This document shows positions 1 through 64,000 of a stretch of DNA of 64,000 nt, one piece after another; position 1 is the stretch's first letter; every line of letters begins with the position of its first letter. Origin of the DNA: Ezakiella massiliensis (GTDB lineage Bacteria; Bacillota; Clostridia; Tissierellales; Peptoniphilaceae); NCBI RefSeq assembly GCF_900120165.1, contig NZ_LT635475.1, positions 1,674,001 to 1,738,000 of the forward strand, in the 5' to 3' direction. The notes beneath the pieces are model-generated. The model made no database searches, was not told the origin of the DNA, and saw only the letters and a program-made list of their open reading frames with translations. The position numbers and the translations under genes are program-made.

Positions 1-1
1 G

Positions 2-1966
2 GCTAAATTTAAAGATGTCCCAGACAGTGAATGGTACGCACCTTATGTTAACAAGGCTGCATCGGCCGGAGTTATCAAGGGCTACGGAGACGGGACATTC
101 AAACCAAAAGGAAATATTGCATTTACAGAAATCACAAGCTTGCTTGCAAATCTTGTAAATGTTTCTGAGGCTGATCTAAAAGTTGCAAACGCAACTTACG
201 GTAAAGATCTTGATGCCCTATTAAATGTTGTTAAACAACAAGGAAACCCAGGCATTGATTGGGCTAGACCAGCTATTTTAAAATGCCTATACGCAGGTGT
301 TTATTCAATGAAGGGCTTAGCTCTAGCTGTTGAAGGAAAGATGCTTTTGGACACAAAACCTGCACAAAGAAAACCTGTTGATAGAACCAACACAGCTGGC
401 TTTATAGCAAATGCTTTGAAGCTAGATACCAAACAAGCTGTATCCTTATCATACAAGGACACAAGCAAAATTTCTGTTGACGCTCACTCACGCATCCAAG
501 CTCTAATCGACATTGGAGTTTTGAGCAAAGAAGGAGACGGCACAGGAAACTTTAGACCTAACGATCCAATCGATAGGGCAAGTATAGCTAAGATGATTAC
601 AGTTGCTATGGATTATCTTGAAAAGAATCCAGCAAAGCCTGTCACACCACCAGAACCACCAAAGCCAGTTACCACTACAATTGAAGGTACTGTTGTAGAC
701 GTTACAGAAAATGGCGATGAAGTTATTGCTCTTATTAATACAGGAGCAAAGACTCAATCAGTTTTAGTTGGCTATGCAGCAGAGCTAATTATTGATGGTT
801 CACCAGCTCTATTTGATAAAATAACCAAAGGCATGAAGGGTACTTTCACATACACAACAGAAACAGCCAAGGTTACAAAGGCAACTTTAAAATCAACGGA
901 AGAAACAATCGAAGGTAAAATTTCAGCTATATATTCAACATATAGGTTCGAAATCGAATACAAAAAGGGTTCAATCTTAAATAATAAAATGGAGCTCGAC
1001 TTAAGAGATGCTGACATTTATATAGATGGGTCAAAATCAAGCCTAACAAACCTAGATGTAAATTATGAAGTTAAAATTACAAAACTTGGCGAAAAGGTAA
1101 CTAAGGTTGAAGCAAAACGCGGAGAAGCTTATTCAGATGGTACCTTCTATCAATTCGGTTACAGTGAATATGATAAAGAATACTATGTCGATATCTATCC
1201 AAACAACAAGAGAGATAGAAGATCTTCAAAACTTGCTACAAATTATATTTATATTAATGGTAAGTCAGTAGATAATAGAGACTTAGTAAGGTCCGGAGAT
1301 GAATACAAATATATCGCTAAAGATGCGCCTGTTAAATTAAAATTTGATAGGGACAACAGGGTAACAGAAATTACAACTGTTTTTGGAGATGTAAGAAATG
1401 GTAAGGTTTCAGGTTATCTCTATGAAAGCCCATCAAGAAGTGATAGTAGAATTGTTATCTCCCAATATAAATACGATAGCAGATACAGAAATGATACTGT
1501 TAATTTAAATGTTGGAAGATATACTGTTGATGTTAAGATTGACGGCTACTCAAAACCAAGTGGCAGAAGCAGCTACTATGATATATCAGACCTCAGACGC
1601 GACTACTGGGTTACTGTAACCATGAAAGATGGTTATGTAAGCTCTATTGAAGCAGATTCAAAGGGTGACAAGAGATATACTGATATATCTACAGTATATG
1701 GAAAAATATATGAAGTTAACTCAAGAAGAAGCTATGTAGATATTGACTTCAGAGATGACAGTGATAAAAAATACTTTGATGCAAGCCACTTAGAGTTTAC
1801 CTATGATAGCAATACAAAATTCTACGATAGGGGATCATCGATTACACTGTATGAATTTGAGAACAGATATTCTGATAAGAAAGATCTTGACAAAGAAGTA
1901 ATAGTAGAAGTTGAGAGAAGATCAAGAGACAGTAAGTACTATATCAAAAGCATTGACGTTAGATAA
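2..1966 (+). CDS. SLH-domain cell-surface protein (5' end outside window)
   Basis: The reading frame is open from base 2 and the N-terminus lies upstream of the window. The first ~50 visible residues form an S-layer homology repeat (FKDV..WY..YV..A...GVI.GYGDGTF.P). A degenerate repeat follows, then another clear SLH-like unit (ALIDIGVL...GNFRPNDPIDRASIAKM). SLH modules bind pyruvylated wall polymers and anchor proteins outside the cell. A proline-rich linker (PPEPPKP) leads into about 430 residues of beta-rich sequence very high in Asp, Tyr, Arg and Ser, with no recognised domain. A strong palindromic terminator follows. The anchoring role is family knowledge; the function of the C-terminal region is unknown. 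SLH units come before the effector region, as in many S-layer-associated proteins. Confidence 0.85.
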   Translation, partial: AKFKDVPDSEWYAPYVNKAASAGVIKGYGDGTFKPKGNIAFTEITSLLANLVNVSEADLKVANATYGKDLDALLNVVKQQGNPGIDWARPAILKCLYAGVYSMKGLALAVEGKMLLDTKPAQRKPVDRTNTAGFIANALKLDTKQAVSLSYKDTSKISVDAHSRIQALIDIGVLSKEGDGTGNFRPNDPIDRASIAKMITVAMDYLEKNPAKPVTPPEPPKPVTTTIEGTVVDVTENGDEVIALINTGAKTQSVLVGYAAELIIDGSPALFDKITKGMKGTFTYTTETAKVTKATLKSTEETIEGKISAIYSTYRFEIEYKKGSILNNKMELDLRDADIYIDGSKSSLTNLDVNYEVKITKLGEKVTKVEAKRGEAYSDGTFYQFGYSEYDKEYYVDIYPNNKRDRRSSKLATNYIYINGKSVDNRDLVRSGDEYKYIAKDAPVKLKFDRDNRVTEITTVFGDVRNGKVSGYLYESPSRSDSRIVISQYKYDSRYRNDTVNLNVGRYTVDVKIDGYSKPSGRSSYYDISDLRRDYWVTVTMKDGYVSSIEADSKGDKRYTDISTVYGKIYEVNSRRSYVDIDFRDDSDKKYFDASHLEFTYDSNTKFYDRGSSITLYEFENRYSDKKDLDKEVIVEVERRSRDSKYYIKSIDVR

Positions 1967-2008
1967 TTAAAAGTATAATTAAATAAGAACTAGTGACAGC
2001 TAGCTAGC

Positions 2009-2038
2009 AAAGCCCAGGAGCTTAAGCTCCTGGGCTTT
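2009..2038 (+). terminator. Palindromic terminator after the SLH gene
   Basis: A perfect 15+15 palindrome with arms AAAGCCCAGGAGCTT and AAGCTCCTGGGCTTT, followed by TCTATGTTTTT. The hairpin would be very stable and could terminate on both strands. Confidence 0.8.
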
Positions 2039-2150
2039 CTATGTTTTTGACCATATAAAAATTTAAAGACTTGTTGATTAAGTCTTTTTTGTTGATATTA
2101 ATAAAAAAACTAATATAAGAAAACTGCTTGTAGTCCAAATTTTCCCAATA

Positions 2151-2176
2151 AAAAAACTCGTATTAAAACGAGTTTT
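2151..2176 (-). terminator. Terminator of the flavodoxin gene
   Basis: Inverted repeat AAAACTCG ... CGAGTTTT with a short AT loop. Read on the minus strand, it lies just past the flavodoxin stop and ends in a T-run. Confidence 0.7.
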
Positions 2177-2189
2177 GTAAACTTATTAA

Positions 2190-2600
2190 TTAGAAGTTTT
2201 TGCCGAGTTCTTTGCATTCTTCTAGGGCGTCTGCATCTGGATAGTCGAAAGCTTTAAGTGCTTCTACAATTTCAACACCGTTTTCTTCCATTTCTTTTTT
2301 CCAGTTTTCAATCCATTCGCCGTCGTTCCATGCGTATGAACCAAAGATTCCAACTTTCTTATCCTTTAAATCTTCCATAACTGATTCAAGGAAAGGTCTA
2401 AATTCTAGGTCTTCGATTTCTTCGTCGCCTTTTGCAGGGCAACCGAATAAAACTGCGTCTGCTTCTTTTACATCAGCTTCTGATGCGTCGTCAACAGATA
2501 GTAATCTAACTTCTTTGCCAGCTTCTTCTGCGCCGTCTTTAATAGCTTCGGCCATAGCTTCTGTATTGCCTGTTTCTGTGTAATAAATAATTGATAACAT
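2190..2600 (-). CDS. Flavodoxin
   Basis: Small FMN-binding electron carrier of 136 residues, the usual length for short-chain flavodoxins. The N-terminal phosphate-binding loop YYTETGNTEAMA is clear, and later segments FGCPAKGDEEIED and FGSYAWNDGEWIENW match the flavin-binding loops of the family. It is strongly acidic, as flavodoxins are. The ATG two codons further upstream sits one base from AGGAGG, so the second ATG, seven bases from the site, is chosen as start. It lies downstream of mscL on the same strand but is separated by a hairpin. It probably serves low-potential electron transfer in anaerobic metabolism (family knowledge). Confidence 0.9.
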   Translation of the reverse strand: MLSIIYYTETGNTEAMAEAIKDGAEEAGKEVRLLSVDDASEADVKEADAVLFGCPAKGDEEIEDLEFRPFLESVMEDLKDKKVGIFGSYAWNDGEWIENWKKEMEENGVEIVEALKAFDYPDADALEECKELGKNF

Positions 2601-2622
2601 AATCATACCTCCTAAAATTCAT

Positions 2623-2657
2623 ATACCCATTAGTTCTAGAAATAAACTAATGGGTAT
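2623..2657. terminator. Hairpin between mscL and the flavodoxin gene
   Basis: Arms ATACCCATTAGTT and AACTAATGGGTAT are perfectly complementary across a nine-base loop. A T-run follows on the plus strand; on the minus strand, the direction of both genes, the T-run is weak. It may be a partial terminator or a processing site that sets flavodoxin expression relative to mscL. Confidence 0.55.
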
Positions 2658-2692
2658 TTTTTAATGAAATTTCTTTTATTCTTTAAGCTCTC

Positions 2693-3127
2693 TTATTTGC
2701 TTAAGTCAGCTGTACAATGTGGACATTTAACAGCATCGATTGCAATTTCGCTCTTGCAATATGGGCATGCTTTTGTGGTTGGAGCTGGAGCTGGTTCTTC
2801 TTTTTTAGTTTTGTTAAATGCTTTAACCATCAAGAAGATACAGAAAGCGATTATCAAAAAGTCGATGATGTTTTGGATAAAAGCACCGTATTTAAATAGA
2901 GCTGCTCCTGCTTCTTCTGCAGCTGCAAGACTTGCGTAGTTGCCTCCATCAAGGGCGATAAACAAGTTGGTAAAATCAACTCCACCCAAGATTAAGCCGA
3001 TAAGTGGCATTAGTAGGTCGTTTACGAGTGATGAAACGATTTTACCAAAGGCTCCACCCATGATAACACCTACGGCCATGTCCATGACATTTCCTTTTGA
3101 AATAAATTCTTTAAATTCTTTGATCAT
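2693..3127 (-). CDS. mscL: Large-conductance mechanosensitive channel with zinc-ribbon tail
   Basis: MscL opens under membrane tension to release solutes during osmotic downshock. The start is typical ([18 protein letters not shown]) and is followed by TM1 ([15 protein letters not shown]), a periplasmic loop with Gly and Asn, and TM2 ([18 protein letters not shown]). The last ~30 residues carry two CxxC pairs (CPYC and CPHC), a zinc-ribbon-like module replacing the plain charged tail of the E. coli protein. A good site (AAGGAGG) lies ten bases upstream of the ATG. Length is 144 residues. The channel assignment is firm; the role of the tail is unknown. Confidence 0.93.
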
Positions 3128-3214
3128 AATAAAAAATCCTCCTTAAGATACGTATACCCCAAATACTTCAAATTATACAGTAATTGTGTTAAAATAAATT
3201 TTGGAGGAGATTAT

Positions 3215-3805
3215 ATGAAATACTATGCAATAAAAAACGGCAAGACTCCGGGCATTTATACATCGTGGGATCAAGCCAAGGCTCAAGTGCACGGTTACAA
3301 GGGTGCTGTATATAAGTCTTTTAAGACAAAAGAAGAAGCCGAAAATTATATGATAGATAATAATATAGAAGATAAAATAATTTCATCCCATGAGGAGGGA
3401 GAGGCAATTGTTTATGTAGACGGGAGTTACTCCAAAGACAAAACTTATTCTTATGGTTATGTAATTATAGATGGGGAAGAAGAAATTAAAGGCGCGAAGA
3501 GATTTGATGATCCAAGATACCAGGACTACAGAAATGTTGCTGGCGAAGTTTTGGGAACCATGGCGGCTATAGACAGGGCTATTGAACTCGGCTATGAGAA
3601 AATATATTTGCACTATGACTACACGGGCATCAGGCACTGGGCCCTCAAAGAATGGAAGGCCAACAATATTTTAACCCAGAGATATAGGGATTATTTTGAT
3701 ACCATAAAAGATAAAATTGAAGTCGTTTTTGTAAAGGTTGACGCTCACACAGGCATTAAATATAATGAAATGGTGGATAAACTCGCCAAGGATGCAAAGC
3801 TATAA
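3215..3805 (+). CDS. rnhA: Ribonuclease HI with N-terminal viroplasmin-like domain
   Basis: Cleaves RNA in RNA-DNA hybrids. Residues 1-47 form the small hybrid-binding (viroplasmin/caulimovirus VI-like) domain, recognisable by YYAIKNGKTPGIYTSW and the YKGAVYKSFKT segment. The RNase H fold follows with the four catalytic acids visible: D69 (YVDGS), E111 (AGEVLG), D135 (HYDYTG) and D188 (NEMVDKLAK). The length of 196 residues matches two-domain bacterial RNases HI. GGAGG lies seven bases before the ATG. It is transcribed divergently from mscL and has its own terminator. Confidence 0.93.
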   Translation: MKYYAIKNGKTPGIYTSWDQAKAQVHGYKGAVYKSFKTKEEAENYMIDNNIEDKIISSHEEGEAIVYVDGSYSKDKTYSYGYVIIDGEEEIKGAKRFDDPRYQDYRNVAGEVLGTMAAIDRAIELGYEKIYLHYDYTGIRHWALKEWKANNILTQRYRDYFDTIKDKIEVVFVKVDAHTGIKYNEMVDKLAKDAKL

Positions 3806-3827
3806 GATATTAAAAAGATACATTAAA

Positions 3828-3857
3828 AAATAAGTCACAGAATTTGTGGCTTATTTT
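3828..3857 (+). terminator. Terminator after rnhA
   Basis: Hairpin with arms AATAAGTCACA and TGTGGCTTATT (one G-T pair) followed by a T-rich tract. It also faces the small minus-strand gene that follows and may serve both. Confidence 0.7.
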
Positions 3858-3875
3858 TGTTTAGAAATTAATTTT

Positions 3876-4016
3876 TTATTTGCCGGTCATATAATATCCA
3901 CCGTCATCGTCTGCGTCGTCATCTGATTTGCCTTTGCCGATTGTCGCTTTTAAAAATTTTATTACATATCCGGCTAGGCCTAGAATTAAAATTATGCCTA
4001 GAATTTTTTCAATCAT
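3876..4016 (-). CDS. Small single-pass membrane protein (46 residues)
   Basis: A short gene starting MIEKILGIILILGLAGYV, one hydrophobic helix followed by a basic stretch (IKFLKATIGKGK), an acidic patch (DDDADDDGG) and the end YYMTGK. A GAGGTGA ribosome binding site lies a few bases before the ATG. The helix plus charged tail and the good start support real translation. No family is recognised and no function is assigned. It is flanked by convergent rnhA and a divergently transcribed lipoprotein gene. Confidence 0.6.
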   Translation of the reverse strand: MIEKILGIILILGLAGYVIKFLKATIGKGKSDDDADDDGGYYMTGK

Positions 4017-4070
4017 AATTCACCTCGATTTTATTATGGCACAAGTGTGACCTAAGTGCAAGCTGGTGGT

Positions 4071-4099
4071 TTGATTTTTTGTCGATTATTTGTTATTAT
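4071..4099 (+). promoter_or_regulatory. Promoter of the lipoprotein/lipid kinase/MarR unit
   Basis: TTGATT and TATTAT separated by 17 bases. The predicted RNA start near 4106 leaves about 20 bases of leader to the GTG start at 4127, which argues against earlier starts. Confidence 0.6.
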
Positions 4100-4126
4100 T
4101 GTCCTATAGAGATGAGGTTGATTATA

Positions 4127-5335
4127 GTGAAAAAACGCTTTATTTTATTAATTATTTTTGCCATGTTATTTACTGGCTGTAGCCAATTGGTTAAGCCAAG
4201 AGAAGAAAAAGTTGAGGTAGTGGAGCCCGAGGATCAAGAAGAAGAAGTTTTTATGGGCGATGATACCATGGATAGATACAGACGCAAGTATGTAAACGAT
4301 GCTGTCGTGATTGATAGTGAAGAGCTTACAGACTTGGTGGCTGATTTTTGGTCTCGGATTACCCTTGGCGATATGAATTTTACAAATTTGATTTATCTGC
4401 CAGAGGAAAAAATGGAATCACTAAAGGCTATGATGGATACCGAAGACGGCAGGAGGGCAATAGCAAAAATGCTTGCAAAGTCTACTATTGAGGCCGATGG
4501 TATAAATGAAGCTGTATTTTTAAAAATAAATCTTGACAGCAAGGGCAATTGTTTTAAAAATGAAAATATGTCAAATATTGTCTACACTGGTGTAAGTCAC
4601 AAGTATTTTTACGACATTCTTTCAATTGAGTCCAAGGAGCCAAAGACAATTGCAGAGGATTTGATTAAATATATTGAAGATTACAATAACTCTTACAAGG
4701 CTGTTGACCAAAATGATACTGCTTTTAATTTTGTATATGTAGATGGTGAGCCAAAGATTGATGGAGAACTCTTCTTTGGAATGTTTGGACTCTTTGATAA
4801 ATTAGGACCCAAGCAAGAATACATCACAGACCTTGTAAAGGACGCCTATTATGAGGACGCAGCCGGCATGGGCGACATGGATAAGATGTATGAGCATTTT
4901 TCAAATGGAGAATACATTTGGATGTATGAACTTCTTAGAAAGTCTGAACTCTTGGATGTAATTCCTTATTCACCCAAGGATTCTATCAGAAAACTCTACA
5001 GCCTATCCTCTGATCAAAGGTCGGATTTTATGGCTGAGATGAGACGGCTGCCAAAACCTATTTTAAGATTTGTTAAAAAGAACAACAAAGATTGCTTGCT
5101 TGGAGTTTATTTTTACAAGGATATGTATGGAGAATTTCCGACAGGCAATATAGTTGATGATTATTTTGAGATGGATGGGATCAAGAAATTTGATGGCGTG
5201 GTTATAGATAATGTTATCAAAAACCTTCTTTTGGTCCAAGGTATAAATGTGGATATCTTCGATGGATCTGAAGCTCAAGAAGACACACAAGAAGAGACAA
5301 AAGAAGATGAAAATGGTGGCAAGGATGAGAATTAG
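4127..5335 (+). CDS. Lipoprotein of unknown function
   Basis: The N-terminus is a lipoprotein signal: Lys-Lys-Arg, a hydrophobic stretch (FILLIIFAMLF) and the lipobox FTGC, so the mature protein should be lipid-anchored outside the membrane. The GTG start is chosen because GAGG precedes it at suitable distance and the promoter lies close upstream; an ATG at 4112 is possible. The mature part, about 385 residues, is acidic with no recognised domain. It ends in a Glu/Asp/Gln/Lys tail overlapping the next gene. First gene of a probable three-gene unit with a lipid kinase and a MarR regulator. Confidence 0.75.
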   Translation: MKKRFILLIIFAMLFTGCSQLVKPREEKVEVVEPEDQEEEVFMGDDTMDRYRRKYVNDAVVIDSEELTDLVADFWSRITLGDMNFTNLIYLPEEKMESLKAMMDTEDGRRAIAKMLAKSTIEADGINEAVFLKINLDSKGNCFKNENMSNIVYTGVSHKYFYDILSIESKEPKTIAEDLIKYIEDYNNSYKAVDQNDTAFNFVYVDGEPKIDGELFFGMFGLFDKLGPKQEYITDLVKDAYYEDAAGMGDMDKMYEHFSNGEYIWMYELLRKSELLDVIPYSPKDSIRKLYSLSSDQRSDFMAEMRRLPKPILRFVKKNNKDCLLGVYFYKDMYGEFPTGNIVDDYFEMDGIKKFDGVVIDNVIKNLLLVQGINVDIFDGSEAQEDTQEETKEDENGGKDEN

Positions 5336-6206
5336 GTTTATTATTAATCCTTCAAGCGGCAGAGAAAAAAGCCGAGATACCATGATTGCGGTTTCCAAAT
5401 TTCTTTTGGAGGACGGCCACGAGATATCTGCTAGGTACACCAGCAAGAAAGATGATGCTATTTTATTTGCCACAGAGGCGGTCAAGGACGAAGTTGACCG
5501 GATTGTGGTAATTGGCGGAGACGGAACTGTAAATGAAGTTGTGGCTGGCATAGTTAGCCAGGACTCCAAGATTCCACTGACTATAATCCCCTGCGGGACG
5601 ACAAATGACTTTGCAAAGTATATGAAACTTTGTAAGTCCAATTATGAAACTTATGAATCCATTGTCGGAGATAATTTCAAGGACATAGACGTGGGTATCT
5701 GCAACAATAAATATTTTATAAATGTTGGAGCAGTGGGAATTTTAACAGACGTTGCCCACAACACGCCCAAGTCCTTGAAATCAGTTTTTGGCAGGAGTGC
5801 TTATGTTTTAAAGGCCCTATCAGAAATCAACCCAGAAAATTTAAAGCCAATGAATATGACTATTGAGTCTGAAGAATTTTCAGAAGAGCTCATGGCTTAT
5901 TTGTTTTTAATATCAAATACACAAAGCATTGGCGGCTTTGATAAGATGGCTCCGCTTGCAAGCGTTTCAGACGGCAAGCTGGATTGCATAATTGTCAAGG
6001 AGATGCCAATAGTTGACCTCATATCATGCTTTATGAAGATTAGAGACGGAAAACACATTAATCATGACGGCGTTGTTTACTTCCAAAGCTCAGATGTAAA
6101 ATTGTACTGTGACCAGGAAGTGGAACTTGATGTTGACGGAGAATACTTTGGCGACCTGCCAGCACATTTTTCCGTTTGCAAAGAAGCCCTTAGGATAACA
6201 TTATAG
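5325..6206 (+). CDS. Diacylglycerol/lipid kinase family protein (YegS/DgkB-like)
   Basis: Phosphorylates a lipid alcohol such as diacylglycerol at the membrane. The protein begins MRIRFIINPSSGREKS, the nucleotide-binding start of the DAGK catalytic domain, and carries the signature VVIGGDGTVNEVV and later IPCGTTNDFAKYM. The C-terminal half has the beta-sandwich motifs of the family (GGFDKMAPLASVSDGKLD and DVDGEYFG). The length of 293 residues is typical. The start overlaps the lipoprotein stop by 11 bases, indicating translational coupling; an in-frame ATG at 5307 lacks a binding site. DgkB-type lipid recycling is likely, but the substrate cannot be told from sequence. Confidence 0.88.
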   Translation: MRIRFIINPSSGREKSRDTMIAVSKFLLEDGHEISARYTSKKDDAILFATEAVKDEVDRIVVIGGDGTVNEVVAGIVSQDSKIPLTIIPCGTTNDFAKYMKLCKSNYETYESIVGDNFKDIDVGICNNKYFINVGAVGILTDVAHNTPKSLKSVFGRSAYVLKALSEINPENLKPMNMTIESEEFSEELMAYLFLISNTQSIGGFDKMAPLASVSDGKLDCIIVKEMPIVDLISCFMKIRDGKHINHDGVVYFQSSDVKLYCDQEVELDVDGEYFGDLPAHFSVCKEALRITL

Positions 6207-6214
6207 GAGTAGTT

Positions 6215-6661
6215 ATGAACGATAAAAAATTTAATGATGACATTGTGGAAATAGAAGAATATATTAGGTATTTAGACTGGAAGATTAGACTAAAAGGTAG
6301 AACTATCCTGGCTGATGAAGATATAACTCCCCTGCAGTTTTATGCCCTGCAGATGATTAAGTACCAAAACGGCAAAGCTACTCCGAAATATCTGACCAAT
6401 CTTTTAAAAATTGCCCCATCCACCGTTTCGGATATGATTAGAAAAATGGAGGAAACGGGTTACATCAAAAAAGAGGTTACAGAGTATGATAAACGTTCTT
6501 TTTATATTGATGTAACTGACAAGGGCAACAGGGTTATAGATGATGTTATCGAGGAAAGACACAAATTTTTGCAAAAGTGTTTGGCTGATGAAAGTGACCA
6601 AGAAATTGAAAAAATAAGAGAGGGCCTCAAGCACCTCTACGAAGTTTTGAAAAAACAATAA
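6215..6661 (+). CDS. MarR-family transcriptional regulator
   Basis: Winged helix-turn-helix repressor type, 148 residues. The recognition region LTNLLKIAPSTVSDMIRKMEETGYIKKE is followed by the wing YDKRSFYIDVTDKGNRVID, both typical of MarR. The helices before and after form the dimer interface. AGGAG lies a few bases before the ATG, eight bases after the lipid kinase stop, so it is co-transcribed. It could regulate its own operon or the convergent MATE exporter; MarR proteins often control exporters, but no operator was identified. Confidence 0.9.
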   Translation: MNDKKFNDDIVEIEEYIRYLDWKIRLKGRTILADEDITPLQFYALQMIKYQNGKATPKYLTNLLKIAPSTVSDMIRKMEETGYIKKEVTEYDKRSFYIDVTDKGNRVIDDVIEERHKFLQKCLADESDQEIEKIREGLKHLYEVLKKQ

Positions 6662-6670
6662 AAACTATTA

Positions 6671-6697
6671 ACTCCCAGAAATAATCTGGGAGTTTTT
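6671..6697 (+). terminator. Terminator after the MarR gene
   Basis: Arms ACTCCCAGA and TCTGGGAGT with a short loop, then TTTTTTG. Confidence 0.8.
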
Positions 6698-6723
6698 TGT
6701 TGGAAAAATGATTTTTTGCAAAT

Positions 6724-6750
6724 AAAAATCCAAGGATAAAATATCCTTGG
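6724..6750 (-). terminator. Terminator of the MATE gene
   Basis: Arms ATCCAAGGATA and TATCCTTGGAT. On the minus strand a T-run follows, just past the MATE stop. Confidence 0.75.
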
Positions 6751-6759
6751 ATAATAAAT

Positions 6760-8100
6760 TTAAATTTCAATTTTGATCCAGCGCTTGGATTTAAATCTCA
6801 AGCTATTAAAAATAAATCTTGAGAATTGGTCTGAGAAAACGCCGATCCAAATTCCCGTTAGGCCGAGGCCCATAACTTTTACTAGGACATAGGTAACAGC
6901 AGTTCTAATAATAGTAACACTGACTATTGTACTTAGAAGTGTATATTTTACGTCGCCTGCTGCCCTCAAAACTCCGCCGTAAATAATTTGTGAAATCTGC
7001 AAGAGAACTATGACCGTTATAAATTTTATAATTAAGAGTCCGTATTCAATTATATGGGCTTCGTCAAAGAAGAGTCCATAGAGCTTGTCGCCAAAGGTAA
7101 ATAATAAAAGGGAAAGTATCACTGATATACCAAGGCCGATTTTTTGGCAGGCGTGGCCATACATGATTGCCTCGTCAGGTTTTTTGGCTCCAAGTGCTTG
7201 ACCCGAAAGCGAAACTGCAGCTACCTGCATGCCGTCAGCAAAGGCGAAACCCAAACTCAAAAACTGCATGCCTACATTGTGGGCAGCGAATTGTTCTGTG
7301 CCAAGACTTGCGGCTAGCATGGCTGTTGTTAAAAAGCCAACCCTCATGGCAAAGTTTTCTATTAGCAGATTTGATCCCAAGAGGGAAATGCTTTTAAGAG
7401 CGTCCTTGCTTGGCTTTATTTTATTTTTAATAATAAATGGAATACTTACATAACTATTTTTCTTAAAGAGCGAGCGAATTGACATTAAAGCTGCCACAAA
7501 AGCACCGATAACTGTTGCGATTGCAGCACCTCTAATGCCGAGAGCTGGGAAACCAAAGCGGCCCTTGATGAGCAAAAAGTTAAAAGTAATATTTACAATT
7601 GTCGAAACAAAGTTGGTTGTAAAAGCGATTTTTGTGTTACCGCTTCCTCGTTGGGCTGCGTTTATTGTAATGCTAATGGTATTAAAAATACAAAAGCCCA
7701 TAATGATTAAAAAATATTCGTGGGCGATTTGGTGGGTGTCGGCATTTGATCCAGCTGCTCTTAAAATAGGATCGGCCCATACGCACATAACAGTGGTAAT
7801 AATGACCGTTAAAATTAAAACAACTGTAAAGGCGGTTACCAAAATCTGGTTGGCGCCTTCTTTATTTTCCTGACCCTTTCGCCTGGCGACCAGGGCGGAC
7901 ACAGCTATACTTATAGAAAAAAATACAGCCAGGCCAATAAATTTTGGCTGGTTAGTTAGACCGACCGCAGCAATTGCCGCAGGTCCTAGGGCAGAAACCA
8001 TAAGTGTATCAATCATCCCGGCCAGGGACAGGAAAAAACTCTCCAGTACAGAAGGCCAGGCCATCTTTAATGCTTTTTTATAAAAATTTTTCTTATCCAA
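6760..8100 (-). CDS. MATE family multidrug/organic cation exporter
   Basis: Ion-driven efflux protein of the NorM/DinF type, 446 residues with about 12 predicted membrane helices. Typical features are the N-terminal KMAWPSVLESFFLSLAGMID, the second-helix pattern LGPAAIAAVGLTNQP, and the repeated half-site later in the protein (LGTEQFAAHNVGMQFLSL). The start codon appears to be TTG: GGAG lies eight bases before it and the sequence that follows (DKKNFYKKALK) is a typical cytoplasmic lead-in. Faces the MarR gene tail-to-tail. The substrate is unknown. Confidence 0.9.
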   Translation of the reverse strand: MDKKNFYKKALKMAWPSVLESFFLSLAGMIDTLMVSALGPAAIAAVGLTNQPKFIGLAVFFSISIAVSALVARRKGQENKEGANQILVTAFTVVLILTVIITTVMCVWADPILRAAGSNADTHQIAHEYFLIIMGFCIFNTISITINAAQRGSGNTKIAFTTNFVSTIVNITFNFLLIKGRFGFPALGIRGAAIATVIGAFVAALMSIRSLFKKNSYVSIPFIIKNKIKPSKDALKSISLLGSNLLIENFAMRVGFLTTAMLAASLGTEQFAAHNVGMQFLSLGFAFADGMQVAAVSLSGQALGAKKPDEAIMYGHACQKIGLGISVILSLLLFTFGDKLYGLFFDEAHIIEYGLLIIKFITVIVLLQISQIIYGGVLRAAGDVKYTLLSTIVSVTIIRTAVTYVLVKVMGLGLTGIWIGVFSDQFSRFIFNSLRFKSKRWIKIEI

Positions 8101-8289
8101 TTAATCATCTCCAGTTCATCTATATAAATTTCATTCGAATTTCGTATAAGAACTATTGTATCATAATTAATTTAAACTTGCAAAACTGAGATAGACAGAA
8201 AATCCTTTATAAAAATGTTAAAAACCATGTAAATTATGGTATCTATAATATAAGAAAACAAATGGGAATAAATTCTTAAGGAGGATTTT

Positions 8290-9459
8290 ATGAATAAATA
8301 TTATGAACAAGCTAAGAAACTTCAAGCAAAAATGATTGAACAAAGACGGGACCTTCATCAAATGCCAGAGCTTGGACTGGACTTGCCAAAGACCAGCGCC
8401 TATGTAGAAGAAAAATTAAAGGCCTTGGGTCTAGAAGTTAAAAGATACGGGACTTCTGGTTTAAGTGCTACTATTAAAGGAGGCAAGGGCGAAGGCAAAA
8501 CTATTTTGCTAAGAGCAGACATGGACGCCCTACCCATGGAAGAAATAAATGATTTGGATTTTAAGGCTGAAGGCACCTGTGCTCATACATGCGGCCACGA
8601 CTTACACACATCCATGCTTTTGGCAGCAGCCGAGATTATTAACGACAACAAGGACGACTTCAAGGGCAATATTAAACTTATGTTCCAACCTGCAGAAGAA
8701 ATTTTCAAGGGCTCACGGATGATGATTGAGGAGGGGCTTTTGGAAGATCCAAAGGTAGACGTTGCCTTTGCCATGCACACAGGCCTTGACCATTTACCAG
8801 GTTCCATTTCATACAACACTGGATACATGACAACCTCTTGTGACAATTTTAAAATCGAAATCAAGGGCAAGGGGGCTCATGGGGCTTACCCACACACAGG
8901 TATTGACCCAATAAACGCTGGCGTTTTAATTTACCAACAATTCGCACAACTCATTAGCCGCGACAACACCCCACAAGCCACAACTACTTTAACCTTTGGC
9001 CAATTTTCAGCGGGCAGCAATTCAAATATTATTCCTGACACAGCTGTCATGCAAGGGACCATGAGGACTTATGATCCAGAAGTTCGCGATAGGTTAAAGA
9101 AAAGAATGATCGAAATAATTGAAGGCGCAGAAAAAGTTACAGGTACAAAAATTGATTTGGACTTTTTCTCTGGCGTTCCATCCACTTATTCAAATCCAGA
9201 ACTCACAGGAGAATTTGTAGACATAATTAAAAATGCAAACCCAGATATAGAGATGATCGACGGCCTCCTCATAATGGCATCTGAAGACTTTGCTGTTATT
9301 GCAGAAAAAGTTCCTTCAGTCTATATTATGTGCAACTGCAAGGTCGAAGGTAATAATTTCTCTCACCACAATCCAGGAGTTTTATTTAACGAAGACGCCA
9401 TGCCAATCGGCGCTGGGACTTTTGCTAGCTTCGCAATTGAATGGCTAAATAAAAATTAA
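8290..9459 (+). CDS. M20D-family metallo-amidohydrolase (N-acyl-amino acid or peptide hydrolase)
   Basis: Hydrolyses N-acylated amino acids or related amides using two metal ions. Visible ligand motifs are LLRADMDALPM, CGHDLHTSMLL (C101, H103), FQPAEE (E136/E137), MHTG (H163) and the late SHHNPG. The dimerisation lid sits in the middle (KGKGAHGAYPHTGIDP). Length 389, normal for the family, with AAGGAGG eight bases before the ATG. It lies just upstream of the SAM riboswitch that controls methionine uptake but has no visible sign of sharing that control. The substrate (acyl-amino acid, hippurate-type or other) cannot be settled. Confidence 0.9.
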   Translation: MNKYYEQAKKLQAKMIEQRRDLHQMPELGLDLPKTSAYVEEKLKALGLEVKRYGTSGLSATIKGGKGEGKTILLRADMDALPMEEINDLDFKAEGTCAHTCGHDLHTSMLLAAAEIINDNKDDFKGNIKLMFQPAEEIFKGSRMMIEEGLLEDPKVDVAFAMHTGLDHLPGSISYNTGYMTTSCDNFKIEIKGKGAHGAYPHTGIDPINAGVLIYQQFAQLISRDNTPQATTTLTFGQFSAGSNSNIIPDTAVMQGTMRTYDPEVRDRLKKRMIEIIEGAEKVTGTKIDLDFFSGVPSTYSNPELTGEFVDIIKNANPDIEMIDGLLIMASEDFAVIAEKVPSVYIMCNCKVEGNNFSHHNPGVLFNEDAMPIGAGTFASFAIEWLNKN

Positions 9460-9492
9460 TTTTAAAAATTTTAATTAAGTGATTAAAATCAC

Positions 9493-9521
9493 TTGACATC
9501 AGATAAAATTTAATATATGAT
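9493..9521 (+). promoter_or_regulatory. Promoter of the metNIQ operon
   Basis: TTGACA (consensus) and TATGAT separated by 17 bases. RNA would start about ten bases ahead of the SAM riboswitch. Confidence 0.85.
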
Positions 9522-9538
9522 AGTGTACAAATCAAATA

Positions 9539-9626
9539 TTCATCGAGAGAGGTGGAGGGACTGGCCCTATGAAACCCGGCAACCTATTTAATTAGGTGCT
9601 AATTCCAGCGGATAACCGAGAGATGA
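9539..9626 (+). ncRNA. SAM-I (S-box) riboswitch aptamer
   Basis: The diagnostic S-box core is present: GAGGTGGAGGGACTGGCCC, GAAACCCGGCAACC, GGTGCTAATTCCAGC and GAGAGATGAG. P1 pairs CATC at 9541 with GATG at 9622. SAM binding is expected to favour the downstream terminator and switch off methionine uptake. Placement directly ahead of metN supports the assignment. Confidence 0.96.
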
Positions 9627-9653
9627 GTCAGATTAGTGCGATCGCTATTTTTT

Positions 9654-9680
9654 AAACCCTCTCGAGAGGGTTTTTTGTTT
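9654..9680 (+). terminator. SAM riboswitch expression-platform terminator
   Basis: A perfect palindrome with arms AAACCCTCTC and GAGAGGGTTT, followed by TTTTGTTTT, about 15 bases before the metN start. The GAGAG strand can pair alternatively with the aptamer region, as expected for transcriptional control by SAM. Confidence 0.85.
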
Positions 9681-9693
9681 TATGAGGAGAAAA

Positions 9694-10701
9694 ATGATTA
9701 AAGTAAGTAATTTAAAAAAAGTTTATCAGATTGACGGTAAAAATTTTAACGCCGTGGATGATGTGAGCTTTGAAGTCGACAAAGGAGAAATATTTGGAAT
9801 AATTGGCTTAAGCGGAGCCGGCAAGTCAACTGTTATTAGGTGTATCAACAGACTTGACGAACCAACAGATGGCAAGATCGAAATTGATGAAGTTGAGATG
9901 ACAAGTCTTAACAAAAATGAACTCTTGTCAAAGAGAAAAGACATAGCCATGATCTTCCAACATTTCAATTTGTTCAATCAAATGACAGTTTTTGAAAACG
10001 TGGCTTATCCACTGAGGCTTGCCAAGTGGACCAAGGCGGATATAGAAAAAAGAGTAGACGAGATGCTGGACTTTGTAGAATTAAAAAATAGAAAAAATTC
10101 TTACCCAGCAGAATTGTCCGGCGGACAAAAGCAAAGAGTTGCCATTGCCAGGGCCCTGGCCACCAACCCCAAGATACTCTTGAGTGACGAAGCAACTTCA
10201 GCTCTTGATCCAAGTACGACCAAGGACATTTGCGACCTGATCAAACGCTCAGCCAAAGTCTATGGAACGACAGTAATAATTATCACCCACCAAATGGAAG
10301 TGGCCAAGGATATTTGTAACCGCATAGCTGTAATGGAAAACGGCAAAATCATAGAAGAAAACGAAGCCGAAGAGCTCTTTAGAAATCCACGGGAAAAAGT
10401 AACCCGGGCTTTTATCGAAGCAATTCCAATTTCTGAGGAAGCTAAGTACCATGACTATGAGAGCAAAGGCAGATTGGTCAGACTGACCTACGATGGAGCG
10501 ACTGCGGATACGCCAATTATTTCGCAAATCTCCAAGGACTTTGATGTTAAGATAAATATTTTATCAGGCAACATCAACAAGCTTGTGGACACCAGCGTGG
10601 GCTACTTGATAGTAGAATTTATTGGCGAAGATGCAGAGATTGATAGGACTCTTAAGTATTGCAAGGACGGAGGAATTAATTTGGAGGTGCTAAATGTTTG
10701 A
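9694..10701 (+). CDS. metN: Methionine ABC transporter, ATP-binding subunit MetN
   Basis: ATPase of the D/L-methionine importer. Walker A GLSGAGKSTVIR, Q-loop MIFQHFNLF, signature LSGGQKQRVAIARAL and Walker B ILLSDEATSALDP are all present. A C-terminal ~90-residue NIL domain (from VRLTYDGATADTP) is the methionine-sensing module typical of MetN and causes trans-inhibition in characterised homologues. The start at 9694 has GAGGAG upstream; an ATG four codons earlier lies within that binding site and is rejected. Controlled by the SAM riboswitch and overlaps metI by eight bases. Confidence 0.96.
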   Translation: MIKVSNLKKVYQIDGKNFNAVDDVSFEVDKGEIFGIIGLSGAGKSTVIRCINRLDEPTDGKIEIDEVEMTSLNKNELLSKRKDIAMIFQHFNLFNQMTVFENVAYPLRLAKWTKADIEKRVDEMLDFVELKNRKNSYPAELSGGQKQRVAIARALATNPKILLSDEATSALDPSTTKDICDLIKRSAKVYGTTVIIITHQMEVAKDICNRIAVMENGKIIEENEAEELFRNPREKVTRAFIEAIPISEEAKYHDYESKGRLVRLTYDGATADTPIISQISKDFDVKINILSGNINKLVDTSVGYLIVEFIGEDAEIDRTLKYCKDGGINLEVLNV

Positions 10702-11332
10702 TATATTAAAAACAGCCACATGGGAAACACTTGCCATGGTGAGTGTATCATCGTTTTTTGCAGTTCTAATAGGACTTCCAATCGGACTAGTCCTCTTTGC
10801 CACAAAGAAAGATTCCATAGCAGAAAATAAAGCATTTTATAAAATTTTAGATGTAATAATAAATATATTTAGATCAATGCCTTTTGTCATCTTGATGATT
10901 GTGGTCTTTCCACTGGCAAAACTTATCGTCGGCAAAAAAATCGGCATGGTCGCAGCCATGGTTCCACTTTCAGTTGCAGCTGCACCCTTTGTAGCTCGTA
11001 TGATGGAAAATGTATTTTCAGAAATCGATAAGGGAATCATCGAAGCTCTCAAGAGTATGGGGGCGACCAATTTTCAAATACTAAAAGTTGTTTTAAAGGA
11101 GAGTAAACCCGGCGTAATCGACGCCGTAACCATGACCATTATAAATTTGATTGGCTACTCAGCAATGGCAGGCGCCCTTGGCGGCGGAGGCCTGGGAGAC
11201 ATAGCCATCAGATACGGTTGGAATATGAACCAAACCGACATGCTCATGGCCGCAGTAGTAATAATAGTAATAATAGTACAAATAGTTCAACGCTTAGGAA
11301 CCAACCTAGCAGAAAAATCAAACAAAAAATAA
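10694..11332 (+). CDS. metI: Methionine ABC transporter permease MetI
   Basis: Membrane subunit of the methionine importer, 212 residues, five predicted helices. The EAA-type coupling loop is seen in GIIEALKSMGATNFQILKVVL, followed by the typical SAMAGALGGGGLGDIAIRYG. GGAGG six bases before the ATG lies inside metN, so translation is coupled. Downstream, before metQ, two hairpins may separate the messages for membrane and binding subunits. Confidence 0.96.
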   Translation: MFDILKTATWETLAMVSVSSFFAVLIGLPIGLVLFATKKDSIAENKAFYKILDVIINIFRSMPFVILMIVVFPLAKLIVGKKIGMVAAMVPLSVAAAPFVARMMENVFSEIDKGIIEALKSMGATNFQILKVVLKESKPGVIDAVTMTIINLIGYSAMAGALGGGGLGDIAIRYGWNMNQTDMLMAAVVIIVIIVQIVQRLGTNLAEKSNKK

Positions 11333-11384
11333 TGACAATTGGTCATGTAGCGTCCGATTTATTTCGGCCAAACCAATTGTCATT
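11331..11384 (+). repeat. REP-like GTAG hairpin 1 (metI-metQ spacer)
   Basis: Outer arms AATGACAATTGGT and ACCAATTGTCATT are perfectly complementary. Between them is the core CATGTAGCGTCC, a TTTATT-type loop and TCGGCCA. GTAG sits at the foot of the inner hairpin, as in REP elements recognised by RAYT transposases (family knowledge). A second unit with different outer arms follows immediately. The left arm overlaps the metI stop. Confidence 0.7.
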
Positions 11385-11385
11385 G

Positions 11386-11427
11386 AAAACCCCATGTAGC
11401 GGCCGATTTATTTCGGCCAAAGGGTTT
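11386..11427 (+). repeat. REP-like GTAG hairpin 2 (metI-metQ spacer)
   Basis: Same core as the preceding unit (CATGTAGCG, loop TTTATT) but with inner stem GGCCGA/TCGGCC fully paired and unrelated outer arms AAACCC/GGGTTT. It ends about 14 bases before the metQ ribosome binding site. It could protect or process the metQ message so that the binding protein is made in excess. Confidence 0.7.
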
Positions 11428-11452
11428 GTTAACAAAAATTAGGAGGAATAAA

Positions 11453-12256
11453 ATGAAAAAAACATTAACAATTTTAACAATCGTATTAGCGCTCGCATTC
11501 ACATTCGTAGGATGCAAAAAAGAAAGCGGAGACCTGACCAAAATTAAAGTTGGCGTATCTCCAGTACCACACGCAGAAATCGTAGAAGCACTCAAAGACG
11601 AATTTAAAGCCCAAGGCCTAGATGTAGAAGTAGTTACATTTACAGACTATGTACAACCAAACATCGCCCTAGCAGAAGGCGACCTAGACCTAAACTACTT
11701 CCAACACGAACCATATCTAAAAGAATTCTGTGAATCCAGAAATCTTGATCTAACAAGTATCGGTGCAATCCACCTAGAACCAATGGGTTTATATTCAAAC
11801 AAAGTAAAATCTCTTGATGAATTCAAAGATGGTGACGAAATTGTAATTCCAAACGACCCATCAAATGGAGCACGTGCTTTGAGACTCTTGGAAGACGCAG
11901 GACTCATCAAACTATCTGATTACAACTCAGAAAGCATTACAGAAAAAGATATAGTTGAAAATCCAAAGAATTTAAAAATCACAGCAGTAGATGCAGCTAC
12001 AGTTGCCAAAGCCTACTCAGACGTAGCAGGCGGAGTTATCAACTCAAACTTTGCACTTGGCGTTGGCTTAAACCCAAAGACCGACCCACTATTAATTGAA
12101 AAAACAGAAGGAAATCCAAATGCAAATATCGTTGCAGCGAGAACAGATGACAAAGACAATGAAGCTTACAAAAAATTCGTCCAAGTCTTAAAATCAGACA
12201 AAGCAAAACAATTTATCAACGAAAAATACGACGGATCAGTAATCCCAGTAGAATAA
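11453..12256 (+). CDS. metQ: Methionine-binding lipoprotein MetQ
   Basis: Extracellular substrate-binding subunit of the methionine importer. A signal peptide with lipobox (FVGC) is followed by the NlpA family pattern: KVGVSPVPHAEIVEALK, DYVQPNIALAEGDLDLNYFQ (the QH..YL methionine site region), VIPNDPSNGARALRLL and the terminal KAKQFINEKYDGSVIP. AGGAGG lies six bases before the ATG; in-frame codons further upstream belong to the repeat unit. Length 267, normal. Closes the metNIQ operon and is followed by a terminator. Confidence 0.96.
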   Translation: MKKTLTILTIVLALAFTFVGCKKESGDLTKIKVGVSPVPHAEIVEALKDEFKAQGLDVEVVTFTDYVQPNIALAEGDLDLNYFQHEPYLKEFCESRNLDLTSIGAIHLEPMGLYSNKVKSLDEFKDGDEIVIPNDPSNGARALRLLEDAGLIKLSDYNSESITEKDIVENPKNLKITAVDAATVAKAYSDVAGGVINSNFALGVGLNPKTDPLLIEKTEGNPNANIVAARTDDKDNEAYKKFVQVLKSDKAKQFINEKYDGSVIPVE

Positions 12257-12272
12257 AATAAAAAGTAAAATT

Positions 12273-12302
12273 AAGACGCTAGTTTATCTGGCGTCTTTTT
12301 TG
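12273..12302 (+). terminator. Terminator of metNIQ
   Basis: Arms AAGACGC and GCGTCTT around an eleven-base loop, then a run of T. Confidence 0.8.
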
Positions 12303-12572
12303 TTAAAACAATCCGAAAAAATGTCGGTAAAAATTTTCAAACAAAAAATGTTAATAAAAAATAAAAAACACAATCTTTATGGACAAAATTTTTTGTTTGT
12401 TTAACAAATAATTAATATTTTTAAAAAACTTCTAAGCCTTGATATTATGTGAAAATAAATTAAAAATATTTTAAATTAGCTCATCGGGCACTTTTTGCAA
12501 AATAAAAAGCAAAATACCACTACATATTGTTGGCCGATTTTTGGCTCTGTAAAATAAATAGTAGATATTAGC
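12303..12572. other. AT-rich intergenic region before the surface protein gene
   Basis: About 270 bases of AT-rich DNA without a convincing open frame. It holds short homopolymer runs and a fragment GTTGGCCGATTTTTGGC (12529-12545) that resembles a decayed REP-like core. No RNA gene was recognised. Confidence 0.5.
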
Positions 12573-12600
12573 TTGAATTTTAAATATAAACAGATATAAT
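12573..12600 (+). promoter_or_regulatory. Promoter of the giant surface protein gene
   Basis: TTGAAT and TATAAT (consensus) with 16 bases between. A small leader hairpin (ATAACCAT/ATGGTTGTAT, 12611-12634) lies between the RNA start and the ribosome binding site. Confidence 0.7.
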
Positions 12601-12665
12601 ATAAGTATGTATAACCATTGCTTTATGGTTGTATAAATATAATAACGAAAGGAGGGGAGAAAAAG

Positions 12666-15600
12666 ATGAACAGAAAATTTAAAGCAGCTGCATGGGCAGT
12701 GCTGTTGATCTTATTTGTACTTAGTGGAGTTATAGTTCACGCACAAGATGAAACTATGTCTACAAATACTCCCGAAAGTATATTAGAAGAAACTTCGAAA
12801 GAAGAAATTATTGAAGAAGGTGACAAAGACGTAGAGGTACTCTTTGATGCATCAAAAGATTTAGTAAATGAGGCAGTGCAAGCTGGTGCAGCTAATGGTG
12901 AAAACGGAGAACCAGGCACAGAAGAACCAGGCACACCTGAAGAATCAGGAACTGAAGAACCAAAAACAACTGGTGATGAATCAGACTCAACTGGCGAAGG
13001 TGGAGAAGGTACAACTGGAGGCGAATCAGCTGGTGATGAAACAGGAACACCTGATGGAACAGAAACACCTGATGGAACAGAAACACCTGATGAAACAGAA
13101 AAACCTGGAGACGGTGAACCAGCAGACGATGATCAATCAGAAGCAGATGCTGACAAGCCTAAAGAAAATCCTGAGCCAGCTAAGCCACAAGTAGATCCAA
13201 ATACTGATGAGCTAAATGAATTACAAAAGCAAATCGCTGCTGCTAAAGAACAAAAAGATGATAAAAAAGTAGCAGAGCTTCAAAAACAATACAATGATAA
13301 GCTTCTTAAGAACATTGAAGAATCAGGAGCTGATAAGCTGGATAAAGATGTAATCAATGGCATTACTGATCCAGAAAAAATCAAACAATACAAGGATATT
13401 CAAGAGCTTTACGATAAAATTCAAGCTGACAAAAATGATGGTAAATTGAATCAAGCAGATATTGAAAGACTCAATACACTTCTTGGAGAATTCAAACCAC
13501 CTAGAAAATTGACAGATGAAGAAAAGAAAGCCCAAGAAGATCTGAATAAGGACTTTGAAATTCCAGGTATTAAAGGAGAAGACACTAAAGATAAAGTTTT
13601 TGAAAAATATCAAGATGCAAAAGAAGCTTTAGAAAAAGCACTTGATCCTAACGAAAATCCTGTAAGTAAAGAGAAACTCGAGCGACTCAAAAAGGCTTAC
13701 AAGGATGCAAAAGATGCTTTGGATGCAGCCATTGAAAAAGGAGATATTGATCCTAAATATACTGACGGTACTCCAGAAGTAAGGGTCTATCCATTGGATG
13801 GCAGCACTGCAGGTCCTGAGCTTAAAAATAAAGACGAAACCTACTACATTCCAGACAATACAAGTGCAAAGCTTTTGATTGAGGTTAGGAAAGATGATGG
13901 TGGAGACTTTACTTTTACTATCAAGCCAAACAAAACGGATAAAAATATTCCAGATGCAGTTCTTGAAGATCTTGTCAGAACCAAAGATGGTAAGGCTATA
14001 AAGCTTACAAAAGATGAAGATGGCAATTATACATTTACAACAAGCAATAAATTTGAAATTGCTCAAATTCAAATGAACTTGCCAGCCTTTAGGGCAGCCT
14101 TTCATGAAGGTTTTGAAATTACAATGCAAGCAGGTAATGAAAAAGCAGTTACCAAGAAATTCTTGATTACCAAAAAAGGTTACGACGATGCAGATATCGG
14201 AACCATTGGAAAAGAAGGTCCAAAAGATCCACAAGAAATTGATGGTGGTGATACAAAAGACGGCATTGTAGATGAAGACACCAAGAAAGTCTATGATATT
14301 TTCGCTATGATTAAGGAAACAGATGGATACATTGACGATGTAATTGTAAATTCCGGTAATGGTGAATCATTACCTCTTTCTTCAGTGGATATTACAATTA
14401 CACTTCCAAAATATAGTGATAAATTTGCAAAATATCTTTATAAGTCAGGACTTAAGTACGATTTGATAGATGCTGAAAAAGGTCAATATAGATTAAAATT
14501 AGATACAAAAGTATTTGGTGGAAATCTTATTGAAGAAGATGGTCAACTTTATCGTAAAGATGAGGATGGCAATAAAACTGGCGAAGCATTAACACCTGCA
14601 GATTTAAAAGGCTTTATCTTAGAAAAAGCTGGTAAGAAAGTTTACGTTGATGAAAAAGGCGAAAAGCACGATGTCACTACCGAAGAATATTATGAAGGTG
14701 GAGATTATAAAGTAGAAAAAGGTGTTCTTTATAAAAAGAACGGCGAAAATTTTACTAAGATCGGAGATTTTAAAGATGGTAAGCTTAAAAAAGATGGCAC
14801 AACTTATGTCTTTAATAATGGAAAATTAATTTCCTACACTGAAGAGAGAGACCTTTTCGAGGGAAATGTTTCCAACAAAAAGAATGATAAAACAAACGAA
14901 TTCGAAGCAGATCTTGATGTAACACCTACCTTTAATGGCGACCAAGTTATCATTAAAACTGGAGATAATAAGCAAGCCTATGGCGGAACTATTATCAATA
15001 ATGGTATCTTTGATAAAGACGGTAAATATACTGGAAAGACAAGTACTAAAACTGGATATCAAGGCTTTAAAAATATCTATGTAGATGAATTTGGTAAAAA
15101 AGTTGATAATCCAACAGATGAAGAAAAAGCAAATTTAACTCCAGTTGAAAAAGGTGTATTTAACAAGGATGGATATTTAATCTCAGGTTTAAATTACAAT
15201 GAAGGCTATACACTTATCGATAAGTTCGGTAAGATTATGGATGGCATTACTGTTAAGAAAAATGGTGACAACTATACTTTCGCAAAAGAAGGTAAAGATT
15301 CAAAAACATCTGGCTCAGATGGAATAACCGTTGAAACTGGCCAAAAATTCGTTGGCAATGACAACTATATAGTTGATCAAAATGGTTATGAAGGCTTTGT
15401 TGGTAAGTACTACTATGACGGAACAAAATTTGTTCCAGTTAAAGACGACAAGGGCATTAAAGGTAACAAGTATTACAAAGACTACAAGTCTTCTGCTATG
15501 GACCACAAAAAAGTGGATTCTTATACAAAAGATGGTAAGAAAGAAATTCTTGAAAACAAAGAAACTTACCATGGCAGTACAAAGCCAGAAGATTATGTAA

Positions 15601-18600
15601 GTGTCGACGGCAAAACTTACGTGAAAAAACAAGCGGGAAGTCTTGTTTACTATGTAGGCGTTGGTAAAAACAATCAAGCCGAAGTTTTATCAGTAGAAGA
15701 AATTTCAAAGATTGTCCAAATTCTAAAAGGCGAAGATGGCAAGGAATATGAAAAGCTTACAGATGAAACAGACATCGCTGAAGCTGTAAAGAATGCAAAA
15801 TTCCAAATTAAATTCCCAGGCTTCTTAGCTGGAAAAGATGTTGTTTACAGTATTCATGCGGATATCGCTGCAACATATATGGCACCAAATCCAAAATTTG
15901 ATCCTAAGAAAGAGGAAAGCGAAAACAATAAAAAATTTGTTGAAACATCTATCTTTAAGAATCAAAAAGCTGACTACAAGAAACCTATCGAAAAGTACTT
16001 TACTTTAAAGGTCAAAGAAGGCCAACCAGCATCATTTTTTAAGAATCCGCCAAAGGAACTACTTGCAAAACCAGACTACAATTTCTTTAATATCTTCTAT
16101 CGTGATGAAACACATAGAGATAGAGATGATTATATTAAGCATCTATTAGAAATTGAAGATGATGAAGATGCAAAAGTAGATCCTAAAAATAAGGCTGATA
16201 TGGATATTCTAAAGAAGATTCAATCTGAACTTGGAAGACTTTATAATGGAGCAAAATTTGCTTTGGTTGAAGTTGAAAAAGATGGTAAAAAAGAAAAAGA
16301 ATTAGTTATACTTGATAAAAATGGCGAAGAAATAAAACTTGACCGTTCTCTACTTTGGGAAGTTGGATTTAACAATCCTGACGGAGCATTGTTCCCAGAA
16401 AATAAAGACTCTGAAATCATTATCGAAGACCGCAACATGGATAATCGTTTAATCTATGATGAAATCATCGTGAATGATACACAAGACAAGTGGAATACGC
16501 TTAAGGAAGAATTTGAATCTAAAAAAGAAAATAAAGGTAAGAAATTTGGTAATGACCAATATTTCTTCTTAGACCAAATTAAGGATATTCGTTTCGGTGT
16601 AAGTCCAACTTATATCGATGGTCGTTTCGTACCATTGGGAAAAGACTTCAAACTTGAAGCTAAAGATATTATTGATGAACTGAATAAGTTAACTGATGGT
16701 AATAATGAAGTGACTATTACCAAGGACGATGTTGAATATAAAATCACTAGAGATACAGCCAACGGACAAATAAGAATTAAAGTTATGAACGCTTTCTATA
16801 AGAAAGTAGATAATGATCCGACACATAAATTCGAAAGTCCTGTACAAAAAGATTATCAAGGAAAAATCAATGGTGTATTAGAAAAAGTTAATAAACTTGA
16901 CAAAAATTCAACTGACGATTTTATCAATGGTATTGTAGAATCACTTCACGCTAAAGGCACAGACTGTCATGACACTATAACAAAGATGCTTAAAGATGAG
17001 TTTGTGAAAATAAAAACTGATGCTAAAAAGCTTCAAGCTTTTAAAACAAAACTCATTGCAGAAGTTGAAAAGTTAAAACTAGGCTACTTTGATGAAAAGA
17101 AAGGCGAATACAAATACGACGATATGCGCTTTAACGCAATCCGTATTGGTCTAAAGTCTGGTCTTCGTATTGGTGGTCCAACAGACCCAGTGAAAACCAA
17201 GAAGATTGGCATCACATCTGTGATTATTCCAGAAGTGGACATTCCTTATACAGATGAATTTGGAAAACCTTTAACTAATAAGGACAAGTACGTCCAAGAA
17301 GAAATTGGAAATATTATTAAAGATCACAAATTTAATGATAAGGAAGATAATAATTTCAAATTCTTTGATGAACAAGTAAATCCAATTTGGAACAAAGATG
17401 AAGACAGCTTTAGAAAAGTTATGGAAGAAGCCTACAGAAGAGTCAATAAAATGGATGAAAATACATTTAAGACTCTTGTAACCGTAAACGACAAAGAAAA
17501 ATACGGTCAAGGCAAGTACACTGTAATTCCTGGCAAAGAGTTATCTTTTGACGACTTAGCAAATGGCGATAAGGCTCTTAAGGATTCAAAGGGTCAACCT
17601 CTAAATCCTTACTATGTAGGCGATAAGAAAGATGGTAAGGCAACTACAATAGAAGAAAAAATTACAGATCCTGAATTAAAGAAGACAGATGCTTATAAGA
17701 AATTGATTAATCGTCCTATAGACATTGCTGGCTACTATATGAGCAAGCTTGGCTATAATGGAGCAATGTATGCTAACAAGGCCAACTACAAACTTATTGG
17801 CGGCAAAGACCAAGCTCCCGGAATCTTTGGAAAAGATGACGATTGGCACAAGAAGATTTGTTATCCAGGACTAGGATCATGTATTGAAGATGCAGGCAGT
17901 GATTCTGAATCAGATAAAACTGAAGGCGGAAACAAATACGGTTCTGAAGGAGAAACAGGATCTGAATTTGAATTGACCTATGAGCCAACTCCAAAAACTC
18001 CAGATGAAGAACATCCAGAGGTAGACAAGAAGTCTGAAACAGATAAAGTTGATGTTACTGAAGAACCAGAAAAGAAAGTTGACTTTACAATTGATGTAAC
18101 TGTTGATAAATTGAAGAAAGATGATAAAAAACTTTCTGAAGCTGTTAAGGAAGATTCAGAAAAAATTGATGATGCTAACTACAATGATAAAGGCTACTAT
18201 ATTTATAGAGATGGTTTAATCATCGACATCCTTCCAGACATCTTTGAATTTACTAAAGAAACAGGAATTTCTATTGAAGTAGATAAAGATGCTATGAGGG
18301 CCAATGGCGCCAACGCAGATCTTGATTTTGAAGGCTTCAAGAATGATATCAAATATTTCTATACAGAAGATGTGAAAGCTTATCTAGCTGAACTTAGAGC
18401 TAAAGACGAAAAGAAATATAATGTTCTTTTAAAGGCTCTTGGTGGAGATGAAAACAAGATTAAGGATGGTCAAAGAGCTATTCTTGCATGGTTACCTGAA
18501 TTTGAAGGACCTCACGGTGCTAAGAATCAATTTAAAATGACTCTTACAAACTTGCTTGTAAACAAAGAAAAATACAAGGAAAGCGAAAAATATAAGAACC

Positions 18601-19949
18601 AAGGTCAACCTTATACAAACAAGGGCGGTTTTGGTGACAAGGGAGAATTCTTCTTTGGCGAAAAGACAATCACTGTTACAGACGGTCATAATGCCAATGT
18701 TAATAAGTACTTGCAACTATTAGATAAGGATGGAAATGTTATTAAAAAAGATGAAGCTGGCGAATGGTTTAAGGGCTCAGCAACATTGAAATTCGGTGAC
18801 AAGTTCAATTACAAGATTAAATACTATCTTGATAACAAGGGCTTGGTTGATACTGGATTCGTCCAAAAGGATAAAGAATGGAAACTGGAAGACTTGTTTG
18901 ATGGATACAAGGGATTGCGTCCTGTACTAAGAGATTTTGTCCAAGTACCAGATGGATTTACAGTTCTTTATAAGGTAAATGGAGAATATAAATCTGAAAT
19001 CACAAAAGATGAACTTGCAAAAGTTGAAGGGATTAAAATCAATCCACCTCAAGCAGGTTTCCCATACAATGAAGAAAAAGAATTCATTCTTCCAATGATG
19101 ATTCCTGAACTCGATGCTAAGATTGAAAACGGAAACGTTGTTTATGTTGGCAAAGATGGCGAAAAGAAAATCTTAGGTAAAGCTGACGAATTCTTTAACC
19201 TTAGTGACTTGACAAACAAAGATGCAAAAATGTACTTTGAAAATACAGCTGAAGGTTCAAATACAGTTACTGTCTATCTTGAAAAAGAAAGATTTATCAA
19301 ACTCTTCAAGGAATTCTATGAAGCTGACGGTAAAACAGAAATTAAGAAGGACAGACCACAAGTTAAATTTGATATTTGGCAAATTGCAACAGATGAAAAG
19401 GGCAATAAAACAAAAATCAAACTTGACAAAGAACTTACTTTGAACGAAGCTAATGATTTCGTTGATCAAGTGAACCATCTACCATTATTCAAGAGAATTG
19501 AAGAAATGGATGAAAAAGGAAATGTAAGTGTAAAGATTATTTCTTACACTTATGAAGTTCAAGAACAAGCTATCGAAGGTTACACTGGAAAGGTATTCAA
19601 ATTTGATAACAAGGATGAACTTGGCTTTGTTCTAAAGGCTGAAAACTATAAGAAGCCAGATGAACCAGACGAACCAGATGAACCTGAGGAACCAGAAGAA
19701 CCTGAGGAAGAAGAACCTAAGGAACCAGAAGAACCTGAGGAAGATGAACCTAAAGAACCAGAAGAACCTGAAGAAGATGAACCTGGTGAGCCAGACGAAC
19801 CTGAAACTCCAGACGAACCTGAAGACCAAGGTGGCGGAAGAAATACAATTCCAAAGACTGGTGTAAGAACTGATCTTGGATCAATTTTCTTTAGCGGTAT
19901 TTTGTTACTAGCACTTTTCTTTTTCAAAAGAAAATTTTTTAAAAACTAA
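12666..19949 (+). CDS. Giant LPXTG-type cell-wall-anchored surface protein
   Basis: 2427 residues. An AAAGGAGG site precedes the ATG, and a signal peptide (MNRKFKAAAWAVLLILFVLS, cleavage near VHA-Q) starts the protein. A low-complexity Glu/Pro/Thr/Gly segment (about residues 75-180) contains three 18-base repeats; helical, Lys-rich sequence follows to about 360. The long central part is Asp/Lys-rich, probably beta-structured, with recurring tyrosine/glycine motifs (KNGENFTKIGDF, GYTLIDKFGKIM). A Pro-Glu-Asp wall-spanning repeat precedes the sorting signal IPKTG (2395-2399), membrane helix and KRKFFKN tail. Function is likely adhesion or surface display, not recognised precisely. A class B sortase gene follows 12 bases on, suggesting dedicated anchoring. 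Confidence 0.9.
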   Translation: MNRKFKAAAWAVLLILFVLSGVIVHAQDETMSTNTPESILEETSKEEIIEEGDKDVEVLFDASKDLVNEAVQAGAANGENGEPGTEEPGTPEESGTEEPKTTGDESDSTGEGGEGTTGGESAGDETGTPDGTETPDGTETPDETEKPGDGEPADDDQSEADADKPKENPEPAKPQVDPNTDELNELQKQIAAAKEQKDDKKVAELQKQYNDKLLKNIEESGADKLDKDVINGITDPEKIKQYKDIQELYDKIQADKNDGKLNQADIERLNTLLGEFKPPRKLTDEEKKAQEDLNKDFEIPGIKGEDTKDKVFEKYQDAKEALEKALDPNENPVSKEKLERLKKAYKDAKDALDAAIEKGDIDPKYTDGTPEVRVYPLDGSTAGPELKNKDETYYIPDNTSAKLLIEVRKDDGGDFTFTIKPNKTDKNIPDAVLEDLVRTKDGKAIKLTKDEDGNYTFTTSNKFEIAQIQMNLPAFRAAFHEGFEITMQAGNEKAVTKKFLITKKGYDDADIGTIGKEGPKDPQEIDGGDTKDGIVDEDTKKVYDIFAMIKETDGYIDDVIVNSGNGESLPLSSVDITITLPKYSDKFAKYLYKSGLKYDLIDAEKGQYRLKLDTKVFGGNLIEEDGQLYRKDEDGNKTGEALTPADLKGFILEKAGKKVYVDEKGEKHDVTTEEYYEGGDYKVEKGVLYKKNGENFTKIGDFKDGKLKKDGTTYVFNNGKLISYTEERDLFEGNVSNKKNDKTNEFEADLDVTPTFNGDQVIIKTGDNKQAYGGTIINNGIFDKDGKYTGKTSTKTGYQGFKNIYVDEFGKKVDNPTDEEKANLTPVEKGVFNKDGYLISGLNYNEGYTLIDKFGKIMDGITVKKNGDNYTFAKEGKDSKTSGSDGITVETGQKFVGNDNYIVDQNGYEGFVGKYYYDGTKFVPVKDDKGIKGNKYYKDYKSSAMDHKKVDSYTKDGKKEILENKETYHGSTKPEDYVSVDGKTYVKKQAGSLVYYVGVGKNNQAEVLSVEEISKIVQILKGEDGKEYEKLTDETDIAEAVKNAKFQIKFPGFLAGKDVVYSIHADIAATYMAPNPKFDPKKEESENNKKFVETSIFKNQKADYKKPIEKYFTLKVKEGQPASFFKNPPKELLAKPDYNFFNIFYRDETHRDRDDYIKHLLEIEDDEDAKVDPKNKADMDILKKIQSELGRLYNGAKFALVEVEKDGKKEKELVILDKNGEEIKLDRSLLWEVGFNNPDGALFPENKDSEIIIEDRNMDNRLIYDEIIVNDTQDKWNTLKEEFESKKENKGKKFGNDQYFFLDQIKDIRFGVSPTYIDGRFVPLGKDFKLEAKDIIDELNKLTDGNNEVTITKDDVEYKITRDTANGQIRIKVMNAFYKKVDNDPTHKFESPVQKDYQGKINGVLEKVNKLDKNSTDDFINGIVESLHAKGTDCHDTITKMLKDEFVKIKTDAKKLQAFKTKLIAEVEKLKLGYFDEKKGEYKYDDMRFNAIRIGLKSGLRIGGPTDPVKTKKIGITSVIIPEVDIPYTDEFGKPLTNKDKYVQEEIGNIIKDHKFNDKEDNNFKFFDEQVNPIWNKDEDSFRKVMEEAYRRVNKMDENTFKTLVTVNDKEKYGQGKYTVIPGKELSFDDLANGDKALKDSKGQPLNPYYVGDKKDGKATTIEEKITDPELKKTDAYKKLINRPIDIAGYYMSKLGYNGAMYANKANYKLIGGKDQAPGIFGKDDDWHKKICYPGLGSCIEDAGSDSESDKTEGGNKYGSEGETGSEFELTYEPTPKTPDEEHPEVDKKSETDKVDVTEEPEKKVDFTIDVTVDKLKKDDKKLSEAVKEDSEKIDDANYNDKGYYIYRDGLIIDILPDIFEFTKETGISIEVDKDAMRANGANADLDFEGFKNDIKYFYTEDVKAYLAELRAKDEKKYNVLLKALGGDENKIKDGQRAILAWLPEFEGPHGAKNQFKMTLTNLLVNKEKYKESEKYKNQGQPYTNKGGFGDKGEFFFGEKTITVTDGHNANVNKYLQLLDKDGNVIKKDEAGEWFKGSATLKFGDKFNYKIKYYLDNKGLVDTGFVQKDKEWKLEDLFDGYKGLRPVLRDFVQVPDGFTVLYKVNGEYKSEITKDELAKVEGIKINPPQAGFPYNEEKEFILPMMIPELDAKIENGNVVYVGKDGEKKILGKADEFFNLSDLTNKDAKMYFENTAEGSNTVTVYLEKERFIKLFKEFYEADGKTEIKKDRPQVKFDIWQIATDEKGNKTKIKLDKELTLNEANDFVDQVNHLPLFKRIEEMDEKGNVSVKIISYTYEVQEQAIEGYTGKVFKFDNKDELGFVLKAENYKKPDEPDEPDEPEEPEEPEEEEPKEPEEPEEDEPKEPEEPEEDEPGEPDEPETPDEPEDQGGGRNTIPKTGVRTDLGSIFFSGILLLALFFFKRKFFKN
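13047..13100 (+). repeat. Three 18-base tandem repeats in the surface protein
   Basis: The unit ACACCTGATGGAACAGAA occurs three times in a row (the third with one change), encoding TPDGTE, TPDGTE, TPDETE. In-frame repeats of this kind can expand and contract by slippage. Confidence 0.85.
19657..19826 (+). repeat. Pro-Glu-Asp codon repeats (wall-spanning region)
   Basis: Imperfect repeats of GAACCAGAAGAACCTGAGG, encoding units such as EEPKEPEEPEED. Length-variable proline-rich segments like this span peptidoglycan in sortase-anchored proteins. Open frames seen in other phases here are by-products of the repeat. Confidence 0.85.
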
Positions 19950-19961
19950 TGAGAGGTTGTT

Positions 19962-20753
19962 ATGAAGAAGGGTAAGCTTTTATTAAATATTTTAATAATC
20001 GTAGTTGCAATATTTTTTGCCTACAAGCTTTATGACTTTCTTCATACCAAGGCCGATCAAAAGGAATCAATACAAATTTATTCTGATTTGAAGGATTTAA
20101 AACCTGTCAAAGAGGAGGCCGCCGTCAAGGTGGACGAGGATATTGAGGAGGAGGAAGACGATGATTATGAAATCGACTTTGGCCAACTCAAATCTGTCAA
20201 CGAGGATATAATTGCGTGGATATCTGACGGCGGCAGTATTGATTATCCGATTGTGCAGGGAAAAGATAATTATAAATATCTTTATACTGCTGCAACGGGT
20301 AAGAGAAATGTAGCGGGGGCAATATTTATGGATTATAGAAACATGAGTATTGCCGATCCGCTTGTACTTATTTACGGGCACGAGATGGATAACAAGACTA
20401 TGTTTGGGACTCTCCATGAATTTAAGAGAGAGCCTGAGCATTTGGATTTTACCTTTACAACAGAGGAGGGCGAGTTTGAGACCAAGGCTGTTGTAGCGGG
20501 TATTATCTCGGGCGAAACATATATTAATCCAAAGGATTATAATTCCTTTGAAAAAATGCAAAGATTTTATAAGCTGATCAAGGACAATGCGGTCTACGAT
20601 TCTGGCTATGAGCTAGAGGAGGACGATAAAATAATCGCCCTCATAACCTGCACCTACGAAAGGAAAAACGTAAGGTTGGTTGTTTTGACGGTTTATAATG
20701 ATAAGGACGAGGACGGTAAGTCCAAAGAAATCCAAGTCGAAGATGATATGTAG
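19962..20753 (+). CDS. srtB: Class B sortase
   Basis: Membrane transpeptidase joining surface proteins to the wall. Residues 7-26 are an N-terminal membrane anchor, then an acidic linker (EDIEEEEDDDYE). The catalytic domain follows class B order: NEDIIAWISDGGSIDYPIVQ, catalytic His140 (IYGHEM), Cys230 (ITCTYE) and Arg238 (NVRLVV). The class B helical insertion lies between them (TYINPKDYNSFEKMQRFYKL). The 12-base gap from the giant surface protein and their shared terminator mean one operon. SrtB of S. aureus uses NPQTN, whereas the partner here carries IPKTG, as in the TG-type signals known for some clostridial class B enzymes. Confidence 0.92.
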   Translation: MKKGKLLLNILIIVVAIFFAYKLYDFLHTKADQKESIQIYSDLKDLKPVKEEAAVKVDEDIEEEEDDDYEIDFGQLKSVNEDIIAWISDGGSIDYPIVQGKDNYKYLYTAATGKRNVAGAIFMDYRNMSIADPLVLIYGHEMDNKTMFGTLHEFKREPEHLDFTFTTEEGEFETKAVVAGIISGETYINPKDYNSFEKMQRFYKLIKDNAVYDSGYELEEDDKIIALITCTYERKNVRLVVLTVYNDKDEDGKSKEIQVEDDM

Positions 20754-20782
20754 AGAGAGGGGGAGAAAGCCCCTCTCTTTTT
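20754..20782 (+). terminator. Terminator of the surface protein-sortase operon
   Basis: Arms AGAGAGGGG and CCCCTCTCT with a seven-base loop, followed by a T-run. Confidence 0.85.
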
Positions 20783-20795
20783 ATATTTAGGATAT

Positions 20796-20900
20796 TTAGG
20801 GTGTAAATTGCGACATTCTTGTGAAAATAATTTTCCTCTCCTTGATGTACATTTGAGTACACCTGCGTCGCTGAAAATTATATTTCACTTCGAATCTCAT
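20796..20900 (-). other. Possible micro-ORF with strong ribosome binding site (34 codons)
   Basis: On the minus strand AGGAGG stands exactly eight bases before an ATG that opens 34 codons beginning MRFEVKYNFQRRR and ending MSQFTP. The same ribosome binding site, spacing and first six codons recur at 28754. The downstream parts differ, so either the start region alone is conserved or the frame is incidental. Translation is unproven. Confidence 0.3.
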
Positions 20901-20955
20901 CAATTTATCCTCCTAAATATTTTTTGTTGGGGTTAAAATTGCGAATTTTTGTGGA

Positions 20956-21132
20956 TAAAAATTTCGCGGAGCGGGTAGCGTCCGATTGCAGCCACGCCCA
21001 AGAATCGAACGCGAAAGCGTGAAGATGATTGGCAAGCGTTGACTCACGCAACCTATTATTCAATCGTTGGACCGAAGGGAAAAACGATTGAGTATAATAG
21101 TCTGAGGAGAATTTCGGATAAAAATTTTTATT
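20956..21132 (+). repeat. REP-like unit split by a ~123-base insertion
   Basis: The left half (ATAAAAATTTCGCGGAGCGG, then GTAGCGTCCGATT) and right half (TTTCGGATAAAAATTTTTAT) match the intact unit at 28821-28878 but are separated in the loop by about 123 bases (20988-21110). The inserted stretch has its own inverted repeat, CAATCGTT/AACGATTG flanked by TATTAT/ATAATA. It is either a nested insertion or the ancestral long form. Confidence 0.6.
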
Positions 21133-21206
21133 TACCTTTTAATTACATCAATTTATCCTCCTAAATATTATTTATATTGGGTGTAAATTTTGGCGAGACT
21201 TTTGGA

Positions 21207-21312
21207 CTTTTGGGGCGCGACTTTTCGGGCTACATTCTCCTCAGATTGTTGCATCCAATTAGGAAAAATTCTTTTGGGCGGGACTTTTCGGGCTACATAA
21301 AGTAGCCCCTAC
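21207..21312 (-). repeat. Pair of reverse-oriented REP-like direct repeats
   Basis: CTTTTGGGGCGCGACTTTTC then GGGCTACAT (21207-21235) is repeated as CTTTTGGGCGGGACTTTTC then GGGCTACAT (21271-21298). CTAC is the reverse complement of GTAG, so these face the minus strand. The second continues into GTAGCCCCTAC, forming a GGGCTAC/GTAGCCC hairpin. The arrangement resembles paired REPs (BIME-like). Confidence 0.6.
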
Positions 21313-21434
21313 AAACGTTCTGAAAAATCGTGATTGTAATATATGTATTGAGCCATAAAATATTTTCAGAATATAAATTTTTACAAACAATATATTTAAT
21401 ACCATAGGAAACATCCAAAAATCGCTTTGCGGCG

Positions 21435-21500
21435 GTAGGGTCCATCTTTATGTGGACCGAAAAACATCGAAATTCCCTTGTGGGATTGAGATGTTTTTAT
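21435..21500 (+). repeat. REP-like GTAG hairpin plus adjoining hairpin
   Basis: GTAG at 21435 is followed by GGTCCA, loop TCTTTATG and TGGACC, then GAAAAA. It matches the layout of the other units (GTAG, stem, TTTAT loop, ACC-AAAA). A second hairpin with arms AACATC...TCCC and GGGA...GATGTT adjoins, with a T-run after it. Confidence 0.6.
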
Positions 21501-21574
21501 TTATATAGATACGAAATTATTTTAAAATGAATACCATTGGTATCAATAATATAATAAAGAAATTATTCCACACA

Positions 21575-21605
21575 AAAGAGGCAGCACATAATGTACTGCC
21601 TCTTT
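21575..21605 (-). terminator. Terminator of thyX
   Basis: Arms AAAGAGGCAGCAC and GTACTGCCTCTTT (nearly perfect), beyond the thyX stop on the minus strand. Confidence 0.75.
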
Positions 21606-21627
21606 CTTTTTTCTTTTCTTTTCTATT

Positions 21628-22332
21628 TTATTTGTCCATGTCCAAGAAGGCTTGGATGCCGAGGGGGAATTTTTCCATGGCAAGTTCTTTGACCGCCTCC
21701 GCGTAGAGTCTGATTTCGTATTGGCTGTGGGAGTCTGTGCGTTGCTTGATAAAATGTGCAACTGATTGGAGACTTGCTGTCCAATACCAGGATACGTACA
21801 TGCCATAGGCTGGCAAAAATAGTCTGGCTTCTTCAGCGCAGATGCCGCGTTCCATGGCTTCTTCATAGAGGTCAACGCCTTCTTTGATATATTTGTTTAA
21901 TTTTTCTGTGAATTCTGCTCCGAGTTCATCATCGACTGGTCCAAGTGATCCTTGTTTGTTGTTGTCTGGCTTGCCCCTCCATTCGTTCTTGGTTGGTACA
22001 TAGAAGGTTGGCTCCATGGTTACATAGCGTCTGGAGGATTCGTTCCAAGCGTTCATGGTGTCGCCGATGCCTTCCAAATGTGAACTGCCGATAATATATT
22101 TCCACCATTGACGGGCCACCATTAGTGGAGCGTAGACTTCAAATTGCAACATGGCGTGTCTAAATGGTGATGTGTGGTCGTGCTTTGCCAAGTAGGCAAT
22201 CAGTCTTTCGTCTTTTTCGTCTAGTTCTTTGCTTTCTTTGGCGAAGCTGGCTCTGGCTGCGTTTACAACTGTTAGGTCGGAGCCCATTGTGTCAACTAAT
22301 CGGACATAGCCTTTATCTAAAACATTAATCAT
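21628..22332 (-). CDS. thyX: FAD-dependent thymidylate synthase ThyX, variant motif
   Basis: Makes dTMP from dUMP using FAD and methylene-tetrahydrofolate, replacing ThyA. The 234-residue protein has the family start (DTMGSDLTVVNAARASFAK), HTSPFRHAMLQFEVYAP and VARQWW, and the end NESSRRYV. The usual ThyX signature RHRxxSxNExSxRY is altered: after VARQWW comes KYI instead of RHR, and about 12 extra residues (around GSSHLEGIGDT) precede NESSRRY. ATG at 22332 has GGAGG five bases upstream; an in-frame TTG at 22344 is less likely. Activity seems likely since the flanking motifs are intact, but this is inference. Confidence 0.85.
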   Translation of the reverse strand: MINVLDKGYVRLVDTMGSDLTVVNAARASFAKESKELDEKDERLIAYLAKHDHTSPFRHAMLQFEVYAPLMVARQWWKYIIGSSHLEGIGDTMNAWNESSRRYVTMEPTFYVPTKNEWRGKPDNNKQGSLGPVDDELGAEFTEKLNKYIKEGVDLYEEAMERGICAEEARLFLPAYGMYVSWYWTASLQSVAHFIKQRTDSHSQYEIRLYAEAVKELAMEKFPLGIQAFLDMDK

Positions 22333-22370
22333 ATTAACCTCCAAGTCTTTTATTTTCTACTTTAATTGTA

Positions 22371-22433
22371 TTATATATATATTTAAAAATCAAGGCAGAA
22401 ATTTTTTAAAAAACTTGGTCTCTTGCTAGATTT
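22371..22433. repeat. Direct repeat, left copy flanking the Abi_2 cassette
   Basis: About 62 bases nearly identical to 23461-23523. Shared cores are TTTAAAAATCAAGGCAGAA and AAAAACTTGGTCTCTTGCT, with about three differences and a two-base TA indel. It lies in the thyX upstream region. Confidence 0.85.
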
Positions 22434-22494
22434 ACAAAGTTATTAAAACTACTAAAAAAAGCATATCTATTTGATATGCTCAAAAGAATTAAGA

Positions 22495-23355
22495 CTATAA
22501 GATTAACTCTTCCCAGTTTTCAATAAAACCTAGGTGTTTCAATTCTATACAAGGGTATTTTTTTATGATTTCTATTAGTTTATTACAAAATTTTATATAG
22601 TGATTTTCTTCAGAAATTATTTTCAAATTAAGAATGCTGGCAAAGAGGGTATTATTTGATACCCCAAGCTTTAGATATTCTTTATACAGTTTTGGTGTTT
22701 TGGTAAATTTTGCACCATATAACCTACCATAGTGAGCACATATATTTCTAACATATGATAGGTTTTCAATCCAAGATTCTAAATAAGTATAATCTACTTC
22801 AAATATTTTTGAAATTTCCTTTTTATCCTCATTTTTCATGTTTTTATACATTTTTGATATAGTTCCAAAATTTGCGACTTCTAGAGCAGCGTAAAGAGGG
22901 ATTTCTCCACCTTCGTAATTATTTTGAAAGTTTCTGATAAATGGAGATTTTCTATTTCTATTTATTTCTCTGTATAAATCGCTTAATGTTTTTTGTTGAT
23001 AATCTTTGTTGTTAAAATTATTAATATCTTTATAGCCAAAATTTCCATATTTTAAAGAAAAATGATTTGTAATTGCCGCTCTTAAGTATACCTCTACATG
23101 TTCTATTAATGGAAATAGGATATGACGAAGCTCCATATCAAATAAGTATAAATCAACAATATTGTCAAAAGAAGTACCATTTATATATCTACCATTTTCT
23201 TTTAAGGTTATACTATAAGCTTTGATAAGTCTATAGTATGAAACTCTTTCAAGTATACTTTTAGCATAGCTCTCATCTTCGATTATTAAGTTAATAGATT
23301 TTAAATTGTTAATTTGTTGATTCAAGTCTAAGGCTGGTTGGTAAGATTTTTTCAT
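22495..23355 (-). CDS. Abi_2 (AbiD/AbiF-like) abortive-infection protein
   Basis: 286-residue phage-defence protein of the Abi_2 family. The N-terminal ILERVSYYRLIKAYS, YLFDMELRHILFPLIEHVEV and the late YVRNICAHYGRLYG are characteristic. The last carries an RN...H pair like the HEPN ribonuclease active site, so RNA cleavage on infection is the likely action (family inference). Its DNA is visibly more AT-rich than neighbouring genes. It has its own promoter and leader, and the whole unit is bounded by near-identical ~62-base direct repeats, indicating recent acquisition. AGGAG lies five bases before the ATG. No partner gene is seen, so it is probably a single-gene system. Confidence 0.88.
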   Translation of the reverse strand: MKKSYQPALDLNQQINNLKSINLIIEDESYAKSILERVSYYRLIKAYSITLKENGRYINGTSFDNIVDLYLFDMELRHILFPLIEHVEVYLRAAITNHFSLKYGNFGYKDINNFNNKDYQQKTLSDLYREINRNRKSPFIRNFQNNYEGGEIPLYAALEVANFGTISKMYKNMKNEDKKEISKIFEVDYTYLESWIENLSYVRNICAHYGRLYGAKFTKTPKLYKEYLKLGVSNNTLFASILNLKIISEENHYIKFCNKLIEIIKKYPCIELKHLGFIENWEELIL

Positions 23356-23376
23356 ATTTGCTCCTTATAATCAAAA

Positions 23377-23416
23377 GACTCGACTTGGTCCGCATTGTGA
23401 AGAGGCGCGTCGAGTA
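23377..23416 (-). other. Leader hairpin of the Abi_2 mRNA
   Basis: ACTCGAC (23378-23384) and GTCGAGT (23409-23415) pair in the transcript between promoter and ribosome binding site. On the minus strand the hairpin is followed by CTTTTGATTAT, like a weak attenuator. Confidence 0.5.
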
Positions 23417-23427
23417 CTGTTACTATT

Positions 23428-23456
23428 ATAATACACCATATCTTATAGAATGTCAA
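23428..23456 (-). promoter_or_regulatory. Promoter of the Abi_2 gene
   Basis: On the minus strand, TTGACA (23456-23451) and TATTAT (23433-23428) with 17 bases between. It lies just inside the right direct repeat, so the acquired unit carries its own promoter. Confidence 0.75.
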
Positions 23457-23460
23457 ACAA

Positions 23461-23523
23461 ATTATATATATTTAAAAATCAAGGCAGAATTTTTTTGAAA
23501 AACTTGGTCTCTTGCTAGATTTT
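23461..23523. repeat. Direct repeat, right copy flanking the Abi_2 cassette
   Basis: Second copy of the ~62-base repeat at 22371-22433. Its ATCAAGGC is mirrored by GCCTTGAT at 23529-23536, giving a long inverted repeat that the left copy lacks. Confidence 0.85.
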
Positions 23524-23560
23524 TTTTGGCCTTGATGTTATACTTATTATAGGGATAATT

Positions 23561-23842
23561 ATGAAGGTTCTTGCAAGCGAAATTATTATTAGGCTTACGG
23601 ATGTTCATTCTTTGAAAGAGAAGAGGAGTATTCGCGAGTCTCTTATAAGGAAGGTTCAAAACAAATTTAAGATTTCAATTGCCGAGTGCGATAGTCAGGA
23701 TGATTTGGATTTTTTGACTATTGGTTTTGCGGCTGTGTCGAATTCGAACACGCATTTGAATTCTGTAAATGAAAAGGTTATCCATTTTATTGAGACTTAT
23801 TATGGTCTTGATATTGTATCAAAGGAGACTTATTGGTTATGA
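23561..23842 (+). CDS. DUF503 (YlxP-like) protein
   Basis: 93 residues, the usual size of the YlxP/DUF503 family. Recognised by the start (V..SEIIIRLTDVHSLKEKRSI) and by the repeated RKVQNKFKISIAECDSQD and FLTIGFAAVSN segments. In many Bacillota this gene sits in the nusA-infB-rbfA operon; here it is next to nth instead. A weak GGGA precedes the ATG. The gene overlaps the next one by four bases. The biochemical role is unknown. Confidence 0.88.
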   Translation: MKVLASEIIIRLTDVHSLKEKRSIRESLIRKVQNKFKISIAECDSQDDLDFLTIGFAAVSNSNTHLNSVNEKVIHFIETYYGLDIVSKETYWL

Positions 23843-24495
23843 GGAGAAAATTAAAAAAGGCTGAGATCCAAGAGGTCACAGATATTTTGATGGACTTCCA
23901 CGCTGACGCCGAGTGCGAGCTGGTCCATGAGTCGCCATTTGAACTTTTGATTGCGACGATTTTGTCGGCCCAGTGCACGGATGTCCGGGTGAATATGATT
24001 ACCCAGGAGCTTTTTAAGGAGGCGAACACGCCTCAGGCTATTATCGACATGGGCATGGACAAGCTCAAAGATTATATCAAGACGGCAGGATTTTTTAATT
24101 CAAAATCCAAAAATATTATGGAGACCTGTCATATTTTGGTCGACGAATATGATTCTCGGGTGCCTGATACCATGGAAGAGCTAACCAAGCTGCCGGGTGT
24201 TGGGAGGAAGACGGCCAATGTTGTTTTGTCAAACTGTTTTGGTCTGCCGGCCATTGCAGTGGATACGCACGTCTTTCGCGTTTCAAATCGGATTGGTCTG
24301 GTCCATGAGAAGGATGTGGAAAAGACTGAAGAGGCTCTGATGAAAGCTCTGCCAAAAGAAATTTGGACCAAGATGCACCATGTTTTAATTTTTCATGGTC
24401 GTTATATTTGCAAGGCCAGAAAGCCCATGTGTCACGAGTGCCCCATTAGTCACTTGTGCCTTTATAATCAGAATAATATTAACAAAAGGAAGTAG
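23839..24495 (+). CDS. nth: Endonuclease III
   Basis: Base-excision repair glycosylase/AP lyase for oxidised pyrimidines. Helix-hairpin-helix LPGVGRKTANVVLS carries the catalytic Lys, and AVDTHVFRVSNRIGL carries the catalytic Asp. The C-terminal C-x6-C-x2-C-x5-C array (CKARKPMCHECPISHLC) binds a 4Fe-4S cluster. ATG at 23839 overlaps the DUF503 stop (ATGA). A TTG two codons earlier sits five bases from AAGGAG and is a possible alternative start. Length about 218, normal. Confidence 0.95.
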   Translation: MRRKLKKAEIQEVTDILMDFHADAECELVHESPFELLIATILSAQCTDVRVNMITQELFKEANTPQAIIDMGMDKLKDYIKTAGFFNSKSKNIMETCHILVDEYDSRVPDTMEELTKLPGVGRKTANVVLSNCFGLPAIAVDTHVFRVSNRIGLVHEKDVEKTEEALMKALPKEIWTKMHHVLIFHGRYICKARKPMCHECPISHLCLYNQNNINKRK

Positions 24496-24503
24496 GAGGA
24501 AGT

Positions 24504-26297
24504 ATGGATTACAATTTTAAATCAAGAGATGAGATTGATCAAAAGTATAAGTGGAGTTTGGAAAAATTATTTACAAATGACGAGGACTTGGACAAAAAAT
24601 TAAAGGAAATCGAAGGCAAGATCGAAGATTTTAAAAAGTTCAAGGGTCGTGTGGCTGAATCCGCAGATACATTTTTGGAAATGCTTAAGCTATACGAAGA
24701 TATTGGGACAAATTTTGGCCTGGTATCAACTTATATTTCAAATAGATTTAACGAGGACAACCGCGATGCCAAGTATCAGGCCCTAAGTGATAGGCTATCA
24801 GCCTTATACACTAGCTACGGCGCTGGTTCATCATTCCTAGTGCCAGAAATTTTATCCTCAGACGTGGATAAGCTAAGGAGCTTTGTAGAAAAAGATGAGC
24901 TTAAAATTTATAAGCGTTGGTTGGATAATATTTTAAGATTTAAAGACCACACTCTAAGCGAAGCTGAAGAGAGAATTATCGCAAGCTTTACTCCTGTTAT
25001 CGATGCAGGGTCCAAGTCATTCTCAATGCTTACAGTTGCGGATATGAAATTCCCTGTGGTAAATGTAGATGGCAAGGATGTGGAACTGACTAGCGGCAAC
25101 TTTGTACCTCTGTTGACAGAAGCAAATCTAGAAGACCGCAAGAATGTTTACGAAGCCTACTACAATGTTTACAAGGACCACATAAATACTTTGGCTAGCA
25201 CACTGGATGCAAATACCAAGGCAATTGCCATTGAAGCATCTTTAAGAAAATACAAGTCAGCCAGGGAAGCAGCTTTATATGACAATACAATTCCTGTTTC
25301 AGTTTATGATAAATTGATAGAAACTGTAAATAAAGGCTTAGTAGAGCTCCACGATTATGTTGATGTTCGCAAAAAAGTTTTGGGTCTAGATAAAATTCAC
25401 ATGTACGACGTTTACAAAAACTTAGTCGAAGATATGGATGTGAAATTTACATTTGAAGAAGCCAAGGAAATTATCTTGGATGCATTAAAGCCACTTGGTG
25501 ACAAGTACATTGCAGATTTGACCAAGGGTTTTGAAGACAGATGGTGCGACGTATTTGAAACACCAGGCAAACGCGGGGGCGCTTATTCAAGTGGATCTTA
25601 CTTGACAGATCCTTATGTGCTCCTCAACTATCACGGCACACTTGATGATGTCTTTACAGTTGCTCACGAAATGGGCCACTCTATGCACTCATTTTATTCT
25701 AGAGGCAACCAACCATATATCTACTCCGGCTATTCGATTTTTGTAGCTGAAGTTGCGTCGACCATGAATGAATCCCTTCTCACTTTCTATCTATTAGACA
25801 AGTGGAAGGACGATCCAAAGAAAAAGAAATTTATTTTGAACCACTTTATGGATTCAATCAAGGGAACACTCTTTAGGCAAACACAATTTGCTGAATTTGA
25901 AATGGAAATCTACAAGGCTTACGAAAGCGGACAAGCTTTGACACCAGATTTCTTATCCAGCAAATATGAAGAGATTAACCAAAAATACTACGGACCAAGC
26001 ATGGAAAAGGATGACTTCATCAAATACGAATGGGCAAGGATCCCACACTTCTATTACAATTTCTATGTTTACCAATACGCAACAGGAATTTCTGCAGCTC
26101 TTTCATTTGCAAAGAGGGTTTTAAATGGGGGAGAAAAGGAAAGAGATATGTATCTTGAATTCTTGAGATCAGGCTCATCCTTGGATCCAATCGATGTTTT
26201 AAAACGCGCAGGAGTGGATATGAATTCACCTCAACCAATAGAAGATGCTATTGAACTCTTCAAAGAATTTAAGGATGAATTTAAAAAACTAATTTAG
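24504..26297 (+). CDS. pepF: Oligoendopeptidase F
   Basis: Cytosolic zinc metallopeptidase of family M3B that degrades short peptides. The metal site HEMGHSMHS is clear, with the downstream Glu in FVAEVASTMNE. The N-terminal helical part (QKYKWSLEKLFTNDED) and the late IPHFYYNFYVYQYATGISAA are typical of PepF. Length 597, as expected. AGGAGG lies before the ATG and the gene is nine bases from nth, so probably co-transcribed. Confidence 0.96.
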   Translation: MDYNFKSRDEIDQKYKWSLEKLFTNDEDLDKKLKEIEGKIEDFKKFKGRVAESADTFLEMLKLYEDIGTNFGLVSTYISNRFNEDNRDAKYQALSDRLSALYTSYGAGSSFLVPEILSSDVDKLRSFVEKDELKIYKRWLDNILRFKDHTLSEAEERIIASFTPVIDAGSKSFSMLTVADMKFPVVNVDGKDVELTSGNFVPLLTEANLEDRKNVYEAYYNVYKDHINTLASTLDANTKAIAIEASLRKYKSAREAALYDNTIPVSVYDKLIETVNKGLVELHDYVDVRKKVLGLDKIHMYDVYKNLVEDMDVKFTFEEAKEIILDALKPLGDKYIADLTKGFEDRWCDVFETPGKRGGAYSSGSYLTDPYVLLNYHGTLDDVFTVAHEMGHSMHSFYSRGNQPYIYSGYSIFVAEVASTMNESLLTFYLLDKWKDDPKKKKFILNHFMDSIKGTLFRQTQFAEFEMEIYKAYESGQALTPDFLSSKYEEINQKYYGPSMEKDDFIKYEWARIPHFYYNFYVYQYATGISAALSFAKRVLNGGEKERDMYLEFLRSGSSLDPIDVLKRAGVDMNSPQPIEDAIELFKEFKDEFKKLI

Positions 26298-26306
26298 GAG
26301 ATTACT

Positions 26307-27209
26307 ATGGGTTTTTCATTAGAAAATACACTCTTGTCAATGAGAGAATCTATTAGAAATTTTAGATTCAATAATGTTATTGACATTTTGATAATAGCTT
26401 TTATCGTCTACCAGCTCTATGAGCTCGTCAAGCAAACGCGTGCCGAACAGTTGGCCAAGGGACTTGTAATTCTCTTGGTGGTGACTAAGCTATCAGAGTG
26501 GTTTAAACTTTATACTTTACGGTGGTTACTAAACTGGCTCTTGGGAGCTGGTTTGATAGCTATCGTTGTTATATTCCAACCGGAAATCAGGCGGGCTTTT
26601 GAGTCTATCGGTAGGAGCAAGATTATTGGTAAACGCTTTGGGACCAACAGTGACAACCAGTACGACGGAGTTATCGAAGAGATTGTCCAAGCTTGCAATT
26701 CTCTGTCCAGGCAAAAGATTGGAGCCCTGATTGTCTTTCAAAGGCAAATTGGTTTTGAGGATATTATTGAAACAGGGACCAAGATTGACGGCCTTGTTTC
26801 AATGGGACTTTTGATTAATATTTTTATTCCAAACACGCCACTTCATGATGGGGCTGTTATTGTGGATAGGGATATTGTAAAGGCAGCTGCATGCTTTTTG
26901 CCGATTACTGATAACAATAGACTGTCCAAGGAACTTGGAACAAGGCACAGGGCAGCACTGGGTATATCGGAGAGATCAGACTGCATGGTTATAGTTGTCA
27001 GTGAAGAGACAGGTGGCATTTCTTGCTGCGAAAACGGAGAGATTGCAAGATATTTGGACGAAGAGACTTTGCGCAAAAAATTGCGTGAGGTTTATAATCC
27101 AAAGGAAGAAAAGCTAGGCTTTATTGCAAAGATAAAGGGTGAGTTTAATGAAGCTAAAGAAAAAGAAGAACAATCAAAAGAATCACAAGAATCAGAATCT
27201 GGTCGCTAA
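26307..27209 (+). CDS. cdaA: Diadenylate cyclase CdaA
   Basis: Makes the second messenger c-di-AMP from two ATP at the membrane. Three N-terminal helices (about residues 24-92) precede the DAC domain, whose signature motifs are D181-G-A (LHDGAVIV) and R213-H-R (GTRHRAALGI). Length 300; the last ~25 residues are a Lys/Glu/Ser-rich tail. AGGAG precedes the ATG, nine bases after pepF. The end overlaps cdaR by 62 bases. CdaA is regulated by CdaR and by GlmM in characterised Bacillota; here glmM lies about 4 kb downstream as part of a fusion. Confidence 0.96.
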   Translation: MGFSLENTLLSMRESIRNFRFNNVIDILIIAFIVYQLYELVKQTRAEQLAKGLVILLVVTKLSEWFKLYTLRWLLNWLLGAGLIAIVVIFQPEIRRAFESIGRSKIIGKRFGTNSDNQYDGVIEEIVQACNSLSRQKIGALIVFQRQIGFEDIIETGTKIDGLVSMGLLINIFIPNTPLHDGAVIVDRDIVKAAACFLPITDNNRLSKELGTRHRAALGISERSDCMVIVVSEETGGISCCENGEIARYLDEETLRKKLREVYNPKEEKLGFIAKIKGEFNEAKEKEEQSKESQESESGR

Positions 27210-28527
27210 AATAATGTCCCTTGTCATTGCAGTTTTGCTTTGGTCATATGTAATGACAATCGAAAATCCAGATGAGAGAAGGGTTATTAGAAATGTTCGC
27301 GTTAAGTTTTTAAACGCAGACTTGTTGAGGGACAGCGACAACCAACTCATGACCCAGGAAGACCAATTTGTAAATATTACCTTGCGTGGTAAAAAAAATG
27401 AACTGGAAAAAGTTCGCGCTGATATGATAAATGCAAGTGTTGATTTGGAAGGCTACGGAGCTGGCAACACCAGGATTCCAATTGATGTTAATCTGGAAGG
27501 GGTCAGCAGCTTGGTTAGTGTTGATACTATTAGTCCGCCATCCATAATTGTTAATATCGATAAGATTGTTTCCAGAGATTTTGAAGTTCAAGTTGATACC
27601 AAGGGCAATCCAAAGGAAAATTATATGAAGGGTGACAATCAGTTGTCATCGCCAAAGGTTCAAGTTACAGGTCCTGCAAGTCAAATTGGAATTATTGATA
27701 GCATAAGGACAAATATAGATGTTGATGGAAAGGAAAAGGGCTTTACAGTTACAAATCCTCTTTACGCAGTGGATGCAAATGGCAACCGCTTATCTAATGT
27801 AAGCATCAAGCCAGATGTAGTTACAATTAGCGTGCCAATTTACAAGACAGCGGTTCTGGTAATCGAGCCGAGCACCGTTGGCAATTTGCCAGTGGATTTT
27901 GAAACTACGCTTATGCACGTCAACCCACCGACAATTGCGGTAAAGATTATAGATGAAAATGCTGTGGTGCCAAAGACCATTAAGACCGAGCCGATTAATA
28001 TGGAAGAGTTGGTTTCAAGCGACGAAAAGATGCTCACTCCAATTATTCCTGAGGGCATGGAGGCCATTGATCCAAGTATCACATACTCATTGACCTACCA
28101 GATTCAAAAGTATACAACTAAACGCTTCGCTGTGGATAAGTCTCAAATAAAATTTAAAAATCTTCCAGAACATTTAAACGTAGACCTTGGTTCACTTCCA
28201 ACAATTGTGGATATAACTGTTCGTGGTTATGAAAAAGAACTCAAAGCTTTAAACACTGGCGATGTTGTATTGGCAGTTAACTTGGAGAATGCAGAAATTG
28301 GTGAGGATTCATACAATCTTAAATTGCAAATCAAGGATAAACCTTCACTCAGCTTGATAGGGGCGCCAAAGATAAAATTAAATATCATAGGCAAGGAAAA
28401 CTCTGAAGAAACGCCAGAAGAAAAACCAGATGAAAAACCGGGCGAAGAAAATGGTGAGGGTACAGAGGAAAATAACGAAAGCAAAGATAATGAAAAACCT
28501 GATGAAAAACCAGATGAAAAACAATAA
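27148..28527 (+). CDS. cdaR: CdaA regulator CdaR (YbbR-domain protein)
   Basis: Membrane-anchored extracellular regulator of CdaA. A basic N-terminus and one helix (AKIMSLVIAVLLWSYVM) are followed by four YbbR-type repeats, recognisable by spaced VxGP/VRGxE segments (ITLRGKKNELEKV, VQVTGPASQI, ITVRGYEKELKAL). The last ~50 residues are a Glu/Lys/Pro repeat tail. ATG at 27148 has GGTGAG nearby; a GTG three codons earlier overlaps the binding site. The start lies inside cdaA. A terminator follows. Confidence 0.93.
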   Translation: MKLKKKKNNQKNHKNQNLVAKIMSLVIAVLLWSYVMTIENPDERRVIRNVRVKFLNADLLRDSDNQLMTQEDQFVNITLRGKKNELEKVRADMINASVDLEGYGAGNTRIPIDVNLEGVSSLVSVDTISPPSIIVNIDKIVSRDFEVQVDTKGNPKENYMKGDNQLSSPKVQVTGPASQIGIIDSIRTNIDVDGKEKGFTVTNPLYAVDANGNRLSNVSIKPDVVTISVPIYKTAVLVIEPSTVGNLPVDFETTLMHVNPPTIAVKIIDENAVVPKTIKTEPINMEELVSSDEKMLTPIIPEGMEAIDPSITYSLTYQIQKYTTKRFAVDKSQIKFKNLPEHLNVDLGSLPTIVDITVRGYEKELKALNTGDVVLAVNLENAEIGEDSYNLKLQIKDKPSLSLIGAPKIKLNIIGKENSEETPEEKPDEKPGEENGEGTEENNESKDNEKPDEKPDEKQ

Positions 28528-28537
28528 ACAAAAATTT

Positions 28538-28560
28538 AAAGGGCCTCTTGGCCCTTTTCT
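28538..28560 (+). terminator. Terminator after cdaR
   Basis: Perfect arms AAAGGGCC and GGCCCTTT with loop TCTT, then TTCT. Confidence 0.85.
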
Positions 28561-28679
28561 CATATTTAGGGATATTTAGGGTCTAATTTGCGGTTAAAAT
28601 TGCGAATTTTTGCAGTGTTCGACATTTTGCTCATTCCGACGTACCCTTTAGTACGCCTCATTCGACAAAATGTCTCAAG

Positions 28680-28754
28680 CTACAAAAATTCATCATTTTT
28701 TCCTCTCAAATTCATTTCCAGCGTCCTAAAAAATTGTTTCACTTCGAATCTCAT
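28680..28754 (-). other. Possible micro-ORF with strong ribosome binding site (24 codons)
   Basis: Minus-strand AGGAGG eight bases before ATG, opening 24 codons starting MRFEVKQFFRTLEMNLRG and ending NDEFL. The ribosome binding site and first six codons equal those at 20900. Translation is unproven. Confidence 0.3.
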
Positions 28755-28820
28755 CGATTTATCCTCCTAAATATTATTATGCTAGGGTGTAAGTTGCGGT
28801 TAAAATTACGAATTTTTGTG

Positions 28821-28878
28821 AAATAAAATTTCGCGTAGCGTGTAGCGTCCGATTTATTTCGGACAAAAATTTTTATTT
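28821..28878 (+). repeat. REP-like GTAG hairpin, intact long form
   Basis: Arms AAATAAAATTT and AAATTTTTATTT enclose CGCGTAGCGT and GTAGCGTCCGA, loop TTTATT, TCGGAC. The inner stem GTCCGA/TCGGAC is fully paired. It is the closest relative of the split unit at 20956. Confidence 0.7.
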
Positions 28879-28901
28879 AACGTCGAAGCCCTAGCCCAAG
28901 A

Positions 28902-28949
28902 GGTCAATTTTCTGTAGAGGTCACCTTTATGGTGACCAAAAAAATGACC
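28902..28949 (+). repeat. REP-like GTAG hairpin with GGTCACC stem
   Basis: GTAG at 28914, stem GGTCACC/GGTGACC around CTTTA-type loop, then AAAAAAA. Outer arms GGTCA..TTTT and AAAA..TGACC also pair. Same design as the other units with a different stem sequence. Confidence 0.65.
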
Positions 28950-29268
28950 GATTGGATAGCAGGTCTCGTGTCAGAGGTTCCCAAGAGAGCGAGTTATAAC
29001 GATGCTCGATTGGTGAATCTTACGGCACTCATCAATTTATCCTCATAAATATGTTTTGCAATGGTGCGTAAATTGCAACATTCTCGTGAAACAAATTTTT
29101 CTTTATAAATATTTTTTAAAAGATTATTGAATTTAATTATTTTTAATTTATAATTTAATTACATTGACCGCTTGAAACTGTTCAAGAGAACTCGAACTCC
29201 AGGGTGTTGGAAATTCAAATCATATTCTTGCACCTAAAAAATAAATTTTACAATCCACCTTTTTTGCC

Positions 29269-29297
29269 TTGACATATAGAATCATGAGTGCTATACT
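29269..29297 (+). promoter_or_regulatory. Promoter of the FMN riboswitch-ribU unit
   Basis: TTGACA and TATACT separated by 17 bases, ending six bases before the aptamer. Confidence 0.85.
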
Positions 29298-29302
29298 CTA
29301 AT

Positions 29303-29415
29303 CATCTTCAGGGGGAGGTGCAATTCCTTTACCGGTGGTATAGTCCACGAGCGTCAGCTGACGCAGAACAGGTTAGATTCCTGTACCGACGGTTATAGTC
29401 CGGATGTGAGAAGAG
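29303..29415 (+). ncRNA. FMN riboswitch (RFN element)
   Basis: Conserved blocks in order: ATCTTCAGGGGGAGGTG, AATTCCTTTACCGGTGG, AGTCCACGAGC, GATTCCTGTACCGACGG, ATAGTCCGGATGTGAGAAGA. P1 pairs CTTC with GAAG at the ends. It senses FMN and sits before a riboflavin transporter, as expected. Confidence 0.96.
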
Positions 29416-29442
29416 GTCCCCTTGTATTTTGGGGCTTTTTTT
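29413..29442 (+). terminator. FMN riboswitch terminator
   Basis: CCCC (29418) pairs with GGGG (29431) within a stem-loop followed by a seven-base T-run, between aptamer and ribU start. Expected to form when FMN is bound. Confidence 0.75.
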
Positions 29443-29471
29443 ATGCCCTCAATCAAAAGGAGGAAATGAAG

Positions 29472-30116
29472 ATGAAAATGTCAACGAAAAAAATGACTGC
29501 ACTTGCTATGTGTGCAGCAATCAGCTATCTTGTAATGGTTTTTGGTAGGATTCCAATTGTACTTTTTTTAAAGTTCGATCCTAAGGACGCGGTCCTTGCC
29601 ATTACAACATTAATTTTTGGCTTGGTCCCATCACTTTTGGTGACTGCTGTTGTGTGTTTGGTAGAATTTTTTACTGTCTCAGACACAGGCTTTTGGGGTT
29701 TACTAATGAACTTTGTAGGTTCAGCGGCCTTTATCGTTCCGCTTGCAACTATGGTTAACCGCAAGGATGACACCAAGTGGACAGCTTTAGCCCTACTTGT
29801 AAGTACTCTTGTGATGACTTTCATAATGCTTGCATGGAATATTGTTATTACACCAATTTATATGAAGGTCCCATTTGCAGAAGTTAAAAAGTTATTGCTA
29901 CCAGCTATACTTCCATTTAATATTTTTAAAGGACTTTTAAACTCTGCCCTAACATTTGTGGCCTTGCCAATTGTTCCAAGATTAAAAAAGACCTTGGACT
30001 TGCAAGACGAAGAGGTAGATCACATTGGCATTGGTCAAGTCGCTTGGATTTCATCCCTGCTACTTGTATCAGCTCTAATAATTTATTATGCTCTAAACAG
30101 CCCTATGGGAAAATAA
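29472..30116 (+). CDS. ribU: Riboflavin ECF transporter S component
   Basis: Substrate-binding membrane subunit for riboflavin uptake, which docks on a shared ECF energy module not present in this window. Typical start TKKMTALAMCAAISYLVMVF with the AxxxA docking pattern, then IPIVLFLKFDPKDAVLAI, the family's riboflavin-binding loop. About six helices, 214 residues. AAAGGAGG lies eight bases before this ATG; an ATG two codons upstream is too close, and earlier in-frame starts fall inside the riboswitch. Controlled by the FMN riboswitch. Confidence 0.94.
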   Translation: MKMSTKKMTALAMCAAISYLVMVFGRIPIVLFLKFDPKDAVLAITTLIFGLVPSLLVTAVVCLVEFFTVSDTGFWGLLMNFVGSAAFIVPLATMVNRKDDTKWTALALLVSTLVMTFIMLAWNIVITPIYMKVPFAEVKKLLLPAILPFNIFKGLLNSALTFVALPIVPRLKKTLDLQDEEVDHIGIGQVAWISSLLLVSALIIYYALNSPMGK

Positions 30117-30130
30117 TATATACCGATCGA

Positions 30131-30164
30131 AGATCCGCTTATTTTTTAAGCGGGTCTTTTTTTA
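30131..30164 (+). terminator. Terminator after ribU
   Basis: Arms AGATCCGCTT and AAGCGGGTCT (one mismatch), then a seven-base T-run. Confidence 0.85.
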
Positions 30165-30188
30165 TGCACAGATGGGTATAAATTCATT

Positions 30189-32819
30189 ATGATGGATGGA
30201 TATGTATATAAAATTTTAAATAAAATTGAAGATACTGGAAATACTGCCTATGTAGTTGGTGGGGCAGTCCGTGATTATCTACTTAAAAGAAAAATTCACG
30301 ACTACGATATCACCACGTCTTTAAATCCCAAGGAGCTTAAAAAACTTTTTCCCAACTCTATTATGGTCAATAAAAAAATGGGAACGGTAACTGTAAAGGG
30401 AATTGAGATTACCCCTTATAGAATTGAGTCGGCCTACGAGGATGGCAGGCGGCCAAGCAAAGTTCGTTTTTCAAGATTGCTCGAGGATGATCTGGTGAGA
30501 AGGGACTTTACTATTAATGCCATTGCAATGGGTAAGGATGGCAATATTGTAGATAAGCTTTCTGGCAGAGATGATTTGGATAAAAAAATAATCCGCTGCG
30601 TGGGAAATCCCGACCGGCGTTTTAGGGAAGACGCTCTTCGGATGCTAAGGGCCATTCGTTTTGCCTGTCAACTGGACTTTAGAATTGAGGGACGTACCCT
30701 GAGGGCCATTCGTCGAAATGCAGATTTGATTTATAAATTGTCGACAGAGAGGGTTAGGGATGAGTTTAATAAAATTTTGCTGTCCGACAATGTTATCTTG
30801 GGTTTGGATCTTTTGAGGTCGACTGGACTTTTGGAGAGGATTATTCCAGAGTATAAAAATACTTACGATTATGACCAGCTCAACCACCATCACAAATATG
30901 ACTTGTACAATCACATGATAAGGGTGGTAAAGTTTTCTAATAAGGATTTGCCGACCAGGCTGGCGGCTCTCTTGCATGATATTGAAAAGCCATCTTGCCA
31001 AGAGGTCTTTGCGGATGGGACAGCTCATTATTATGGACATGATAAAAAATCCGCACAAACTGCCAGGAGGATTTTAAAGGATTTAAAATATCCAAAGGCG
31101 ACAGTTGATAAGGCAGGCAAGTATATTGAAAACCACATGAACGCCGACCCCAACATTGGCCTACGCGGCGTTAGACGGATGAGAAATAAATTTGGCGACG
31201 ATATTTATAATTTTTTGTCTTTGCTCTATGCCGATTCGGTGTCGGCAAGTGGCGAGGACCTTGAAAAAATTGACAAATTGCACAAAATGTTAGATAATAT
31301 TAGCCAAGAAGAAGATTTTAATAAAGGGAATGAAATTTGCATTAACGGCAATGATTTAATAAATATTGGATACAAAGAGGGAGTTAAAATCGGCGAGGCT
31401 TTGTGTAAACTCAAAGACCTTGTTGAGCTGGGTTTAAAAAACAACAGAGAGACCCTTCTGAGTATTGCAAAGGAATTCCAAAGTGGAGGGAATATGAAAA
31501 AATATTTTGGCACAGATGGAGTTAGGGGAATAGCAAACACTGAACTTACAAATGAATTTGCATACAAACTGGCTAGAGCTGTTGGTAAGTTTATAGAAGG
31601 AAACAAGAGGGTTGTGCTTGGTATGGACACCAGGCTTTCATCGCCTATGTTTATGGCTTCTATTACCGCAGGACTTATGGCTGAGGGTGTTGAAGTCGAC
31701 CAGGTGGGAGTTATATCCACACCGGGTGTCGCTTACATTACAAAGACACATGGGTATGGTATGGGGATTATGATTTCCGCATCCCACAATCCATATATGT
31801 ATAATGGAATAAAATTAATTGGCGCTGACGGCTACAAGCTGAGTGACGATGAAGAAATCGTAATTGAAAATATGATCGACAACCTGGAAGCTGAGACCTA
31901 TGATGGCGATAAGCTGGGCAAAGTTTCAATTGCTAAAGATTTATTTAACGATTACTTGATCCATCTGGAAGGCCTGGCAGGCGATGGCTTTAAGGGTATG
32001 AAGATTGCAATCGACGCTGGCAATGGAGTTATGAGTGAGATTGCGCCAAAAGTTTTTAGGGAACTGGGCGCAGAAGTTATAAAAATAAATTGCGATTCAA
32101 ATGGCAGGTATATAAACGATAAGACTGGTTCGACTGCTCCTGAAAAGATTGCCAAGCTCACCAAAGATGAAGACTGCGATATTGGTGTCGCCTTTGATGG
32201 TGATGCAGATAGAGTTATATTTGCAGATGAAGATGGCAATGTCCTTGATGGCGACCACATCATTTGCTATGGAGCCCTTTGCCTCAAAGAAGAGGGCAGG
32301 CTTTCAAACAATGGAGTTGTTACGACTAGCATGAGTAACGGGGCCTTTGAAAAGTATTTAAAAGACCACGAAATAGAACTCATTAGGGCAGATGTTGGCG
32401 ATAAGTATGTAATGGAGGCCATGAGAAAAAATGGCATGGTCTTGGGTGGAGAAAAGTCGGGCCACATTATATTTTTAGACCACTTAACCATGGGCGACGG
32501 CTTGCAAACTGCTATTATTATTTTAAATATGCTTAAAAAACGCGGGGAGAAGGCTTCGACTATTGGCAAGCTCTACCAAGATTATCCACAAGTGCTCGTC
32601 AATGCAGATGCCAGTGATGAAATTAAAAAAACTTACAAGGAAAATAAAAATATTAGCAAGGCCATTGATAATTTACTGGAAAAACACCCTGACTATAGGA
32701 TTCTAATTAGGCCTTCAGGAACTGAAAAGTTTGTGAGAATTATGATAGAAGGCAGTCCGATTGGAGAAATAATTGTAGAAGCTAATAATTTAAAGGCTAT
32801 TATTGAAAAGGAGAACTAG
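30189..32819 (+). CDS. cca-glmM: Fusion of CCA-adding tRNA nucleotidyltransferase and phosphoglucosamine mutase
   Basis: One 876-residue frame. Residues 1-435 are a class II tRNA nucleotidyltransferase: YVVGGAVRDYLLKRKIHDYD with the catalytic DxD, RRDFTINAIAM, and an HD domain (RLAALLHDIEKP). Residues 436-876 are complete GlmM, which makes glucosamine-1-phosphate for cell wall: KKYFGTDGVRGIANTE, active serine SASHNP (about S532), metal loop FDGDADRVIF, GGEKSGHI and RPSGTEKFVRIM. No stop separates them, but GGAGG sits four bases before the internal ATG at 31494, so free GlmM may also be made. The first ATG lacks a ribosome binding site; a TATAAA at 30177 hints at a leaderless start. A sequencing error that removed a stop cannot be excluded. 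Confidence 0.85.
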   Translation: MMDGYVYKILNKIEDTGNTAYVVGGAVRDYLLKRKIHDYDITTSLNPKELKKLFPNSIMVNKKMGTVTVKGIEITPYRIESAYEDGRRPSKVRFSRLLEDDLVRRDFTINAIAMGKDGNIVDKLSGRDDLDKKIIRCVGNPDRRFREDALRMLRAIRFACQLDFRIEGRTLRAIRRNADLIYKLSTERVRDEFNKILLSDNVILGLDLLRSTGLLERIIPEYKNTYDYDQLNHHHKYDLYNHMIRVVKFSNKDLPTRLAALLHDIEKPSCQEVFADGTAHYYGHDKKSAQTARRILKDLKYPKATVDKAGKYIENHMNADPNIGLRGVRRMRNKFGDDIYNFLSLLYADSVSASGEDLEKIDKLHKMLDNISQEEDFNKGNEICINGNDLINIGYKEGVKIGEALCKLKDLVELGLKNNRETLLSIAKEFQSGGNMKKYFGTDGVRGIANTELTNEFAYKLARAVGKFIEGNKRVVLGMDTRLSSPMFMASITAGLMAEGVEVDQVGVISTPGVAYITKTHGYGMGIMISASHNPYMYNGIKLIGADGYKLSDDEEIVIENMIDNLEAETYDGDKLGKVSIAKDLFNDYLIHLEGLAGDGFKGMKIAIDAGNGVMSEIAPKVFRELGAEVIKINCDSNGRYINDKTGSTAPEKIAKLTKDEDCDIGVAFDGDADRVIFADEDGNVLDGDHIICYGALCLKEEGRLSNNGVVTTSMSNGAFEKYLKDHEIELIRADVGDKYVMEAMRKNGMVLGGEKSGHIIFLDHLTMGDGLQTAIIILNMLKKRGEKASTIGKLYQDYPQVLVNADASDEIKKTYKENKNISKAIDNLLEKHPDYRILIRPSGTEKFVRIMIEGSPIGEIIVEANNLKAIIEKEN
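31485..31496 (+). promoter_or_regulatory. Internal ribosome binding site and start for GlmM
   Basis: GGAGGG, four spacer bases from the GGAGG core, then ATG (31494), in frame within the fused gene and exactly at the usual GlmM N-terminus (MKKYFGTDG). Indicates that glmM was, or still is, translated separately. Confidence 0.7.
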
Positions 32820-32820
32820 T

Positions 32821-33648
32821 ATGAAACAATTGATAGTTGATTCATCATGCGAACTGACTGATGACATGATTAAGTCAATGGAATGTTCTATGGTGCCTTT
32901 TATAATTACGATGGATGGCAAGGATTTTATAGACGATGAGAACTTGAATATGGAAACTTTTTTTGAGACTATGGACAATTCTTCAGATGTTATTAGAACG
33001 GCTTGTCCTTCTCCTGATGAATTTTTGAAGAGGATGAAGGGGGACGAGATATACGTTATTACCATTACTAGCAAGCTAAGCGGGGCTTATCAATCCGCTA
33101 TGATTGCCAAGCAAATGTATTTGGAAAAGCATCCTGAGGCAAAGGTTCACATCTTTGATTCCAAGTCTGCGACTGCAGGTGAATCTGGAGTTGCCTTGAT
33201 AGTGGATGAACTTGTGGGAATGGGCAAGAGCTTTGAAGAGGTGGTTGCAGAGACTGAAAAGAAAATTGATGAGTCCATCACTTTAATTGCTCTGTCATCG
33301 CTAAATAATTTAGCTAGAAACGGCAGGCTGCCAAAAATTGCGGGCAAGCTTTCCAAGGTTTTAAATATTAGGTTAATAGCCAGGAACAAGGATGGAGAAA
33401 TTTCTCCGCTATCAATCGAGAGGGGATTAAAGAGGACTTTAAATAGTCTTATAAAAAAATGTGAGGAATATGGCAACAAGGTTTGCGAGTACGCAATTGT
33501 AATTTCTCAGGCAAATGCAGTTGAAGTTGCTGTAGAATTAAAAAATAGGCTGATGGAAATGTTTCCATCAAGACCAATTGAGATTACAAGTATGAAGGGA
33601 CTTTCGTCGACCTACGCTGAAGAAGGAGGGGTGGTAGTATTTCTATAA
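32821..33648 (+). CDS. DegV family fatty-acid-binding protein (FakB-like)
   Basis: Binds a fatty acid and, in the FakAB system, presents it for phosphorylation (family knowledge). The N-terminus QLIVDSSCELTDDM, the middle ITITSKLSGAYQSA and IFDSKSATAGESGV, and the end SSTYAEEGGVVVF are the DegV signature segments. Length 275. AAGGAG lies eight bases before the ATG, one base after the glmM stop, so same operon. No FakA kinase is in the window. Confidence 0.92.
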   Translation: MKQLIVDSSCELTDDMIKSMECSMVPFIITMDGKDFIDDENLNMETFFETMDNSSDVIRTACPSPDEFLKRMKGDEIYVITITSKLSGAYQSAMIAKQMYLEKHPEAKVHIFDSKSATAGESGVALIVDELVGMGKSFEEVVAETEKKIDESITLIALSSLNNLARNGRLPKIAGKLSKVLNIRLIARNKDGEISPLSIERGLKRTLNSLIKKCEEYGNKVCEYAIVISQANAVEVAVELKNRLMEMFPSRPIEITSMKGLSSTYAEEGGVVVFL

Positions 33649-33668
33649 TAGCTATTGATAAAATAAGT

Positions 33669-34607
33669 ATGGATTTGGACTTTGAAAAAAAGGCCTTTGA
33701 AGAATTTTTGGAAAGCCAAGGAATCCATTTTGAGGATGCGGATGAGTTTTTTGTTATGAGGGACCAGGGCAAAATTATTGCAAGTGGTGCCTACAAAGGC
33801 AGCGTTATAAAACTTTTGGCCGTGGATAACAAATACCGTGAAGAAGGCTATTTGCCAAAGATGATAACTCATATAAAGGACCAGCTTTATAAAAACGGGG
33901 TGGAGACCACTTATATTTACACCAAGCCTGAGTACGAATCAATGTTTAAGTCTCTGGGCTACGAAGTTTTTGCAAAAACTGACCAGATTGTTTTGCTCCT
34001 CGATAATTTTCACGAGTATGACGATTTTATCCAAAGGGTAAATGATTCGGGCAAGTTTAATGCCTGCATAGTTATGAATGCTAATCCATTTACCTGGGGA
34101 CACAGGAAGCTTGTTGAGTACGCAGCCAGGAATATATCAAATGTAATTATATTTGTAGTTGAAGAAAACAAGAGTAAGTATTCTTTTGAAGATAGGTTCA
34201 AGATGGTTGAAGATGGGCTCACTGATATTTGGTGCGAGGTAATGCCAGGGGGCAAGTTTATTATTTCAGATATGACCTTCCCAAGCTATTTTCTAAAGGA
34301 CGACACAGATATTGCTCGTGCTCATGCAAGCTTAGATGCAGAAATTTTTGTTTCGCGTATTGCCAAGGACTTAGGACTAAGGCAAAGATATGTTGCCAAG
34401 GAACCTTTTGACAATATGACTGCAATATATAATGAAGAATTAAAGAAGCGTCAACATCCACTTTTTGAAGTGATAGAAATCGACCGTTATGCAATCGATG
34501 GTGAAATTGTTTCGGCTTCAAAGGTTAGAGAGTTGGAGGCTGAGGGCAAGGATTATTCCAAATATGTCCCTGAGACCACCAGAGAGATTATGGAGAAAGT
34601 AAAATGA
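33669..34607 (+). CDS. citC: [Citrate (pro-3S)-lyase] ligase-like protein (CitC)
   Basis: CitC acetylates the prosthetic group of citrate lyase. A GNAT-like N-terminal part (GSVIKLLAVDNKYREEGYLP, YIYTKPEYESMFKSLGYEVF) precedes a nucleotidylyltransferase domain with NANPFTWGHRKLVEYA and a late SASKVRELEAEG. No citrate lyase subunit genes (citDEF) or citX are nearby, so the substrate may differ. The ATG lacks a ribosome binding site; the frame is open further upstream into degV, where an ATT at 33639 lies nine bases after GGAGG and would add SIIAIDKIS. The true start is uncertain. Overlaps the next gene by four bases. Confidence 0.85.
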   Translation: MDLDFEKKAFEEFLESQGIHFEDADEFFVMRDQGKIIASGAYKGSVIKLLAVDNKYREEGYLPKMITHIKDQLYKNGVETTYIYTKPEYESMFKSLGYEVFAKTDQIVLLLDNFHEYDDFIQRVNDSGKFNACIVMNANPFTWGHRKLVEYAARNISNVIIFVVEENKSKYSFEDRFKMVEDGLTDIWCEVMPGGKFIISDMTFPSYFLKDDTDIARAHASLDAEIFVSRIAKDLGLRQRYVAKEPFDNMTAIYNEELKKRQHPLFEVIEIDRYAIDGEIVSASKVRELEAEGKDYSKYVPETTREIMEKVK

Positions 34608-35737
34608 TAGAGATATATGAGGTAAAGACCAAAAAGGATATTGATGACTTTACCATGTTGCCCTTTGACCTTTATAAGGCTGAGGACAACTGGGTACCGC
34701 CTTTAATTAGTGACTACAAAAAATATATTACAGGAAAGACTAGCTCGGTAAATGAAGTTGGCGAAAGTATTATGTATCTAGCAAAAAAAGATGGTAAACT
34801 CGCCGGTAGAATTTTGGTTGGCTTAAACGAAGAGTTAAATGAATATCATGAGGTTAAGGATTCATATTTTTCACAATACGAATGCATAGATGACCCAGAA
34901 GTTTCCAAGGCCTTGTTTGATCAAGCTTCCAAATGGGCAAAGGCTCAGGGCTCAAATTTATTGAAGGGACCTATGTCACTTCCAGGTGGAGATGACAATC
35001 GCGGATTTTTATTGGATAATTTTAATGAGCCGCCTATGATACAAAATGTCTACAATTTTAAATACTACAATGACCAAGTCTTGGATGCGGGCTTTAGCAA
35101 ATACCATGATTGCTATGCCTTTGATGGGAATCCTGACAAGAAAAGTGTTGGGAGATATGAAAAAATTATTCCCTATGCTATGAAAAAATATAAGTATAGG
35201 CTGGATAAGTTCAGACTGGACAAAGAGGGCATAAAAAAAGACGCCTTGGATGTGCTCGAGGTTATGAAAAAAGGCATGCCAAACAATGAAGATTGGGTAG
35301 ACCTTATGCCACCAAGTCTGGAGGAAATAGACAATATTGTCGCAGCGGCTGCACCAATAGCCGATGCTGATTTTATTTATATAGCAAGAAATGAAAACGA
35401 CGAGCCAATTGCTTTTAATATTGCTGTTCCAGATTACAATCAAGTCCTTAAAAAGATGAATGGAAAGAAAAATCCTTTTGCAATTTTAAAATTTTTATAT
35501 CATAAGAGAAAAATCGATCAGATGAGGGTTTTTGTTTTATTCGTAGTTCCGGAATACAGAAATAAAGGCGTCACTCAAGCTATATATTTCAAAATTATGG
35601 AAAATGCCATAAAAAAAGGCTACAAAAAAATAGAAGGCAGCACAATTTGGGATTACAATATGCCCATGCTAAATGATATCCTCAAGGCTGGCGCAAAGAT
35701 ATCAAAGACCTATAGGGTCTATCAAAAAGAAATTTAA
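34604..35737 (+). CDS. GNAT-like acetyltransferase-related protein
   Basis: 377 residues, starts inside the citC-like stop (ATGA). The C-terminal third has a GNAT acetyl-CoA-binding pattern (FVLFVVPEYRNKGVTQAIYF...AIKKGYKKIEGS). The N-terminal half, with LPFDLYKAEDNWVPPL and LLKGPMSLPGGDDNRGFLLD, matches a family of uncharacterised GNAT-related proteins common in clostridia. Last gene of the cca-glmM/degV/citC unit, with a terminator after it. Substrate unknown. Confidence 0.7.
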   Translation: MIEIYEVKTKKDIDDFTMLPFDLYKAEDNWVPPLISDYKKYITGKTSSVNEVGESIMYLAKKDGKLAGRILVGLNEELNEYHEVKDSYFSQYECIDDPEVSKALFDQASKWAKAQGSNLLKGPMSLPGGDDNRGFLLDNFNEPPMIQNVYNFKYYNDQVLDAGFSKYHDCYAFDGNPDKKSVGRYEKIIPYAMKKYKYRLDKFRLDKEGIKKDALDVLEVMKKGMPNNEDWVDLMPPSLEEIDNIVAAAAPIADADFIYIARNENDEPIAFNIAVPDYNQVLKKMNGKKNPFAILKFLYHKRKIDQMRVFVLFVVPEYRNKGVTQAIYFKIMENAIKKGYKKIEGSTIWDYNMPMLNDILKAGAKISKTYRVYQKEI

Positions 35738-35761
35738 AATTTTTTAAAAAAATAAATTAAA

Positions 35762-35803
35762 AAATTGCAAGAGTTTATAAAATAACTATTGCAATTTTTT
35801 TTT
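35762..35803 (+). terminator. Terminator before rpoB
   Basis: Arms ATTGCAAGAGTT and AACTATTGCAAT (one mismatch) followed by nine T. Confidence 0.8.
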
Positions 35804-35830
35804 GAATATGTTATCATGAATAGATGATAC
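35802..35830 (+). promoter_or_regulatory. Possible rpoB promoter and leader
   Basis: TTGAAT then, after 17 bases, a weak TGATAC. The ~95-base leader has a hairpin AAAAGTGG/CCATTTTT (35834-35859). Separation from the preceding gene by a terminator means rpoB needs its own promoter. Confidence 0.4.
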
Positions 35831-35929
35831 ATTAAAAGTGGATTCGTATCGCCATTTTTAGATGTCCGCGACGAGTTAATCTTAAAGAGTTGTCTTTTTG
35901 ATATGTTTTTGTTGAGAGGTGAGGTTCAT

Positions 35930-38900
35930 ATGGTACATCCTGTTAAATACGGCAAGAGAACAAGGATGAGTTATTCTAGAATTCAGGAAGCTTTAGACTT
36001 ACCTGATTTACTAGAGGTTCAAACTTCTTCTTTTAAATGGTTTTTAGAAGAAGGAATTAAGGAAGTTTTTCAAGATATTAGTCCAATCGAAGACTATGCA
36101 GGAAATCTTATTTTGGAGTTTGTGGATTACAAGATTGATGATGAGTTTAAGTATTCGCAAACTGAAGCTAGGCTTAGAGATGCCAGCTACTCTGCAGGTT
36201 TAAGAGCAAAGGTTAGGCTAATTAACAAAGAAACTGGAGAAGTTAAAGAGCAAGAGGTCTTTATGGGTGACATTCCTATAATGACTGACACTGGTTCATT
36301 TATCATTAACGGGGCTGAACGTGTTATCGTTAGCCAATTGGTAAGGAGCCCGGGAGCTTATTTTTCCAGCGAATTTGACAAGAATGGTAATGTTTTAATT
36401 TCAGGCCAAATGATTCCAAACAGGGGTGCATGGCTGGAATTTGAAACCGATACAACTGGGACACTTAGCGTAAGGGTCGATAGGACCAGGAAGGTTCCTA
36501 TTACAACTTTATTAAGAGCTTTTGAAGTCGAGACTGATGAGGATATCATCGAAGCTGTCGGCGATTTTGAAGTGCTCAGAAAGACCTTGGAAAAAGACGT
36601 TGCTGAAAATAAGTCTGATGCTGTCCTTGAAATTTATAAAAAATTGAGACCTGGTGAACCAGCTACAGAGGAATCTGCAACAAGTCTCTTGTACAATATG
36701 TTCTTTGATTATAAGAGATATGACTTAGCCAAGGTTGGAAGATACACTTTCAACAAAAAGTTGGGACTTGCCAATAGGATTAAAGGTTGCAATCTCGCCA
36801 GAGATGTCGTGGATTTAAACACTGGAGAAATTTTATTCGAAGCAGGAGAGGCTCTTGACCTCGAAAAAGCTAAACAAATAGAAGATGCAGGAATTAATTT
36901 CTGCTATGTTATGCACAATGGCAAAGAGTTAAAGGTTGTTGGCAACCACTTTGTCGATGTTAACGTATATAAAGATAGGGTTGACCTGGAAGCATTGGGA
37001 GTAAAGGAAAAAGTTAACTATCCTGTAATGGAAGCCCTACTTGCTGATGAATCAATCAAGACCAAGGAAGATTTGGAAGACGCTGTTAGAAAAAACATCA
37101 GATTGCTTTATCCAAAACATATCGAAGTTCAAGACGTTATAGCAGCTGTGAACTATGCCTGCTTGCTTTTTGATGACTTCGGTTCAGTAGATGATATTGA
37201 TCACCTTGGCAACAGACGTATTAGATCAGTTGGAGAGCTTTTACAAAACCAATTTAGAATTGGTCTTGCCAGGATGGAAAGGGTTGTTAGAGAGCGTATG
37301 ACTATCCAAGACATGGATTATGCTACACCTCAAGCTCTTATCAATATTAGACCTGTTGTAGCAGCTATGAAAGAATTTTTTGGTTCCTCACAGTTGTCAC
37401 AATTCATGGACCAAACCAATCCTCTATCAGAATTAACTCACAAGAGAAAGATGTCAGCTTTAGGACCTGGAGGTTTATCCAGAGATAGAGCAGGTTTTGA
37501 AGTTCGTGACGTTCACAACTCCCATTACGGCAGGATGTGTCCAATCGAGACACCTGAAGGACCAAACATCGGTCTTATGACATCACTTACAACTTTTGCC
37601 CGCATCAATGAATATGGTTTTATCGAAGCTCCTTATAGAAAGGTTAAAAAACCTGAAGGAATTGTAACAGATGAAATTGATTACTTGATGGCAGATGTTG
37701 AAGATAAGATGATTATAGCTCAATCAAATGAAGAGCTTGATAAGGACAATAGATTTGTAAATGACAGAATTGTTGCAAGGGGAATCAAGGGTGCAATCGA
37801 CGTATTTAAACGCGAAGATATCGATTACATGGACGTTTCACCAAGGCAAATTGTAGCTGTTGGTACGGCTTCCATTCCTTTCCTTGAAAACGACGACGCT
37901 AACCGTGCTTTGATGGGTGCAAACATGCAACGTCAAGCAGTTCCACTTATTACAACTGAAGCTCCTGTAATCGGCACAGGTATTGAATACAAGGCCGCTG
38001 TTGATTCAGGTGTAGTAGTTGTAGCCAAGGAAGATGGTGTCGTAGAATCTGTTGATGCAAAGACAATTGTTATTAAGAATAAAAATAAAAAGCTAGATAC
38101 CTATGAATTAGATAAATTCAGAAGGTCTAACTCTGGAACTACAATCAACCAAAGACCGATTGTAGCAGAAGGAGAGAAGGTTAAAAAAGGCGATGTAATT
38201 GCCGATGGTCCATCTACTGATATGGGTGAAATGGCTATTGGTAAAAATATTTTGATTGCCTTTATGACTTGGGAAGGTTATAACTACGAAGACGCTATTT
38301 TAATAAATGAAAAATTGGTAGTTGATGACGTATTTACTTCAGTTCACATTGAAGAATACGAAATCGATTCACGTGATACAAAATTAGGACCAGAAGAAAT
38401 CACCAGGGATATTCCAAACGTAGGTGACGACATGCTAAAAGACCTTGACGAAGAAGGTATTATTAGAGTTGGTGCTGAAGTTACAAGTGGAGATATTTTG
38501 GTCGGCAAGGTCACACCTAAGGGTGAAACTGAACTCGTTCCTGAAGAAAGGCTCTTAAGGGCAATCTTCGGTGAAAAGGCCAGGGAAGTTAGAGATACAT
38601 CTCTAAAGGTTCCTCACGGTGAAACTGGTATTGTAGTTGACGTTCGCAGCTACACAAGGGCTGCTGGAGATGAGCTGCCACCAGGAGTAAATAGAACTGT
38701 TAGGGTTTATGTAGCAACCAAGAGAAAGATTATGGTTGGGGACAAGATGTGCGGTCGCCACGGTAACAAGGGCGTTATCTCCAGAATTTTACCTGAAGAA
38801 GACATGCCATTCCTACCAGACGGCACACCTATTCAAATAGTATTAAACCCTCAAGGTATTCCTTCACGTATGAACCTGGGACAAGTACTTGAAGTTCACT

Positions 38901-39619
38901 TGGGTCTTGCTGCTAAGAAGCTTGGTCTCCATATAGCAACACCTGTTTTTGATGGGGCTAATGAAGAAGACATTATGAAGGCTTTGGACGAAGCTGGTTA
39001 TCCAAGAAGTGGTATGATTAAGCTAAGAGACGGCAGGACTGGGGAAGAGTTTGACAACCCTGCAACAGTCGGCTACATGTACATGCTTAAACTTCACCAC
39101 ATGGTTGATGAAAAGATTCACGCTCGTTCAACTGGTCCATACTCACTGGTTACTCAACAACCTCTTGGAGGTAAGGCACAGTTTGGAGGACAAAGATTCG
39201 GTGAAATGGAAGTTTGGGCCCTCGAAGGTTACGGCGCCAGCCATGTTCTTCAAGAAATGCTTACAGTTAAGTCAGACGATATTGTTGGTCGTGTAAAGAC
39301 TTATGAAGCAATTGTTAAGGGTGAAAATATTCCTAAACCAGGCGTACCTGAATCCTTCAAAGTTTTGATTAAAGAATTACAATCTTTGGCACTTGATGTC
39401 AAAGTCTTGGATGAAAATAAAAATGAAGTTGAACTTAAGGATGACTTGGAAGATGAACCATCAGACTTAAATTCAATCACAAAAGAAATGAGCACTCTTG
39501 GAGTTGACTATGACGAAAACGATGTCAACGAAGAAGGGGAATACAGCCTCGATAATTTAAGGGAGACTGAAAGCTTAGAAGACGAAGAATACGACGACAT
39601 AGAGTTTAATGAAGAATAG
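35930..39619 (+). CDS. rpoB: RNA polymerase beta subunit
   Basis: 1229 residues. Characteristic blocks include [19 protein letters not shown], the rifampicin region [20 protein letters not shown]...[50 protein letters not shown] and the C-terminal [18 protein letters not shown]. The Gln, Asp and His positions associated with rifampicin sensitivity (Q.MDQ, THK) look wild type; the Ser531-equivalent is within ALGPGG (Ala), a natural variation. GAGGTGAGG precedes the ATG at 35930. No ribosomal protein genes lie upstream. Confidence 0.98.
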
Positions 39620-39630
39620 GGGGATTTTAT

Positions 39631-42600
39631 ATGTACGAAAATGAAAATTTTGAATCAATTAAAATTGGTTTAGCATCTCCCGAGATGATTAGGTCGTGGT
39701 CATATGGTGAGGTTAAAAAACCTGAAACCATCAACTATCGTACCTTAAAGCCAGAAAAGGAAGGACTTTTCTGCGAAAGAATCTTCGGACCTACTAAGGA
39801 CTGGGAATGTCATTGTGGGAAATACAAAAGAATTAGATACAAGGGTGTAGTTTGTGACCGCTGTGGTGTTGAAGTAACTAAGGCCAAGGTCCGTCGTGAA
39901 AGAATGGGCCACATTGAACTCGCTTGTCCTTGTTCACACATTTGGTATTTCAAGGGTATTCCTTCAAGGATGGGACTTATACTTGATATTAGTCCTAGAG
40001 CCCTGGAAAAAGTTTTATACTTTGCAAGTTATGTAGTAATAGATCCAGGCAACACACCGCTTCTCAAGAAGGATTTGCTCACTGAAGCTGAATACCAACA
40101 AATGCAAAGCGAGTATCCAAACGAATTTAGAGCAGGTATGGGTGCTGAAGCTATCAAAGAACTTTTACAAGAAGTTGATCCAGAAGCAATTTCTAAGGAA
40201 ATTAAAAAAGAATTGGAAGACGCCACAGGACAAAAACGTGTCAGACTTATCAGAAGACTGGAAGTTGTAGAGGCATTTAGACTGAGCGGCAACCGTCCAG
40301 AATGGATGATTTTGGATGCCCTCCCAGTTATTCCACCAGATCTTAGACCTATGGTTGAGCTAGATGGTGGTAGATTTGCAACTTCTGACTTGAACGATTT
40401 ATATCGTAGGGTTATCAATAGAAACAACCGTTTAAAGAGATTACTTGAATTAGGCGCTCCTGAAATTATCGTTAGAAATGAAAAGAGGATGCTCCAAGAA
40501 TCAGTAGACGCTCTTATTGATAACGGTAGACGTGGCAGAGCTGTTACAGGCGCAGGCAACAGGCCGTTAAAGAGCTTGAACGACCTCTTAAAGGGTAAGC
40601 AAGGTAGGTTCCGTCAAAACCTACTTGGTAAGCGTGTTGACTATTCAGGCCGTTCTGTAATTGTTGTTGGTCCAGATTTAAAATTCTACCAATGCGGTCT
40701 GCCTAAAAATATGGCTCTTGAACTTTTCAAACCACATGTTATGCACGAGCTAGTTGCAAATGGCAAGGCTCACAATATTAAAAATGCAAAACGCATGATA
40801 GATAGGATGGAACCAGAAGTTTGGGATGAACTTGAAAAGGTTATCAAAGACCACCCAGTTCTACTAAACCGTGCACCGACCCTTCACAGGTTGGGTATCC
40901 AAGCATTTGAACCGATCCTAGTTGAAGGTAAGGCTATTAAGCTTCACCCTCTAGTATGTCCGCCATACAACGCTGACTTCGACGGGGACCAAATGGCTGT
41001 TCACCTTCCATTATCAGTGGAAGCTCAAGCTGAAGCAAGACTACTCATGCTATCAACAAACAATATCTTGGCTCCAAAAGATGGCAAACCAATTACAGTT
41101 CCATCTCAAGATATGGTTTTGGGTTGCTACTATTTAACCATGGATGCAACTTATGAACAAGAAAATATCCACACCTTCAAAGACTATGATGAAATGATGT
41201 TGGCTTTTGATACAAAGCAAATCAAACTTCAAGACAGGGTTAAGGTAAGAGTTACTCTAGAAGATGGTTCGCACAAGATTGTAGAATCAACTGCTGGCAG
41301 ATTTATCTTTAACCAAAAGATTCCACAAAATCTTGGTTTTGTAGATAGGGAAGAGGATAAGTTCTCACTTGAAATAGATAAAACAGTCGACAAGAAGACA
41401 TTAGGTCGGATTATCGAAAGATGCTATGATAAATATGGTAACAATATAACAGCAGAACTTTTGGATAACATTAAATCCATGGGTTACTACTATTCAACTA
41501 TTGGTGCAATTTCAATATCCATGCAGGACGTTGTTGTTCCAGAAAACAAGCAAGAGATTTTGGATAAGTCACAAAAAGAAGTTGATAAATATGAAAAGGC
41601 CTTTAGAAAGGGTCTGATTAGTGAAGAAGAAAGATACGAACACGTAATTAACATTTGGAACGACTCAACAGACGAGGTTACAGATGCACTTATGGAATCA
41701 CTTGATCATGACAACAACATTTATATTATGGCTACATCAGGTGCTCGTGGTTCCAAGAACCAAATTCGTCAGCTGGGTGGTATGCGTGGTCTGATGGCTT
41801 CATCAACAGGTAAGACTGTAGAAATTCCTATTAAGTCAAACTTCCGTGAAGGCCTCAGCGTTCTAGAATTCTTCTTATCAAGTCACGGATCCAGAAAGGG
41901 TCTATCAGACACTGCTCTTAAGACTGCAGACTCAGGTTACTTGACCAGGAGACTCGTTGACGTTAGCCAAGATGTTATCGTTCGTGAAGAAGATTGTGGA
42001 ACAACAGATTATCTTGAAATTTCAGCCTTTAAAGATGGCAATGAAGTTATTGAAGAACTCAAAGACAGACTCGAAGGCAGATATCCATTTGAAGATATAG
42101 TTGATCCTAATACAGGCGAATTGATTTGTTCAAAAGACGAATTGATTTCAGAAGATATAGCAGCAAAGATTCAAAACCTTGGTTTTGAAAGCGTAAAGGT
42201 TAGATCTGTCCTCCACTGTAATGCAAGACACGGCGTATGCAGAAAATGCTACGGCAAGAACTTGGCAAATGGTAGGAAGGTGGATATCGGTGAAGCAGTT
42301 GGTATTATCGCCGCTCAATCCATCGGTGAACCTGGTACACAGCTTACAATGAGAACCTTCCACACAGGTGGTGTAGCTAAGGCAGAGGATATTACTCAAG
42401 GTTTGCCACGTGTTGAAGAACTATTTGAAGCCAGAAAGCCAAAAGGGGTTGCAGTTATATCTGAAATCGACGGTAAAGTTACTATCGTTGAATCAGACAA
42501 GAAGAGGGAAGTTGTTGTTGAAAACAAAGACGCAACTGAAATCTATCCAATCGTATTTGGTTCAAGGATTAAAGTTAAGGACGGTCAAGAAATTAAGGCC

Positions 42601-43236
42601 GGTGATCCTCTAACAGAAGGTTCAATAAACCCACACGAAATCTTTAAGGTTAAGGGTGTTCAAGGGGTTGAATCTTATATAGTAAAAGAAGTTCAAAGGG
42701 CTTATAGGATGTCAGGTGTTGACATTAACGACAAGCACGTTGAAATTATCATGAGACAAATGCTTTCAAAGGTTAGAATTGAAAACGCAGGCGACTCAGA
42801 CTTTATACCTGGCACTTTGGTCGGAATTACAGACTTCAAAGCAGCAAATGCTGAATTGGAAGCTGCAGGAAAAATTCCTGCAAGTGCAAAGAGAGTTTTA
42901 CTGGGAATTACAAAGGCAGCTCTGGCTACTGATTCATTCTTGTCGGCAGCATCCTTCCAAGAAACCACAAGAATCTTGGCAGATGCAGCAATCAAGGGCA
43001 AGGAAGATTACTTGCTAGGACTTAAAGAAAATGTAATTATCGGTATGACAATTCCTGCAGGTACAGGCGTTAAGAGATATCTAAACATAGACGTTCCTCT
43101 ATCAGATGACGATCCTCTAAAGAAAAAACTTGAGGAAAAACCTGTCGTTGAAAAAGAAGAACCACAAATCCTTGGTGACTTGCCAATGAATGAAATTCTA
43201 AAAGAACTTCAAAGACAAGAAAACGAAAACTTTTAA
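39631..43236 (+). CDS. rpoC: RNA polymerase beta' subunit
   Basis: 1201 residues, 11 bases after rpoB. Zinc-binding Cys cluster [20 protein letters not shown], catalytic triad of Asp in [15 protein letters not shown], second zinc site [13 protein letters not shown] and trigger-loop region [22 protein letters not shown] lies seven bases before the ATG. Followed by a terminator, so rpoBC is a two-gene operon. Confidence 0.98.
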
Positions 43237-43239
43237 ATT

Positions 43240-43264
43240 AGAGAGGGTACGCCCTCTCTTTTTT
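43240..43264 (+). terminator. Terminator of rpoBC
   Basis: Arms AGAGAGGG and CCCTCTCT around TACG, then six T. Confidence 0.85.
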
Positions 43265-43265
43265 G

Positions 43266-43294
43266 TTGAATTTTATATTCTTATGTGTTATTAT
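43266..43294 (+). promoter_or_regulatory. Promoter of the zinc-ribbon membrane protein gene
   Basis: TTGAAT and TATTAT separated by 17 bases. Confidence 0.6.
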
Positions 43295-43340
43295 TAAATA
43301 AAATAATAGTAACAATTATGTTATATTTGAGGAGGATATT

Positions 43341-44012
43341 ATGAAAGTATGTAAAAACTGCAACAACATAGTTGATGATAGTGCAAAGTTCTGCAACAAA
43401 TGCGGGTCTGCTTTTGAAGAAGCTGGCGGGGGAAACGGTGCAGATAACCGTCAATATGCAAATAACTATCAAGGCCAAAATAAAGTGAACATTGACTTTA
43501 GCAATTACTTTGCTTGGTTTAAGAAAAGATTAACAAATCAAAACTTCGAACAAGAAGATGATAATTTTAAATATTCGCTAATTAATTTGGGAATAATTCT
43601 TGGTGTTTTTTTCTTAACCTTGCTTGGTAATTCTAGTGCTTTATCACTTGGATTATTTGTGTTTATCATTTCAACAGGCCTTGTGCTTCTCATGAATTAC
43701 TTGGGAAACAGAGACATTAAAAAGTTTATAAATGGACTTGCAAACAAAACAGTCATTTCTGCTCCATTTGTTTTGCTTGCGATTTTGCTTTCTCTAATTC
43801 CTTACTTTGATAGAAATCCTGATCTGCCTTTGTTATTATATGGATTTTCAGTTCTCCAATACAATGTATCTTTATTAGATATAATGTTTAACGATAGGTT
43901 TGGAAAGAGAATTAAAGTTTATATTGCGATGATTTATTTTGTACTGGTTGCAGCACTCATTGGAAAATTTGTTGAATCAATGATATCATCTGCAATAATG
44001 AATTTTTTCTAA
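43341..44012 (+). CDS. Zinc-ribbon membrane protein of unknown function
   Basis: 223 residues. An N-terminal zinc ribbon (CKNCNNIVDDSAKFCNKCG) is followed by a Gly/Asn/Gln-rich linker and about five hydrophobic segments (for example SLINLGIILGVFFLTLLG and VISAPFVLLAILLSLIPYF). This architecture is frequent in Bacillota but has no assigned job. GAGGAGG precedes the ATG. Stands alone between two terminators. Confidence 0.8.
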   Translation: MKVCKNCNNIVDDSAKFCNKCGSAFEEAGGGNGADNRQYANNYQGQNKVNIDFSNYFAWFKKRLTNQNFEQEDDNFKYSLINLGIILGVFFLTLLGNSSALSLGLFVFIISTGLVLLMNYLGNRDIKKFINGLANKTVISAPFVLLAILLSLIPYFDRNPDLPLLLYGFSVLQYNVSLLDIMFNDRFGKRIKVYIAMIYFVLVAALIGKFVESMISSAIMNFF

Positions 44013-44023
44013 AATAAATTCAG

Positions 44024-44048
44024 TGCCCCTTTTTAGGGGCATTTTTTT
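44024..44048 (+). terminator. Terminator after the zinc-ribbon protein
   Basis: Arms TGCCCCT and AGGGGCA with loop TTTT, then seven T. Confidence 0.85.
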
Positions 44049-44070
44049 GTGCAAATAGGGCCTTTAATGC

Positions 44071-44099
44071 TTGAAAAAAACATTCTTTTATGTTAGAAT
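44071..44099 (+). promoter_or_regulatory. Promoter of secG
   Basis: TTGAAA and TAGAAT separated by 17 bases, about 30 bases before the secG start. Confidence 0.7.
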
Positions 44100-44130
44100 T
44101 AATCTGTTATAGATTAGATGGAGGTGTAAT

Positions 44131-44355
44131 ATGATGTATGTACTTTATGCACTTGTACTTATTAGTTCAATTGCTCTAATAACACTCATGATGGTACAAG
44201 AAGGTAGCGACCAAAGCTCAGTAATTATGGGGGTAGCACCAGAAGCATTATGGGGTAAAGATCGCGGAGTATCTCGTGACGCAACATTAAAGAGAATGAC
44301 TATTATAGCAGCTGCAGTATTTTTTGTAACTGCATTTTTGCTATCAGTTTTTTAG
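44131..44355 (+). CDS. secG: Protein-export membrane protein SecG
   Basis: 74-residue auxiliary subunit of the SecYEG channel with two helices (VLYALVLISSIALITLMMVQ and MTIIAAAVFFVTAFLLSVF) and the family loop EGSDQSSVIMG...LWGKDRG. GGAGG precedes the ATG; a second ATG next to it is also possible. In many relatives secG precedes rnr-smpB directly; here four other genes intervene. Confidence 0.92.
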   Translation: MMYVLYALVLISSIALITLMMVQEGSDQSSVIMGVAPEALWGKDRGVSRDATLKRMTIIAAAVFFVTAFLLSVF

Positions 44356-44384
44356 TCGAAAATAATATTTTTTAGGAGGACAAA

Positions 44385-46400
44385 GTGGATTATATTTTGT
44401 ATTGTGCACCGATAGTAGCGGTGCTAGGACTGGTATATGCTTTAATAAAAGCTTCTTTTATTAAAAAGCAACCAGTTGGAAATGCTAGAATGGATGAATT
44501 ATCAACCTACATTTCCGAAGGTGCTATGGCATTTTTAAGAAGGGAATATCGTTCAATGGCGATATTTGTTGTTGCAGTTTTTGTAATACTTGGTCTTGCA
44601 ATTGACTGGCTAACAGCTATTTGCTTTATAGTTGGTGCAATTTTCTCAGTATTAGCTGGACTTATCGGTATGAAGGTTGCAACAAAGGCTAATGTTAGAA
44701 CTGCAAATGCAGCCAACACAGATGGCATGAGCAAGGCTCTTAGCGTAGCTTTCTCAGGCGGAACTGTAATGGGTATGTGTGTTGTTGGTCTTGGTTTATT
44801 AGGAACAACAGTATTTTATTTAATTTTTAAAGACCACGCAGATGTATTTAATATCATTACAGGTTTTGGTTTTGGTGCTTCATCAATCGCTCTATTTGCT
44901 AGAGTTGGTGGCGGTATCTATACCAAAGCTGCAGACGTTGGCGCAGACCTTGTTGGTAAGGTTGAAGCTGGTATCCCAGAAGACGACCCAAGAAACCCTG
45001 CTGTTATCGCTGATAACGTAGGAGATAACGTTGGTGACGTTGCAGGTATGGGAGCTGACTTATTTGAATCATATGTTGGTGCTACTATTTCAGCATTTAC
45101 ACTTGGATATTTTGCTTACGCAGACAAGGGCGTTCTATTTGTAGCTGCTCTTGCATCAGTTGGTTTAATCGCAAGTATTATTGGGACCCTATTTGTTAAG
45201 GGTGACAATGATCCACAAAAAGCTCTAAACACTGGTACACTTGTTGGATCAATCATAACTGTCATTGCTTCTTATTTCTTATCAGCAAATATTATTGGAA
45301 GCACAAAACCTTTTATCGCTACTGTAGCTGGTTTAGCAGTTGGTCTCATCATCGCTAAGATTACAGAATACTACACTTCAGAAAAATATGCTCCTGTTCA
45401 AAAGATTGCTGAAGAATCAGAAACAGGTGAATCTACAAATATTATCTCTGGTTTATCAGTAGGTATGATGTCTACTGCTGTTCCAATTATTACAATTGCT
45501 ATTGGTATTATCGTTGCTTTCTACCTTGCAGGTGGAATGACAGATCCAAAGCTAGGATTATTTGGTATTTCTCTTGCAGCTGTTGGTATGCTTGCAAACT
45601 CAGCTATGACAATTGCTGTTGACGCTTATGGTCCAATCGCTGACAACGCTGGTGGTATTGCTGAAATGGCTGAACTCCCAGAAGGTGTTAGAGATATTAC
45701 AGATACACTTGACGCTGTTGGTAACACAACTGCAGCTGTTGGTAAGGGTTTTGCTATCGGAAGTGCTGCTCTAACTGCACTTGCACTTTTCTCAAGCTAC
45801 ACCCAAGCTGTTGCTCTAGAGTCAATTGACCTTACAAAACCATCAACAATTGCTGGTTTATTCATCGGTGGTATGCTACCATTCCTATTCAGTGCTATGA
45901 CTATGGAAGCTGTTGGTAAGGCTGCTAACCAAATGATCGAAGAAGTAAGACGTCAATTTAGAGAAATTCCTGGAATTATGGAAGGAACAGGCACACCAGA
46001 ATATGGTAAGTGCGTTGAAATTTCAACAGGCGCTGCTCTAAAGGAAATGATTATTCCTGGACTAATGGCAGTTCTTACACCAATTTTAGTAGGTGTTCTA
46101 CTTGGCACAGAAGCACTTGGTGGTCTACTTGCTGGTGGACTTGTAACAGGTGTTCTCATGGCTATCTTCATGTCAAATGCTGGTGGCGCATGGGATAATG
46201 CTAAAAAATATATTGAATCAGGCGTTCACGGTGGAAAAGGTAGCCCAGCTCACAAGGCTGCTGTTACTGGAGACACAGTAGGTGACCCATTCAAAGACAC
46301 ATCAGGACCTTCACTAAACATTCTAATCAAACTTATGACAATCGTCAGCCTTGTATTTGCACCATTATTTGTGAAAATCGGCGGATTAATTTTAAAATAA
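44385..46400 (+). CDS. hppA: Membrane-bound ion-translocating pyrophosphatase
   Basis: Couples pyrophosphate hydrolysis to ion pumping, about 16 helices in 671 residues. The substrate site is in [19 protein letters not shown] and [20 protein letters not shown]. The stretch [20 protein letters not shown] has Ala where potassium-independent enzymes have Lys, so this is the potassium-dependent class; whether it pumps H+ or Na+ is not clear from motif reading. GTG start with AGGAGG seven bases upstream. It would recover energy from biosynthetic pyrophosphate in an anaerobe. Confidence 0.95.
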
Positions 46401-46404
46401 TTTG

Positions 46405-46430
46405 AAGGGGTGGGCAGCCACCCCTTTTAA
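46405..46430 (+). terminator. Terminator after hppA
   Basis: Arms AAGGGGTGG and CCACCCCTT around GCAG, then TT. Confidence 0.75.
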
Positions 46431-46461
46431 ATTATACTTACATATTTAAGATGAGGTGACT

Positions 46462-47214
46462 ATGTATATAGATATTGATGGTATAAAAATTTATTATGAA
46501 GAGGAGAATGCAAATTGCGACCAAGTTGCCTTTGTCGTCCATGGTTGGGGGGCTTCAATTGCCGCCATGAAACCCGTTATAAATTCCCTCAAACATAAAT
46601 ATAGGGTTATAGCCATGGCTCTGCCTGGACATGACAAGAGCGATAAGCCTAAAGATGTCATTGGTACAAGCGATTATGCGGACATAATTTTAAAGTTTAT
46701 GGACCAGTTAAATTTGACCAATGTCTATTATCTGGGCCATTCTTACGGGGGCAAGTGTGGGATTGAAATCGCATCTAGGCCATCTCATCCAATTAAAAAA
46801 CTAGTCTTGATTGACGCATCTGGGATCAAAGCGCCACTAGACTTTAAAAGCAAATTTAGAATCAGATATTTTAAATTTATGAAAAAGCTTTATGTCTTAT
46901 TTAAGGGCGAAAAAAATCTGGAAAAATTTTATAAAAAACACGGGTCAGCTGATTATAAAAGTGCAGATGGAGTTATGCGAAAGATTTTGGTTAGGGTTGT
47001 AAACGAAGACCTAACGGAAAAGTTAGAAAATATAAATGTTCCAACTCTTGCCGTTTGGGGTAAAAATGATATGGATACACCACTTTGGATGGGACAGATG
47101 ATGGAAGAGAAGATTCCTTCTTGCAAGCTGGAGGTCCTCGACGGTGGACATTACTCTTACTTAGATGATATAATAAGATTTAGAAATGTGGTAGAACCAT
47201 TTTTGGAGGATTAG
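46462..47214 (+). CDS. Alpha/beta hydrolase
   Basis: 250 residues with the fold's landmarks: oxyanion HGWG (VVHGWGASIAAMKP), nucleophile elbow GHSYGGKCG, late Asp in VWGKNDMDTP and His in DGGHYSYLDD. GAGG precedes the ATG; a GTG two codons upstream lies in that binding site. Directly abuts the MurF-like gene (stop then ATG), so co-translated with cell wall genes. Substrate unknown. Confidence 0.88.
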   Translation: MYIDIDGIKIYYEEENANCDQVAFVVHGWGASIAAMKPVINSLKHKYRVIAMALPGHDKSDKPKDVIGTSDYADIILKFMDQLNLTNVYYLGHSYGGKCGIEIASRPSHPIKKLVLIDASGIKAPLDFKSKFRIRYFKFMKKLYVLFKGEKNLEKFYKKHGSADYKSADGVMRKILVRVVNEDLTEKLENINVPTLAVWGKNDMDTPLWMGQMMEEKIPSCKLEVLDGGHYSYLDDIIRFRNVVEPFLED

Positions 47215-48735
47215 ATGTTTGAAACTTTACAAGTAATTTTGATAATATTATTGGTTGGACTATTTAACATTCTTTTGTATATTAGAAGCACATATTTTTT
47301 GCAAATGGTCCAACAACTTGGCTATATTCCTGCTGAATACAAGGAGTGGATAGCAAGTAATAGGGACAAGGCCTATTCCTTTTCTAAGGACAAGACCAAG
47401 ATGAGCGATTCCAAGAAACCGCTTGTCTACACTGATAGGGCCAAGAGGCTCCTTATAACAAATACTGTTATTAATGCGGTTATCTTACTGGCCTTGCTAT
47501 CGATTTCATTCTTTCTAAAACTGGATTCGATGGCCTATGTGCTTTATGTTTCACTGATAATATTTGTGGCAATTTTACTTTATTTTTATCAATCAAGGAT
47601 AATGATGCTGGCTCTTTATATTATTAATCCCCATGAAAAGAGGGTTAACAATAAATTTTACAAGATGGCCCAAGATAAAATCAAAGACCTAAAAATAAAT
47701 GGCTTAACTGTTATTGCCATTACAGGGTCTTATGGCAAGACTTCTACAAAGACGATCTTGGCGCAAATTTTGTCTAATTACAAAAGAGTTTACAGTTCAC
47801 CATCGAGTTTTAATACTCCTATGGGTCTGTCCAAGATTATAAATAACGAATTAAATGAAAGCCACCAAATTTTCATTGCTGAAATGGGGGCCAGATACAT
47901 CGGAGAAATCAAGGAGCTAGTTGACCTAGTTTTTCCAGATATTGGTATTATTACAAACATCGGCCCATGTCATTTGGAAACTTTTGGTTCTATAGAAAAT
48001 ATTATTAAAACGAAATTTGAACTTGCAGATGGCCTGAAAAACAAGGCTATAATTGTAAATGCAGATAGCGAGTTGGTCTTAAATGAAGCTAATAGGAGAA
48101 ATTTAGACTGCTACAAGGTTGGCATTGATAATGGTGATCTGACAGCTACTATTAAAACTATAAATGAAAACGGTACGGTTTTTGATATCAACTTTGCCGA
48201 TGGGCCTATGGAAGCCCATACAAAACTTTTGGGCAGGCACAATATTTTAAATATTATAATGGCAACCCAAGCTGCTATCGAAGTTGGTATGCAAAAGGAA
48301 GACATTATAAAGGCCATTGCAAACTTAGAACAAGTTGAGCACAGGCTAAATATTATCAAAAATCCAGGCGGAGCCATTGTAATTGATGATGCTTTTAATT
48401 CAAATCCAGATGGAGCCAGGGCTGCATTGGAGGTTTTAAATCTCTTTGAAGGCGGCAAAAAAATCATTGTTACACCTGGCATGGTTGAGCTGGGTGACCT
48501 GCAAGAGACCGAAAACTTTAAACTGGGCGAGGAAATTGCCAAGATGACCGACATTTCGATTTTAGTTGGTAAAAAAATTGCAGACGATGTCCACAGGGGA
48601 GTTGAAGCGACCGATAATATCGACCACAAGAATTATAGGGTGGATACTTTGGACGATGCGACAAAGCTCTTGGGTGAAATTTTATCGCCTGGCGATGTAG
48701 TTTTATTTGAAAATGATCTTACAGATATTTATTAG
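47215..48735 (+). CDS. murF: Membrane-anchored MurF-type ligase (UDP-MurNAc-tripeptide:D-Ala-D-Ala)
   Basis: Mur ligase of 506 residues. ATP site AITGSYGKTSTK (170-178), then IAEMGARYIGEI, NIGPCHLETFGS, LGRHNILNI and DDAFNSNPDGARAAL as in MurF. Instead of the usual soluble N-terminal substrate domain, residues 1-135 carry three hydrophobic helices (about 6-26, 80-100, 107-126), placing the enzyme at the membrane. Ddl follows directly, supplying D-Ala-D-Ala and supporting the MurF role. Begins immediately after the hydrolase stop. Confidence 0.88.
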   Translation: MFETLQVILIILLVGLFNILLYIRSTYFLQMVQQLGYIPAEYKEWIASNRDKAYSFSKDKTKMSDSKKPLVYTDRAKRLLITNTVINAVILLALLSISFFLKLDSMAYVLYVSLIIFVAILLYFYQSRIMMLALYIINPHEKRVNNKFYKMAQDKIKDLKINGLTVIAITGSYGKTSTKTILAQILSNYKRVYSSPSSFNTPMGLSKIINNELNESHQIFIAEMGARYIGEIKELVDLVFPDIGIITNIGPCHLETFGSIENIIKTKFELADGLKNKAIIVNADSELVLNEANRRNLDCYKVGIDNGDLTATIKTINENGTVFDINFADGPMEAHTKLLGRHNILNIIMATQAAIEVGMQKEDIIKAIANLEQVEHRLNIIKNPGGAIVIDDAFNSNPDGARAALEVLNLFEGGKKIIVTPGMVELGDLQETENFKLGEEIAKMTDISILVGKKIADDVHRGVEATDNIDHKNYRVDTLDDATKLLGEILSPGDVVLFENDLTDIY

Positions 48736-48744
48736 AGGTGAAAG

Positions 48745-49887
48745 ATGAAAAATATTGTTGTTATCTATGGGGGCAGGGCCGTTGAACACGAAGTAAGTGT
48801 TATTACGGGCATCCAAGCCATAGAAAATTTAGACAAAAATAAATACAATGTCATTCCTGTTTTTATAGACAAGGACGGGCAAATGTTTACTGGGGATTGC
48901 TACAAGGACTTTAGGTGCTTTAAGACCAATGAGTTTAAAGATAAAAAGTCTGTTAGATTTGCGACAAATTATGGCGACCACAATTTATATATTGAAAAAG
49001 GCGGCCTCTTTGCCAAGGAAGAAAAAATCGAAATTGATTGTGTCCTAAACGGCCTTCACGGTTCACATGGAGAAGACGGGGCCATCCAAGGAATTTTTGA
49101 AACCAATGGAATTCCTTTTACAGGTCCATCTCTTATGTCTTCATCTCTAGGCATGGACAAGATTATTATGAAGGATGTCTTTAAGGCAAACGATATTCCT
49201 GTAGTTAAGCACATGTGGTTTTATAGGTCAGACTATGAAAAGCATGAAAGTGATATTATCCAAGGGCTCATGGCCAAGCTCCAATTCCCAATGTATGTTA
49301 AGCCAGCAAGCCTGGGTTCAAGCATTGGCATCAAGGAAGCGACTGATGAGATCAGTCTAAGAGATGCAATTGCAATCGCCAAGGAATTTGACAGAAAAAT
49401 TATCGTTGAAGAATCAGTTGTGGACGCAGTTGAATTTAATGTCGGTGTAATGGGAATGAAGAGCGATGTCGAAGTATCCAGAGTCGAAGTGCCTGAAGGC
49501 GTTGGCGAATTTTATTCCTTCGAGAAAAAATACGAAGCCGGTTCAAAATCAAAGATAACTGGTGGCAAGCATAAATTTTTGGAAGACGAAGAATTGGCAG
49601 CCCAAGCTCAAAGGTTAGCCAAGGAAGCATTTATTTGCTTGGACACCAGGGGCAATGCTCGCATAGATATTCTTTGCAACAAGGACAAGGAACTTTTTGT
49701 AAATGAAATTAACACCCTGCCGGGTTCCTACGGATTTTATCTGTGGGAGGACATGGGCTATACCTTTAAGGCCGTCCTTGACAAGATGATTGACATAGCC
49801 ATTAAGGCTAATGAAGAAGAAAAAGAAACTAATTATAGGTTTGATGCAGACTTATTTAATAAGACAAGTTTTGGATCCAAACTGTAA
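48745..49887 (+). CDS. ddl: D-alanine-D-alanine ligase
   Basis: Makes the D-Ala-D-Ala used by MurF. N-terminal GGRAVEHEVSVITG, VLNGLHGSHGEDGAIQG, VKPASLGSSIGIKEA and the late FVNEINTLPGSYGFYLW are the ATP-grasp Ddl motifs. 380 residues. GAGGTG lies before the ATG, ten bases after murF. Tyr in the FYSFEKKYE segment fits a D-Ala rather than D-Lac enzyme, as judged by motif only. Confidence 0.95.
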   Translation: MKNIVVIYGGRAVEHEVSVITGIQAIENLDKNKYNVIPVFIDKDGQMFTGDCYKDFRCFKTNEFKDKKSVRFATNYGDHNLYIEKGGLFAKEEKIEIDCVLNGLHGSHGEDGAIQGIFETNGIPFTGPSLMSSSLGMDKIIMKDVFKANDIPVVKHMWFYRSDYEKHESDIIQGLMAKLQFPMYVKPASLGSSIGIKEATDEISLRDAIAIAKEFDRKIIVEESVVDAVEFNVGVMGMKSDVEVSRVEVPEGVGEFYSFEKKYEAGSKSKITGGKHKFLEDEELAAQAQRLAKEAFICLDTRGNARIDILCNKDKELFVNEINTLPGSYGFYLWEDMGYTFKAVLDKMIDIAIKANEEEKETNYRFDADLFNKTSFGSKL

Positions 49888-49892
49888 GATAA

Positions 49893-49921
49893 AAAACTCT
49901 AGACTTTGTTTAGAGTTTTTT
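49893..49921 (+). terminator. Terminator after ddl
   Basis: Arms AAACTCTA and TAGAGTTT around a nine-base loop, then T-run. The rnr ribosome binding site follows at once, so read-through to rnr may be regulated here. Confidence 0.7.
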
Positions 49922-49933
49922 TAGGAGGTTCAT

Positions 49934-52024
49934 ATGAAAATAAAAGAAAAAATTAAAATGGTCGTGGCTGAGCTTAAGTCTGTGGACAAGGACAAATTGC
50001 AAAAAATCCTCGGCATTAGCAAAAAGGACAAGAGAAAATTTTATAAGACCCTTGACCAAATGGTTTCCGAGGGGACTATTCATATGGATCAAAGAGGCAA
50101 TGTAAAGATAGGTCCTGCCAAAGTTTACAAGGGAACCTTTATGTCCACCAGGCAAAACTATGGCTTTATAGAAAACAAGGACGGAGACGATTACTTTGTA
50201 CCAGCTGGCAAAACCATGGGAGCCATGGATAGAGATATAGTTGAATATGAAATTGTCGGCAAGGAAAGGGGCAGAGAGATAGCTTTTGTAAAGGCTGTGG
50301 ATTTTACAAACAAGTCCTTGGTTGGTATGGCTATTAAAAGACGGAAGAAATTAATTATCCAAGCTGAAAGAGAACTCTCATATCCACTTAAGATTTTAAA
50401 TTATGATGAATACTCTTTAAGGGAAGGCGGACTTTATAGGGTCGAAATAATTTCCTTTGACGAGGGCAGGGGAGTTTATCGGGCCAAGATAAAAGAGTTT
50501 ATTGGTTTCAAGGGCGAAAAGCACGTGGACCTAATGTCTCTGGTTGTGGATGCTAGTGTACCTGCAACTTTTACTGACGAAGTTTTAAGAGAAGCTGATG
50601 AGGTCTCAAAGGAAGCGATTGTACCTAAGGACAGAAAAGATTATAGGGACTTATTAACTGTAACTATAGATGGCAAGGACGCCAAGGATTTTGACGACGC
50701 AATTTCAATTGAGGTCGACGGAGATTCTTATATACTCACTGTCCACATTGCAGATGTCAGCCACTATGTAAAATCTTATTCTAAGCTTGACCGTGAATGC
50801 TATAATAGGCAGATGAGTATTTACCTGCCAGGCCTGGTAATTCCAATGCTGCCAGAAGTGATTTCAAATGGGGTTTGCTCATTAAATCCTAACGAAGACC
50901 GCTATGCCATGTCGGTTAGGATGAAGGTTAATAAGTCTGGCAAGGCTGAGCTGCTTTCAATTGACAAATCAATTATAGAATCTGATTATAGGTTAAATTA
51001 CGAAGACTTAAATAAATTTTATGATGGTGAATCCATTGAGCCATACAATTCTATTGGGGATTTTTTAAATGCCTGCAAGGATCTGTATGAAATATTAAAA
51101 AAAGCCTCTGTTCAAAGAGGCACAATTGAATTTAGGTCCATAGAGCCTGAGATTGCAACTGATGACAAGGGCAAGGTCACTGATATTAAGGTCAGAGACC
51201 GGGGACTTAGCGAAAGAATTATAGAAGAATTTATGATTATCACCAACAGAATGGTGGCTACCAAGTATTTTGTAAAGATGTTTCCATTTTTGTACAGGGT
51301 CCACGAAGCACCGACTGATGAAAAGATTGCAACTCTTAGGACTCTCCTTAGACCTTATGGATTAAAGGTCGAAGACGACATGGATGCCAAAAAATTCCAA
51401 GAGCTTTTGGAAAAGGCCAAGAACATGGACGCCTTTGAAAGGATAAATGATTTGGTTTTAAGGTCCATGACCAAGGCTGATTACAGAGACGAAAACGAAG
51501 GCCACTTTGCTCTTGCTTTGGAAAATTATTCGCATTTTACCGCGCCTATCAGGCGGTATCCAGACTTATTTATTCACAGGATTATGTCCATGGATATGGA
51601 GGGCAAATTATCAAAGAAAAACATTTCAATCTTTGAAGACCAAGCCAAGGAAATTGGCGAACGAGCAACCTCAGTTGAAAGAGTCGTCTTAGAACTTGAA
51701 AGAGATGCCATTCAGCTTAAAAAATGTGAATACATGAAAGAAAAGATTGGCGAAGTTTATCCGGCCAAGATTAGCGGCGTGGTCGAGTTTGGAATTTTTG
51801 CTATGCTGGATAACACGGTTGAAGGCTTGGTCCATGCAGACTACATTGAAAATTATAGATTTGACGAAAAGACCATGACGGCTAGGGCGAAAAACTTTGA
51901 CGGAGACCTTGAAGTGGGCAAGAGAGTTTATGTAAAGGTAGTTAACGTTAGCGTTTCTAGGATGCAGATAGATTTTGAATTCGTGGGGGAGGATGAGTAT
52001 GGAAAAAACTCTAGCGACCAATAG
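49934..52024 (+). CDS. rnr: Ribonuclease R
   Basis: Processive 3'-5' exoribonuclease, 696 residues. N-terminal helix-turn-helix ([19 protein letters not shown]), cold-shock-like segment [25 protein letters not shown] catalytic domain with [15 protein letters not shown] and [16 protein letters not shown], and a C-terminal S1 domain ([17 protein letters not shown]). AGGAGG lies six bases before the ATG. The end overlaps smpB by 26 bases; RNase R and SmpB cooperate in trans-translation. Confidence 0.96.
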
Positions 52025-52436
52025 AAAAGCTAGGCACGATTATTTTATAGAGAAAACTTATGAGGCAGGCATTGCCTTAAAGGGAACGGAAGTAAAAAGC
52101 ATACGCGCTGGCAAGGCTAATTTAAAAGAATCCTATTGTGTCATTAGAAATAACGAGGCCTTTGTGGTGGGTATGCACATAAGTCCTTATAAAGAAGGCA
52201 ATATTTTTAATGTCGACCCATTAAGAGACCGCAAGCTACTTTTAAGCAAGAGGGAAATTCTGAGGATTAACCAGGAAGTTATGCAAAAGGGGATGGCGGT
52301 AATTCCACTTAGCCTTTATTTAAAAAACGGCTTGATCAAAATGGAAATAGCCATTGCTCGCGGTAAAAAACTCTACGATAAGCGTGAGTCAATGAAAGAA
52401 AGAGATATAAAGAGATCTTTGGAGAGGTATATTTAA
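51999..52436 (+). CDS. smpB: SsrA-binding protein SmpB
   Basis: Binds tmRNA to rescue stalled ribosomes. [39 protein letters not shown] and the basic C-terminus [19 protein letters not shown] are diagnostic. The second ATG (51999), six bases after GGGGGAGG, is preferred over the one touching the site. 145 residues. Starts inside rnr. No tmRNA gene was found beside it. Confidence 0.95.
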
Positions 52437-52447
52437 CCTCTCTTTTT
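52422..52447 (+). terminator. Terminator overlapping the smpB stop
   Basis: Arms GAGAGGT and ACCTCTC, then five T. Confidence 0.75.
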
Positions 52448-52449
52448 AT

Positions 52450-52477
52450 TTGACAAAAAATTGGGGGGGTATATAAT
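52450..52477 (+). promoter_or_regulatory. Promoter of the ABC exporter with G7 tract in the spacer
   Basis: TTGACA and TATAAT (both consensus) with 16 bases between, containing seven consecutive G (52463-52469). Gain of one G would give the optimal 17-base spacing, so slippage here could change expression. Confidence 0.75.
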
Positions 52478-52529
52478 TAAAAGTAGGAATGTTTTTTGTG
52501 GGATTATATATTTATTAAGGAGGTTGAAA

Positions 52530-54155
52530 ATGCAGAATGATTTAAAGATGAAGAATAATTTAAAAATAAAAAAGAAAAATATGTTCAAGATTGTAAATAA
52601 GTCTGGCTTTATATTGCTCTTAGCCTTGTCCTTACTCTCGGCAATTTTATTTGTAATTGCACCTATTACTCTTAATAATACAATTGAAAATGTTGGGACT
52701 ATTGGGGCCAAGGACATTGCAAAGGTTATCTTGCTCTTGGCAGCAGGTTATTTGGTGGACTTTGTTTCTGTATTTACAAAAAACCAATTGGTCCAAGAGT
52801 ATCATGGCAGGGCTAGCGACTTGCTTTATACAGACGTTTTCAAATTAAAATACGACAAGTATATAGAGGAAGGTCCGACTGCAATCAGAGAGCTTACTTA
52901 TAATGCTGCAGAGGCTTATGCTAGTTTTTATTTTGACCTGATTCCAGCCCTCTTGGTAAACGTTGTTACTATTGTAGTAACTATAATAATTGCTTGGAAT
53001 TTAAACCATATTGCAGCTATTTTAATGTTTATAATCATACCTATTCACTACTTTGGATTTAGAGCTCTTAACAGAAAACTTGGAAAACTATCTGTTGGCC
53101 TTATGAAAGCAAGCACAGAGTCCAATAGAAATATTAATTCAGTCGTATCACAGGCGGATTTTATTAAGCAAAATGCAGAAAATGAAAGGCTTTTGCCTAT
53201 ACTTTCTGACAATATATTAAAATCAGAAGGTGTTCGAAAAAAGGTGAATTATGTGGCCAATGGGGCATCGGGTTTGCTGGTAGGTTTAAATCAAATTATA
53301 CAAAACCTGACCATAATTTTCCTGGCAGCTCTTGCTCTTAATAATCAGGAGTCATTCGGCGGAGTCGTTTATGTAATATTAGTTTTCCCATATTTTTCAA
53401 ATGCCATTCGTGGCTTAACATATACTAATCTTGGCCTTGCAGAAGTCAGGGCTGCTGATGAGTTTTTAATGACCTTGATTAATTTTGAAGACCATGATGG
53501 CAGCAAAGATATGCCTGAGGATTTGGACAAGATTTCCTTTGACATTAAATCAGTTGATGTAATGGGGAAAAATTTGCTTAACGATGTCAAGATGGAATTT
53601 AATAAAGGCGATATTGTGGGCATTATGGGTGAAAGCGGAACAGGCAAGAGCACGCTAGTAAAATTAATAGCCAAGTTCAGAGAGGCTGAGGGGATTTATG
53701 TTAATGACATTCCTATCGAGGATATAAAAAACTCGGAATATTTAAAGGCTGTTTCCTATTATTCACAAAACACTCCGATCATTACGGATACCATTTACAA
53801 TAATTTAAACTTTGGTAGAAAGCCACTTGCAAGAAAAGTTTATGAGTCTATGCCGTTTTTATCAAAGTTTAAAAACTTGGATGAAATGATTGTAGAAAAT
53901 GGAGCAAACTTGTCTGGCGGGGACAAGCAAAGAATTGCCCTATCCAGATATTTTACAGAAGATGCCAAGATTGTAATCCTTGATGAGCCAACATCATCTT
54001 TGGATAAGGAGACTGAGACAGAAATCTTGACTGAAGTTTTGAAAAATGTTGACGACAAGATAATATTTATTATAAGTCACAACAAGGACATCATGGATTA
54101 CTGCAGCCATGTGGTTGAAATTAAAAATAAAACAGTCTATGTAAATGAGAGGTAG
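52530..54155 (+). CDS. ABC transporter, fused permease and ATPase (exporter type)
   Basis: 541 residues. The N-terminal ~320 residues form a six-helix exporter membrane domain; the C-terminal ATPase has Walker A GESGTGKSTLVKL, signature LSGGDKQRIALSR and Walker B IVILDEPTSSLD. AAGGAGG lies seven bases before the ATG; in-frame codons upstream overlap the promoter. A single half-transporter, expected to act as a homodimer. Substrate unknown. Single-gene unit with own promoter and terminator. Confidence 0.9.
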   Translation: MQNDLKMKNNLKIKKKNMFKIVNKSGFILLLALSLLSAILFVIAPITLNNTIENVGTIGAKDIAKVILLLAAGYLVDFVSVFTKNQLVQEYHGRASDLLYTDVFKLKYDKYIEEGPTAIRELTYNAAEAYASFYFDLIPALLVNVVTIVVTIIIAWNLNHIAAILMFIIIPIHYFGFRALNRKLGKLSVGLMKASTESNRNINSVVSQADFIKQNAENERLLPILSDNILKSEGVRKKVNYVANGASGLLVGLNQIIQNLTIIFLAALALNNQESFGGVVYVILVFPYFSNAIRGLTYTNLGLAEVRAADEFLMTLINFEDHDGSKDMPEDLDKISFDIKSVDVMGKNLLNDVKMEFNKGDIVGIMGESGTGKSTLVKLIAKFREAEGIYVNDIPIEDIKNSEYLKAVSYYSQNTPIITDTIYNNLNFGRKPLARKVYESMPFLSKFKNLDEMIVENGANLSGGDKQRIALSRYFTEDAKIVILDEPTSSLDKETETEILTEVLKNVDDKIIFIISHNKDIMDYCSHVVEIKNKTVYVNER

Positions 54156-54171
54156 GACGCCTCTCATTTTT
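54146..54171 (+). terminator. Terminator of the ABC exporter gene
   Basis: Arms ATGAGAGG and CCTCTCAT overlapping the stop codon, then TTTTG. Confidence 0.75.
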
Positions 54172-54207
54172 GTTTTAAAAAATTTTATTGTTTAAAATTA
54201 AATTTAT

Positions 54208-54297
54208 CTTGATTTTCAAAATCATTGTATTTTTAAATTTTATTTTTTAAATAATTTCATTTTTATTTTTAAAAGTTAATTATCTTTGAAAATCAAG
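54208..54297. repeat. 13-base inverted repeat upstream of the trmH-pheST promoter
   Basis: CTTGATTTTCAAA (54208-54220) and TTTGAAAATCAAG (54285-54297) are perfect reverse complements 64 bases apart in very AT-rich DNA, ending eight bases before the -35 box. Possible paired operator or cruciform. Confidence 0.6.
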
Positions 54298-54304
54298 TCA
54301 ATGA

Positions 54305-54333
54305 TTGAATTTATTGGTCGTTAGTAGTATAAT
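54305..54333 (+). promoter_or_regulatory. Promoter of trmH-pheS-pheT
   Basis: TTGAAT and TATAAT separated by 17 bases, about 43 bases before the first start codon. No T-box leader is visible. Confidence 0.75.
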
Positions 54334-54376
54334 ATAGCCTATATAAGTATATTTATAATGGTTGATTGGGGGGCTT

Positions 54377-55108
54377 ATGATAAGTTCTTTGAACAATAAA
54401 ATAGTAAAGGAAATCCGCAAGCTTTCAAACGCTTCTTACGCTAGGAAGTCCGACCACTTTATGGTGGAGGGTTTTACCATGTTGGAGGAGGCTTTGAGGA
54501 CCGGGGCTTACATAGAAGAGGTCTTGGTTAGCGAGACTTACGCGGAGGACTTGATTGAAAATTTTAATATAAGGGGCACGGTCGTGTCGGAAGAAATAAT
54601 AAAAAAGCTTTCGCAAACTGTGAGCGGACGAGAGTCCATAGCCTTGGTTAAGAAACGATTTTCAAACGAGCCTTTGTCGGATTTAATTATTTACCTGGAG
54701 GATATTTCTGATCCGGGTAATCTGGGGACCATTATTAGGACTGCAGATGCCTTTGGCATCAAGGAAGTAATCACTAGTCACCAGTCGGTTGATTTTTATA
54801 ATGACAAGGTCGTAAGAAGCTCTATGGGGTCAATTTTCAGAGTAAACTTAAGGTCCATGGACCTAGAAGATTTGCAGTCACTAAAGACAGACGGCTACAA
54901 AATTGTGGGGACTCTGCCACACGGCAAGAGCAAAAAGATTACAAATGGCAAGACCATAGTCGCCTTTGGCAATGAGTCCAAGGGCCTTAGCGATGAATTG
55001 GTTGCCATGTGCGATGATAAATTTACAATACCAATGAGGGGTGACGCTGAGAGTTTGAATCTGGGCGTGGCTGCTGGAATTTTGATGTATATATTTACGG
55101 AGGTATAA
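54377..55108 (+). CDS. TrmH/SpoU-family RNA 2'-O-methyltransferase
   Basis: Methylates ribose 2'-OH in rRNA or tRNA. N-terminal substrate-binding part SLNNKIVKEIRKLSNASYAR and the three SpoU motifs: EDISDPGNLGTIIRTADAFG, FGNESKGLSDEL and IPMRGDAESLNLGVAAGI. 243 residues. GGGGGG precedes the ATG; an upstream in-frame start lacks a site. Directly abuts pheS, the common arrangement in Bacillota. Confidence 0.94.
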   Translation: MISSLNNKIVKEIRKLSNASYARKSDHFMVEGFTMLEEALRTGAYIEEVLVSETYAEDLIENFNIRGTVVSEEIIKKLSQTVSGRESIALVKKRFSNEPLSDLIIYLEDISDPGNLGTIIRTADAFGIKEVITSHQSVDFYNDKVVRSSMGSIFRVNLRSMDLEDLQSLKTDGYKIVGTLPHGKSKKITNGKTIVAFGNESKGLSDELVAMCDDKFTIPMRGDAESLNLGVAAGILMYIFTEV

Positions 55109-56131
55109 ATGTTAGACAAGTTAATGAATTTAAGAGAAGAGGTAAAAGGAAGACTTGATTCTGCTGATTCAATTCAAAGTATAATTGACACCAAGGTGGA
55201 ATACCTTGGCAAGAAAGGTAAGCTAACTGATATTTTAAAGGAAATGGGCAAGCTTTCTGCTGAAGAACGTCCAAAGATGGGCAAGGTTGCAAATGAAATT
55301 AGAGATTATCTGGAAGAATCTATCGAAGAAAAGATGACCGAGCTAAAGGAAGCAGAAAAACAAGCTACTATTGAAAAAGAATACTTGGACGTTACAATTC
55401 CTAAAAAGCAAAAGGACATTGGCCATCTTCATCCATTAGCTGAAACCAAGAGGCAGCTGGAAGATTTATTCCTCTCAATGGGCTTTAAGGTTTTGGACGG
55501 TCCAGAAATTGAAACTGTAGAAAATAACTTTGACCTCCTCAATTCTCCTCTTGATCACCCAAGCCGTGATATGAGCGATACCTTTTATATGGATAAGGAC
55601 CATGTTTTAAGGAGTCACACATCACCGGTTCAAATTAGGGCTATGAAAGAATATGGTGCTCCGCTAAAGATGATTTCAGCAGGCAGGACCTTTAGGAATG
55701 ACGAAGTGGACGATACCCACTCACCAATGTTCCACCAAATTGAAGGCCTGGTAGTTGACAAAGATATTTCAATTGCAAATCTTAAGAGCACAATAAAAAC
55801 TGTTCTCATTGAACTCTTTGGCCAAGAACTGGACACCAGATTTAGGCCCCACTATTTTCCATTTACAGAGCCAAGCTTCGAAGTTGACGTAACTTGCACA
55901 AATTGCGGAGGCAAGGGCTGCGAAAAATGCAATGGCACTGGCTGGTCCATGGAACTCTTGGGCTGCGGTATGGTCCACCCAAATGTTTTGAGAAACTGTG
56001 GCATTGATCCTGAAGTTTATACGGGTTTTGCCTTTGGCATGGGCCTGGACAGACTTGTTATGGTTAAGCACGATATAAATAATCTAAGACTGCTCTTTGA
56101 CAACGACAAGAGATTTTTGGATCAATTTTAG
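55109..56131 (+). CDS. pheS: Phenylalanyl-tRNA synthetase alpha subunit
   Basis: 340 residues. N-terminal coiled coil, then class II motifs: GPEIETVENNFDLLNSPLDH, RSHTSPVQIRAM, GRTFRNDEVDDTHSPMFHQI and the end GMGLDRLVMVKHDINNLR. A CxxC pair cluster (CTNCGGKGCEKCNGTGW) near residue 262 suggests a bound metal or structural loop, seen in several clostridial PheS. GGAGG lies in the end of the preceding gene and the start abuts its stop. Confidence 0.97.
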   Translation: MLDKLMNLREEVKGRLDSADSIQSIIDTKVEYLGKKGKLTDILKEMGKLSAEERPKMGKVANEIRDYLEESIEEKMTELKEAEKQATIEKEYLDVTIPKKQKDIGHLHPLAETKRQLEDLFLSMGFKVLDGPEIETVENNFDLLNSPLDHPSRDMSDTFYMDKDHVLRSHTSPVQIRAMKEYGAPLKMISAGRTFRNDEVDDTHSPMFHQIEGLVVDKDISIANLKSTIKTVLIELFGQELDTRFRPHYFPFTEPSFEVDVTCTNCGGKGCEKCNGTGWSMELLGCGMVHPNVLRNCGIDPEVYTGFAFGMGLDRLVMVKHDINNLRLLFDNDKRFLDQF

Positions 56132-56140
56132 GGGGTAGAA

Positions 56141-58501
56141 ATGTTATTATCATTAAACTGGTTAAAGGAGTATGTAAATATAGATGAGCCAACAATTGAA
56201 ATCGCATCAAAACTAAGTGACTCGGGCACACACGTTGAATCAATCATCAGCCTATCCAGCCATGTTAAGGGCGTGGTGACTGCCAAGATTACAGACATGA
56301 GAAAGCACGAAAACGCTGACAAGCTAACTGTTTGCGACGTAGATTTTGGCGACAGGAAGGACGTAATTGTAACTGCAGCAACCAATATGAAGGTTGGAGA
56401 TGTAGTTGGAGTTGCAACACCTGGAGCAGTCTTAGCTGATGGAACAGAAATTGGCCCACACGACTTCCGCGGAATTGTTTCAAACGGAATGTTTGTAAGC
56501 TTCCAAGAACTTGGCTTTACCAAGGACGTAATTCCAAAGGAAAGCTTGGATGGACTTTTAATTATGCCAGGGGATACAGAACTCGGTAAGGATATATTTG
56601 AAGTTTTAGCCTTAAAAGACGATTCATTGGAACTGGAAATCACACCTAACAGGGCCGACTGCCTAAGCGTGTTTTCAATGGCCATTGAAGCTCAAGCAAC
56701 TTTTGGTATCAAAAGAGAGCCAATTAAGATTCTTGAAAATCCAGATAAAATTGATGAGAAAGTCTTAGATGTAAAGGTCCATACAGACAAGGTCGCAACT
56801 TATATTTGCGGTATGGTCGACGGAGTTCAAATTAAGCCAAGCCCCTTGTGGATTAAGACTAGGCTTATGGAATCAGGCGTTCGTCCAGTAAACAACATTG
56901 TAGACATTACAAATTATGTAATGCTAGAAACAGGCGTACCATTACACGCTTTTGACTTTGACAAGATTTTAAAAGACGGCAGGGCTGATATTGAAGTTAC
57001 TACAGCCAAGGCCAAGGAAGAAGTTTTGCTACTCGACGACAGCAAGCGCGAGGTTGAAGAAGGAGATATTTTAATAAAAGCTAACGGTGAAATAATTGCT
57101 CTAGGAGGAGTAATGGGGGCTGCCAATTCAGAAATTGATGAGACCACCAAGCGCGTAGTCTTTGAAGGAGCACATTTTGACAAGGCTCAAATCAGAAAGA
57201 CTTCAAAGAGGCTTGGCCTTTCATCAGAAGCTGCAAGCAGGTTCTCTAAGCCACTTGATAAGACTATGCCAAGGCAGGCTATCAAGAGGGCCCTCTATTT
57301 AGCTCAAAGATTGTACGATTTAAGCGCGGCTTATGAGGAATATAAAATTGAAGAATACGAACCAAAGACAATTGAACTAAGACCTGAAAGGTTAAATAAA
57401 CTTTTGGGCACAGACTTGTCTACGGCTTATATGCTAGAAAAATTAAATGCTCTTGAAATTCCATCTGAAGAAAAAAATGGCAAGATCATTTCAAGCGTTC
57501 CATCCTTTAGGGATGACCTATCAATAGAAGCTGACTTGATTGAAGAAGTCGGCAGGCTTTACGGTTACGGAAATATCGAAGACCAACCGATAAAATCCGA
57601 CTTGACTGTTGGCTATGAATCCAAGATGAAGACTTGGACCAATAAAATCCGTCGCTTTATGCAAGGATACGGATACATGGAAACCCTGACCTATTCATTC
57701 GTCGGCAAGAAATTACTCGAAGATTGCGGTATGGCAGTTGAAGATGACATGGTTAAGATTATCAATCCACTTGGGGAAGAATTTTCTATTATGCGTCCAA
57801 GCGCCATCCCACACTTTATGGAAATCGCATCCAAAAACTCACGCAGATTTAATGGCGAGCTAAGGTGCTTTGAAATTTCTCCAGTCTTTGCCAAGGACGG
57901 AGACGATTACAAGCAAAGCACTAACCTTACTATAATGCACTCACATTATGGGGACTTCTATGATTTGTCAGAAACTTTAAGGGCCATTTTGAAATTCTTG
58001 AAAGTAGAAGACTACAATATTTCTAGACTTGATAACAAGACCTTCCACCCAGGTAGGGCAGCCAAGCTAGAATTAGATGGCGAAATTATCGGCATATTTG
58101 GAGAAATTCATCCGGATGTTCTAGAAAACTTCGGCCTAAAGAAGACGTATATAGCGGATATTTATTTGGATAAGATTATTGACAAGCTTGTTGAAGTTAA
58201 CAAGTATCTGGCTCCAGGTAAATTCCCAGTGGTCAGACGCGAGTTCTCCTTTGAACTTGAAAATAAAGTTTCCTTTGGTGATATCAAAGAACAAATTATT
58301 TCTAAGGGCTTTGACTACTTGAATGACATTTTATATTACGATGAATACAAGGATGACAAGCTGGGCGATAAGATCAGAAGTTTGACTATCCAAGCTGTCA
58401 TTGGTTCCAAAGACCATACTCTATCAGAAGAGGAAATAAAAAATATCACTGATGAACTAATCAGCGATGTAAGCGAAAAATTTGGAGGTAAATTAAGATA
58501 A
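56141..58501 (+). CDS. pheT: Phenylalanyl-tRNA synthetase beta subunit
   Basis: 786 residues: an EMAP-like tRNA-binding domain (GVVTAKITDMRKHENADKL), B3/B4 editing domain (VRPVNNIVDITNYVMLETG), B5 (LRPERLNKLLGTDL) and the C-terminal anticodon-binding domain (FPVVRREFSFELENKVSF). Partner of PheS in the heterotetramer. Overlaps zapA by one base (TAATG). Confidence 0.97.
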   Translation: MLLSLNWLKEYVNIDEPTIEIASKLSDSGTHVESIISLSSHVKGVVTAKITDMRKHENADKLTVCDVDFGDRKDVIVTAATNMKVGDVVGVATPGAVLADGTEIGPHDFRGIVSNGMFVSFQELGFTKDVIPKESLDGLLIMPGDTELGKDIFEVLALKDDSLELEITPNRADCLSVFSMAIEAQATFGIKREPIKILENPDKIDEKVLDVKVHTDKVATYICGMVDGVQIKPSPLWIKTRLMESGVRPVNNIVDITNYVMLETGVPLHAFDFDKILKDGRADIEVTTAKAKEEVLLLDDSKREVEEGDILIKANGEIIALGGVMGAANSEIDETTKRVVFEGAHFDKAQIRKTSKRLGLSSEAASRFSKPLDKTMPRQAIKRALYLAQRLYDLSAAYEEYKIEEYEPKTIELRPERLNKLLGTDLSTAYMLEKLNALEIPSEEKNGKIISSVPSFRDDLSIEADLIEEVGRLYGYGNIEDQPIKSDLTVGYESKMKTWTNKIRRFMQGYGYMETLTYSFVGKKLLEDCGMAVEDDMVKIINPLGEEFSIMRPSAIPHFMEIASKNSRRFNGELRCFEISPVFAKDGDDYKQSTNLTIMHSHYGDFYDLSETLRAILKFLKVEDYNISRLDNKTFHPGRAAKLELDGEIIGIFGEIHPDVLENFGLKKTYIADIYLDKIIDKLVEVNKYLAPGKFPVVRREFSFELENKVSFGDIKEQIISKGFDYLNDILYYDEYKDDKLGDKIRSLTIQAVIGSKDHTLSEEEIKNITDELISDVSEKFGGKLR

Positions 58502-58923
58502 TGAAACGCACACAAATTGACATTTACGGTAGAAAATATAATGTCACTAGTGAGTATGAGGACAGGTATATAGACCGTTTGACTCAATATGTAAACTCCA
58601 AGATTAAGGAATTGGTTATCAAAAACCCAAGGCTGGACTATGCGGATGCATGTGCCCTTTGCCTCTTGAATGTTGCTGACGATATAGCTAGCACCCAGGA
58701 TAAATTAAATTCTGTTAATGCTAAGCTTGATGAAATTCAAGGGACCAAGGATAATTCTGACTTGGAGATTAAAAAGTTAGAAGATCAAATTAAAAAGCTA
58801 GAAGGTAAAAATGAAGAGCTAGATAATTTGGTCAGGAAGAGAGACAACGAAATTATTAAACTGAAAATGCAATTGGAAAAAGATTACCAAAACAAGGCGG
58901 AGAAAAATATTGACAAAAAATAA
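58501..58923 (+). CDS. zapA: Cell division protein ZapA
   Basis: Binds and bundles FtsZ. N-terminal ZapA domain (VTSEYEDRYIDRLTQYVNSK...ADACALCLLNVADD) followed by a long coiled coil (residues 68-135, repeated KKLE/IKKL). 140 residues, longer than many ZapA owing to the coil. Start shares its A with the pheT stop; the end overlaps the next gene by 14 bases. Confidence 0.93.
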   Translation: MKRTQIDIYGRKYNVTSEYEDRYIDRLTQYVNSKIKELVIKNPRLDYADACALCLLNVADDIASTQDKLNSVNAKLDEIQGTKDNSDLEIKKLEDQIKKLEGKNEELDNLVRKRDNEIIKLKMQLEKDYQNKAEKNIDKK

Positions 58924-61126
58924 GGGAGAACTGCTGGCTCCTGGAGGTGGCTTTGACGAGGTCATAGCTGCTTTTAATGCTGGGGCCGACGCAGTTTATA
59001 CTGGCCTTAAATCCTACAGTGCCAGAAAACTTGCAAAAAATTTAAGCCTAGATGAGCTAGATTATTTAATAAAATACGCCCATATGATGGATAAAAAGAT
59101 TTTCTTGGCAATAAACACCATTATGTACGATGGTGAGCTGGAGGATTTGATGGAGACTATCGACCAGATAATATCCAAGGGGCCAGATGCTATTATTATA
59201 CAGGACCTGGGTCTTTTTAGCCTGTTAAAAGAGGCTTATCCAGACTTGGAGATGCACGCGTCCACGCAGATGACCGCTGACAATTATTACGCTGTAAAAA
59301 ACCTCAGAGACTTAGGTTTTGAAAGAGTGGTTGTCGCCAGAGAACTAGCCGCTGATGAGATAAGAGACATCAAGAAGGACTTAAGTGTAGACATAGAGGT
59401 CTTTATCCACGGGGCTCTTTGTGTTTGCTATTCAGGCGATTGTTATTTTTCTTCGGCCATAGGAACTCGGTCGGCCAATAGGGGCGACTGCGCTCAGCCG
59501 TGTAGGAAAAGATACAGGCTTCTTGTGGACGGCAGGCCAACTGATAAGGAAGGTTTTTATCTGTCTATGAAGGATTTAAATTCTTCTTTTGATTTGCCTA
59601 AGCTAGTCGGTATAGCTGACTCCTTTAAAATTGAGGGCAGGATGAAGTCCAAGGAGTACGTCTATACTATTACGAAATTTTACAGGGATATCTTGGACGG
59701 CGAAAATATTTCTCACGACCAGGAAATGAATGTGACTGATGCCTTTAGCCGAGGCTTTACCAAGGGCTTTTTGTTTGCTGGGGACAAGGATGATTTAATC
59801 AATAAAAATTCTCCAAAACATATTGGCAGCCTGGTTGGTAAAATTATAAAAAAAGGTAAGGATTTTTACATCAGCTTAGATGAAGATTTAAATCCAGGCG
59901 ATGGCTTAACATTTCCAGATGAAAATGGAAAATCAACTGGGATAAAAGTCGATAAGATTTATAAATCTGGCCAGCAGATTAAATTGGATGAAAAGAGCCA
60001 AGAGGGAGCCAAGGTTTACAGGAATTATTCAGCTAGATTATACGATGGCTTAGCAAGAGTAAACGAGCCAAGGAAATTACCCTTGGAATTTACTGTCTCT
60101 GGAAATGTGGGTGAGCCCATAAAGGTAATTGCAAATTCAAATTTTAAATATATAGAATACACTAGCGATTATATTTTGCAAGAGGCCAGGAAGCCGCTTG
60201 ATAAAGATATAATTATAGACCAACTCTCAAGAGTTGGGGATACATTTTTTGAAACGCCGGCGGTTAATATAAACCTGGCGGCTGATGCTTTTGTGCCAAA
60301 GTCAGTTTTAAATGACCTCAGGCGGTCGGCCATAGAAAAATTAATTGAAATTCAGCCTATTAAAAAAGCTAAAGACTTTGAGGCAAATAAAGTAATTAAT
60401 AATAAAAAATCAAAACCGATCCTATGCGCTATAGTTAAGGGTAAGGTTGATTTGGATAAAGATTTTGAATATGTGGCCACTGAAACCATGGACGAAGAAG
60501 TTTTTAAATTTTATAAGGATAAGTCTTATAAGACAATTTTAATTACGCCGTCTGTGGCAACTAAGGATTATATTGATAGAGCTAGGAACTTTATAAAAAA
60601 TGGATTGGTCGACGCTCTTGAAGTAAATAATTATGGATTATTAGACTTGGCTGGTGAAATTGATGTTATTGCAGGTGATGGATTAAATATTACCAATTCC
60701 TATGCCATTAATTATTTAAAGACCAAAGGTATTTCAAATATTATTCCGTCCAGGGAGATAAGTTTGAAGGAAATCGAAAGTCTTCAGTCCAAAACCGATT
60801 CGAGATTTATTTTAAAATATTATACCAGGACTGTGTCAATGACTAACAAGGCGGTCCATCCAGACATAAAAACTGAACTTGATCAAAATAAAAGGGTCGA
60901 GATTATGGATATAAAAAATGAGATTTTTCCAGTGGAAAAGCATGGAGAAGTTTATAGGATATACAATTCCAAACCACTCTTTATGGGGGAAAGAATAGAA
61001 AATATAAATGCGGATATGATTATGATTGAGGTTGATGAAAATCTTGACCAGGTAAAATTATATCTCTTTGACAATAAAGATATAAGCTTTGAATACACAA
61101 GGGGACATTACAGAAGGGGAGTTTAA
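58910..61126 (+). CDS. U32 family protein with DUF3656 (RlhA-like)
   Basis: 738 residues. The N-terminal half carries the U32 signature EVFIHGALCVCYSGDCYFSS and RSANRGDCAQPCRKRYRLL. The Cys-rich motif is linked to iron-sulfur-dependent RNA hydroxylation in TrhP/RlhA (family knowledge). The C-terminal half contains a DUF3656-like extension, as in RlhA, which hydroxylates a 23S rRNA cytidine. Annotation as a peptidase is historical. TTG start, with GGCGGAG upstream inside zapA. Sits between zapA and mutS2, a common order in clostridia. Confidence 0.85.
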   Translation: MTKNKGELLAPGGGFDEVIAAFNAGADAVYTGLKSYSARKLAKNLSLDELDYLIKYAHMMDKKIFLAINTIMYDGELEDLMETIDQIISKGPDAIIIQDLGLFSLLKEAYPDLEMHASTQMTADNYYAVKNLRDLGFERVVVARELAADEIRDIKKDLSVDIEVFIHGALCVCYSGDCYFSSAIGTRSANRGDCAQPCRKRYRLLVDGRPTDKEGFYLSMKDLNSSFDLPKLVGIADSFKIEGRMKSKEYVYTITKFYRDILDGENISHDQEMNVTDAFSRGFTKGFLFAGDKDDLINKNSPKHIGSLVGKIIKKGKDFYISLDEDLNPGDGLTFPDENGKSTGIKVDKIYKSGQQIKLDEKSQEGAKVYRNYSARLYDGLARVNEPRKLPLEFTVSGNVGEPIKVIANSNFKYIEYTSDYILQEARKPLDKDIIIDQLSRVGDTFFETPAVNINLAADAFVPKSVLNDLRRSAIEKLIEIQPIKKAKDFEANKVINNKKSKPILCAIVKGKVDLDKDFEYVATETMDEEVFKFYKDKSYKTILITPSVATKDYIDRARNFIKNGLVDALEVNNYGLLDLAGEIDVIAGDGLNITNSYAINYLKTKGISNIIPSREISLKEIESLQSKTDSRFILKYYTRTVSMTNKAVHPDIKTELDQNKRVEIMDIKNEIFPVEKHGEVYRIYNSKPLFMGERIENINADMIMIEVDENLDQVKLYLFDNKDISFEYTRGHYRRGV

Positions 61127-63468
61127 TGGAAGGCAAATCTTTAAAGACATTAGAATTCGATAAGATTATGAATATCATTTCAGACTTTGCTGGTAGCGAA
61201 TACGGCAAGACCTGCATAAAAACTGCCCAGCCCTTTGATAGCCAGCTGGAGATTAAGCTTGCTTTGGATAAGCTTGATGACACGATGAAATTAATTGGCC
61301 AGGTCGGAAACTTATATTTCGGTGGCCTGGTTGATTACACGGATTACATCAAACGGGCAAGCATTGGTGGAATCCTGGGAATTTCATCTCTGTATGATAT
61401 CCTCCACGCTTTGAAATTGGCCAGCGACTTAAAAAATATTAGTATCGAAGCTAACAAGGCTGGAGAGCTAATAAAGCTAATTACCATTGACCAAAATCTT
61501 TTAAAAGACCTGGACAAGGCCATTGTTGATAGAGAAAATCTTTCCAATAACGCCAGTCCACTTTTGAGGTCTCTCAACAGGAAGAAGATTCAAAAAACTG
61601 AAGAGGCTAACGAAAAGCTCAAGTCTTTTGTAAATTCAAAGGCCAATGAAAAGTATTTGCAAGACGCTCTGATAACTGTCCGTGAAGGCAGGTACGTTGT
61701 TCCTGTTAAACGCGAGTACAAGGGGATGATCTCTGGTATTACCCATGATGTTAGCTCCAGCGGTGGCACTTATTTTATTGAGCCTCAAAGCATTGTAAAT
61801 ATAAATAATGAAATTCGTGAAATCGAAATTCAAATTGATGAAGAAATAAACAGAATACTTAAAGATTTTTCAAATCGGATTGGCAGGGCTAAGGACGAGC
61901 TCACCTATAATTTTGAACTAATGACTGAACTCGATATTCTCCATGCCAAGGCCCAGTACGCAATAGAACACGGGCACACAAAACCGATTTTTACTGACGA
62001 CGGGTCCGTGGATATCAGACAGATGTTTCACCCGTTAATAGATCCAGAAGTCGTAGTTAAAACTGATATAGAAATGGATTCAGACTTAAAGGTTTTGGTT
62101 ATCACTGGACCTAATACAGGTGGTAAGACCGTTGTATTAAAAACGGCGGGAATCATTTCCCTTCTGGCTCAAAGCGGTTGCTTTATACCAGCTTTGGAAG
62201 GGTCCAAGATTCCAATCTACAAAAATATTTATACTGATATTGGCGACGAGCAATCCATTGAGCAAAGTTTGTCGACCTTCTCATCTCACATGGTAAATAT
62301 TGTAAATATTTTATCTTTCAAGGAAGAAAATTCTCTGTATTTATTTGATGAGCTGGGTGCTGGTACAGACCCAACCGAAGGGGCAGCCCTGGCTATGAGC
62401 ATCATAGATTCTCTAAGGGAAAAGGATGTAAAAGTCCTCGCCACAACTCACTACGCTGAGCTCAAACTCTATGCCTTAAGCACAGACGGGGTTGTAAATG
62501 GCAGTATGGAATTTGATGTCGGAAGTTTGAAGCCGACTTACAGGTTAAATATTGGCCTCCCTGGTCGGTCAAACGCCTTTGAAATTTCAAAGAAACTTGG
62601 ATTAGCGGATGAATATATCATAAAGGCTGAAGAATATATTAGCGAAAACAATCTAGAATTTGAGAATGTTTTGGCGGAAATAGAAAAAAACAAAGTCTAC
62701 GCTGAAACTCAAAAGGCTGAATACGAAAGCAAGCTAAAAGAATTTGAAGACCGAGAAAGAAAAAATAAAGAAGAAATTGAAAAGTTAAAAGAAAAAGCCA
62801 GAAAAGAACTTGACAAGGCCAATGAAGAGGCCAGGGAAATATATCAAAAGGCCAAGAGAGATTACGAAGAGATAATCAAAGACGCCAACAAGCTTGTTCA
62901 TAGCATTGATAACAATAGCGCCAGAGAAATCCAAGAAACTCGGACTCATATTAGAAAAAATATTGACAAGTTGCAGAGCGATAATAAAAAACGCTTGCCA
63001 AAGTCAAATGTCAGCGCTGAAGATGTTAAAATTGGAAGTACAGTTAAGATTATTTCCATAGATAAGGTTGGCCAAGTTGTGGACCTGCCAAATGAAAATG
63101 GAGACTTGATCGTTCAGGTTGGAATCTTAAAGGTAAATTCAAACCTAAAGGATATTTATCTCATGGATGCCAAGCCACAGAAGGAAAGAAAAAAATCTTC
63201 CTTTAGAAATACTAAGGCCATGGACATTAAGACAGAAATAGACTTGCGCGGAGTTGACACCGAGGAACTCTATGATCGGGTAGATAAGTATTTAGACGAT
63301 TGCGTTATGAGTGGTCTCAAGGAGGCAACCATAGTTCACGGTAAGGGGACGGGAGCTCTCAGAAAGGCAACCCATGAATTATTAAGGAATCATCCACACG
63401 TTAAATCTTATAGGTTGGGCGAAGTTGGAGAAGGCGATACAGGCGTGACAGTTGTCACTTTAAAATAG
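61126..63468 (+). CDS. mutS2: Endonuclease MutS2
   Basis: 780 residues. MutS-like ATPase with Walker A GPNTGGKTVVLKTAG, Walker B LFDELGAGTDPTEGAALA and THYAELK, then a coiled coil (about 510-620) and a C-terminal Smr nuclease domain (IDLRGVDTEELYD, IVHGKGTGALRKAT). In Bacillota MutS2 acts in ribosome collision rescue and recombination control. Lacks the N-terminal mismatch-recognition domain, as the family does. Overlaps the U32 stop by one base. Confidence 0.95.
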   Translation: MEGKSLKTLEFDKIMNIISDFAGSEYGKTCIKTAQPFDSQLEIKLALDKLDDTMKLIGQVGNLYFGGLVDYTDYIKRASIGGILGISSLYDILHALKLASDLKNISIEANKAGELIKLITIDQNLLKDLDKAIVDRENLSNNASPLLRSLNRKKIQKTEEANEKLKSFVNSKANEKYLQDALITVREGRYVVPVKREYKGMISGITHDVSSSGGTYFIEPQSIVNINNEIREIEIQIDEEINRILKDFSNRIGRAKDELTYNFELMTELDILHAKAQYAIEHGHTKPIFTDDGSVDIRQMFHPLIDPEVVVKTDIEMDSDLKVLVITGPNTGGKTVVLKTAGIISLLAQSGCFIPALEGSKIPIYKNIYTDIGDEQSIEQSLSTFSSHMVNIVNILSFKEENSLYLFDELGAGTDPTEGAALAMSIIDSLREKDVKVLATTHYAELKLYALSTDGVVNGSMEFDVGSLKPTYRLNIGLPGRSNAFEISKKLGLADEYIIKAEEYISENNLEFENVLAEIEKNKVYAETQKAEYESKLKEFEDRERKNKEEIEKLKEKARKELDKANEEAREIYQKAKRDYEEIIKDANKLVHSIDNNSAREIQETRTHIRKNIDKLQSDNKKRLPKSNVSAEDVKIGSTVKIISIDKVGQVVDLPNENGDLIVQVGILKVNSNLKDIYLMDAKPQKERKKSSFRNTKAMDIKTEIDLRGVDTEELYDRVDKYLDDCVMSGLKEATIVHGKGTGALRKATHELLRNHPHVKSYRLGEVGEGDTGVTVVTLK

Positions 63469-63477
63469 GGAGGAAAT

Positions 63478-64000
63478 ATGGATTTTAAAAAGATATTGAT
63501 AGACAAGTTAAAAGATAAGATTAATTTAAGCACAGAAGAACTTGAAAAAATTATAGAAGTTCCGCAAGACAGGACCATGGGAGATTTGGCTCTTCCTTGT
63601 TTTGCCCTTGCAAAGACCATGAGAAAAGCCCCCCAAGCTATAGCCGAAGAAATTAAATCTTCAATCGACTTTGAGCCAGATTTTGAAAAAGTTCAAGCTG
63701 TTGGTCCTTATCTAAACTTTTTTATTAGCAAAGATAAACTCAAAGATTCTTTGGTTGAAAGCTTTAAGGCTGATGGCGAAGAATACGGCAAAAGTGACTT
63801 TGGCCAAGGCAGACATGTAGTTATCGACTACTCATCTCCTAACATTGCCAAGCCTTTCCACATTGGCCACATTAGAAGTACCTTAATCGGCAATGCCATT
63901 TACAGGATTGCCAAGAGAATTGGTTTTGATCCTGTTGGCGTCAACCACTTGGGCGATTACGGAACTCAATTTGGCATGCTTATCGCCGCCTACAAGGAAT
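63478..64000 (+). CDS. argS: Arginyl-tRNA synthetase (3' end outside window)
   Basis: The first 174 codons are visible and the gene runs off the end. N-terminal additional domain (VPQDRTMGDLALPCFALAK), then the class I signature SSPNIAKPFHIGHIRSTLIG with the HIGH motif, and NHLGDYGTQFGMLI, diagnostic for ArgS. GGGAGG lies before the ATG, nine bases after mutS2. Confidence 0.95.
   Translation, partial: MDFKKILIDKLKDKINLSTEELEKIIEVPQDRTMGDLALPCFALAKTMRKAPQAIAEEIKSSIDFEPDFEKVQAVGPYLNFFISKDKLKDSLVESFKADGEEYGKSDFGQGRHVVIDYSSPNIAKPFHIGHIRSTLIGNAIYRIAKRIGFDPVGVNHLGDYGTQFGMLIAAYKE

Follow-up and report, generated by a model that had tools for sequence, protein, structure and literature searches.

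GlmM (phosphoglucosamine mutase) and the CCA-adding enzymes are both described as stand-alone proteins, and the gene studied here resembles each of them over half its length. With stand-alone GlmM (TIGR01455; solved chains 7ojr and 3pdk) it shares four Pfam domains, a family score above the cut-off and the checked motifs, both chains being 43 to 44% identical to its GlmM half in a Foldseek fold search; unlike stand-alone GlmM, it has a whole tRNA nucleotidyltransferase ahead of the GlmM start codon. With stand-alone class II tRNA nucleotidyltransferases/CCA-adding enzymes (6ibp, 1miv), it has the head, RNA-binding, HD and C-terminal parts in common, all over their Pfam cut-offs; its head and neck match those of the solved CCA enzymes and the motifs are present, but it lacks a stop and runs on into GlmM. 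Adjacent cca-glmM pairs in the same bacterial family have the same gene order, with the cca stop usually within 10 nt of the glmM start, yet their products are two separate proteins, the genes being either out of frame with each other or divided by an in-frame stop. Genes with an internal in-frame translation start, giving a long and a short product, are a known class and carry, as here, a Shine-Dalgarno (SD) motif and an ATG inside the frame; the difference is that the short product predicted here would be an entire housekeeping enzyme, once encoded by a gene of its own.

The fused gene, cca::glmM, lies in a 64,000-nucleotide stretch of the Ezakiella massiliensis genome (hereafter, the window; all coordinates refer to it). 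Bacteria of the genus Ezakiella live in the human gut and vagina; the genome under study has 1.74 Mb on one contig, and E. peruensis is its closest named relative. The gene occupies positions 30189 to 32819 of the forward strand as a single open frame of 876 codons plus a stop, according to both the ORF list and a search of its own genome. Residues 1 to 435 (30189 to 31493, forward strand) form a class II tRNA nucleotidyltransferase, probably CCA-adding, as judged from Pfam, NCBIfam model NF009814 and motifs, with the domains PolyA_pol (20 to 136), RNA-binding (163 to 223), HD (240 to 366) and tRNA_NucTran2_2 (290 to 426). Residues 436 to 876 and the stop (31494 to 32819, forward strand) form the GlmM half, identified by TIGR01455 and chain 7ojr, with PGM_PMM domains I to IV all within residues 438 to 856. 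This half has its own ATG at 31494, which encodes residue 436 and corresponds to residue 1 of 7ojr in the alignment. A GGAGG SD motif (31485 to 31489, forward strand) lies within the fused frame, 4 nt before this ATG, and spans the two Gly codons of the linker. A first, sequence-only reading of this DNA had described an in-frame fusion of two complete enzymes with no stop between them, joined exactly at the normal GlmM start and retaining a ribosome-binding site; all three points held. It had also known of no standard family with this architecture, in agreement with our finding that none of the 20 NCBIfam models listed covers both halves. In its own genome, the fusion is the sole cca-like and the sole GlmM-like match, the one other match being 29% identical to the mutase half.

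We then examined the identity of the two halves. The GlmM half (31494 to 32816) scores 457.0 bits against TIGR01455, above the curated cut-off of 447.55, and the protein carries SASHNP, DGD[AG]DR, GGE.SGH and RPSGTE, which we take to be the phosphoserine, metal, sugar and phosphate loops of GlmM. The tRNA half passes every Pfam cut-off (PF01743, 109.5 bits against 23; PF12627, 68.9 against 22; PF13735, 31.3 against 27; PF01966, 26.5 against 22). Its score against the CCA tRNA nucleotidyltransferase equivalog NF009814 is 289.3 bits for 30189 to 31493 (282.7 bits on the whole fusion), 0.7 short of the cut-off of 290, and for this reason we file it as a class II tRNA nucleotidyltransferase with probable CCA specificity. 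The checked motifs are intact in both halves in all seven fused rows; the P0004 sequence has RASGTE where RPSGTE is expected, and its near twin, L026, has RPSGTE. We infer that both halves are catalytically active. Of 45 tRNA genes found, 30 were inspected and every one encodes CCA, which makes a repair role for the tRNA half probable; for such an enzyme a fusion that ties its amount to that of GlmM may be tolerated.

The AlphaFold2 model of the fusion (mean pLDDT, 90.5; pTM, 0.57) predicts two confident halves and a short linker, the placement of the halves relative to each other being uncertain. The linker (31482 to 31505, forward strand; residues 432 to 439) is predicted to be flexible and lies between the last CCA helix (420 to 431) and GlmM, with a mean pLDDT of 66 over residues 431 to 440. 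With the last CCA helix closing at residue 431 and the first GlmM strand of at least three residues spanning 444 to 449, both domains are predicted to be complete at the junction. Foldseek returned GlmM and other phosphohexomutase structures as well as CCA-enzyme structures, and 0 of the 50 matches listed was a chain of both kinds.

The cca-glmM fusion is real and conserved. The same frame is open in E. peruensis (L003; 876 aa, 95% identity) and in the metagenome-assembled genome Ezakiella sp. SUG186 (L004; 875 aa, 57% identity). Full-length fusions make up at least five clusters, P0001 to P0005 (67, 15, 2, 6 and 56 members), in a database of 5.8 billion proteins, in which each search gave the best 120 of 8000 scored candidates, so that distant fusions could escape; four are Ezakiella clusters, reaching down to 57% identity. 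Among 130 genomes of the family, at least 4 carry the fusion without a stop, three from Ezakiella (G000, G001, G002) and one from another genus (G024), these figures coming from the best matches listed, so that distant fusions may be missed. No spare copy of cca or glmM was found in any of the four. Samples of the order (249 genomes), the class (391 genomes) and the phylum (398 genomes), which share genomes with one another and with the family set, yielded no further fusion (E-value cut-offs: family, 1e-40; order, 1e-130; class, 1e-130; phylum, 1e-110). Several candidates were rejected: the long open frames of G025, G038 and G007 have a stop or another frame at the junction; G029 (L090) fell away, since only the four known loci are fused among those read; and G097, G203, G224 and G229 of the order sample match both halves in frame with a single stop between them. 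Two genomes were read twice (L003 is L025, and L004 is L026). The sequence-only reading had pointed to a stop in the DNA, or separate genes in all close relatives, as evidence against the fusion; the fused relatives have no stop at the junction, and of the five other Ezakiella genomes two are fused and three are not, giving three of the six examined with separate cca and glmM (G003, G004, G005). We found no CCA-GlmM fusion among the open-access literature matches listed, and the main text of a survey of metabolic gene fusions (PMC4921024) mentions neither GlmM, phosphoglucosamine nor nucleotidyltransferase.

In both the GlmM tree (59 rows) and the CCA tree (41 rows), the seven fused rows fall into two clades, one of five Ezakiella rows and one of G024 and P0005. 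Both trees were built by quick searches, with SH-aLRT as the sole support measure; the GlmM tree omits L077 and L079, both trees omit P0001 and P0004, and the CCA tree has long branches for L029, L030 and L051. The Ezakiella fused clade has a support of 97 (starred) in the GlmM tree and 92 (unstarred) in the CCA tree, and starred branches in both trees require at least two changes. The simplest reading is thus two gains, one in an Ezakiella subclade and one in a second lineage of the family. G024 and P0005 are only 57% identical, which makes the second-lineage fusion old as well.

Evaluation of the locus in 37 family genomes from 17 genera, picked as best matches and not as a random sample, gave 4 fused loci, 25 unfused loci with cca beside glmM and 8 where no cca was found upstream. 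The cca stop lies at most 10 nt from the glmM start in 22 of the 25 adjacent unfused pairs, with an ATGA overlap in two. Among the unfused Ezakiella loci, L028 and L029 have the ATGA overlap and the cca stop of L030 ends 1 nt before the glmM ATG; short gene overlaps accompany translational coupling, according to an excerpt of PMC10666635. We propose that the starting point was a tightly coupled cca-glmM pair in the Ezakiella subclade, in which a minor shift of frame close to the cca 3' end, or the loss of its stop codon, would have let cca read through into glmM, the old GGAGG then being read as Gly-Gly. We infer this exact step from the loci as they now stand. Loss of the boundary between two closely packed genes, with the internal start surviving, is the best explanation of the fusion, which is surprising as a pair and ordinary as a mechanism. 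Because a single bacterial family contains this gene pair in unfused, stop-separated and fused states, the birth of a gene fusion from a packed operon pair can be traced stepwise.

In L029 and L030 (G004 and G005, both unfused Ezakiella), the cca beside glmM is very diverged (28 to 30% identity), sits on long branches of the CCA tree and has none of the three motifs searched for (RRDFTIN, ED.LR and HD..K); it may be changing function or decaying. The protein searches also brought up CCA enzymes with other additions: a C-terminal PEGA domain (P0033, P0042, P0054, P0065), a HAD hydrolase-CCA fusion (P0057), and P0046 (1021 aa), a third union of a CCA enzyme with a phosphohexomutase, in which the latter belongs to a different family. 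Like cca::glmM, these combine a CCA enzyme with an extra domain; their partner is not GlmM, however, and P0046 is a single contig.

Our main reading, to which we give a probability of about 0.62, is that a real fusion, arisen from a coupled cca-glmM pair in the Ezakiella subclade, gives both the fused protein and free GlmM. This requires that the internal start still work, for which the evidence is moderate. GGAGG-N4-ATG is found at the glmM start in 6 of 6 Ezakiella genomes examined, fused or separate, and the second fused lineage (G024, L027) has AAGGAG 6 nt before the glmM ATG. In the window, GGAGG precedes 3 of 410 internal in-frame ATGs (31494, 57113, 59150) versus 16 of 37 genes, making it uncommon at an internal ATG, not unique; for a looser 4-base SD motif, the counts are 25 of 410 versus 30 of 37. 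Here the GGAGG had to lie 3 to 10 nt before the ATG, genes were the longest nonoverlapping ORFs of at least 150 aa, and a gene counted as positive if the motif stood at any start in its first 40 codons. Codons around the junction, in stretches (423 to 446) picked post hoc, are also conserved. Codons 423 to 445 form the second longest of 205 runs of identical codons shared by the window and E. peruensis, and a run as long over codon 436 arose in 1.1% of shuffles. Between the window and L004, codons 431 to 446 have the same codon at 9 of 12 amino acid-identical sites versus 187 of 480 overall, a level reached by 7 of 468 blocks. The DNA compared came from four fusions, three in Ezakiella and one in the second lineage. 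We did not find low mRNA structure at the internal start (predicted value of -6.2, against a mean of -6.15).

The start of cca itself looks different. The cca ATG has no SD motif. Downstream of a terminator-like hairpin and T run (30129 to 30163, forward strand), which lies between the upstream transporter gene and cca, is a -10-like element, GGGTATAA (30174 to 30181, forward strand), 7 nt before the cca ATG; it is the only copy in the window and a candidate promoter of a leaderless mRNA. A scan for sigma-70-type promoters did not pick it up. L003, L004 and L030 carry this element at an identical distance (7 nt) upstream of the cca ATG, and G024 has TATAAT 6 nt before its own; in L028, GGGTATAA lies farther upstream of the likely cca start, itself preceded by an SD-like stretch, and L029 lacks the element. 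A leaderless cca mRNA is thus likely in several of these genomes. A transcript beginning at or just before the cca ATG would yield the fused protein with both active sites, and ribosomes on the kept GGAGG would also initiate at ATG 31494 and make free GlmM. Dual translation is plausible, and the fused protein and free GlmM are the likeliest products; a modest amount of fusion would suffice, as CCA repair is probably all that the tRNA half is needed for. The ribosome-binding site has outlived the cca-glmM fusion, and the pair is well suited to a clean test of whether, after fusion, the supply of one subunit stays separate through an internal start.

The Gly-Gly could instead have been kept for the protein's sake. 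Were the GGAGG and ATG mere relics, all GlmM would be made within the fused bifunctional protein, a possible reading that we consider on the unlikely side. Both halves do keep their motifs, no second gene copy turned up in the four fused genomes, Gly-Gly makes a sensible linker, and the alignment to the solved B. anthracis GlmM (3pdk) begins at chain residue 22, showing that a crystal, at any rate, accommodates extra residues ahead of GlmM. Against this stand the signal and the codons around the internal start, still conserved at 57% protein identity, and the SD-like motif retained in the second lineage as well. Rather doubtful, in our estimate, is a more elaborate form of the main reading, in which a leaderless transcript would give the CCA-GlmM bifunctional protein and free GlmM, possibly assembling into mixed GlmM dimers that tether tRNA repair to wall precursor synthesis, and this would have evolved twice in one family.

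We regard as improbable that the fusion is a near-neutral by-product, with GlmM coming almost wholly from the internal start, cca weakly translated and the fused frame without functional weight. The SD-less and perhaps leaderless cca start, the CCA encoded in the tRNA genes read, by which little enzyme may be needed, and the rarity of fusions (at least 4 of 130 family genomes) fit such a by-product; the spread of the fusion over two clades and over four Ezakiella clusters that reach 57% identity does not, and indicates that it has been long-lasting in both clades.

Selection for a functional link between wall synthesis and either tRNA quality control or c-di-AMP control seems very improbable. 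The same pair was fused twice, and P0046, on one contig, joins a CCA enzyme to another phosphohexomutase family; tight packing of neighbors alone, however, can account for repeated fusion. We know of no metabolite common to the CCA enzyme and GlmM, which also counts against coupling, and cca-glmM is a warning that fusion need not imply a functional tie. As for c-di-AMP, an excerpt of PMC8573169 reports that R126 of Bacillus subtilis CdaA is needed for GlmM binding. Where the B. subtilis GlmM-CdaA pair has this Arg, the aligned CdaA residue is Gln in the window genome and in 29 of 29 relatives, that is, in 30 of 30 loci read (L094 to L123; 40 genomes had a match), whatever their fusion state. 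We located this position by counting from the D171GA and R203HR motifs of that paper; Thr172 and Leu174, named in another passage of it, misfit the count, so that the assignment is probable, not certain. The aligned GlmM contact residues vary among fused and unfused loci alike. The suggestion of the sequence-only reading that the fusion could alter GlmM control of CdaA thus found no support, and we rejected the CdaA contact as a cause of the fusion, since position 126 is Gln regardless of fusion state; throughout this order, the known contact may be missing or take another form. Lastly, a sequencing or assembly error in the window genome is refuted by the open frames in other genomes and species, and we found nothing in its favor.

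The gene neighborhood upstream of cca::glmM holds an ORF for the substrate component of an ECF transporter (29406 to 30116), directly upstream of the fused gene. Some 760 bases without an assigned gene (28530 to 29290) separate a YbbR-like gene from an FMN riboswitch (RF00050, 98.6 bits; 29300 to 29419), which lies ahead of the transporter gene.
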